This document shows, in pieces, positions 1-33,291 of a DNA stretch of 33,291 bases (positions within the stretch are counted from its first letter, which is position 1; every line of letters starts with the position of its first letter). Both the position numbers and the translations under genes were made by a program. The notes beneath the pieces are model-generated. The model was not told the DNA's origin and searched no databases. It saw nothing but the letters and a program-made list of their open reading frames with translations. This stretch comes from Nitrospirae bacterium MYbinv3. GTDB taxonomy: Bacteria; Nitrospirota; Thermodesulfovibrionia; Thermodesulfovibrionales; Magnetobacteriaceae. The DNA is taken from NCBI GenBank assembly GCA_002753395.1, contig PEAB01000040.1, positions 1 through 33,291 of the forward strand. Direction: 5' to 3'.

Positions 1-91
1 TATTGCTGTAACGCTCCAGGCTTGACCACGGGCTACTGTACCCTAGGGGACTACGGGCTATTACAGCCTTATGTATATACTATATCATACG

Positions 92-140
92 AGGGGACTG
101 GTCCCCTTGTGGGTGGGTCTGAGGGAGGGCAAAGCCCTCC
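92..140. repeat. GC-rich double-hairpin unit, copy 1
   Basis: Two adjacent hairpins: AGGGGAC-TG-GTCCCCT, then GGAGGGC-AAA-GCCCTCC, joined by a G-rich spacer. The same arrangement recurs at 7692-7754 and 26269-26332 and, reversed, at 25165-25218. It lies between genes every time. The T-rich tail seen in other copies is weak here (ATTCTATTC). Confidence 0.8.
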
Positions 141-185
141 ATTCTATTCAAAAATCCCCACGACTTTCTTATGCACCCAAAAGAA

Positions 186-273
186 GTGCACGGTTAATTT
201 ATTCTCTATCATACAATGGTGTCCAAAGCTATAGTTGTTCATCTTCTGGATTCCTGCCTACGCAGGAATGACA
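186..273 (+). repeat. 88-bp direct repeat, left copy
   Basis: Matches 3724-3811 in the same orientation at about 81 of 88 positions by eye. Both copies start GTGCACGGTTAATTT and end in the palindrome TTCCTGCCTACGCAGGAA followed by TGACA. The two copies bracket the cyclase and FecR-TPR genes, so recombination between them could delete or mobilise the pair. Confidence 0.8.
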
Positions 274-366
274 TGTTCATGTTATTGGATGTCAAAGTCA
301 AAATCTTTTTGCAAACTCCATTTAGTTTAGTATAAATTTACCCAAAAAAAAGAAGTGGTGTATAAA

Positions 367-414
367 GGGGTCAAGGGGACTCCTTTGTGGCTGGGGTGCC
401 TCACCCCTCCCCTT
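367..414. repeat. GC-rich double-hairpin unit, diverged copy
   Basis: Begins with the family signature GGGGTCAAGGGGAC. The first hairpin is degraded, but the second is intact with a different sequence (GGGGTG-CCT-CACCCC, 393-407). It starts a few bases beyond the stop codon of the minus-strand cyclase gene, so it may act as its 3' end structure. There is no clear U-run on that strand. Confidence 0.6.
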
Positions 415-419
415 CTTAA

Positions 420-2198
420 TTATTCTTCCCTTGCCTTTTCGATTTTCTCCCAATCTGACATGTAGATATCATGCTCTCCCTCTTTTCCTTTCAAGGTGGC
501 TTTTTTATCAAATCTGCATTTGAATCTAACCTGTCCGATTTCGCCGAGTTCCTTAAATGACTCATCGGATAGGCATATTCCGTTCTCATTTGCAAGAGAC
601 TCGTACCTGCTGCCGGTATTGACTACATCTCCAGAGATATCGTTACCATCAATAAGAATAAAACCTGTATGTAATCCAATCCGTAACCCTATTTTCTCGT
701 CAGGCTTTCTGCCTGTATTATACTGCTCAATAAAATCCTTAAACCACCTTTGAATAGAGACAGCGGCGTTGAGCGCATCATCCACAGAACTTGTGAAATA
801 TGATAAGGTGCCGTCCCCCATCTTATTGACAAATATCCCTGTACTGGTTTTAACAATCTTTATTGTCTCGTCGATTATTGGTGAGATTATCAACTTTGCA
901 TTCTCATCTCCAATCTCTGCTGTCAAGGCTGTAGAGCGTTTGAGGTCTGTGTACATCACTGTTGCTTTATGTCTATGACGTTTATTAACTATACGTTTTA
1001 AGAAACCGGGTAACTTTAGTTTTTCGATCAAATCCCACTCAAACATACCAGTATAGACAAAATAAAGACCTCCGGCTGTTATAACTGTAAAAAGAACCAA
1101 CGATACATCAAGGAAGAGATGATTGAACCTTAAACTCATGACCACGGCTGCTATAAGAATCAAGCTGCTCAGCGATACTGATAGGGCATAAGCTTTAAAC
1201 AACCTCTTTGCGGTTTTTTTTGTGTCTTTTGGGAGGTTCATAAACAGATAGAAGATGAATAACTCAAGGGCTGAAAAGAATAAAATGAATAGGATAATAA
1301 CCCAAGATCTTTCTTCGTATGTTGTGAGTTTCTTGGTGTTCTGCAGGAGGTGGACTGCGTTGGCCATGACGTGCAGACCGTAGGTATCGCTTTTATCGTC
1401 GTGATCTCTGTCAAAGCTGCCTACAAGCAATATCTTGTTTCCAAAGACGTCGCTCAGATCTGGGAGCTCTACACAGTTGGAGACTTGTTCGTACTTGTTT
1501 TCTTTCTTGAGGGTAAGGGTATAAACGCTGTTATATATAAAGCGGTACGTTTTGGCCTTAAAGCCTTTTTGATATTGAAAGAGAATCTTGTTGTTATGTT
1601 CTTTGTTCATGCTTAACGGGTAGTCAGCATCTCGGCGTTCGGTATGTTGAGTGAGGAGGACGCCGAAAAATGGCATCAACTCTTGTGTACCGTCGTGTGC
1701 AGGGTTGGTTTTCGTTAGAATTTCTATAAAGTGGCTGTCAAAGTTGACTGAACTGTGGCCGACTGCTGTAAAGATGTCTTTTAAAGCAGGATCATGCTTT
1801 TCTTTACTATTGATGTTCCAGCCGGCGATGACTGGTACGTTTTTGCCCCTGAGTTGTTTCGCTGCATAGATTAACCTATCAGTTGCGTTTTTGACTTTAT
1901 CAGAGCTGATATCAAAAGGTCTTATGAAGTAAACGTCCAGCCCTATGGCCTTGGGTTTTTCGACTGTGCTCAAGAGGAGCGTTAGGAAATCAGCAACGTT
2001 TTTTCTAAACTCAACGTCTTCATCGGCGACAACGTCTACAATGACAATATCGTCAGATGCGGGTGTCTTTTGAATGGCGCCGATCGACGCCCCGTAGATG
2101 TAGAAGTCTATTTCGTTTGTTCGTGTTATATAAATAAGGGCTGTCTCAAGGAGAATGAAAGCGGCCGTGAGAACCAGCAGCGCCTTCTTTTTCTCCAT
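420..2198 (-). CDS. CHASE2-domain class III adenylate/guanylate cyclase
   Basis: Membrane-bound sensor cyclase of 592 residues that should make cAMP (or cGMP). A first membrane helix (about 5-25) is followed by an extracytoplasmic CHASE2 sensor region (about 30-290), three helices (about 299-319, 336-356, 360-382) and a cytoplasmic class III cyclase domain (about 411-560). Catalytic residues are present: metal-binding D418 (MYTD) and D462 (KMGDG), substrate lysine K459, and transition-state N527 and R531 in GDVVNTGSR. The Asp of GDVVN favours ATP over GTP, though this is not decisive. I chose the ATG at 2198, 10 bases past the stop of the upstream FecR-TPR gene, which suggests translational coupling; a TTG 48 bases upstream is possible and neither has a good Shine-Dalgarno site. 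FecR-TPR and CHASE2 cyclase genes are often paired, so this is probably a two-gene signalling operon. Confidence 0.9.
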   Translation of the reverse strand: MEKKKALLVLTAAFILLETALIYITRTNEIDFYIYGASIGAIQKTPASDDIVIVDVVADEDVEFRKNVADFLTLLLSTVEKPKAIGLDVYFIRPFDISSDKVKNATDRLIYAAKQLRGKNVPVIAGWNINSKEKHDPALKDIFTAVGHSSVNFDSHFIEILTKTNPAHDGTQELMPFFGVLLTQHTERRDADYPLSMNKEHNNKILFQYQKGFKAKTYRFIYNSVYTLTLKKENKYEQVSNCVELPDLSDVFGNKILLVGSFDRDHDDKSDTYGLHVMANAVHLLQNTKKLTTYEERSWVIILFILFFSALELFIFYLFMNLPKDTKKTAKRLFKAYALSVSLSSLILIAAVVMSLRFNHLFLDVSLVLFTVITAGGLYFVYTGMFEWDLIEKLKLPGFLKRIVNKRHRHKATVMYTDLKRSTALTAEIGDENAKLIISPIIDETIKIVKTSTGIFVNKMGDGTLSYFTSSVDDALNAAVSIQRWFKDFIEQYNTGRKPDEKIGLRIGLHTGFILIDGNDISGDVVNTGSRYESLANENGICLSDESFKELGEIGQVRFKCRFDKKATLKGKEGEHDIYMSDWEKIEKAREE

Positions 2199-2208
2199 TG
2201 CTGGGGAG

Positions 2209-3645
2209 TCATTTCTGTTCAGCTTGCCTTTGCTTTGCCTCTTCAAGGTTTTTCTTTATCGTAATGAGATTTGGATGTTCAGGAGATACAAACCTTTTAA
2301 GGATATCTACCGCTCTTTCAAGGTATTCAATAGCCTTGTCGTAGCTGCCTTTTGCCTTCCATGCACTACCAATATTGTTATATGAGATTGCAACAGAGGG
2401 ATGTTCCTCCCCAAAGACCTTAAGTTGGATCTTTAGCGCCTTTTCGTAAAACTCAATAGCCTTGTCGTAGCTGCCTTTACTATCCCATGCACCACCAATA
2501 TTGTTATATGAGGTTGCAACAGAGGGATGTTCCTCCCCAAAGACCTTAAGTTGGATCTTTAGCGCCTTTTCGTAAAACTCAATAGCCTTGTCGTAGCTGC
2601 CTTTTGCCTTCCATGCAAGGCCAATATTGTTATATGAGGTTGCAACAGAGGGATGTTCCTCCCCAAAGACCTTAAGACTAATCTTAAGATCCTTTTCGTA
2701 AAACTCAATAGCCTTGTCGTAGCTGCCTTTACTATCCCATGCACTACCAATATTGTTATATGAGGTTGCAATCCAACCCTCATTCGATAATCGTTTAGCA
2801 GTCTCAGACACAGAATCGAACATCTTCAGCGCATCATCGTATCGAGCTAAATAATAGAGTGTTATGCCGATATTGTTTTTATCGGCAAGTAACTTTAGGT
2901 CGTCTCCTGTTTTCTCATCCTCTGCCAATTGCTGCTCGAAATACTTAAGCACATCGTCGTAATTCCTGAACTCTTGAAATGCCTCATCTGTACCAAGATT
3001 ATATCTGACGGAATGCGTCTTCCCTGTGCGTGCTGAAACTATCTCCACCCTCTTAAGACCGGTTATCTCCTTGTCTTTATCTGCGACCTTGATGCTGTAG
3101 TCTGTTGTTACCTCAACTTCTCCCTCGTTGACGGCAAGTGTCATCACCCTCTTTTCCTCATCCACGGTTACGTCAAATATAGTGCCACGCGATGCAATCG
3201 TCCTTGTCCCATGTGTTAAATTGAAAAATCCCCTGGCAAAAACCTTGGATAAAAAACTGCCCATCTTCAGATAATATGACTCGCCCTTGTCCGTAATGTT
3301 TGATACTATAAACGTTGTTCCACTCTTTGTTGTAAGCTCGTTGTTCCTGCTCGAAGAAAATGTAACATTGACGCCTCCAGTGACAGTTACCGTATCCCCT
3401 GTGTAAATCCTGTCACCGACCTTTATGTTCTTGACGATGCTTCCACCCTTGCGCTGGACAACAACTCCGGGGAGCGCATCTCCCACCTTGCTGTAATCAG
3501 ACCTCTTTTGGCTGCCATCATCCTGGATGACAACCCTCCACGCCTCTTTGACGCTTAAATAATAATCCTCACCGGCATACACGAAACTCGAGTAAATGAA
3601 TAAGATTAAATGCAGCGCTATAAATAATCTACAAACCTGCCTCAT
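2209..3645 (-). CDS. Secreted FecR-domain protein with TPR repeats
   Basis: 478 residues. An N-terminal signal peptide (about 1-24, ending FVYAG) sends it to the periplasm. Next comes a FecR-type beta domain (about 60-205, including GDRIYTGD and ASRGTIFDVTV), then TPRs from about 250 to the C terminus. The last TPRs are kinesin-light-chain-like 42-residue units (SYNNIG...KGSYDKAIEFYEKALKI) that are almost identical to each other. I chose the ATG at 3645 rather than an upstream start near 3780: it follows GAAGGAGATAAGGGT, it starts the signal peptide, and the longer version would translate repeat DNA. Role inferred as a periplasmic scaffold or sensor partner of the CHASE2 cyclase encoded immediately downstream. 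The partner ligand is unknown. Confidence 0.88.
   Translation of the reverse strand: MRQVCRLFIALHLILFIYSSFVYAGEDYYLSVKEAWRVVIQDDGSQKRSDYSKVGDALPGVVVQRKGGSIVKNIKVGDRIYTGDTVTVTGGVNVTFSSSRNNELTTKSGTTFIVSNITDKGESYYLKMGSFLSKVFARGFFNLTHGTRTIASRGTIFDVTVDEEKRVMTLAVNEGEVEVTTDYSIKVADKDKEITGLKRVEIVSARTGKTHSVRYNLGTDEAFQEFRNYDDVLKYFEQQLAEDEKTGDDLKLLADKNNIGITLYYLARYDDALKMFDSVSETAKRLSNEGWIATSYNNIGSAWDSKGSYDKAIEFYEKDLKISLKVFGEEHPSVATSYNNIGLAWKAKGSYDKAIEFYEKALKIQLKVFGEEHPSVATSYNNIGGAWDSKGSYDKAIEFYEKALKIQLKVFGEEHPSVAISYNNIGSAWKAKGSYDKAIEYLERAVDILKRFVSPEHPNLITIKKNLEEAKQRQAEQK
2328..2780 (-). repeat. 126-bp tandem repeats encoding TPR units
   Basis: Inside the FecR-TPR gene, the segment around CAATAGCCTTGTCGTAGC recurs at 2328, 2454, 2580 and 2706, a period of exactly 126 bp (42 codons). 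Synonymous positions are also largely identical, so the units come from recent duplication or are kept alike by gene conversion. Copy number could change by slippage or unequal crossing-over without breaking the frame. Confidence 0.9.
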
Positions 3646-3723
3646 ACCCTTATCTCCTTCGTTATGTGGACCTTGACTCAGTATAACAGACGTTGCACTA
3701 TATTTTCCAGTTTCAAAATTGCA

Positions 3724-3811
3724 GTGCACGGTTAATTTGTTATCCATCTTACAATGGAGTCCAAAACTATAGTTGTTCATTTTCTGGATTCCTGCCTACG
3801 CAGGAATGACA
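3724..3811 (+). repeat. 88-bp direct repeat, right copy
   Basis: Partner of 186-273 (see there). It sits just upstream of the FecR-TPR start codon at 3645, so the promoter of that operon must lie within or close to this repeat. Confidence 0.8.
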
Positions 3812-4064
3812 CATAAAGCCTAATAACGCCATTTCCTGTCATTCCCCTGTTCAAGCCAGGGGCAGGCTCTGCGAAAACAAGAATCTATTAGCTTGTGGAT
3901 TGCCCTGTCTTGCACGGCAATGACAAGACGACCTTAAGTTTTTATGCACCCCTTGATGATTATGTTATAGATTAAAATCGGAATGAAATGGTAGAATAAA
4001 AGCAAATGCAAAGAATATTATGGAAGTAGAAAACACAAAAGGGTTTATCCCTACTGAATGGTAG
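3812..4064. other. Intergenic, degenerate palindromes
   Basis: No gene seen. 3836-3925 holds variants of the same TGTCATTCC / GGAATGACA palindrome family, including a CCCCTGTTCAAGCCAGGGG hairpin and GATTGCCCTG...CACGGCAATGACA. Similar blocks occur inside the family A element at 17296-17485. The remainder to 4064 is AT-rich with no recognisable motif. Confidence 0.6.
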
Positions 4065-4072
4065 GATCTTTA

Positions 4073-4237
4073 GTATCCTCTTTAAAAAACATGGTAATTT
4101 ATTTTGTGGTTTCAAGACATGGATTCCCACTTTCGTGGGAATGACAGTAATATCCGTTTTCTAACTGTGTCATTCCTGCGAAAGCAGGAATCCAGAAAGA
4201 TTAAAAGCATAGTTACCATGAAATATAAAGAAGATAC
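4073..4237. mobile_element. Family A MITE-like element, copy 1, with 8-bp TSD
   Basis: 165-bp non-coding element. Its ends are imperfect inverted repeats of about 23 bp (left GTATCCTCTTTA...CATGGTAA; right end is its complement, TTACCATG...AAAGAAGATAC). It is flanked by a perfect 8-bp direct repeat GATCTTTA (4065-4072 and 4238-4245), the expected target-site duplication. The interior has two opposed palindromes (ATTCCCACTTTCGTGGGAAT and ATTCCTGCGAAAGCAGGAAT), so a single strand could fold into a long branched hairpin. It has no transposase and must be moved in trans. Other copies: 14925-15090 and 17296-17485. Confidence 0.9.
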
Positions 4238-4364
4238 GATCTTTACTATATTTATCAATGCTGCAGATTTGATTGCCTACAATAATCACGCGTGTTTTAT
4301 AGACACAGAGGTAAAATGCAAGACTTTTTATTTCTCAACGTTTTTAAATACTAGGTAGCTATTT

Positions 4365-5522
4365 ATGATCGTACTTAATGTAAATGAACTTACAAAGGTC
4401 TACAAGATGTACAGTAGACCAATTAATCGGCTAAAAGAGATTCTTTTTCGAAGAACTTATCATCAGAAATTTGTAGCTCTTGACCATATTACGTTTAATG
4501 TTGAGGAAGGTCAGACTATAGGTATCATAGGTGATAATGGTTCAGGTAAGAGTACCTTGTTGAAGATACTTGCACGTACTTTGACACCTACATCAGGACT
4601 GGTTGAGGTTAAGGGGATGGTGTCTGCATTGCTTGAACTGGGGTCAGGGTTTCACCCGGAACTCAGCGGACTAGAAAATATATACTTCTACGCCTCTTTA
4701 CTGGGGATAGGCAGAGGGATGATGAAAAAGAAGGTCTCAGATATAATAGCCTTTTCAGAGATTGGCGACTTTATTAACTATCCTATAAAGACGTACTCTA
4801 CAGGGATGTTCGTGAGGCTGGCGTTTTCCGTAGCAACGCTTATCGATCCAAACATCCTCATTATCGACGAGGCTCTATCGGTAGGAGACCAGTACTTTCA
4901 AAAGAAATGCCTCGATAAGATGATCGACTTTAAAAACAATGGTAAGACTATCTTGTTTTGCTCTCATGATATGTATCAGATTAAGATATTTTGTGACACA
5001 ACGATATGGCTGCATCACGGTAGGGTGATGATGATGGGACCGACGCAAGATGTGGTAAATGCTTATGTGGACTTTGGATTGACAAGGGTTGGTGCAACTA
5101 AGCCAGAGACGCCCGATTCGATTTATGCAAAAAAGGAATCTAAATTCCTGGTTATATACGATCTGAAGGTTAATCAATTAGACGAACGTTCCTTATGTAT
5201 AGAATTTGCGGTTGAATCAAAAGAGCCCTATTATGGACACGTGGGTTGGGGTATCCTCAGAAAGGACCGTTTGCAGATATCATTTGCTCTTACATCTGAT
5301 CACAAACAGGGACCATACTTATTTACAGACCAAAAAAGACATGTTAAAATTACAATAAAAGAACTGAATCTGGTAGAAGCAAATTATATCTTATGTGTTG
5401 GCATCCTTGACAGAGAGGCATACATCCCGCTGATTATAGAAAGCCACGAGGTACACCTGAAAACAAACATCCACGTTGTCAACTCCTTATGCCGTATTGA
5501 CAGCAGCTTTGACGTAACATAA
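4365..5522 (+). CDS. Polysaccharide-export ABC ATPase (Wzt/TagH-like)
   Basis: 385-residue cytoplasmic ATPase of the ABC-2 type that exports O-antigen or teichoic-acid-like glycans with a membrane permease (Wzm). Visible: Walker A GDNGSGKST (56-64), Walker B ILIIDE ending at E169, the divergent signature YSTGM (144-148) typical of the Wzt/TagH/RfbE branch, and switch His H201 (CSHD). Residues from about 250 form a C-terminal beta domain like the Wzt glycan-binding module, which reads the terminal sugar of the polymer. No permease gene is adjacent, so the partner is elsewhere. The start follows a modest TAGGTAG site. The nearby membrane TPR protein downstream may belong to the same surface-glycan function. 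Confidence 0.88.
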   Translation: MIVLNVNELTKVYKMYSRPINRLKEILFRRTYHQKFVALDHITFNVEEGQTIGIIGDNGSGKSTLLKILARTLTPTSGLVEVKGMVSALLELGSGFHPELSGLENIYFYASLLGIGRGMMKKKVSDIIAFSEIGDFINYPIKTYSTGMFVRLAFSVATLIDPNILIIDEALSVGDQYFQKKCLDKMIDFKNNGKTILFCSHDMYQIKIFCDTTIWLHHGRVMMMGPTQDVVNAYVDFGLTRVGATKPETPDSIYAKKESKFLVIYDLKVNQLDERSLCIEFAVESKEPYYGHVGWGILRKDRLQISFALTSDHKQGPYLFTDQKRHVKITIKELNLVEANYILCVGILDREAYIPLIIESHEVHLKTNIHVVNSLCRIDSSFDVT

Positions 5523-5528
5523 GGAAGC

Positions 5529-5552
5529 AGGGGACTCGTCCCCTTGACCCCA
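5529..5552 (+). repeat. Half of a GC-rich hairpin unit
   Basis: AGGGGAC-TC-GTCCCCT followed by TGACCCC, just after the export-ATPase stop codon. It equals the first hairpin of the double-hairpin family in reverse orientation. It may serve as a 3' end structure, but no U-run follows. Confidence 0.6.
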
Positions 5553-5630
5553 TTATATCGCATGTTTATCCACAATGTTTATATCGTAAACTGAACTATT
5601 ACTGTTTTTCTAATGCAAACGGTCTAATCC

Positions 5631-5659
5631 TTGACATTGTTTTTTTTATTGTGTTAAAT
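5631..5659 (+). promoter_or_regulatory. Sigma-70-type promoter
   Basis: TTGACA (5631-5636, perfect -35), 17-bp spacer, TTAAAT (5654-5659, 4 of 6). It is placed to start transcription near 5666, leaving a leader of about 46 nt before the GTG at 5713. Confidence 0.6.
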
Positions 5660-5712
5660 TCAATATGTTGAAAGATAATAGCATTTGTGAAGGATTAGAT
5701 AAGGCATAAAAA

Positions 5713-7635
5713 GTGTTGAGATACAAAAAAATACTTAATAGATATATTAATGAACCAATACTTCATGTGTTTTTGATAATAGTATTTGGTGTTATTTCAT
5801 ATTCAAATAGTTTTAATGTCCCGCTTCTTTTTGATGATTATCAGATAAAGGCAATTGTAACTAACTTCAATCCTTGGCTCATCTCCCATAGACAAATAGT
5901 TAATCTGACGTTATTTTTGAACTATAAGCTGCATGGTTATAATGTTGTTGGGTATCATATTTTTAATCTTGCGATCCATTTAATCAATGCTTTTTTTGTT
6001 TATCTGTTAATCGAATATCTAAATATATCTCAACGTCATTTTTATGACAAATCTAATGAAAAAGCCACACTTTTTAGTCAAAAGCTCGCATTGTTTATAT
6101 CTCTTCTTTTTGTTACCCATCCCTTGCAGCTTCAGGCCGTAACACTTACTATTCAAAGATCCACATTGCTTGCAACTATGTTTTATTTGCTTACAATAAA
6201 TCTATATCTAAAATGGCGTTTTTTTATAAATGAGAAATCTAATCACATAGTATCCCCACAAAACGCTAGTAATAATGTATCTCAAATAAATTTTAAATCT
6301 ATTTGCTTGTACATGCTTGCATTTATAACAGCACTAGGTGGAACATTGACAAAACAGAGCGTTGTTACTTTACCTGTTATTATCACAATTATAGAGTTTA
6401 CGTTTTTTTATGGAAAACCTTTAAAACGTTTGTCTTATTCTATCCCTTTTTACTTAACTATACCAGTGATCCTTTCTTTATCTCGTGGATACTTGGAGAC
6501 AAACGATGTTACTATCGGTAAAATTGTTACAGGTCAATTGGTTTTAGACAGATGGCAAAACCTTTTTACACAATTTAGAGTGATTATTACTTACATAAGA
6601 ATGCTTTGTTTTCCCGTAAACTTGACTCTAATATACGATTACCCTTTCTATCTTTCATTTTGGATACGTGATGTGTACATATCTTTTATTGTGCTATCAT
6701 CAATCTTTGTCCTTGGAGTTTACCTTAGTTATCATGCACTTAAAAACCGCGATGGTAGAAACTCAGATACGCTTTTAATATCATTTGGAATTCTGTGGTT
6801 TTTTATAACTATATCACCTCAGTCAAGTATTATACCATTAAACAACTGGGTAATCCTCGAATACAGGGTGTATCTGGCATCAGTTGGTTTTTTTGTCGTT
6901 TTAGTTGGAACATTGTTTAAAATTGTAAATACCATAAATTCAAAAAGGCTAGAGGGTATTGTTTTTATCACGCTCTTTACAATTTTACTTTTATACACTG
7001 CCAGCACGTACAATAGAAACAATATATGGCGATCTGAGATAACTGTATTTGAAGACAACATTAAGAAGTCCCCTAACAGTATTTTTGCATACGTCAATCT
7101 TGGTTCAGTATATATGGAAGCTGGCAGAGGCGAGGATGCGTTAAAGACATTTGAGGCTGCATTGAAAATTGCACCACGTAATACAGATGCACTTATTAGT
7201 ATTGGCACTCTTTACGCCGAACGCGGTGATATTGCTGGCGCTGTCAGAAAGATTCAATATGCACTGAGAATTAATCCGAGATGCAAAGGGGCGCATATAA
7301 GTCTCGCCAATATTTATGCTAAAACTGGTGAGATTGACAAGGCTATCAGGGAGTATATGGCAGAACTATTAGTAGATAATAGCGCTGAAGTCCATAATAA
7401 TCTTGGTTATTGTTATGAAAAACTCAATGATGTCTCAAGTGCAATAGTACACTATGAAAGAGCCATAGAGCTTAGTCCCGATTTTGCTGAGGCACACAAT
7501 AATATCGGAGCTTTATACCACAGCCTCGGTAATTTTTACGGAGCCAGAAAAGAATACGAAACGGCGCTAAAAATTAAACCTGACTATGCTGAGGCAACTG
7601 AAAATCTTAGATTATTACAAAACCAAACAAGATGA
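5713..7635 (+). CDS. Multi-pass GT-C/TMTC-like membrane protein with TPRs
   Basis: 640 residues. The N-terminal two thirds hold about 10-12 hydrophobic helices and the C-terminal about 190 residues are TPRs (e.g. AYVNLGSVYMEAGRGEDALK, EVHNNLGYCYEKLNDVSSAI). The pattern LLFDDY in the first loop, then RQIVNLTLFLNYKLHG and GYHIFNLAIHLINA, matches bacterial relatives of TMTC and other GT-C glycosyltransferases. In those the first loop carries an acidic motif binding metal or lipid-phosphate sugar. Donor and acceptor are unknown. GTG start with AAGG 8 bases upstream. It has its own promoter at 5631. It could modify exported protein or glycan, which would fit the adjacent Wzt-like ATPase. Confidence 0.75.
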   Translation: MLRYKKILNRYINEPILHVFLIIVFGVISYSNSFNVPLLFDDYQIKAIVTNFNPWLISHRQIVNLTLFLNYKLHGYNVVGYHIFNLAIHLINAFFVYLLIEYLNISQRHFYDKSNEKATLFSQKLALFISLLFVTHPLQLQAVTLTIQRSTLLATMFYLLTINLYLKWRFFINEKSNHIVSPQNASNNVSQINFKSICLYMLAFITALGGTLTKQSVVTLPVIITIIEFTFFYGKPLKRLSYSIPFYLTIPVILSLSRGYLETNDVTIGKIVTGQLVLDRWQNLFTQFRVIITYIRMLCFPVNLTLIYDYPFYLSFWIRDVYISFIVLSSIFVLGVYLSYHALKNRDGRNSDTLLISFGILWFFITISPQSSIIPLNNWVILEYRVYLASVGFFVVLVGTLFKIVNTINSKRLEGIVFITLFTILLLYTASTYNRNNIWRSEITVFEDNIKKSPNSIFAYVNLGSVYMEAGRGEDALKTFEAALKIAPRNTDALISIGTLYAERGDIAGAVRKIQYALRINPRCKGAHISLANIYAKTGEIDKAIREYMAELLVDNSAEVHNNLGYCYEKLNDVSSAIVHYERAIELSPDFAEAHNNIGALYHSLGNFYGARKEYETALKIKPDYAEATENLRLLQNQTR

Positions 7636-7691
7636 TAAGTATCATAGTTCAGTATCCGATTGAAACATTGTGGATAGACATGTGATATTAT

Positions 7692-7754
7692 GGGGTCAAG
7701 GGGACTGGTCCCCTTGTGGGTGGGTCTGAGGGAGGGCAAAGCCCTCCCTTCTTA
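7692..7754 (+). repeat. GC-rich double-hairpin unit, best copy
   Basis: GGGGTC, then AAGGGGAC-TG-GTCCCCTT (7698-7715, perfect 8-bp stem), a GTGGGTGGGTCTGA spacer, then GGGAGGGC-AAA-GCCCTCCC (7730-7748, perfect 8-bp stem), followed by TTCTTAAT. Located 56 bases after the membrane-TPR gene, so it could serve as a terminator. A third, partial copy (GAGGTCAAGGGGACTGAGGG) lies at 7800-7819. Confidence 0.8.
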
Positions 7755-7892
7755 ATACATACGGGTGAACTATTACAATGATAAGCATTAAGCAATAACG
7801 AGGTCAAGGGGACTGAGGGGGTAGAAGCGTCCTGGTGCGACAAAAAACCAAGAGCCGCCCCCTTTTTATATGTCTTTGAGAACGTATCAGTT

Positions 7893-8693
7893 CTACACAA
7901 AACTCTCCTTTTCGGAAGGAAAGACACCTGTTTCTACCTCTTCCTTGTAAGCCTTTAAAGCATGTACGGCTGTCTCTTTCATGTTTGTGTATCTCTTGAC
8001 GAACTTTGGTACAAAACGCTCAAAAAGCCCGATCACGTCATGCAACACTAATATCTGGCCATCGCAGTATGGACCGGCCCCTATCCCTATGGTTGGTATA
8101 GTTAAACTATCTGTGATATCATTTGCTAATTCAATAGGTATGGCCTCAAGCACCAGACAGAAAGCTCCTGCCTCTTGTAATTTGTAGGCATCATCGATGA
8201 GACGCCTTTTTGCCTCCTCCGTCCTGCCCTGAACCTTATAACCCCCCATCCTGTAAAGCGCCTGTGGGGTTAGGCCAATGTGAGCCATTACCGGTATCTC
8301 AGCCCTCACTATCGCCTCAACCTGCGCACACACCTCTGAACCACCCTCTATCTTAATAGCGTGTGCGCCGCCTTCCTTAATAAACCGCCCTGCATTCTTT
8401 ACGGCGTCAGAAACCGTTACCTGATAAGACATAAACGGCATGTCACCAATAACCATTGCGTGCTCCACTGCCCTTGAAACAAGCCGAGTATGATATATCA
8501 TCTCATCCATAGTCACCGACAAGGTATTTTCCTGCCCCTGTACAACCATTGCAAGTGAATCACCAACTAAAACGGCATCAAATCCAACCTCGTCCACTAT
8601 ACGTCCAAACGGGTAATCATAGGCCGTTATCAGGGTAAGATTTTTTTTCTGCCGTTTTTTTTCAAAAAAATCTTTTATAGTAATCCTTGGCAT
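7893..8693 (-). CDS. panB: 3-methyl-2-oxobutanoate hydroxymethyltransferase
   Basis: 266 residues, the usual PanB length. Transfers a hydroxymethyl group from 5,10-methylene-THF to alpha-ketoisovalerate, giving ketopantoate, the first committed step to pantothenate and CoA. Family motifs: LTAYDYPFGRIVDEVG, DAVLVGDSLAMV (metal-binding Asp), IGDMPFMSYQ, AIKIEGG, PVMAHIGLTPQ, and IPTIGIGAG near the active site. ATG at 8693 with AGGAG about 10 bases upstream. It lies 207 bases downstream of metF on the same strand. Its need for methylene-THF explains the neighbourhood, though the gap contains repeat DNA and it may be transcribed separately. Confidence 0.95.
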   Translation of the reverse strand: MPRITIKDFFEKKRQKKNLTLITAYDYPFGRIVDEVGFDAVLVGDSLAMVVQGQENTLSVTMDEMIYHTRLVSRAVEHAMVIGDMPFMSYQVTVSDAVKNAGRFIKEGGAHAIKIEGGSEVCAQVEAIVRAEIPVMAHIGLTPQALYRMGGYKVQGRTEEAKRRLIDDAYKLQEAGAFCLVLEAIPIELANDITDSLTIPTIGIGAGPYCDGQILVLHDVIGLFERFVPKFVKRYTNMKETAVHALKAYKEEVETGVFPSEKESFV

Positions 8694-8756
8694 AGCATTA
8701 AAGCTCCTATATTAATATCTTAATAAGAAGTTACCAATAGCAAATCTTCGGTGGTC

Positions 8757-8844
8757 GTGTTGTCCCTTGACCCCGTAAATGTCAGGCGTAGTTGATTAAA
8801 AGCATACATAGATGCATATATAAATGTTTAAGTCAACAGTATTA
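8757..8844. repeat. Truncated family C element
   Basis: Matches the right half of the intact element at 25124-25288: the shared inner segment CCGTAAATGTCAGGCG and the terminal AAGTCAACAGTATTA (one mismatch to the intact terminus). The left half and left inverted repeat are missing. Located between metF and panB. Confidence 0.75.
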
Positions 8845-8849
8845 GGGCT

Positions 8850-8897
8850 GAGGGGAGGGGTTGCGAACCCATGCGTCAGGTGGCAAAACCTCCCCTT
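8850..8897 (+). repeat. Hairpin block between metF and panB
   Basis: AGGGGAGG (8851-8858) pairs with CCTCCCCT (8889-8896), followed by a T-run on the plus strand; inside is GGGTT-GCG-AACCC. On the minus strand it starts a few bases after the metF stop and is preceded, not followed, by the A/T run, so as a metF terminator it is only a 3' hairpin. Confidence 0.6.
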
Positions 8898-8900
8898 TTT

Positions 8901-9782
8901 TTATAACAGACCTGCCCGTTGTATGATTGTTGGTACTTTGTCTTCCATCCCGATGGCCATGATATGAACGCCATCGCATATGTGTTCTTCCTTAAGTTGC
9001 TTGATATGCCTGGCGGCGATATTGAGGCCTGTATCGAGGGCTTTTTCCTTGCCTGCTGCCTTTAGTTCATCTATAAGAGCCTGAGGTACCTTGATTCCAG
9101 GTACGTTATTGTTTAAGAAGTTAGCCATCCCGACGCTCTTTAGCACTACCAGTCCGGCTAAGACTTTGACCGGATAGTTTCTTGCAAAAGACATGAAATC
9201 CTTAAACTTCTCGATGTCATAGATAGCCTGTGTCTGAAAGAATTGAGCGCCTGCCTTGACCTTTTTCTTGAACTTCATAAGTTGTGGTTCAAGTGGGTTA
9301 GCCTCTGGGGTGACTACCGCCCCCTGGAAAAAGTCAGTGGCACCCTTTAATGCGTTGCCGTACATGTCCTTACCATTATTGAGAGAATCTACGACCTGAA
9401 GCAACTGTACAGACTCCATATCGTAAACAGGTTTTGCGCCCTTCTGGTCCCCGGCTGAGACGTGGTCGCCAGTCATAATCAGGACGTTGTGGATACCTAG
9501 GATGCTTGCGCCCAACAGGTCTGACTGAAGCGCTATGCGGTTTCTGTCTCGGCATGTCATCTGAAGTATTGGCTCAAGGCCCTGCTCGATGGCAATCTTG
9601 CAAACAGCAAGAGAGTTTATCCGCATGACGGCTGACTGGTTGTCTGTAACGTTTACGGCGTCCAGTTTACCTTTTAGCAGATGCATGTCGTGAAGCATTG
9701 TTGCAATATCAGTTCCCTTAGGTGGTCCTACCTCAGCCGTTACAACAAATTTACCAGATTGGAGGGTTTCTTTAAAACTCAT
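8901..9782 (-). CDS. metF: Methylenetetrahydrofolate reductase
   Basis: 293 residues. Reduces 5,10-methylene-THF to 5-methyl-THF, feeding the methyl branch of the Wood-Ljungdahl pathway and/or methionine synthesis. Family features: N-terminal FVVTAEVGPPKGTD with the catalytic Glu region, AVNVTDNQ, LQMTCRDRNR, VLIMTGDH (flavin site) and FFQTQAIYD. The ATG at 9782 overlaps the metV stop as ATGA, which fixes the start; an upstream extension would only duplicate metV codons in another frame. The short form without a C-terminal regulatory domain, fused in context to metV, is the arrangement of anaerobic MetFV complexes, where the electron donor is not simply NADH. Confidence 0.95.
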   Translation of the reverse strand: MSFKETLQSGKFVVTAEVGPPKGTDIATMLHDMHLLKGKLDAVNVTDNQSAVMRINSLAVCKIAIEQGLEPILQMTCRDRNRIALQSDLLGASILGIHNVLIMTGDHVSAGDQKGAKPVYDMESVQLLQVVDSLNNGKDMYGNALKGATDFFQGAVVTPEANPLEPQLMKFKKKVKAGAQFFQTQAIYDIEKFKDFMSFARNYPVKVLAGLVVLKSVGMANFLNNNVPGIKVPQALIDELKAAGKEKALDTGLNIAARHIKQLKEEHICDGVHIMAIGMEDKVPTIIQRAGLL

Positions 9783-10471
9783 TGCTTCTTCTCCTTTTCC
9801 GCCTTCTTTTCTTTCTTCTTGTCTTCTCTCATGCGTAGTGAGTGTGGCTTTTGACTCTTGGACCAATCCTTTGGTGGAGCAATCTCTTCCATCTTTTCCA
9901 GTTCGTTGAGCCTCTTCTGCCGTTCGTATATACGTATCCATGCACATGGAATATCGGCGCTTACCTCACAGTTACCGTCCTTCATACCGCCGCATGGGCC
10001 GTTTAAAAGACCCTTTGGGCAGTTGGTTACTGGACATATGCTGCCAGTCATATCTAATACACAGTCTCCGCAGAGGGAGCAGCGCTCATCAAACACCTGA
10101 AACCTTGTCATGTTGCCTAAGAACAGGCTGTCATTAGAGGGGTAGACAGGCTTATCGGGGAATATCTCAACGGCGCTCTGTGTCCCTGCCCCACAGGACA
10201 TGACTATTATGACCTCGGCATTATCACATGCCTCTTTATCTTTTTTCAGCTCTATCTTTGTGCCCAGCGTCTGGCAGCCGGTCTTAGGCACCATCCCTCC
10301 GGTTACGGTCTTTCCTGCTGCCGTGAGTGTCTCCGTCAGATCCTTGATGGCCTCATCGTTGCCAGTCCCGCAGAGGGATGCACACTCCGAACAGCCAATC
10401 AAATAGAAACTCTTATATCTATCGAGGGTCTCTAATAACTTCTTGTTATCCTTCCTTGTAGTTATAATCAT
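9779..10471 (-). CDS. metV: MetV, Cys-rich partner of MetF
   Basis: 230 residues. In acetogens and related anaerobes MetV binds MetF and carries Fe-S and/or zinc sites that deliver electrons to the flavin. Visible Cys clusters: GCSECASLCG near residues 26-35, CGAGT, then CSLCGDC, CPVTNCPKG, GPCGG and NCEV...IPCAW. These match the methylene-THF reductase C-terminal (MTHFR_C) zinc/Fe-S family. The last about 30 residues are highly charged (Lys/Glu-rich). Start ATG at 10471 has CTGGAG upstream and lies 18 bases after folD; its stop overlaps metF by 4 bases, so folD-metV-metF is one operon. Confidence 0.93.
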   Translation of the reverse strand: MIITTRKDNKKLLETLDRYKSFYLIGCSECASLCGTGNDEAIKDLTETLTAAGKTVTGGMVPKTGCQTLGTKIELKKDKEACDNAEVIIVMSCGAGTQSAVEIFPDKPVYPSNDSLFLGNMTRFQVFDERCSLCGDCVLDMTGSICPVTNCPKGLLNGPCGGMKDGNCEVSADIPCAWIRIYERQKRLNELEKMEEIAPPKDWSKSQKPHSLRMREDKKKEKKAEKEKKQ

Positions 10472-10489
10472 GGTATAAAGTCTCCAGTT

Positions 10490-11347
10490 TTACTTGTTAT
10501 TTGATGCGAATTTGGCAGCCTCAACCGTGTTATACATGAGCATGGCTATTGTCATAGGGCCAACGCCCCCTGGTACGGGTGTTATAAAGCCGGCCCTCTC
10601 CTTTGCCGTAGCGAATTCCACGTCGCCCACGAGCTTTCCCTCTGACGTTACATTGATGCCAATGTCTATGACAGCGGCGCCCTCCTTGACCCAATCGCCC
10701 TTGATCATCTCGGCCTTCCCTACTGCGGCACAGAGGATGTCAGCATTAAGACACGTCTCCTTGAGGTCTGGCGTTCTGCTGTGGCAAATCGTAACGGTAG
10801 CGTGTTTCCTTAATAACAGCAGCGATATCGGTTTACCCACTATAACGCTCCTACCTACAACCACTGCGTGTTTTCCCTTTGGGTCAATCCCGTAGGCGTC
10901 TAAGAGCTTTATACATCCATGAGGGGTGCATGGCAGGAAGCCAGGCTCATCCAACACCAGTCTGCCAAGGGCGTCAGGGCCAAAGCCATCAACGTCCTTC
11001 TCCGGGGCTATGCGGTGCATCACTGCCTTCTCATCCAGGTGCTTGGGCAGCGGTAACTGTACTAGAATGCCATGAACACTAGGATCTGAGTTTAGGGTGT
11101 CTATGAGTCTTATAAGTTCTTCCTGAGTAGTTGTCTCAGGTATCTTATGACCAAGGCTCTTGATACCAAGCGATTCACACATCTTTTCCTTGCTTCCTAC
11201 GTACTTCTTAGAAGCAGGGTTTTCACCCACTAAGACAACAGCAAGCCCAGGTACGACACCCTTGGAATGCAGCTCTGCCACTTCCTTTCTCAGTTCATCC
11301 GTTATATCCTTTGAAACCTTCTTACCGTCTATTATGGTTGCAGACAC
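10490..11347 (-). CDS. folD: Bifunctional methylene-THF dehydrogenase / methenyl-THF cyclohydrolase
   Basis: 285 residues, the standard FolD length. Interconverts 10-formyl-, methenyl- and methylene-THF with NAD(P). Motifs: catalytic YVGSK (Tyr49, Lys53), GILVQLPLP (Gln), DVDGFG (Asp), a Rossmann segment VVGRSVIVGKP, and C-terminal PVPGGVGPMT. Start is GTG at 11347, preceded by a perfect TAAGGAGGA Shine-Dalgarno site 5-6 bases upstream; the GTG is followed by the conserved ATIIDGK. First gene of the tight folD-metV-metF group. About 115 bases separate it from the intended end of folE. Confidence 0.96.
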   Translation of the reverse strand: MSATIIDGKKVSKDITDELRKEVAELHSKGVVPGLAVVLVGENPASKKYVGSKEKMCESLGIKSLGHKIPETTTQEELIRLIDTLNSDPSVHGILVQLPLPKHLDEKAVMHRIAPEKDVDGFGPDALGRLVLDEPGFLPCTPHGCIKLLDAYGIDPKGKHAVVVGRSVIVGKPISLLLLRKHATVTICHSRTPDLKETCLNADILCAAVGKAEMIKGDWVKEGAAVIDIGINVTSEGKLVGDVEFATAKERAGFITPVPGGVGPMTIAMLMYNTVEAAKFASNNK

Positions 11348-11463
11348 AAAATCCTCCTTATGTTTATTCTAATAAGATTAGTCTATTAATAAAATTTACT
11401 TAAAGTCTTACTTAAACATAACATCAAGCGCTGCTTGAAGTATGTCATAAAGTGTATGCTTAA

Positions 11464-11568
11464 CTACTGCCTGATCAATGATAGTATCTCGTTACGTGTA
11501 GACTGTCTGCTTCTGAATATCCCCCTTACAGCGGAGGTAACGACCTTGGCGCCGGGCTTCTTTAACCC
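11464..11568 (-). other. Orphaned C-terminal coding tail of folE
   Basis: Reading on in the same frame past the folE UGA gives about 34 more codons, ending at TAG (11464-11466). The predicted peptide includes [16 protein letters not shown] and TRNEILSLI, the conserved C terminus of GTP cyclohydrolase I. The frame is unbroken and the composition is coding-like, so only the single UGA separates it from the main frame. Confidence 0.88.
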
Positions 11569-12021
11569 TCACATGCTCAGACACAGATGTTCGGCCTCGA
11601 TTACTACCATTGTGCCCTTTGGTTTTAGTGAGTCCATGATCAGGTCGGCTAATTGCGTTGTGAGTCTCTCCTGAACTTGCAGTCTCTTTGCCATCAGGTC
11701 GAGGGCCTTTGCTAACTCTCCAATGCCCACAATCTTACCGGCGTGGGGTATATATGCTATGTCGGCCCTTCCAAAAAACGGCAGCATATGGTGCTCACAG
11801 ATAGAATAAAACGTGATATCCTTGAGGATCACCATTTCGTCATGACTTTCATCTTCTATTGGCATAAGAAGTTGTTCCTGATGTGTAGCCATGCCTGAGA
11901 GTATCTCCTCGTACATAGAGGCAACCCTCTGTGGAGTTCTCTTGATGCCGGGCCGATGCACATCCTCCCCAATGCCTTCTAATATCAGTTCTACACCCCG
12001 CTTTATCTTTTCGCTGTCCAT
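11569..12021 (-). CDS. folE: GTP cyclohydrolase I, interrupted by in-frame UGA
   Basis: Converts GTP to 7,8-dihydroneopterin triphosphate, the first step of folate biosynthesis. The open frame is 150 residues, against about 185 for the family. Zinc ligands C75, H78 (CEHH) and C147 (EHLC) are present, as are HRPGIKRTP and [15 protein letters not shown](L)Q. The frame stops at UGA directly after EHLCLSM, exactly where the family has the Arg of the RGV motif (E. coli R185, which contacts the GTP triphosphate). CGA to TGA is one transition. The missing C terminus follows in frame. Either a real nonsense mutation, a sequencing error, or read-through. ATG at 12021 is 2 bases after the cyclo-ligase stop, so it is coupled to the operon. 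Confidence 0.9.
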
Positions 12022-12023
12022 AT

Positions 12024-12647
12024 TTATACTGTTGTAACCGCCTTAATTAAAGGTATAGCAATGTGATTCTTTGCATCTATGATCCCAACGTCTGTAATTA
12101 TCTTGTCAATCCTTATGTCGTGTGGCTGCATCGGAATACTATCGACTAGCTGCTCCACGTAGGCAAGGGCAACCAACAGCGGCCTATTTTTCATGGAGCT
12201 AAGCAGCCTGTCATAGAAGCCGCCGCCATAACCAAGCCTACCGCCAGAGGCGTCAAAGGCTGCCCCAGGGGTTATGATAAGGTCAAAATGTCCCAACTCA
12301 TGTAAGGTTACGCGCCTCGATTCAGAAACGCCAGGCTCAGGGATATTCATACATCCGCTTGCAAGTTCGTCCACGCTCCAGATCTCATATACGTCTAACC
12401 TATGCTCCTTCATGTCAACCTTTGGAAGGGCTATCAACTTACCTAGACCTATGGCCTCCTCTATGATAGTCAGCGTCTCCGGCTCACTCCTGAAGGAGGC
12501 ATAAAACATAACCTTTTTTGCACTTTTAAACTCCTTGAGGGTCAGCAGCCTGTTTCTTATCTCTATGTCCTTTGCTTTTTTGTCTTGAGCGCTGATTGTG
12601 TCTCTTCTGCGCAGGATAAGCTTTCTGATGAGCGATTTTTCTATCAC
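12024..12647 (-). CDS. 5-formyltetrahydrofolate cyclo-ligase
   Basis: 207 residues. Converts 5-formyl-THF to 5,10-methenyl-THF using ATP, returning a dead-end folate to the active pool. Family motifs: [11 protein letters not shown] near the N terminus, [13 protein letters not shown], and the diagnostic [17 protein letters not shown]. Start is GTG at 12647, immediately after the cooC stop (TGA then GTG with no gap), and the stop is 2 bases before folE. Translation of all three is therefore probably coupled. Confidence 0.93.
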
Positions 12648-13448
12648 TCAACGGTCTCTACTGTCGTTGGTGTTTTTGATAGTGGACTCTATGGCTTCTT
12701 TTATGAGCTTTATGTCTGATATTGCATCTGGTGCGTTTTCATACGGTGGGGTGCCTTTTATGTCGGCGTCTATTATATTTTTGCTGAAGCTAACGGCGCC
12801 AACGTAGTTCATCCCTTCCAAGAGTCCTTTTATGAATTGGACATCTCCGCTGTCTCTAACCTTACTGGCAACGACAAAGACGTTAACAACGCCCAATGTT
12901 TTAGCCATATCTCTGACGAGCAGGGCAGTCTGGATGCTCCTCTTACCTGGTTCAACGACAACGATAAAAGCGTCCACCCCTTCAGCCGTCCCCCTGGTAA
13001 GGTGTTCAATCCCAGCCTCCATGTCTACGATTACGACGTCCTCTCTTTCTGTGACAAGATGCTTTAGCAGCCGCTTGAGAAACACGTTCTCCGGGCAGTA
13101 GCATCCAGATGAGGCATCTTTTGATTTTCCCATGACGAGGAGACGGATACCGTTAACCTTTATGCTGCACACCTCCGGTATATCGTCGACCCTTGGGTTG
13201 AGCTTGAAAACACCACCCATACTGCCTGGTTTGGCTCCGGTGCGTTCTTCTATTAGTTGTCCCATTTCGGCGATGGGGCGGAGGTCTTTTGTCTGTTCTT
13301 TGCTCAGTCCGAAGGCAGCCGCCAGGTTTGCATCAGGGTCGGCATCAACGGCTATCACGGTCTTACCCTCGCTCGCAAATAAGTGGCATAACACTGCTGA
13401 GAGTGTGGTCTTGCCCACTCCCCCTTTTCCTGTTATCGCTATTTTCAT
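12648..13448 (-). CDS. cooC: CO dehydrogenase maturation factor
   Basis: 266 residues. MinD/ParA-type ATPase that helps load nickel into CODH or the CODH/acetyl-CoA synthase. It has the deviant Walker A GKGGVGKTT (7-15), VDADPDANLA, the CooC metal-binding CxC pair C116-Y-C118 in GCYCPENV, and Walker B VVIVDMEAGIEH. No CODH structural gene is in the window; it is expected outside or elsewhere. As the first gene of the C1 cluster it links the folate branch to the carbonyl branch of a Wood-Ljungdahl pathway. The start has little Shine-Dalgarno sequence but a good promoter ending 7 bases upstream. Confidence 0.93.
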   Translation of the reverse strand: MKIAITGKGGVGKTTLSAVLCHLFASEGKTVIAVDADPDANLAAAFGLSKEQTKDLRPIAEMGQLIEERTGAKPGSMGGVFKLNPRVDDIPEVCSIKVNGIRLLVMGKSKDASSGCYCPENVFLKRLLKHLVTEREDVVIVDMEAGIEHLTRGTAEGVDAFIVVVEPGKRSIQTALLVRDMAKTLGVVNVFVVASKVRDSGDVQFIKGLLEGMNYVGAVSFSKNIIDADIKGTPPYENAPDAISDIKLIKEAIESTIKNTNDSRDR

Positions 13449-13455
13449 AGAACCT

Positions 13456-13485
13456 ATTTTAGCATCTTTTAGTTGTAAGTGTCAA
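13456..13485 (-). promoter_or_regulatory. cooC promoter, near-leaderless
   Basis: Minus strand: TTGACA (13480-13485, perfect), 18-bp spacer, TAAAAT (13456-13461, 5 of 6). Only 7 bases separate the -10 from the ATG at 13448, so transcription should begin at or within a base or two of the start codon. Confidence 0.6.
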
Positions 13486-13489
13486 AGTT

Positions 13490-13789
13490 AAAAATGTATG
13501 AACCACGATTTAATGGATTGAAGGATTGCCAGGATTATGTTATCTCTATTTTCCTCTATACTTTTGCACTTTTTTGTAAACCAGCATTTTATGTAGCTCT
13601 TGAAAATAGATTCCCGCTTTCGCGGGAATGACATCAAATAGCGTTTTGGCTGTTCTATGTCATTCCTGCGTAAGCAGGAATCCAGAAAGTGCAAAACTAT
13701 AGTTTCCTGTAAATCCTTTAATCCGAGTAATCCAAATTCAGACGATCCCTATGTTTCCTTCAATCTGACATTGTCAAATTAAAAGAAGA
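13490..13789 (-). mobile_element. Family B element, composite and decayed copy
   Basis: Reading on the minus strand: terminus TTTAATTTGACAATGTC, ACATAGGGATCGTCTGAA, GGATTAAAGGATTTACAGGA, then a palindromic block (13607-13690, ATTCCCGCTTTCGCGGGAAT and ATTCCTGCGTAAGCAGGAAT), then TTAAATCGTGGTTCA at the far side. Compare the compact copy at 29829-30014. The far terminus is not recognisable. This accounts for the gene-free stretch between cooC and the tRNA. Confidence 0.65.
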
Positions 13790-13866
13790 TTTACAATAAT
13801 ATTGTAGTATATTGGATAAAGAATAATGTGGATGACTCCGTTGTGATTACCGAGTTTACTTTATTT

Positions 13867-13942
<76 letters not shown>

Positions 13943-13953
13943 AATGCAGTAAT

Positions 13954-13982
13954 ACTATAGCAGGTCTTGTACGACTTGTCAA
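13954..13982 (-). promoter_or_regulatory. tRNA-Ala promoter
   Basis: Minus strand: TTGACA (13977-13982), 17-bp spacer, TATAGT (13954-13959). Transcription would begin 4-5 bases before the tRNA 5' end. Confidence 0.8.
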
Positions 13983-14023
13983 GGCAAATTTTTGTGTTAA
14001 AATCTATAGAGTTATATCTTTCG

Positions 14024-14053
14024 TTGACAGCTATGAGTTAATATTGATATACT
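14024..14053 (+). promoter_or_regulatory. Promoter of the FG-GAP-like secreted protein
   Basis: TTGACA (14024-14029), 18-bp spacer, TATACT (14048-14053, 5 of 6). The leader is about 48 nt and holds a GAGGAG Shine-Dalgarno site before ATG 14108. Confidence 0.65.
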
Positions 14054-14107
14054 TTTTTATCGGTATGCTGGATATCGCAATATATCAAGAAAGCGAGGAG
14101 TGGCAAG

Positions 14108-14851
14108 ATGAATAGGTTAGCATCACGGGTTATGATTTCGATAATGGCAGTTGTTTGTTGTTTGCTTGTTGTAAGTGCAGGGGTGGCCGTTGCTGATATC
14201 AGAAGATGGATTGACGGATATTATCCGTGGAATTCACTTGTTATGGACATGTATAATGATGTGTCCTCTAAGAGAAGTACACTGCGTATAGACTATGTTG
14301 ACAGCATTATCGTTAACGGCTGGTCTGACACAGTAGATACTTCAAAGGAAACGCCTCAAACCGTTGCTTCGAATAGTAACACAACATCACCTGTTACAGT
14401 GGCAAGAGCCTCATACACCTACGGAGAACAAATAACAGAGGCGGCTAACGAAGTCCCCAAATACAATCGCACGCTTTCCTACACAAACAATCACGAGCGT
14501 TACGCAACAAGTACGCCATCTACGGCAACATCTGTAACCTCTGTAACACACGATTTCAATGGTGATGGCATTGGCGATATCTTATGGTATAACAAAACAA
14601 CGGGTATGCTTTATATCTATCTTATGAAAAGTGATGGTACTGTGTTAAGTGGTGGAATGCCTGCTGTTGTTCCTGATTTGAACTGGCACATTGTCGCTGT
14701 TAACGATTACAACGGAGATGGCAAAAGTGATATACTATGGAGGAATACATCAACAGGTTTGATTGTTATCTGGTATATGAACGGGACAAGTATTGCTAGT
14801 TATAAGATAGTATCCCTGGTACCTGATAATAATTGGCAGATAATTCCGTAA
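14108..14851 (+). CDS. Secreted protein with two FG-GAP/VCBS-like repeats
   Basis: 247 residues. A signal peptide (about 1-29, ending GVAVADI) is followed by a Ser/Thr-rich stretch and two repeats starting DFNGDGIGDILWYN and DYNGDGKSDILWRN. The DxNxDGxxD loops are calcium-binding, as in FG-GAP/VCBS beta-propeller blades. Complete propellers have about seven blades; here the protein stops after VPDNNWQIIP, just where the next blade should begin, and a family A element lies about 70 bases downstream. It may be 3' truncated, or it may act as a short or oligomeric protein. Likely exported and surface-associated; ligand unknown. Confidence 0.75.
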   Translation: MNRLASRVMISIMAVVCCLLVVSAGVAVADIRRWIDGYYPWNSLVMDMYNDVSSKRSTLRIDYVDSIIVNGWSDTVDTSKETPQTVASNSNTTSPVTVARASYTYGEQITEAANEVPKYNRTLSYTNNHERYATSTPSTATSVTSVTHDFNGDGIGDILWYNKTTGMLYIYLMKSDGTVLSGGMPAVVPDLNWHIVAVNDYNGDGKSDILWRNTSTGLIVIWYMNGTSIASYKIVSLVPDNNWQIIP

Positions 14852-14924
14852 GTTAAGGTGCTGCAGTTACATAAGTATGAGGCTGAATTTACTGCAGGTT
14901 TGAGTTGCGGAATAAAAACAAATC

Positions 14925-15090
14925 GTATCATCTATAAAAACATGGTAATTTATTTTATATGGTTTCAAGACATGGATTCCCACTTTTGTGGGAATGACAG
15001 TAATAGCAATTTTCCAAGTATGTCAATCCAGCGGGTCCAGGGATCCAAAAAGCTTAAAAGCATAGTTACCATGAAATATAAAGAAGATAC
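14925..15090. mobile_element. Family A MITE-like element, copy 2
   Basis: Termini GTATCATCTATA...CATGGTAA and TTACCATG...AAGAAGATAC. Flanks AACAAATC (14917-14924) and AATGAATC (15091-15098) match at 6 of 8, an eroded 8-bp duplication. The second internal palindrome is degraded, so this looks like the oldest of the three copies. It sits in the leader region of the metallophosphoesterase gene. Confidence 0.82.
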
Positions 15091-15154
15091 AATGAATCTG
15101 CTATTGAATAATCGCAGTGGATTCAAATATTAGTCTAAATAAGGAGATTCGGTT

Positions 15155-16321
15155 ATGTTAAAAGACGGTTTTGTTAAGGTGTTGCGGAGCAGTTGGTTAA
15201 CGGTAGTAATGCTATTGATGTTTGTTGGGTGTTCTGTTGCAAACAGAGGGGAGACAGTACCAGATACAAGTAGGGTTGTTGCAAATGAACCTAGTTTTGA
15301 GGATTATCTTTCTTCAAAAGCCACAAGTAAAGATACGTTTCGTTTTGTAGTCTATGGCGACAGCAGGGGCAACGGCAGGGGGGACAGCGATGAGGCTTAT
15401 GTTAATTTCTCAGTGATGTCTAAGATCAATGAATATATCGTTTCACTTCAACCAAAACCGCTTTTTGTAATCCACGTAGGTGATTTGGTTCTAAGAGGTG
15501 GCGCTGATATGTATGATCTTGGGAAAAAAGCCATGAAACAATTTAATGATGCCCAGATCCCGTATGCAGTGGTGCTAGGCAACCATGAACTATATGGTTC
15601 GTATATGCTAGGTGTCAAAAACTACGTAACGGTAGAGATGCAGAGAGAGTATCAGAGGAGTTTTTGTACATCAAACACCGTTGGACCAATCTGTTTTCCA
15701 GAGGATCCAAAGTTGCCTGGGTACAAGAACCTTGCCTTCGCCTTTGAGTTTGGCAATTCTTTCTTTGCAATACTGGACAGCTATTATGTAACGGATAGCG
15801 CCAGATACATCGATGACATCTCACCGGAGCAGTTGCAGTGGTTTAGGGAAAAGGTGGTAAACACCAAGAAGAAGCACAAGTTTGTCTTTGCACACAAACC
15901 CATTTACTCATCTGGTTCTCACAATGAACTCCCAACAAAGTCCATGCGTGAGCTGATGAATGTGTTAAACGATAACCACGTCGACATATACTTCGCAGGC
16001 CATGAGCACTACTATGTGAGAAGGAAGATTGAGAAGGCGCATGACCAAAAATGGCCAAACGGAGTGACCCACATAGTTGATGGCGGCGGCGGCGCCCCCC
16101 TGCACAGACCAGACCTGGCGGTAGGACTCTCTGCGTGTGCTGCTAAGTACAGTTTTACTGTTATGGACATTACGCCAAATGAGATTAAAGGTGTCACATA
16201 CGGTTTTAGCTCACTAACGGATAAAATCGAGCCTATTGATAAATTCTGCCTGGTTGGTGATGGTAAACCGTGTAAAGATTACGAAACCCAGGATAAAATC
16301 GTAGATAAATGTCTGAAATAG
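15155..16321 (+). CDS. Lipoprotein calcineurin-like metallophosphoesterase
   Basis: 388 residues. An N-terminal hydrophobic segment ending FVGC (Cys26) looks like a lipoprotein signal, so the protein is probably anchored in the envelope. Metallophosphoesterase motifs occur in order: YGDSRG (66-72), HVGD (107-110), LGNHE (141-145), FAHKP, and FAGHEHYY. The Asp, Asn and His residues of the di-metal site are present; the first motif is GDSR rather than the commoner DxH, as in some purple-acid-phosphatase-like branches. Substrate unknown (phosphomonoester or diester). ATG follows AAGGAGATTCGGTT. It is not obviously in an operon. Confidence 0.85.
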   Translation: MLKDGFVKVLRSSWLTVVMLLMFVGCSVANRGETVPDTSRVVANEPSFEDYLSSKATSKDTFRFVVYGDSRGNGRGDSDEAYVNFSVMSKINEYIVSLQPKPLFVIHVGDLVLRGGADMYDLGKKAMKQFNDAQIPYAVVLGNHELYGSYMLGVKNYVTVEMQREYQRSFCTSNTVGPICFPEDPKLPGYKNLAFAFEFGNSFFAILDSYYVTDSARYIDDISPEQLQWFREKVVNTKKKHKFVFAHKPIYSSGSHNELPTKSMRELMNVLNDNHVDIYFAGHEHYYVRRKIEKAHDQKWPNGVTHIVDGGGGAPLHRPDLAVGLSACAAKYSFTVMDITPNEIKGVTYGFSSLTDKIEPIDKFCLVGDGKPCKDYETQDKIVDKCLK

Positions 16322-16342
16322 CACAGTAGTTACGATAGTATT

Positions 16343-16384
16343 GGGGGTGGAAACCCGTTTAATAACGGAGGCAATGCACCCCCC
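16343..16384. terminator. Bidirectional hairpin between convergent genes
   Basis: GGGGGTG (16343-16349) pairs with CACCCCC (16377-16383), enclosing a smaller hairpin CCGTT-TAAT-AACGG (16355-16368). It is followed by TTCTC. It sits in the 66-base gap between the phosphoesterase gene and the convergent Rpn gene, as expected for a shared terminator. The U-run is weak. Confidence 0.6.
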
Positions 16385-16387
16385 TTC

Positions 16388-17275
16388 TCATTTGGGTGTT
16401 TTAAACAAATCATCTATCGAGGTAGATTTCTTTATCTGTTCTTTAAATTCCTCTAATTCATCTATACTTCCAATGTTTCTAACATTACCCATAAGCTCAA
16501 GCCCATTATCTCCGTACTTGATCTCAAGCATACCTTCGATCCCTTTCAGTAACCCCTTACGCTCACCTTCTTCAAACGCATATTCCCTTGCACCCCTTTC
16601 ATCCTGTAATCTCATCAGCCAATAGTCGTAGATATCAAGCTCCTCTTTATTCCACTGCATCTTATTCGCTATATCATACGCCTCCCTTATCTCCATAAAG
16701 TCAGCGCTCTTGGGTACCATCTGTAGAGAACTGGCGTTCTTTATGAAATGTATCCATTTATCTACGATACTATCTACCTCCTCCTCCTTTAGGGTAAACT
16801 TGGGAAGCTCTATGAAATTAAACTCAAAGTCCTTCAACTCTTGTTTAAGCGTATCTTTATTTAGTATTAGATGTCGTGTCAGGTACCTGGCGCCTTCAAA
16901 TATCTCAAAGTCCACTATTCCTATATATATCACCTGATTTAATTTGGGATAATCATCTCCCTTCTCTAGCTGACTAACATACGCCTTACTCGTATAGTAC
17001 AGCACACGCTTTTCAAATCCTTTACGATTTTGGAGCTGTATCTCCACTATAAAAGTGACCTTTCTCTTGTCTGTTGCCCTTATATCTAATATCGTCTCTT
17101 TTAAAGCCTCTATCTTTGGCGCCTGATAGGGATTCAGTATCGTTATGTCATCTATCTCTCTATCACCGTTTAGGTCTAATACCGCATTTAAAAAGGATAT
17201 CAATATCTCCTTCTTGTTTTCATTGCCAAATACCTTCTTAAACGCAATATCACTTCTTATATCTACAAACTGCAT
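16388..17275 (-). CDS. Rpn family recombination-promoting nuclease (PD-(D/E)XK)
   Basis: 295 residues. N-terminal DIRSDIAFKKVFGNE, then a PD-(D/E)XK core: D64 (TILDIRA) and E78-I-Q80 (FIVEIQLQ), followed by YYTSKAYVSQLEKGDDY. This matches Rpn/YhgA-type nucleases, often annotated as PD-(D/E)XK nuclease family transposases. E. coli Rpn proteins are DNA endonucleases that raise RecA-independent recombination. The C-terminal half (WNKEELDIYDYWLMRLQDER, then a variable Glu-rich tail) fits the family. ATG at 17275; a TATAAT (17281-17286) lies only 5 bases upstream and no Shine-Dalgarno site is visible, so its mRNA may be leaderless. A family A element was inserted 12 bases upstream of the start. 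Confidence 0.88.
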   Translation of the reverse strand: MQFVDIRSDIAFKKVFGNENKKEILISFLNAVLDLNGDREIDDITILNPYQAPKIEALKETILDIRATDKRKVTFIVEIQLQNRKGFEKRVLYYTSKAYVSQLEKGDDYPKLNQVIYIGIVDFEIFEGARYLTRHLILNKDTLKQELKDFEFNFIELPKFTLKEEEVDSIVDKWIHFIKNASSLQMVPKSADFMEIREAYDIANKMQWNKEELDIYDYWLMRLQDERGAREYAFEEGERKGLLKGIEGMLEIKYGDNGLELMGNVRNIGSIDELEEFKEQIKKSTSIDDLFKTPK

Positions 17276-17280
17276 AATTT

Positions 17281-17286
17281 ATTATA
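17281..17286 (-). promoter_or_regulatory. -10 box of the Rpn gene
   Basis: Perfect TATAAT on the minus strand with 5 bases to the ATG. The matching -35 region falls inside the terminal repeat of the family A element at 17296, so the element may have replaced the original upstream promoter half. No good -35 hexamer is visible there. Confidence 0.45.
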
Positions 17287-17295
17287 CCATTTTTT

Positions 17296-17485
17296 GTATC
17301 CTCTTAAAAAAACATGGTAAATTTATTTGCATGGTTTCAAGACATGGATTCCCACTTTCGTGGGAATGACAGTAATAGGCGTTTTCCAAGTATGTCATTC
17401 CACAGCCTGTCCCTGGCTTGAACAGGGGTAAGCAGGAATCCAGAAATCTTAAAAGCATTATTACCATGAGATATAAAGAAGATAC
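17296..17485. mobile_element. Family A MITE-like element, copy 3, with 8-bp TSD
   Basis: 190 bp. Termini GTATCCTCTTAA...CATGGTAA and TTACCATG...AAGAAGATAC. Flanking 8-mers CATTTTTT (17288-17295) and TATTTTTT (17486-17493) match at 7 of 8. The second internal palindrome is expanded with a CCTGTCCCTGGCTTGAACAGG segment also seen near 3840. Inserted immediately upstream of the Rpn gene. Confidence 0.88.
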
Positions 17486-17537
17486 TATTTTTTCAACGGA
17501 AGCAATCCCTCTTTAGTAGGGTGCATAAGGATTTAGA

Positions 17538-17627
17538 TAGTCCTTCACAAGTAGGGATGACAGTAAACTAAACACCCCTTCCATACACCCCTTCCATCAA
17601 AGGAGGGGAATTGAATATCACTATCCA
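17538..17627. mobile_element. Family D element, decayed copy
   Basis: TAGTCCTTCACAAGTAGG...CCCCTTCCATCAAAGGAGGGG..AATTGAATATCACTATCC aligns with the copies at 20092-20191 (reversed) and 25071-25346. The right terminus is worn. Located just after the 3' end of the kinase gene. Confidence 0.7.
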
Positions 17628-17649
17628 TTATATCACGTCTGCATTGCTC

Positions 17650-19869
17650 TTAGAAGTCAACCGGTACATCGAGCAGCGTAGGGGTCTCTCCATTGCCTGG
17701 TGTATCGATAGTGTCTGGGATGTCTCCGTTACCGTTATGTGACTCCATGCTGTTATTAGGGTTTGTGCTATCCTGGGTATCCACGCTGATAAGCTCGATG
17801 GAATCATCAACGAGTTCGATGCCTGCTTCAACAGGCTCCGCTGTAGACACCTCGGTTGGTTGTTGCTGTGGAGTGCTGGTATTAAGCTCGCTACATACTG
17901 ACTTGCCCTCATCCGACGTTAGCCATTTGATAAACTCAAATGTGTCCCTGTAATTTACAGAAGGATAGATGAGAGGGTTTACAGCCATAACATAGTAGTA
18001 ATAATCTATAACAGAATTGCTGTCTATGAAGATTTCAAGTTTGAGATTTTCAGTGGAATTCAGGTACTCAAACGTGACTTGATCGGTAATGGTGTATGCC
18101 TTGAGCGCTTCAGTCAATTTAAGTGTGTCGGACATGGTTTGTCTTGTCTCTACATACCATGATTTTCCAGCAGGATCAATGTCTAACTCCTTCCACAATG
18201 TCATTTCTTGCAAATGAACACCGGAGTTGTCACCACGTGAGATAAAAAGACAATCCCCATGTTGTGCTATTATCCGTAAGGCCTCCTGATGTGTGGTCTT
18301 AGAGCTGAGTTTAGCTGGATTTGAATAGTGGCCTACCAACATGAGTCTGTTCTGATTTAGCTGATGCACATTTACAAAACATTTATCCATATTATTGAGT
18401 TCTTCATTGGTGAGCGCTGCAAACACTATATCTACACTGCCTCTCTTGCCAAGTTCCAGGGCTAATCCAGACGTAACGGGTAGTACGTGTATCTCTATGT
18501 CTTCTTTTTTCACATAAACAGGGATCATGTGTTGAAAGCTGCCCATATCTACAAGGCTCGTTGCCGCTGCGCAATTGATTTGTCTAGTCTTTGTACGCCT
18601 CAGTAATGCTTCCATCTCTGCATATTTTGTGTTGACATCCCTGAGTCTTTCGGAGATCACCGAGGAGAGGTTTCTGTAGAGTTTAAAGCATAGGCTCTCG
18701 CTGGTTTTTCTTAGTACCACCTCGTTGATCTCAATAGTGGTACAATGCGTCTGAGCCGCTGCTGTGGCAGAACGCAAGGATTGATCGAGGATTGCCATCT
18801 CGCCAAAACAGGCGCCCTGTCCTAATGTGGCAATGGTCTCTTCCTTATCTGCGACATTTTTAGATATTATTACCTTCCCGCTAATCAGTATGTACATCTT
18901 CTGTCCGACAGTGCCTTCTTTAAATATCACATCCCCAATTGCATACGTGACAATGTTACTCATGTTCATGATCTGCATTATCTCGTTTGGTGTAAAATCA
19001 CAAAAGAAGGTGTAGTTTTCTTTCAGCGAGATTATGAGGTCTTTCATGTCCTGGTCTGTTAGTTCAGGTAGATCTGCACACTCTTCTTTCTCAAGAGAGT
19101 GGAGGAATAGCTCAAGATCATCGGCAAGCTCTGATGCTGAGGTGTAGCGGTCTTCCTTGTTCCTTTCGAGGCCATGTATGACGATCCTGCTTACCTCGTG
19201 CGGGATGTCATTGTTGATCTCATACAGAGGGGTAGGGGTCTCCATGAGGACTGTCTTAAATAGGGCCTGGAGTGATTCTGCGAAAAACGGCTTTCTTCCT
19301 GTAAACAACTCATATGCCAGAACAGAGAGGGAGTATATGTCCGTTTGACGGTTGAGGGGTTGTCCAAACAACTGTTCTGGAGACATGTAGTGGGGGGTGC
19401 CGGTTAAATAGGTCTTTGAGTTTTCAGCGTTCTTGGACTCGGTGTCGGCAATACCGAAGTCCATGATCTTTATCTGACTGTCGTCGATTATCATGATGTT
19501 AGCTGGTTTTATGTCTTTGTGTATGATACCGTTTTGATGGGCGTAGTGGAGTGCTCTAGCAATGAGGATTATTATTTTTATCTTTTCTTTCAGCGGCAGC
19601 CTTGTATGTTCTGCTATGATGTTTTTCAAGGTAACACCGTTGATGTACTCCATAAAGATGAAGTGTGTGTCGTCGTATTTCTCTACGTCGTAGATCATGG
19701 TGATGTTGGGATGGTGGAGCTTACCGAGGTTTTTTGCTTCTCGTAGATTGTTTGCCGTTTTGGCAGCAACAATCCTTTCTATAACCGTATCGTATCCCTT
19801 GTATACAACCCCCTGTGCCCCACGCCCTACCTCCGTAAGATTTATGTATCTACCTAAGTTAAGTATCAT
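17650..19869 (-). CDS. Ser/Thr kinase - cNMP-binding - TupA-like oxyanion-binding fusion
   Basis: 739 residues, three recognisable modules. Residues 1-265: Hanks-type kinase with GRGAQGVVYKG (Gly loop), K37, catalytic HKDIKPANI (117-125), DFG (137-139) and MSPE (162-165). Residues about 285-410: cyclic-nucleotide-binding (CAP-like) domain with GQGACFGEMAILD...RSATA, the phosphate-binding cassette. Residues about 430-660: a complete TupA/PBP-like_2 solute-binding domain with AAATSLVDMGSF, VTSGLALELGKRG, FISRGDNSGVH, SWYVETRQTMSDTL, and NPLIYPSVNY...FIKWLTSDEGK, all in the order of tungstate-binding TupA. The last about 80 residues are low-complexity and acidic. There is no signal peptide or membrane helix, so the binding domain should be cytoplasmic. 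I infer a kinase gated by cAMP/cGMP and by an oxyanion (tungstate or molybdate); targets unknown. ATG at 19869 after GGAGGGAG. Confidence 0.9.
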   Translation of the reverse strand: MILNLGRYINLTEVGRGAQGVVYKGYDTVIERIVAAKTANNLREAKNLGKLHHPNITMIYDVEKYDDTHFIFMEYINGVTLKNIIAEHTRLPLKEKIKIIILIARALHYAHQNGIIHKDIKPANIMIIDDSQIKIMDFGIADTESKNAENSKTYLTGTPHYMSPEQLFGQPLNRQTDIYSLSVLAYELFTGRKPFFAESLQALFKTVLMETPTPLYEINNDIPHEVSRIVIHGLERNKEDRYTSASELADDLELFLHSLEKEECADLPELTDQDMKDLIISLKENYTFFCDFTPNEIMQIMNMSNIVTYAIGDVIFKEGTVGQKMYILISGKVIISKNVADKEETIATLGQGACFGEMAILDQSLRSATAAAQTHCTTIEINEVVLRKTSESLCFKLYRNLSSVISERLRDVNTKYAEMEALLRRTKTRQINCAAATSLVDMGSFQHMIPVYVKKEDIEIHVLPVTSGLALELGKRGSVDIVFAALTNEELNNMDKCFVNVHQLNQNRLMLVGHYSNPAKLSSKTTHQEALRIIAQHGDCLFISRGDNSGVHLQEMTLWKELDIDPAGKSWYVETRQTMSDTLKLTEALKAYTITDQVTFEYLNSTENLKLEIFIDSNSVIDYYYYVMAVNPLIYPSVNYRDTFEFIKWLTSDEGKSVCSELNTSTPQQQPTEVSTAEPVEAGIELVDDSIELISVDTQDSTNPNNSMESHNGNGDIPDTIDTPGNGETPTLLDVPVDF

Positions 19870-20032
19870 TGACGTCTCCCTCCGTTATTGTCTCACGTTT
19901 GTGTTAAGTGGACAGAAACTCCTTGACTCCTGTTTTATGTTAATAACACATTCCACTTAACTATTATAAAACATATTACCTAATCTCTGCAGGTCTACCC
20001 GAATATCTCCAGGGCAATCGCATTAGAAAAAA

Positions 20033-20085
20033 ATGTCTGAACCACGATTTAACGGATTAAAGGATTATCAGGATTATGTTAAAAA
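20033..20085. repeat. Family B fragment
   Basis: TGTCTGAACCACGATTTAACGGATTAAAGGATTATCAGGATTATG, the same segment as at 13494-13540 and, reversed, at 29940-29975. No terminus visible. It lies between the kinase promoter region and a family D element; the rest of 19870-20032 shows nothing recognisable apart from the kinase ribosome-binding site. Confidence 0.65.
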
Positions 20086-20091
20086 AATTCG

Positions 20092-20191
20092 GTAGTCATG
20101 CAGAGGTAGTGAGATTCAAACCCCCTCCCTTGATGGGAGGGGGTAGGGGAGGGTGTTAGATTTACTGTCACCAATACTTCTGCAGGACTAC
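20092..20191. mobile_element. Family D element, uninterrupted copy
   Basis: 100 bp. Inverted termini GTAGTCATGCAGAGGTAGTG and CAATACTTCTGCAGGACTAC (imperfect), with the central palindrome CCCCTCCCTTGATGGGAGGGG. It is the reverse-orientation counterpart of 25071-25346 without that copy's insertion, and so shows the empty site. It abuts and truncates the DUF29 relic. Confidence 0.8.
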
Positions 20192-20360
20192 CCCAAACTT
20201 AATCTCTACCCTCTGAATGTTTATTGTTGATTTCCAGCTTTTAGAACGTTTATCATGTTGATATTGCCATTTAAGTTAGTGACCACTTATAGAAGTCGCT
20301 TGCATATAAAGACTCATCTTTTGAGGCGTCAAAGTCTGGCTCTAATGTCTGTGTTTCCAT
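20192..20360 (-). pseudogene. DUF29 family relic
   Basis: ATG at 20360 opens a 29-codon frame ending LYASDFYKWSLT then TAA (20271-20273). This is the N-terminal signature of DUF29 proteins. One base out of frame the sequence continues LKWQYQHDKRSKSWKSTI...QRVEI, the conserved HLLKWQ..P..RS.SW..TI..QR segment of the same family. The roughly 60-90 intervening codons are missing, and the 3' part runs into a family D element. So: internal deletion with frameshift plus 3' truncation. Intact DUF29 proteins are about 140-150 residues; function unknown. Confidence 0.8.
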
Positions 20361-20447
20361 GTAACTATTGTAGCACATAGGAGTGTATTTTAGCCTATTG
20401 GCCTACGGTGTTTGCTTGCAAGGGAAATAATCAAATATCCAAGCAAC

Positions 20448-21290
20448 CTACTGTCCAGAACGAACGGGCCAAACATAGCTGTAGTCGTAGGACCTATCGC
20501 CGGCGTAGACGTAGCCATCGCGCATGTAGACGCGCCACGCGCCGGACCAACAGTACTTGTGTGCGTAGGTAGTAGACGACCAGTAGACGTCCGACTGCAC
20601 ATTGGTAAAGCCTTGTGATATGAGCCAAACATACGGGACATAGCTGTCTTTCACAAGGCTCTTAAGCTCGTCTATATCAGGTAACCGCCAATCTGTATGG
20701 CCATACACTGCAAACATATTCATCGAGGCAACATAGTCCAGGCCCCCCTGCCAAGTTTCAACACCGGCAAGGTCAGCGTCCTTTGTCCACATAAGACCTG
20801 TTCGTAGGTCTGTGATAGTACCATTGCCATTGTCTTTGAAACTAAGTGGTGACTGTGATGTTTCATTTTTTTGCTTACTGCCACCATTAAAACAGTCTCT
20901 TCTAATATAAAAATAACGAAGCTGAATAAATAAGATAAAAATAGCTAAAAGTCCTATTATTATGTCAGATGTTTCTTTAAGTTCAACTAATACTCCTAAT
21001 GTCCCTAGCACTAACAATACGTATGTTAAATACAAACCCCATATCTTGCGTTTCAATAATCCAGACGAAGCACCTATTGACATAAGACTAAAGATAAGTT
21101 TTAGGATTAATTCTACTGTTTTTTCTACTGTTTTATTGTTTTCTGTAAACAACAAAGCAACGCTAGAAAGAAATGAAATGACACTAAAAGGAAAACTGAC
21201 AGCAGCAAGAACATCGCAATACTTAAAACCTAACTTTTTCGTATTTATGACAGTATAATTATCCTCACTCTTCTTATTCTGGGATAGCAT
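20448..21290 (-). CDS. Membrane protein with C-terminal DUF1566 (Lcl-like) domain
   Basis: 280 residues. About four hydrophobic helices lie between residues 25 and 130. The C-terminal about 125 residues are a DUF1566/Lcl_C domain: FKDNGNGTITDLRTGLMWTK, then GHTDWRLPDIDELKSLV, YWSSTTYAHKYCWSGAWRV and a final WPVRSGQ. In Legionella Lcl this fold is a C-terminal adhesin-like domain; here the cellular role is unknown. I chose ATG 21290 because GGGAG lies about 9 bases upstream; an ATG at 21347 has no usable site. The start overlaps the end of a 35-codon frame read in another phase, suggesting coupled translation. Confidence 0.82.
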   Translation of the reverse strand: MLSQNKKSEDNYTVINTKKLGFKYCDVLAAVSFPFSVISFLSSVALLFTENNKTVEKTVELILKLIFSLMSIGASSGLLKRKIWGLYLTYVLLVLGTLGVLVELKETSDIIIGLLAIFILFIQLRYFYIRRDCFNGGSKQKNETSQSPLSFKDNGNGTITDLRTGLMWTKDADLAGVETWQGGLDYVASMNMFAVYGHTDWRLPDIDELKSLVKDSYVPYVWLISQGFTNVQSDVYWSSTTYAHKYCWSGAWRVYMRDGYVYAGDRSYDYSYVWPVRSGQ

Positions 21291-21381
21291 TGTCGTACTC
21301 TCCCTTTTCAGCCCACTCAATACCACGATTAAAGTAATCTTCGGCATCCTTATTTTTACGTTTAAAGAAATCAGCTCCCAT
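21274..21381 (-). CDS. 35-residue TPR-like leader peptide or TPR gene remnant
   Basis: Starts ATG 21381 with an excellent GAGGAGG site 5 bases upstream and ends TAA 21274-21276. The peptide begins MGADFFKRKNKDAEDYFNRG and continues IEWAEKGEYDNAIPE. The second half is the first helix and turn of a TPR (YFNRG...KGEYDNAI). It overlaps the DUF1566 start (21290) by 17 bases in a different frame. Either a functional upstream frame that feeds ribosomes into the membrane gene, or the stump of a TPR gene joined to it by deletion. It has a stronger ribosome-binding site than the gene it precedes. Confidence 0.6.
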   Translation of the reverse strand: MGADFFKRKNKDAEDYFNRGIEWAEKGEYDNAIPE

Positions 21382-21562
21382 TATAGCCTCCTCTTAAGCT
21401 TTTCATAAATGGTATTTTACTACCATTTTCAGATAATTTACCTGTCTATCCTAGCCCTTGTTACGTATATCCCATCCATTTATATATGCCCATCTTAACC
21501 AGTGGTTGTAAGGGGGGTACACCCTACGCAGACGGAATGTACCCCTGTCGACCTGCGTTATC

Positions 21563-21856
21563 TCACATGCAAGTGCCGTATATGCCAGACCCTTTTACAC
21601 AAACAGAACCTGGTCCACACTGATAGTCTAACTGGCAAGTATTACCGTATGATCTGTTTGGGTCTGTTGGTGCATAGACAGGTTGACGGTCATGTGAATT
21701 GCCAGGACGAATCCCGCCAACGCAAGCTCCGTAAATACTGCCGGAACTTTTTAAACAAACGCTGCCTGGATAGCAGTCAGTATCAAACGAACATGCTACC
21801 CCGATCTGAACCGACACAAGAACAAACAAGATTGCTAATATCAAAATAGTGCGCAT
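21563..21856 (-). CDS. Small secreted Cys-rich protein with two repeats
   Basis: 97 residues. Signal peptide about 1-21 (MRTILILAILFVLVSVQIGV), then two homologous Cys motifs: CSFDTDCYPGSVCLKSSGSI..YGAC and CQLDYQCGPGSVCVKGSG..IYGTC. Each has four cysteines, probably two disulfides. Small proteins with this motif occur in several proteobacteria, without a known function that I can name. ATG at 21856 follows a perfect AAGGAGGTGA. About 35 bases downstream of the next secreted small protein, same strand, so possibly co-transcribed. Confidence 0.8.
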   Translation of the reverse strand: MRTILILAILFVLVSVQIGVACSFDTDCYPGSVCLKSSGSIYGACVGGIRPGNSHDRQPVYAPTDPNRSYGNTCQLDYQCGPGSVCVKGSGIYGTCM

Positions 21857-21891
21857 AACCTCACCTCCTTAAGGAGTTCCATTAATTGATG

Positions 21892-22173
21892 TTATCTGGG
21901 AGTAACTCTGTAGCCGTTTCCATAGTCATCCCGCACTCTGCCATAACCTTGATTGTCAATGTTACCTCTCAGCGTATCTCCACTATAATTACGCATTCTG
22001 ATGTCACCGCTGTTATCAATACTGCCACGGTATTGTTTAGAGTAATCATAGTTGTATCTCTCCTTCATGGTAACACTTGAACCATTCTGCTCAATAACCC
22101 AATCAGTTGCGTAGCATAAATTAGCTGCCAGCAAAATGGCTATTGAAGATATTAATACTTTTAGAACTTTCAT
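21892..22173 (-). CDS. Small secreted protein, unknown
   Basis: 93 residues. Signal peptide about 1-22 (ending NLCYA), mature part rich in Tyr, Asn, Gly and Arg with a loose repeat (YRGSIDNSGDIRMRNYSGD / LRGNIDNQGYGRVRDDYGN), reminiscent of short beta-strand hairpins. I do not recognise a family. Good AAGGAGG site before ATG 22173. It lies 40 bases downstream of the VIT-VWA stop, so it may be in the MerR operon. Confidence 0.72.
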   Translation of the reverse strand: MKVLKVLISSIAILLAANLCYATDWVIEQNGSSVTMKERYNYDYSKQYRGSIDNSGDIRMRNYSGDTLRGNIDNQGYGRVRDDYGNGYRVTPR

Positions 22174-22198
22174 TACTTTTTCCTCCTTAATTTGCGTT

Positions 22199-22216
22199 TT
22201 AACCGGAAACCGGTTA
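22199..22216 (-). other. Hairpin at the VIT-VWA stop codon
   Basis: TAACCGG-TTT-CCGGTTA on the minus strand; the TAA at its 5' edge is the VIT-VWA stop codon (22214-22216). No U-run follows, so it is more likely an RNA-processing or stability hairpin between this gene and the small secreted protein than a terminator. Confidence 0.5.
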
Positions 22217-24496
22217 TTCTAATTCGTTTATCTTTTCAGACATCTTTTCAAGTTCTTTAATTTCTTTAACGTATTTTGAAACCCATTCTTCCAGTGTAAC
22301 GCCTTCCAAGCTCGGACGACAACGCTCTGTCTCAGCACTCAACCATGCCCTTACCTTTGAGAGGATATCCAAACTTTCAGGGTTCGTTACGTGAAAGTCC
22401 GAAAGTAACTCAATGAGTATTTGCGTGGAAAGAAGTCTGTATTTGTTAGTCTTCTTTTCAGTTTTTATCTTTTTGGCTAACTTCTTGATTTCCTTGATAG
22501 AAATGCCAAAGATAGAAATGCCAAAAAAGTCAGCGATTGTAGGATCAAGCTCAACCCCCTTTCCTTGTTCAAGGATTGAGTTGATATGTTCCAAAAATGA
22601 TTTTTTAGGAAGACAGCACACAAATACCTCCTCAATCTCAAGCCCTGGTGGTATATCCATCGCCATCTCTTCTTCATCGCCACCCCATCCATGCAGCAAC
22701 TGAGCCGGCACTTTTCTTAAGACAACCTGTTCGTCTCTGTTATTATTGTCCAGCCTTCTTTCAACCGTTACATAAGAGGTCTCACGACATATAAGGCCGT
22801 ATTTCTTTGACAGACTGACCAACTCGTCGTTGACTGCATTCTTGTCTTTTCGCTTGCTCTGCCTGGAACCAGTTATCGCCAGGCTGTTTTCCTCAACTTC
22901 TCTTATCTTTTCCCTTGCCCACAGCACAGGGATTGGGATAGTGCCACCCTCGACCCTTTTCAGTGGCACTGTCCAGTCACTATGTCTTTTACCGTTTATA
23001 GTACCGCTTATATGGATCTCATCATGTTTTAAAATCTCAGAGTCTCTTGTCTTTGCAAATATGCAGATAGAATCCCCTTCATAAACTACAGGGCGAATAG
23101 GTACCTGGTCAAGATCAACACTCCCTGTGATCTCTACATCTCTGATACATACTCCTTGTGCCTTACTGAAAAAATCCAATGCCTTTGCCTCAATGTCTGC
23201 GGCATCTGGAGAGATAAATGCAGCGGCAGCGCCTGACATTGAAGCCGCCTGCTTAATCAAATAATCATTGCTTCCATATCCTATACCGACGATAAACAGT
23301 TGGATTGTCCTCGAATTAGATTTAATAAGCTGAAAAATCCCCTCTTCATTTCCTGTTAATCCATCTGTGAGCATTATAATGCTTCTCCTAATATCAGATT
23401 TAACAGGACTGCTGAACACATGCTGTAATAAAGGAAGTATCTCAGTACCACCTAAGTCGGCGTCTATCTCTGAAACGTATTTTAAGGCAGCAGCCTTATT
23501 ACTTCTATTGTACGGTACGCTCAACGGGAAGACATTCTTATAAGAATCGCCAAACACGTATAAATTAAACAGCATTCCTTCCTTCATTGTATTTTTGATG
23601 GCTGCTTTAACGATACGTTTTGCGGCTTGTATAGGGGCGTTTTGCATCGAGCCAGAACAGTCTACCAAGAAAATAATTTCCTTAGGCTCATCATTCCTTT
23701 CTGTTTTCTCAGATTCTTTGATATTATTTACAAAATCTATCTGAATAAATCTTTCGTTCCCGTCGTCATACAAAAAACCCCTTGTGGTAAAATCTCCCTT
23801 ATACCTAACGTTAAGAACAAAATCCCTGTCCATTACGTTGGTATTGGATGTGAGACTAACGGTGATGCTATCATCATTAAAACTATTGCTGACTTTATGA
23901 GAAGGCGATTCTATGCCTAAGATATCTTCTTTCCCGTATACGTTAACGCTAAGGCTTAAAGAGTACATGGCCTGCTTCGTAAGCGGTGGATTCAGCAGCT
24001 CGTCTACCGGTATACCATCAATGTCTTCAACATAATCCGGCACATATCGAGGCGCTATGGTTGTAGGCAGATAGAATCGCACCTCATTCTTGTTTACGTC
24101 AAGCATGGTAACATAACGTATCTCTAATATCACAACGTCACCTGACAGGATATTTCCAACGGACAGGGTAAAGATATTAGGCTTTTCCTCATCCAGGAGA
24201 AACGCGCCATGCCCCTCAGAGATGGCCTTATCGTAAATGTGGAACGCCCTATCCCTTTCCTCAATCTCCCCTTCAAGGACCCTATCCCCAGTTGTTACCT
24301 TAAAACCACAGACGGAACAATCGGCTGGAAGAGGGAACTTATATACCGCCTCAATGGCTGTGGGTTCAGTGTTTTTAAAACGTTGGACTATTTTCACCCG
24401 CGCCCCTCTCCCAATAATGTCCCCATACACCTCAACAGCCGTCAGAGGGACTGCAACTTTGTTTGTTGTAAGAAGTCCAAAACTTGGTTCAAACAT
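22214..24496 (-). CDS. VIT-VWA domain protein
   Basis: 760 residues. An N-terminal VIT (vault / inter-alpha-trypsin) domain (about 1-135, with VKIVQRFKNTEPTAIEAVY and GHGAFLLDEEKPNIFTLSVG) is followed by a VWA domain (about 272-440). Its metal site (MIDAS) is intact: D279-C-S281-G-S283, T351 and D378 (MLTDG). The C-terminal about 150 residues are helical and unassigned. There is no signal peptide, so it is likely cytoplasmic, as for many bacterial VIT-VWA proteins whose function is unresolved. ATG at 24496 has AAGGGG upstream and overlaps the MerR gene by 8 bases, tying its translation to the regulator. Confidence 0.9.
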   Translation of the reverse strand: MFEPSFGLLTTNKVAVPLTAVEVYGDIIGRGARVKIVQRFKNTEPTAIEAVYKFPLPADCSVCGFKVTTGDRVLEGEIEERDRAFHIYDKAISEGHGAFLLDEEKPNIFTLSVGNILSGDVVILEIRYVTMLDVNKNEVRFYLPTTIAPRYVPDYVEDIDGIPVDELLNPPLTKQAMYSLSLSVNVYGKEDILGIESPSHKVSNSFNDDSITVSLTSNTNVMDRDFVLNVRYKGDFTTRGFLYDDGNERFIQIDFVNNIKESEKTERNDEPKEIIFLVDCSGSMQNAPIQAAKRIVKAAIKNTMKEGMLFNLYVFGDSYKNVFPLSVPYNRSNKAAALKYVSEIDADLGGTEILPLLQHVFSSPVKSDIRRSIIMLTDGLTGNEEGIFQLIKSNSRTIQLFIVGIGYGSNDYLIKQAASMSGAAAAFISPDAADIEAKALDFFSKAQGVCIRDVEITGSVDLDQVPIRPVVYEGDSICIFAKTRDSEILKHDEIHISGTINGKRHSDWTVPLKRVEGGTIPIPVLWAREKIREVEENSLAITGSRQSKRKDKNAVNDELVSLSKKYGLICRETSYVTVERRLDNNNRDEQVVLRKVPAQLLHGWGGDEEEMAMDIPPGLEIEEVFVCCLPKKSFLEHINSILEQGKGVELDPTIADFFGISIFGISIKEIKKLAKKIKTEKKTNKYRLLSTQILIELLSDFHVTNPESLDILSKVRAWLSAETERCRPSLEGVTLEEWVSKYVKEIKELEKMSEKINELE

Positions 24497-24875
24497 CTTG
24501 ATTCCCCTTAAGTATAGTTTTCGATAATTTGACAACGTCAAATATTTTTTTCCTCTCGCTATCTTCTATATCCTTCCTGACGTGAATCTCCAGGCCAGGG
24601 ATTATTTCATACTTAAACCACACCTCCCGATTCGTTTCTGTTTTATGTACTTCGCTTGATTTATCAAGGTTGACTATATCCTTTAGCCTCATTCCATTTT
24701 CCTGCATGCCTTTGATCTGGCGCAGTTTGTCTATATGACTGTCGTTATAGAAGCCTCCACGGCCTCTGCCCTCCGGTGGTTCTATTATGCCTGAGCTAAC
24801 ATAGTACCGTATGGTTCTAAGACTGAAGCCTGTCATCTCAGATACTTCATTGATAAGATACTTTTTATTTGACAT
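24489..24875 (-). CDS. MerR-family regulator
   Basis: 128 residues. N-terminal MerR winged helix (YLINEVSEMTGFSLRTIRYY, then a wing rich in Gly/Arg, PPEGRGRGGFYNDSHIDKL) and a short C-terminal part without Cys, so not a metal-type MerR sensor. It is translated first in the operon with the VIT-VWA gene, whose start overlaps its stop. A consensus promoter sits directly upstream with a dyad in its spacer, suggesting autoregulation. The ligand is unknown. Confidence 0.9.
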   Translation of the reverse strand: MSNKKYLINEVSEMTGFSLRTIRYYVSSGIIEPPEGRGRGGFYNDSHIDKLRQIKGMQENGMRLKDIVNLDKSSEVHKTETNREVWFKYEIIPGLEIHVRKDIEDSERKKIFDVVKLSKTILKGNQDV

Positions 24876-24880
24876 GTTTT

Positions 24881-24909
24881 ATTATAACAGTACACTGTCG
24901 TAATGTCAA
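24881..24909 (-). promoter_or_regulatory. Consensus leaderless promoter with spacer dyad
   Basis: Minus strand: TTGACA (24904-24909), 17-bp spacer, TATAAT (24881-24886), both hexamers perfect. The spacer contains ACAGT-GT-ACTGT (24887-24898), a perfect inverted repeat suited to a dimeric regulator, presumably the MerR protein encoded here. Only 5 bases lie between the -10 and the ATG, so the transcript should start at the start codon. Confidence 0.8.
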
Positions 24910-25070
24910 GTATGTTTTTTTGCAGATACGCTATCCTCTAAATACTAGCAATTCTCACTGAATTTGCAGAATGGCTTTTTATAAGAATTTTACTGTGTGT
25001 ATGAAAAATGTTTTTCGCTGTATATTTAGAGCATATTGCTTATATATCAATAACATACATTCATTAGCAA
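24910..25070. other. Intergenic, nothing recognised
   Basis: AT-rich sequence upstream of the MerR promoter. I see no gene, repeat unit or convincing regulatory site. Confidence 0.5.
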
Positions 25071-25346
25071 GTAGTCCTGCACAAGTAGTGGTGACAATAA
25101 ACTTAACACCCTCCCCTAACCCCTAATGCTGTTGACTTAAGGATGTAAAGATGCAAAAAAATAGAGAGGGCTTTGCCCTCCCTAGACCCTCCCACAAGGG
25201 GATTCGTCCCCTTGATCCGTAAATGTCAGGCGTGGCTGCTAAAGATGTTACTTGCTATACATCAATAATGCTTAAGTCAACAGCATTACCCCTAACCCCT
25301 CCCATCAAGGGAGGGGGATTGAATATCACTACCTCTACAGGACTAC
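25071..25346. mobile_element. Family D element interrupted by family C
   Basis: Outer termini GTAGTCCTGCACAAGTAGTG (left) and CACTACCTCTACAGGACTAC (right). The interior is split at CCCCTAACCCC by the family C element (25124-25288), with that 11-mer duplicated on both sides. Removing the insert restores the layout of 20092-20191. Confidence 0.85.
25124..25288. mobile_element. Family C MITE-like element with 11-bp TSD
   Basis: 165 bp with perfect 18-bp terminal inverted repeats TAATGCTGTTGACTTAAG / CTTAAGTCAACAGCATTA. Flanked by a perfect 11-bp direct repeat CCCCTAACCCC (25113-25123 and 25289-25299). The interior carries a reverse-orientation double-hairpin unit (25165-25218: GAGGGC-TTT-GCCCTC and AAGGGGA-TTCG-TCCCCTT). 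No coding capacity. A truncated relative is at 8757-8844. Confidence 0.92.
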
Positions 25347-25359
25347 CATCATATCAATT

Positions 25360-25430
25360 CATTAATCCGATAAATCGCGGTTCAGACATTCTTAATTGCA
25401 ATTACAATTGAATATGACATTATCAAATCA
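25360..25430. repeat. Family B right-end fragment
   Basis: CATTAATCCGATAAATCGCGGTTCAGACATTC, then GAATATGACATTATCAAATCAAA, matching the right half and right terminus of the family B copy at 29829-30014. The left half is absent. Confidence 0.7.
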
Positions 25431-25498
25431 AATAAAACTTGGTTTAATCTATCAGGCAATGGAGGTGATGTTGTGTAGAAGAGAATTGCTTCTAACTA

Positions 25499-25556
25499 TG
25501 GGTTCAAGGGATCTGGTCCTCTTGTAGGAGGGTCTAAGGGGGAAAAATTCCCCATT
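25499..25556. repeat. GC-rich double-hairpin unit, diverged copy
   Basis: GGGTTCAAGGGATCTGGTCC..., the first hairpin worn, then a second hairpin GGGGAA-AAA-TTCCCC that is fully paired although its sequence differs from the other copies. No gene is adjacent on either side. Confidence 0.65.
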
Positions 25557-25680
25557 CTCTTAAACTGACATGTTCTGTCACATGCTTACAAAATATGTCA
25601 CAAATATCCCCGTCTCTTTAACAAAAGTGTTATGATTGCTTGTACACATTTAGGCATGTTAAATGCAATTAGTATATAAC

Positions 25681-25697
25681 TAACGGTTTAACCGTTA
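25681..25697. promoter_or_regulatory. Perfect 8-bp dyad, operator-like
   Basis: TAACGGTT-T-AACCGTTA. A second, weaker dyad TGACA-TGTTC-TGTCA lies at 25566-25580. Both lie upstream of the zinc-ribbon gene at 25901, about 200 and 320 bases away. Which protein binds, if any, is unknown. A nearby AT-rich hairpin (AACTCTTTTT / AAAAAGAGTT, 25768-25792) completes what can be seen in this gene-free stretch. Confidence 0.4.
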
Positions 25698-25900
25698 AAA
25701 CCCATCCCTAACAGTAATGCGGGGGCTGTAGTGGCATCTTACTCTGTAGAATGCTGCTCTGACCCCGAACTCTTTTTTTGTCAAAAAGAGTTTCTTACTT
25801 CTGTAGTCCTGCAATTGAAAACATGGACAGGGCGGAAGAATTTGTTGGCGATTTATTTAATAAAAAGACACATAAGTAACCTAGAACAAGTGGAGATAAT

Positions 25901-26239
25901 ATGGAACTGGATATAGACAAATACTGCCTGAGATACAGCCTTGACAATAACTATCATACCCTGTGTTCCAACTGCATGACCGATAACGTCATATCCCTAG
26001 ACACTAAGGATAACAAGTGCAACCACTGCGGACAAACCCTCAATATACGCCGATACCCAATCTCCGTCATTGCCATCAGAGGTAATCAGATAACCTCGGC
26101 AGTCACAAGAGATCATGGCGGTCTACGCGTAGTATGCGGCAGTTGCGGACTGATTATCTACGTCAAGTGCCAATCAGAAGAGTTCATAAACTGTATCGAC
26201 TGCGGGATACAGATAGATTATAGCAGCTATCCCGACTGA
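25901..26239 (+). CDS. Double zinc-ribbon protein, unknown
   Basis: 112 residues. Four CxxC knuckles: C22-C25, C40-C43, C79-C82 and C98-C101, making two zinc ribbons separated by a beta-rich linker (YPISVIAIRGNQITSAVT). No other domain or membrane segment. Likely cytoplasmic and nucleic-acid or protein binding by analogy with other zinc ribbons, but I do not recognise the family. ATG at 25901 has GTGGAGAT about 7 bases upstream. A double-hairpin unit followed by a T-rich run lies 30 bases after the stop. Confidence 0.72.
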   Translation: MELDIDKYCLRYSLDNNYHTLCSNCMTDNVISLDTKDNKCNHCGQTLNIRRYPISVIAIRGNQITSAVTRDHGGLRVVCGSCGLIIYVKCQSEEFINCIDCGIQIDYSSYPD

Positions 26240-26268
26240 TAAAATACAACATAGATATCACTATTTAT

Positions 26269-26347
26269 GGGGTCAAGGGGACTGGTCCCCTTGCAGGTGA
26301 GGTCTAAGGAGGGGGCGGAGCCGCCCTCCTTCTCTTCTCTTTTTTTC
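26269..26347 (+). terminator. Double-hairpin unit serving as terminator
   Basis: AAGGGGAC-TG-GTCCCCTT (26275-26292), then AAGGAGGG...CCCTCCTT (26306-26331) enclosing GGC-GGA-GCC, followed by CTCTTCTCTTTTTTTCG. This copy has the T-run expected of a Rho-independent terminator and sits 30 bases after the zinc-ribbon gene. The second stem differs in sequence from other copies yet stays paired. Confidence 0.7.
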
Positions 26348-26355
26348 GTATTGTA

Positions 26356-26480
26356 ATTAACCCTACAACGACAGTTTAGAAATAGAACATGGCAAAATAA
26401 ACGGTTTACATGCTTTGGTGTTATTTGAAGTTACCGCAGAAATCAACCGTTTAGACTGGAAGTGACGTTGTAGGGTTAAT
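26356..26480. mobile_element. Family E element overlapping the cusA stop
   Basis: 125 bp with perfect 15-bp terminal inverted repeats ATTAACCCTACAACG / CGTTGTAGGGTTAAT, and internal AAACGGTTT / AACCGTTT arms. No coding capacity. The right terminus supplies the TAA stop of the cusA-like gene (26476-26478). I could not identify a clear target duplication. Confidence 0.78.
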
Positions 26481-29400
26481 ATCTGTCTTTGGGTAAGCCT
26501 CTGCCCTTCCAGATCATGTAGATAGCGGGATAGATGATCAGTTCCAGGATAGTCGATGTCACAACACCCCCAACCATCGGGGCAGCTATGCGTTTCATAA
26601 CGTCTGAACCTGTGCCGTGACTAAACATGATCGGCACCAGACCGGCAAGGATTACACTCACAGTCATTATCTTGGGCCTTATCCGCTTGACCGCTCCGTG
26701 CATGATCGCCTCACGCAACCCCGACCTGCCTACAAGTAGCCCCTTGCGCTGCCACTCCTCATAGCTAAGTTCCAGATACAACAGCATCACAACCCCTGTC
26801 TCTGCATCCAGACCGGCAAGGGCTATTATCCCTACCCACACAGCTATGCTCATGTTGTAATGCAGCAGATACAATAGCCAGAAAGACCCCACAAGGGAGA
26901 ATGGCACGGCTAAAAGCACAATCGCCGTCTTTGTAAACGACTTGGTATTAAAGTAGATAAGCACAAATATGATAAACGCAGTAAGTGGTAAGACAATCTT
27001 CAACCGTTCATGCGTCTTTACGAGATACTCGTACTCGCCGCTCCAGACAAGCCTGTAACCGTTTGGTATCTTGAGGTTTGCTACCTTTGCCCTGGCCTCG
27101 TTGACGTACCCCCCAACGTCCCTGCCTGAGAAGTCTATGTACACATATGACGTCAAAAGCCCCTCCTCGCTCTTTATGACCGTCGGCCCCTTAACGATAC
27201 TGATCTCCGTAAGCTGCCCTAATGGTACCTGAGCAATCACAGCTCCGGCCTGTCCTGATGATGGTGAGAAGGCGACCATCCCAACTGGTGCAGAGGCAGA
27301 TGCCATCCCAACAGCGCCAGGCATGAGCGGTACAAGCACACGATTGAGCTGCTCTATACTGTTTCTAAGCTCGCGCGGATAGCGGAGGTTCACCGTGTAG
27401 CGCTCCCTGCCCTCGATGGTTGTTGTCAGGTTCATGCCGCCTATGGCTGATTGTATGACCTCCTGTACGTCATCTATCGTCAGGCCGTATCTTGCTGCCT
27501 CGGCGCGTTTGACCCTGAAGTCCAGGAAATAGCCGGTCGTTGCCCTCTCAGCGTAGACACTCCTCGTACCTGGAACGTCCTTTAAGAGGGTCTCAAGCTC
27601 CAGTCCAATCTTTTCTATCACGCCGAGGTCGGCCCCAAGTATCTTTATGCCAACAGGGGTTCTTATCCCTGTTGCGAGCATATCCAGGCGAGCCTTTATG
27701 GGCATCGTAAAGGAGTTTGCTACCCCGGGGATGGATAAGACATCGTTTAACTCGTCCTTGAGTTTATCAACGGTCATCCCCTTTCGCCACTGATTCTCAG
27801 GTTTGAGGTTGATGACGGTCTCAAACATCTCAACCGGTGCCGGATCTGTGGCCGTCTCCGCCCTGCCCGCCTTGCCAAAGACCTGCGCTACCTCTGGCAC
27901 TGACTTGATCAGCCTGTCCTGCAGCTGCAAGACCCTGGCCGCCTCTGAGATAGATGCCCCAGGCACCGTCACCGGCATGTAAAAGAGCGTCCCCTCATAA
28001 AGCGGGGGCATGAACTCCGTCCCCAGTTTCATGTATGGATACGCCGTTAGCCCAAGTATTATCAAGGCCAAGAATATCACCGTCTTTCTAAAACGCAAGG
28101 ACACACTGGCAATTGGCTCATACAGCTTATGTAGTATGATGCTGATTGGATTTTTCTCCTCCGGCCTTATCTTACCCCTTATAAAGATGGTCATAAGCAT
28201 GGGGGTTAGCGTTATGGCCAGAAATGATGAAAAGAGCATGGCAAAGGTTTTTGTATAGGCCAGCGGCTTAAAAAGCCTGCCAGCCTGGGCCTGAAGTGTA
28301 AAGACGGGGAAGAAACCAACCGTTATCACAAGCAGCGAAAAGAACAGCGACGGTCCGACCTCCGTGGCGGCGTTGATTATCACTTCAGACCTCGTGCCTG
28401 GCCGTCCCTGTTCTTCCCACTCTTCAAGTTTCTTGTGGGCGTTTTCAACCATTATTATGGAGGCATCCACCATAGCGCCAATGGCAATGGCTATACCGCT
28501 GAGACTCATTATGTTTGATGTAACCTTCAGATAGTACATACATATAAACGACATTAATATGGAGGCATCCACCATAGCGCCAATGGCAATGGCTATACCG
28601 CTGAGACTCATTATGTTTGATGTAACCTTCAGATAGTACATACATATAAACGACATTAATATGGCTATGGGAAGTGTAAGTATCACAACGAGGGCGCTTG
28701 GCATGTGAAACAGAAACACGATACAGACAGCACTCACGGCTACAGAGAGCTTTATAATCTCCTCCTTCAGCGTGTCTATAGCGCCGAGTATGAGATCAGA
28801 CCTGTCGTAGGTCACCACTATCTTGACGCCCTCTGGCAGGGACGGGGTGATATCCTTGGCGATTTTTTCCTTTACCCTGTCAATGACGCTGAGGACGTTC
28901 TCGCCAAACCTGACAACGACTATGCCGCCGGCCACCTCGCCTCTGCCGTCAAGCTCGGCCATCCCGCGTCTTATCTCGGGACCAAGCTGTATGCGGGCAA
29001 CGTCTCTGAGCATCACCGGCGTGCCCTCTGCGCTTGTCCCAAGCGGGATGTCTTCGATGTCCTTGATGTCTTTGATGTACCCCCTGCCCCTGACCATGTA
29101 CTCGATGCCGGAGAACTCTATCACACGCCCCTCGACGTCCCGGTTACTCCTGCGTATGGCGTCCATCACCTTGGTGATGGTGATGTTATAGGCAAGCAGC
29201 CGGTTTGGGTCAATGGTCACCTGATACTGTTTTACGAAACCACCAATGCTTGCCACCTGTGAGACACCGGCTATGCTCTCGATGGCAAGTTTGAGGTTAT
29301 AGTCCTGGAGGCTACGCAATTGAGCCAGGTCATGACGGCCGGTGTCATCCACCACGGCATACGAAAACCCCCAGCCCAGGCTTGTTGCATCAGGTCCCAG

Positions 29401-29784
29401 CACAGGATTTGCGTCAACCGGCAGTTTGGTGCGCACTGCCTGCAGGTACTCCAGCACCCTGCTGCGTGCCCAGTAGATGTCTGTCCCCTCGGCGAAGATC
29501 ACGTATATGAACGAGCTGCCAAGGAAAGAAAACCCTCTAACAGCAGAGACCTGTGGAGCGGCAAGCAAGGTGGAGGTTATGGGATAGGTGACCTGGTCCT
29601 CAACAAGGTCCGGGCTTCTGCCCATCCACTCCGTGTAGATTATCACCTGTGTGTCGCTCAGGTCTGGTATGGCATCCAGCGGGGTGTTCATAAACGACCA
29701 GTAGCCCCATAGGGACAAAAATCCAACCAGCAGTATTACAGCAAACTTATTACGTGCGCTAAACTCAATAATCTTTGATATCAT
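26476..29784 (-). CDS. cusA: CusA-type HME-RND metal efflux pump with internal duplication
   Basis: 1102 residues; E. coli CusA has 1047. Inner-membrane proton-driven pump exporting monovalent Cu/Ag through a CusB-CusC-like partner pair. Family features: N-terminal MNTPLDAIPDLSDTQVII, TSLGWGFSYAVVD, ARLDMLATGIRTPVGIKI (Met site of Cu/Ag pumps) and the proton-relay Asp in GAMVDAS. Oddity: residues 375-408 (ILMSF...MVDAS) are repeated exactly as 409-442, so the TM4 segment and its Asp (D406, D440) occur twice; this should alter topology. A Met/Ala/Ser-rich loop (about PLMPGAVGMASASAPVGM) is also longer than in CusA. No CusB or CusC gene is adjacent. The start has only a distant GGGGAGG (about 15 bases). 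Confidence 0.93.
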   Translation of the reverse strand: MISKIIEFSARNKFAVILLVGFLSLWGYWSFMNTPLDAIPDLSDTQVIIYTEWMGRSPDLVEDQVTYPITSTLLAAPQVSAVRGFSFLGSSFIYVIFAEGTDIYWARSRVLEYLQAVRTKLPVDANPVLGPDATSLGWGFSYAVVDDTGRHDLAQLRSLQDYNLKLAIESIAGVSQVASIGGFVKQYQVTIDPNRLLAYNITITKVMDAIRRSNRDVEGRVIEFSGIEYMVRGRGYIKDIKDIEDIPLGTSAEGTPVMLRDVARIQLGPEIRRGMAELDGRGEVAGGIVVVRFGENVLSVIDRVKEKIAKDITPSLPEGVKIVVTYDRSDLILGAIDTLKEEIIKLSVAVSAVCIVFLFHMPSALVVILTLPIAILMSFICMYYLKVTSNIMSLSGIAIAIGAMVDASILMSFICMYYLKVTSNIMSLSGIAIAIGAMVDASIIMVENAHKKLEEWEEQGRPGTRSEVIINAATEVGPSLFFSLLVITVGFFPVFTLQAQAGRLFKPLAYTKTFAMLFSSFLAITLTPMLMTIFIRGKIRPEEKNPISIILHKLYEPIASVSLRFRKTVIFLALIILGLTAYPYMKLGTEFMPPLYEGTLFYMPVTVPGASISEAARVLQLQDRLIKSVPEVAQVFGKAGRAETATDPAPVEMFETVINLKPENQWRKGMTVDKLKDELNDVLSIPGVANSFTMPIKARLDMLATGIRTPVGIKILGADLGVIEKIGLELETLLKDVPGTRSVYAERATTGYFLDFRVKRAEAARYGLTIDDVQEVIQSAIGGMNLTTTIEGRERYTVNLRYPRELRNSIEQLNRVLVPLMPGAVGMASASAPVGMVAFSPSSGQAGAVIAQVPLGQLTEISIVKGPTVIKSEEGLLTSYVYIDFSGRDVGGYVNEARAKVANLKIPNGYRLVWSGEYEYLVKTHERLKIVLPLTAFIIFVLIYFNTKSFTKTAIVLLAVPFSLVGSFWLLYLLHYNMSIAVWVGIIALAGLDAETGVVMLLYLELSYEEWQRKGLLVGRSGLREAIMHGAVKRIRPKIMTVSVILAGLVPIMFSHGTGSDVMKRIAAPMVGGVVTSTILELIIYPAIYMIWKGRGLPKDRY
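28459..28662 (-). repeat. Perfect 102-bp tandem duplication inside cusA
   Basis: 28459-28560 and 28561-28662 are identical at all 102 positions, and the match extends a few bases beyond. 102 is a multiple of three, so the frame is kept. One unit encodes 34 residues covering the end of TM3, the loop and most of TM4. Confidence 0.95.
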
Positions 29785-29828
29785 TGCTGTTTATTGTACC
29801 TCCCCAATTACAGTTTATAAAAGGTATA

Positions 29829-30014
29829 TTAATTTGACAATGTTACATTTAAGAAAACATAGGGACTGTCTGAACTAGGATTACACAGATTAAAGGATTT
29901 ACAGGAAAAAGACATAAAGCCTCTTTTGACATAATAATGATAATCCATTAATCCGTTAAATCGTGGTTCAGATATTTCCTTGCAAACATTCGGAATATGA
30001 CATTGTCAAACTAA
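29829..30014. mobile_element. Family B element, compact copy
   Basis: 186 bp. Inverted termini TTAATTTGACAATGTTACATT and (right, complemented) TTAGTTTGACAATGTCATATT. The interior holds two opposed arms: ACAGATTAAAGGATTTACAGG and TTAATCCGTTAAATCGTGG. Non-coding. Other copies: 33084-33173 (interrupted), 13490-13789 (composite), and fragments at 20033 and 25360. It fills the cusA upstream gap together with a T-rich stretch. Confidence 0.75.
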
Positions 30015-30072
30015 GGAAGTCAAAAAAAAGGGGTGGCCCCCTTAGACTCCAAAATTGTGTATACCTTTTAGC

Positions 30073-30708
30073 CTATATTTCCACTTTAGAGACGACAGTA
30101 CCGTCGAGGTTGATTATATACAGGTACGATTTACCCTGCTGCGGGTTTTGCATCATACCGCCGCCCATCATAGAGCCGCCAAAATCAGTTGTTACCACGT
30201 AGAGCTTACCGTTGGCAAACACAGGGACGGATGCAAAGTTGCCATCAAGAGAGATTGCCAGTGGTCTTGAATCATTTGTCAGCGGGAGCTGCACCGCATA
30301 TACAGTTGATTTTGATGTCCCAGATGCGTTGTAATAGCCCATCATGTTGTACTGAGACATATCCGGCATGGATGTTGAGGCTACCAAGAGTCCGCCGTCA
30401 GGAGAAAGGACAGGGCGCGATACAAAGCCCGTCAACGTAATAGACGATTTTTGTCCAGCGGTAGTTATAGCTGTCAGTGTTGACTTAAACGAGCCGCTGC
30501 CTGCGCCAGATGCTGCGCTACCCTGGTATGTTAGTAAATATGCCGTACCATCGCCTCCAACAACAGGGGCAGCTGACATCCCGTTCATCATCCCGTAGTT
30601 ATCATTACCGCCCATCATACCACCACCCATACCCATAGCATGGACATAGTAGGCTCTTAAGAATAAACTTAACACCAATACTGCAAATAACACCTGATAC
30701 CTTTTCAT
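30073..30708 (-). CDS. Secreted Met-rich protein, beta-propeller-like
   Basis: 211 residues. Signal peptide about 1-24 (ending YYVHA). The mature N terminus is Met/Gly/Asn-rich (MGMGGGMMGG...YGMMNGM), with a second Met cluster near the C terminus (GGSMMGGGMM). The middle has blade-like segments (GDGTAYLLTYQ, SPDGGLLVAST, NGKLYVVTTDFGG, SYLYIINLDGTVV) resembling short PQQ/YVTN repeats, too few for a whole propeller. Methionine clusters bind Cu(I)/Ag(I) in periplasmic proteins, and the neighbour is a Cu/Ag-type pump on the same strand, so a metal-handling role is plausible but inferred. ATG follows AAAGGAGAAAGC. Confidence 0.72.
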   Translation of the reverse strand: MKRYQVLFAVLVLSLFLRAYYVHAMGMGGGMMGGNDNYGMMNGMSAAPVVGGDGTAYLLTYQGSAASGAGSGSFKSTLTAITTAGQKSSITLTGFVSRPVLSPDGGLLVASTSMPDMSQYNMMGYYNASGTSKSTVYAVQLPLTNDSRPLAISLDGNFASVPVFANGKLYVVTTDFGGSMMGGGMMQNPQQGKSYLYIINLDGTVVSKVEI

Positions 30709-30885
30709 TGCTTTCTCCTTTGTGTATGTATTTTAATTTTTTATTAAATATAGTTAAACATAATAACTTGAAGAAAATATGAAGACTATAAGGACTATGA
30801 TTCAAAGTGAAGGGTAGTCCTTAAAGTCTTCTTAACTACTTATACCAACTTGCGTTCATACCAGTATTGTGGTATAGAAGGGGAG
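30709..30885. other. Intergenic upstream of Met-rich gene
   Basis: No gene seen. Contains ATACCA-GTATTG-TGGTAT (about 30859-30876), a 6-bp stem hairpin, next to the truncated IS end at 30886. Confidence 0.5.
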
Positions 30886-30948
30886 ACTCTGTCTCCTTAT
30901 CTGTTTTACCCCTATTATACTATTACCCACTCACTTTGTGGAAGAACC
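30886..30948 (-). mobile_element. Solo 63-bp end of the ISL3-like element
   Basis: The reverse complement of 30886-30948 is identical to 33174-33236, the left end of the IS that enters the window at its right edge: GGTTCTTCCACAAAGTGAG through to AAGGAGACAGAGT. The transposase start codon is not retained. It is the stump of a second copy, facing the first copy across the chemoreceptor gene. Confidence 0.9.
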
Positions 30949-31052
30949 TGTTTTTTCTTCAATAATATATTCTAAAACATTTGTGAGGGCTTACTCTACA
31001 TGCTCCGAAAGTCCCCCATGAATTTCTTATGCACCCCAGTAGAGTCCTATCT

Positions 31053-31082
31053 TTGACAAGATACTATTGTTTTTTGTACAAT
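31053..31082 (+). promoter_or_regulatory. Chemoreceptor promoter
   Basis: TTGACA (31053-31058), 18-bp spacer, TACAAT (31077-31082, 5 of 6). Leader of about 70 nt with GGAGG about 8 bases before ATG 31159. Confidence 0.65.
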
Positions 31083-31158
31083 CTCTCAAAATGTAAACAT
31101 AATAGCTGAAGGGTTATATGAGATTATAGGTTACTAAAAAAAGGATGGAGGTTATTCA

Positions 31159-33087
31159 ATGAAGATATCAACAATGGTTAACTTTATGGTAGCGATACTA
31201 TTCATCTTTTCGTTAATAGGCAGCGGTTCTGTTTTTATCAATACAAGTGATATAGCTAACGATGGAAGATTAGTTGAAGAAGTGAGCTTAATAAGAAGTA
31301 GAGCGATGAGACTACTAAACCTCGAACTTCTCCAAAGATACACAGATCCGGCTGACAGAAAATATACAGACTCAGATGCCTTCATAGAAAAAATAAATAG
31401 ATCGGTTAAGACATGTCTTGAAGGTGATAAAGCAGACGGGATACCTAAAATAGATAGCAATGATTTTCAAACCAACGTAAAAGAGATTGAAACTGCGTGG
31501 GGTAATATCAAGCAAACTATCAAGCAGGCAAGACAAGACAGCGTTTATTATGACCCTCTCCAAAAAGAGTTTGACGCCTTCTATGCACTTTCCAAGAAGG
31601 CTGTCGTAGCCGCTAATAAACATGTACAGAACAACGTATTGATGCTAAAAATAATACAGTCTATAGTTTTTTTAGTAAACGTTATAGTGTTAGTGCTTAT
31701 CTGGTTATTTGCAAGAAAAAAGGTCGTCAACCCAATGAGAATGCTTATCGGTGTTGTTGATAAAATCGTGACAAAAGATATAAAAGTGGATATTGATTAT
31801 CAGAGCAAAGACTCTGTCGGGCACCTGGTTAACGACATGAACAAGATGATAGATTTTATAAATGAGGTAGTAAACGGTACTATGCGGTCTATAAACAACG
31901 TTGTTAACACTATGGACTCTGTAAAAAAGAAGTCAGCACAGTCATGTTCTTATGCCGACAACCAGTACAATCAAGCAGTCAACGTATCTGCGGCTGCTGA
32001 GGAGATGAATAAAACGATAATGGATATATCCAGAAATGCTACGGTTGCCTCCGAAACATCTACAAAGGTGTTGGCGATGGCCGAGGACGGTAAGGCAATG
32101 ACTGAAAAGGCCATAGAGACTGTGAACATTGTCTATGAGTCAAACAGGGATCTGGCCTCCATGATTAACCGGCTCAATCAAAGCGCTCAGGAGATAGGTG
32201 ACATCGTCACGGTGATAAACGATATTGCCGACCAGACAAATCTCCTTGCCCTGAATGCCGCCATAGAGGCTGCAAGGGCAGGGGAACAAGGCAGGGGGTT
32301 TGCCGTCGTTGCCGACGAGGTCAGAAAGTTAGCAGAAAGAACGTTAAAGGCAACTACAGAGATATCAGCAAAGATACAATCTGTACAAGTGGAATCAAAT
32401 CGCACCTATACCTCAATGGAGGAAGCCTCGACAAAGGTCACTATGGCCTCCGAACTGATCACAAACATGGGTAAGTCTCTTTTTACAATCGTTGATGCCA
32501 TAAATGAGTCAAAAGAGCAGATAACCTACATCGCATCAGCAGTCGAACAACAAGCCATATCCTCTGAGGAGGTCGCAAAAAGCATTGAAACAACCCGCAA
32601 TGAATCACAGGTGCAGCAAAATCTATCCAATGATATCATCCTAGAGGTAAATAGGATGATATCAACAGCAGAGGAGTTAAGGGCATATACATCAGGCTTT
32701 AAGACTAAAGGCGGTAACTTACTCCTACTAGAACTTGCCAAGACAGACCACCGTTTGTGGGTCAACAAGGTGTCTTATCACATAACAGGCGGTGAAAAAC
32801 TGGATAGCGCAAAGTTGGCCGACCATACGATGTGCCGTCTTGGGAAGTGGTACTATACAGATGGTAAAAAATGCTGTGAACTCTTTGATGCCTTCAGGGA
32901 TATCGAAGATCCGCACAGAAAACTACATGCACTCGGTAAAGAAATTGTTATCACCTACGACAAAGGAGAAATAGAGAAGGCACAGAAGATGTTCCATGAT
33001 CTAGAAGAACTGTCTGTCGTTATAATCAGGAATCTAGAGGGTGTAAGACAAAACTTGGGGGGTGACAAGAAACTTCTTACATATTAA
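31159..33087 (+). CDS. Methyl-accepting chemoreceptor with C-terminal CZB domain
   Basis: 642 residues. TM1 (about 8-27), a periplasmic helical ligand domain (28-160), TM2 (163-185), HAMP (about 187-240), then the MA signalling domain whose tip is [20 protein letters not shown]...[20 protein letters not shown]. The C-terminal about 110 residues are a CZB (chemoreceptor zinc-binding) domain: H531 (TDHRLW), C559 (TMCRLGKWY), H586 and H590 (PHRKLH), the expected His3-Cys zinc set. CZB chemoreceptors respond to zinc or to oxidants such as HOCl that act on the zinc-bound Cys. The TAA stop is provided by the first bases of a family B element. No other che gene is in the window. Confidence 0.95.
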
Positions 33088-33173
33088 TTTGGCAATGTCA
33101 TATTCAAAAAACATAGGGATTGTCTGAATTAGGATTACACAGATTAAAGGATTTACAGGAAAAAGATTTTTAA
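33084..33173 (+). mobile_element. Family B element, left half, interrupted by IS
   Basis: TTAATTTGGCAATGTCATATTC...ACATAGGGATTGTCTGAATT...GGATTTACAGGAAAAAG aligns with 29829-29918. The match stops at the IS terminus at 33174. The right half would lie beyond the IS, outside the window. Confidence 0.8.
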
Positions 33174-33291
33174 GGTTCTTCCACAAAGTGAGTGGGTAAT
33201 AGTATAATAGGGGTAAAACAGATAAGGAGACAGAGTTATGCAAATGGTAGAGAATTTATTTGAACAGGCACTTAATATACAGTTGCCGTGG
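33174..33291 (+). mobile_element. Left end of an ISL3-like insertion sequence (runs off window)
   Basis: The terminus GGTTCTTCCACAAAGTGAG resembles ISL3-family ends (GG(C/T)TCTTC...). It continues through a promoter-like stretch (TATAAT at 33204-33209) and AAGGAG to a transposase start at 33238. The right end and target duplication lie outside the window. Confidence 0.8.
33238..33291 (+). CDS. ISL3-family transposase, N-terminal 18 codons
   Basis: Partial: MQMVENLFEQALNIQLPW, then the window ends. ISL3 transposases typically begin in this way (a short helix ...LFE.ALG(L/I)..PW) before their Cys-rich zinc motif and DDE domain. Strong AAGGAGA site 8 bases upstream. Family call rests on these residues plus the IS terminus. 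Confidence 0.7.
   Translation, partial: MQMVENLFEQALNIQLPW

Follow-up and report, generated by a model that had tools for sequence, protein, structure and literature searches.

How a domain related to the TupA receptor of tungstate importers might come to work inside a cytoplasmic kinase is the question raised by a gene of the Nitrospirae bacterium MYbinv3, found on contig PEAB01000040.1 (the window, 33,291 nucleotides; contig C64 of a 3.7 Mb genome in 175 contigs). The gene is a single 739-codon open reading frame on the minus strand (17650-19869), free of internal stops and frameshifts, encoding a kinase, a cyclic-nucleotide-binding (cNMP) domain, a TupA-like domain and a low-complexity tail, an order supported by Pfam, NCBIfam and the orthologues. 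Pfam matched Pkinase (residues 10-246, E 1.3e-48), cNMP_binding (residues 307-388, E 1.4e-19) and PBP_like_2 (residues 434-654, E 9.1e-12), each exceeding its gathering cut-off; these profiles and that of TupA were matched over full domain lengths, which, with matches in the PDB, confirms the proposal of the first-pass annotation that all three modules reside in one protein. The tail (residues 662-739; 17653-17886, minus strand), delimited by orthologue comparison, evolves fast (25-49% identity), yet ends in a conserved GNG-(D/E)-x-PT-x-x-D motif.

A soluble, cytoplasmic location is most likely for the fusion protein, given that no 19-residue segment exceeded a mean hydropathy of 1.32. No membrane helix was found in the four orthologues, whose peak 19-residue means ranged from 1.05 to 1.32. 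In addition, the stop-to-stop frame spans 744 codons and a GGAGG lies shortly 5' of the ATG, leaving no hidden N-terminal extension or signal peptide, in agreement with the earlier claim that neither a signal peptide nor a membrane helix is present.

A source genome fragmented into 175 contigs might have led two adjacent genes to be joined through misassembly or misannotation, an explanation that now has next to no probability. The fusion was present in all four genomes examined of Magnetobacterium, a genus of magnetotactic Nitrospirota (G000-G003, including Candidatus Magnetobacterium casense MYR-1), the orthologues being 70-72% identical to the window protein. The four separate assemblies share the same junction (RRTKTRQI-N/R-CA) and architecture, and the frame itself is uninterrupted. 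Recurrence in four genomes shows that the fusion is neither a chance event nor an assembly chimera, and the latter is thereby refuted.

The architecture appears confined to the genus. Of 396 genomes sampled from the phylum, G003 not being among them, only G000, G001 and G002 matched the cNMP-TupA junction (E<=1e-54), and no fusion was found outside Magnetobacterium. A contig scan with cNMP-domain patterns, favouring close relatives, returned only the three Magnetobacterium orthologues, and a scan of viral contigs found no relatives. Of 100 related genomes, 76 from outside the genus gave TupA matches, none of them in a frame longer than 411 aa and most in frames of 265-330 aa; the relatives encode standalone TupAs of ~280 aa and, separately, kinase-cNMP proteins. 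Literature searches combining kinase, cNMP and solute-binding terms, or kinase, tungstate and PBP (periplasmic-binding-protein) terms, with incomplete coverage of subscription papers, returned nothing relevant, so that the earlier impression of an undescribed architecture holds for the genomes and literature searched.

The Hanks-type Ser/Thr kinase domain (residues about 5-252; 19114-19857, minus strand; PF00069) carries the full set of catalytic motifs, with G15xG17xxG20 of the Gly-loop, the beta3 lysine K37, the alpha-C glutamate E44, H117-K118-D119, N124, DFG 137-139 and P164-E165 invariant in all four orthologues. The description of this kinase as complete therefore stands for its catalytic motifs and fails for the segment between K37 and E44, which is 10-16 residues shorter than in the paralogues (a spacing of 7 residues vs 17-23), and for the HRD motif of the paralogues, which is replaced by HKD. 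The short beta3-alphaC segment and HKD may change the regulation of the kinase, and its activity is not assured because of them. Stk1/PknB-type Hanks kinases have PASTA repeats outside the cell and a helix in the membrane. This family (NF033483) gave the top NCBIfam match of the fusion kinase (258.7 bits, residues 6-265), which nevertheless falls under the 450-bit cut-off and differs in being soluble.

The CAP-like cNMP domain, with its C-terminal helix (residues about 285-425; 18595-19017, minus strand; PF00027), contains the canonical phosphate-binding cassette FGEMAILDQSLRSATA with the Gly-Glu and Arg that characterise CAP-like domains, E357 and R366 being invariant in all four orthologues; the cassette is thus as intact as had been claimed. 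Ten class III cyclase matches in the same genome suggest that cyclic nucleotide is probably available in the cell, and the one in the window, a 608-aa class III nucleotide cyclase (420-2246, minus strand; PF00211, E 2.2e-10), is a possible source of the signal for the fusion kinase.

The TupA-like domain (residues about 431-661; 17887-18579, minus strand), assigned by NCBIfam, PDB and site comparison, is homologous to TupA over its whole length. The NCBIfam TupA profile (NF041772) aligned to residues 426-661 over positions 12-249 of 266 (E 1.3e-35), and a PDB sequence search retrieved the TupA structures 3lr1 (E 6.7e-36) and 5my5 (E 1.3e-25), which bears out the view of a complete domain. The score of 123 bits did not reach the 400-bit equivalog cut-off, a strict threshold that none of the control genomes with matches reached either. 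AlphaFold2 models built from a shallow four-sequence alignment attained a pLDDT of 31 for the full protein and 35.5 for the TupA domain, and the PBP fold is accordingly assigned here by sequence homology.

The binding pocket has been altered. In the TupA of D. alaskensis the oxyanion site comprises Thr9-11, Ser12, His59, Arg118, Thr124 and Asp170, of which Arg118 was mutated by Otrelo-Cardoso and colleagues (PMC5517513). We compared the fused domains of all four proteins, in one alignment, with 23 standalone TupAs, 19 from relatives and 4 from the PDB. All four fusions keep Thr11 (T437), Ser12 (S438), Arg118 (R545), Asp120 (D547), Ser122 (S549) and Asp170 (D596). By contrast, five positions that are invariant in the 23 standalone TupAs differ: Thr124 is V551 and Gly150 is R576 in all four fusions, Thr10 is A or S, Gly40 is T or S, and His59 is replaced by A, T, A and E across the four, with no consistent substitute (A436, A485, V551 and R576 in the window protein at the positions of Thr10, His59, Thr124 and Gly150). 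The first-pass annotation had called the segment SRGDNSGVH an intact oxyanion site; the equivalents of Arg118, Asp120 and Ser122 are indeed kept, whereas the Thr-to-Val change at a named binding residue within it indicates that the site was partly rebuilt. An intact tungstate site is not supported for any of the four fusions: of the seven invariant binding residues, Thr10, His59 and Thr124 are substituted, and Arg stands where every standalone TupA has Gly150.

That V551 and R576 are the same in every fusion points to selection for an altered site, and the variability at the position of His59 points towards relaxed constraint. Across the columns invariant in standalone TupAs, the fusions keep 25 of 40 overall and 4 of 7 among known pocket residues, so the pocket is preserved no better than the scaffold. 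This lack of preferential retention, together with the variable residue at His59 and the long stem that leads to the fused TupA domains (2.28 changes per site), would fit an alternative in which the domain no longer binds any ligand and serves the kinase as a docking, dimerisation or substrate-recruiting module. Against it, none of the four orthologues deviates in the SRGD-x-SG loop, at S438 or D596, or at the newly acquired V551 and R576, a combination more suggestive of a new site under selection than of decay. Purifying selection has also acted on the fused domain after the divergence of the four species: NG86 dN/dS was 0.17, 0.23 and 0.25 for the TupA domain in the three pairs whose dS was least saturated, and 0.07-0.10 for the kinase domain in these pairs. 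We regard the ligand-free module as unlikely, and think it probable that the fused domain is an internal sensor for some anion.

The origin of this putative anion sensor can be followed in the gene family. Throughout the family, each genome encodes one to three kinase-cNMP proteins of 436-519 aa that lack TupA and stop directly after the cNMP helix; the two in the MYbinv3 genome (C36, 445 aa; C77, 486 aa) have the same domain order as the fusion and 49-50% identity over about 410 residues, and differ from it in ending there and in retaining a full beta3-alphaC segment and HRD. Reading of the sequence places the 445-aa paralogue about 1.4 kb from opposite-strand genes for an FHA-like protein and a PP2C-like phosphatase (L034:4660-8928). 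The fused kinase-cNMP core forms a separate, fully supported clade, and hence it appears to be an extra kinase-cNMP copy that gained the TupA domain; the fused TupA domains likewise form one clade.

In the canonical TupABC importer, TupA is exported and partnered by TupB and TupC. The sister genus g2 keeps all three genes, with tupA, tupB and tupC side by side (L036, L038). The fused domain shares with the TupA receptor (3lr1, 5my5; NF041772) whole-domain homology, the SRGDxSG loop, Ser12, Arg118 and Asp170; it differs in the changed Thr10, His59, Thr124 and Gly150, and in lying in the cytoplasm behind a kinase and a cNMP domain in a genus without a TupB partner. No TupB orthologue was found in the four Magnetobacterium genomes, where the best matches were 29-33% identical, the best in the MYbinv3 genome (33%) falling inside a ModABC locus. 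That genome yielded no standalone TupA, and neither a canonical TupA nor the canonical TupABC importer was found in the genus. The simplest reading is that the importer was lost alongside capture of its receptor, a reading limited by genome completeness of 56-97%.

Could the captured domain nonetheless report tungsten or molybdenum? The first-pass annotation had proposed a two-input kinase gated by cAMP or cGMP and by a metal oxyanion; with tungstate or molybdate in that place, it would report the W/Mo status of the cytoplasm. Tungstate is a possible ligand: the equivalents of Ser12, Arg118 and Asp170 are retained in a domain of the TupA family, and the R118Q variant of D. alaskensis TupA still binds tungstate, at 90 nM (PMC5517513), so a partial change of the pocket need not abolish binding. 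The replaced Thr10, His59, Thr124 and Gly150, invariant in the 23 standalone TupAs, speak against it, as does the lack of TupB in the genus, owing to which the tungstate supply would rely on ModABC.

The metabolic setting bears on the same proposal from both sides. The genus has molybdopterin enzymes, with six matches in the MYbinv3 genome, and a selenocysteine formate dehydrogenase, and the window contains a block of methyl-branch genes of the Wood-Ljungdahl pathway (8901-13448, minus strand), identified by Pfam and sequence reading. Pfam assigned methylenetetrahydrofolate reductase (MTHFR), its DUF5981 partner and an ATPase, whose CooC-like label comes from sequence reading, as do FolD, GTP cyclohydrolase I and 5-formyl-THF cyclo-ligase. 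No tungsten-type aldehyde ferredoxin oxidoreductase was found in the Magnetobacterium genomes. The supposed C1 and W/Mo context is upheld in general.

Gene neighbourhood gives this reading one argument, from a single genome. In G002, fhs and a formate dehydrogenase cluster precede the fusion on the same strand, with 92 bp between fhs and the start of the fusion. The formate dehydrogenase gene just upstream (L030:11927-14674, minus strand) has a single in-frame TGA where selenocysteine is expected (NNVDNCARV*HAPTVAGLATS). The link to formate dehydrogenase was not seen in the other genomes: in MYbinv3, fhs lies on a different contig (C117) and the fusion is flanked by genes for Lcl_C-domain and PD-(D/E)XK proteins. 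Neighbours read from the sequence are DUF58-like and histidine-kinase-like genes in G001 and arsenic-resistance-like genes in G003. Since the neighbourhood differs in every genome and fhs is elsewhere in MYbinv3, the link of the fusion to fhs and formate dehydrogenase is weak. Weighing both sides, we consider a kinase gated by cyclic nucleotide and tungstate or molybdate rather doubtful. A conserved operon partner was likewise rejected, the neighbours being different in each genome. Elsewhere in the window, a 775-aa VIT-VWA (inter-alpha-trypsin-like) protein adjoins a MerR regulator (22214-24541, minus strand).

Other proteins of this kind appear to have been placed in new contexts. The MoeA-PBP fusions (MoeA1), whose PBP domain was described as a ModA homologue, resemble the present protein in having a Mo/W-type periplasmic-binding-protein domain inside an intracellular fusion, and differ in that the domain is attached to a cofactor-making enzyme rather than a kinase (PMC11733289). 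Within the family, three genomes including M. casense have a TupA-like lipoprotein gene directly before, and overlapping, a HAMP histidine kinase gene (L033:5600-8499, plus strand; L037:5370-9196, plus strand; L039:2953-5807, minus strand); two of the three kinases have a dCache sensor, and neither TupB nor TupC stands alongside. These are candidate extracytoplasmic anion-sensing pairs. Like the fusion, they pair a TupA-family receptor with a protein kinase and have Gly150 replaced (R/K/N); unlike it, they consist of separate genes with an extracytoplasmic receptor and a histidine kinase output, and they keep His59 and Thr124. In the wider order, extra TupA copies just upstream of tupABC (L040:2484-3311, the L015/L040 locus; L021:569-1351; L027:2815-3642) keep the full site and apparently have no signal peptide (e.g. 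MKKGKTRLVIASTTS...); they may be free-standing cytoplasmic TupAs. At L040 a LysR-type gene is divergent from the extra copy. LysR-type regulators also have intracellular PBP-like domains. The lipoprotein-kinase pairs and the extra copies suggest that functions outside uptake have probably drawn on TupA-type proteins on more than one occasion.

Taken together, these observations indicate that a copy of a family-wide kinase-cNMP gene appears to have been extended at its C-terminal end by a TupA-derived domain, with the C-terminal helix of the cNMP domain as the connection. In the mechanism that we propose, the TupA-like clamshell would bind an anion in the cytoplasm, a small oxyanion or another, by means of Ser12, the Arg118-Gly-Asp-x-Ser-Gly loop and Asp170; its ligand signal would pass to the kinase through the cNMP C-terminal helix, so that clamshell closure and cyclic nucleotide on the CAP domain jointly set kinase activity towards presumed substrates. 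With Thr10, His59, Thr124 and Gly150 replaced, the ligand or the affinity has probably changed from picomolar tungstate. That the fusion is a genus-specific soluble kinase whose activity is set by a remodelled TupA-derived anion sensor together with cNMP seems to us about as probable as its opposite. More tentatively, and with a probability somewhat short of even, the receptor, captured in a genus that lacks its importer and with its pocket rebuilt through Gly150Arg, Thr124Val and the loss of His59, may sense a different intracellular anion, making this a two-input kinase that couples a second messenger to anion level.

The family Magnetobacteriaceae thus offers three comparable states of one receptor: it is part of an intact TupABC in the sister genus, it is paired as a TupA-like lipoprotein with a histidine kinase, or it is fused to a cytoplasmic kinase. 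If the proposed reading is true, the receptor of a transport system would have been placed inside the cell behind a second-messenger domain, an unusual wiring of anion levels into Ser/Thr phosphorylation.
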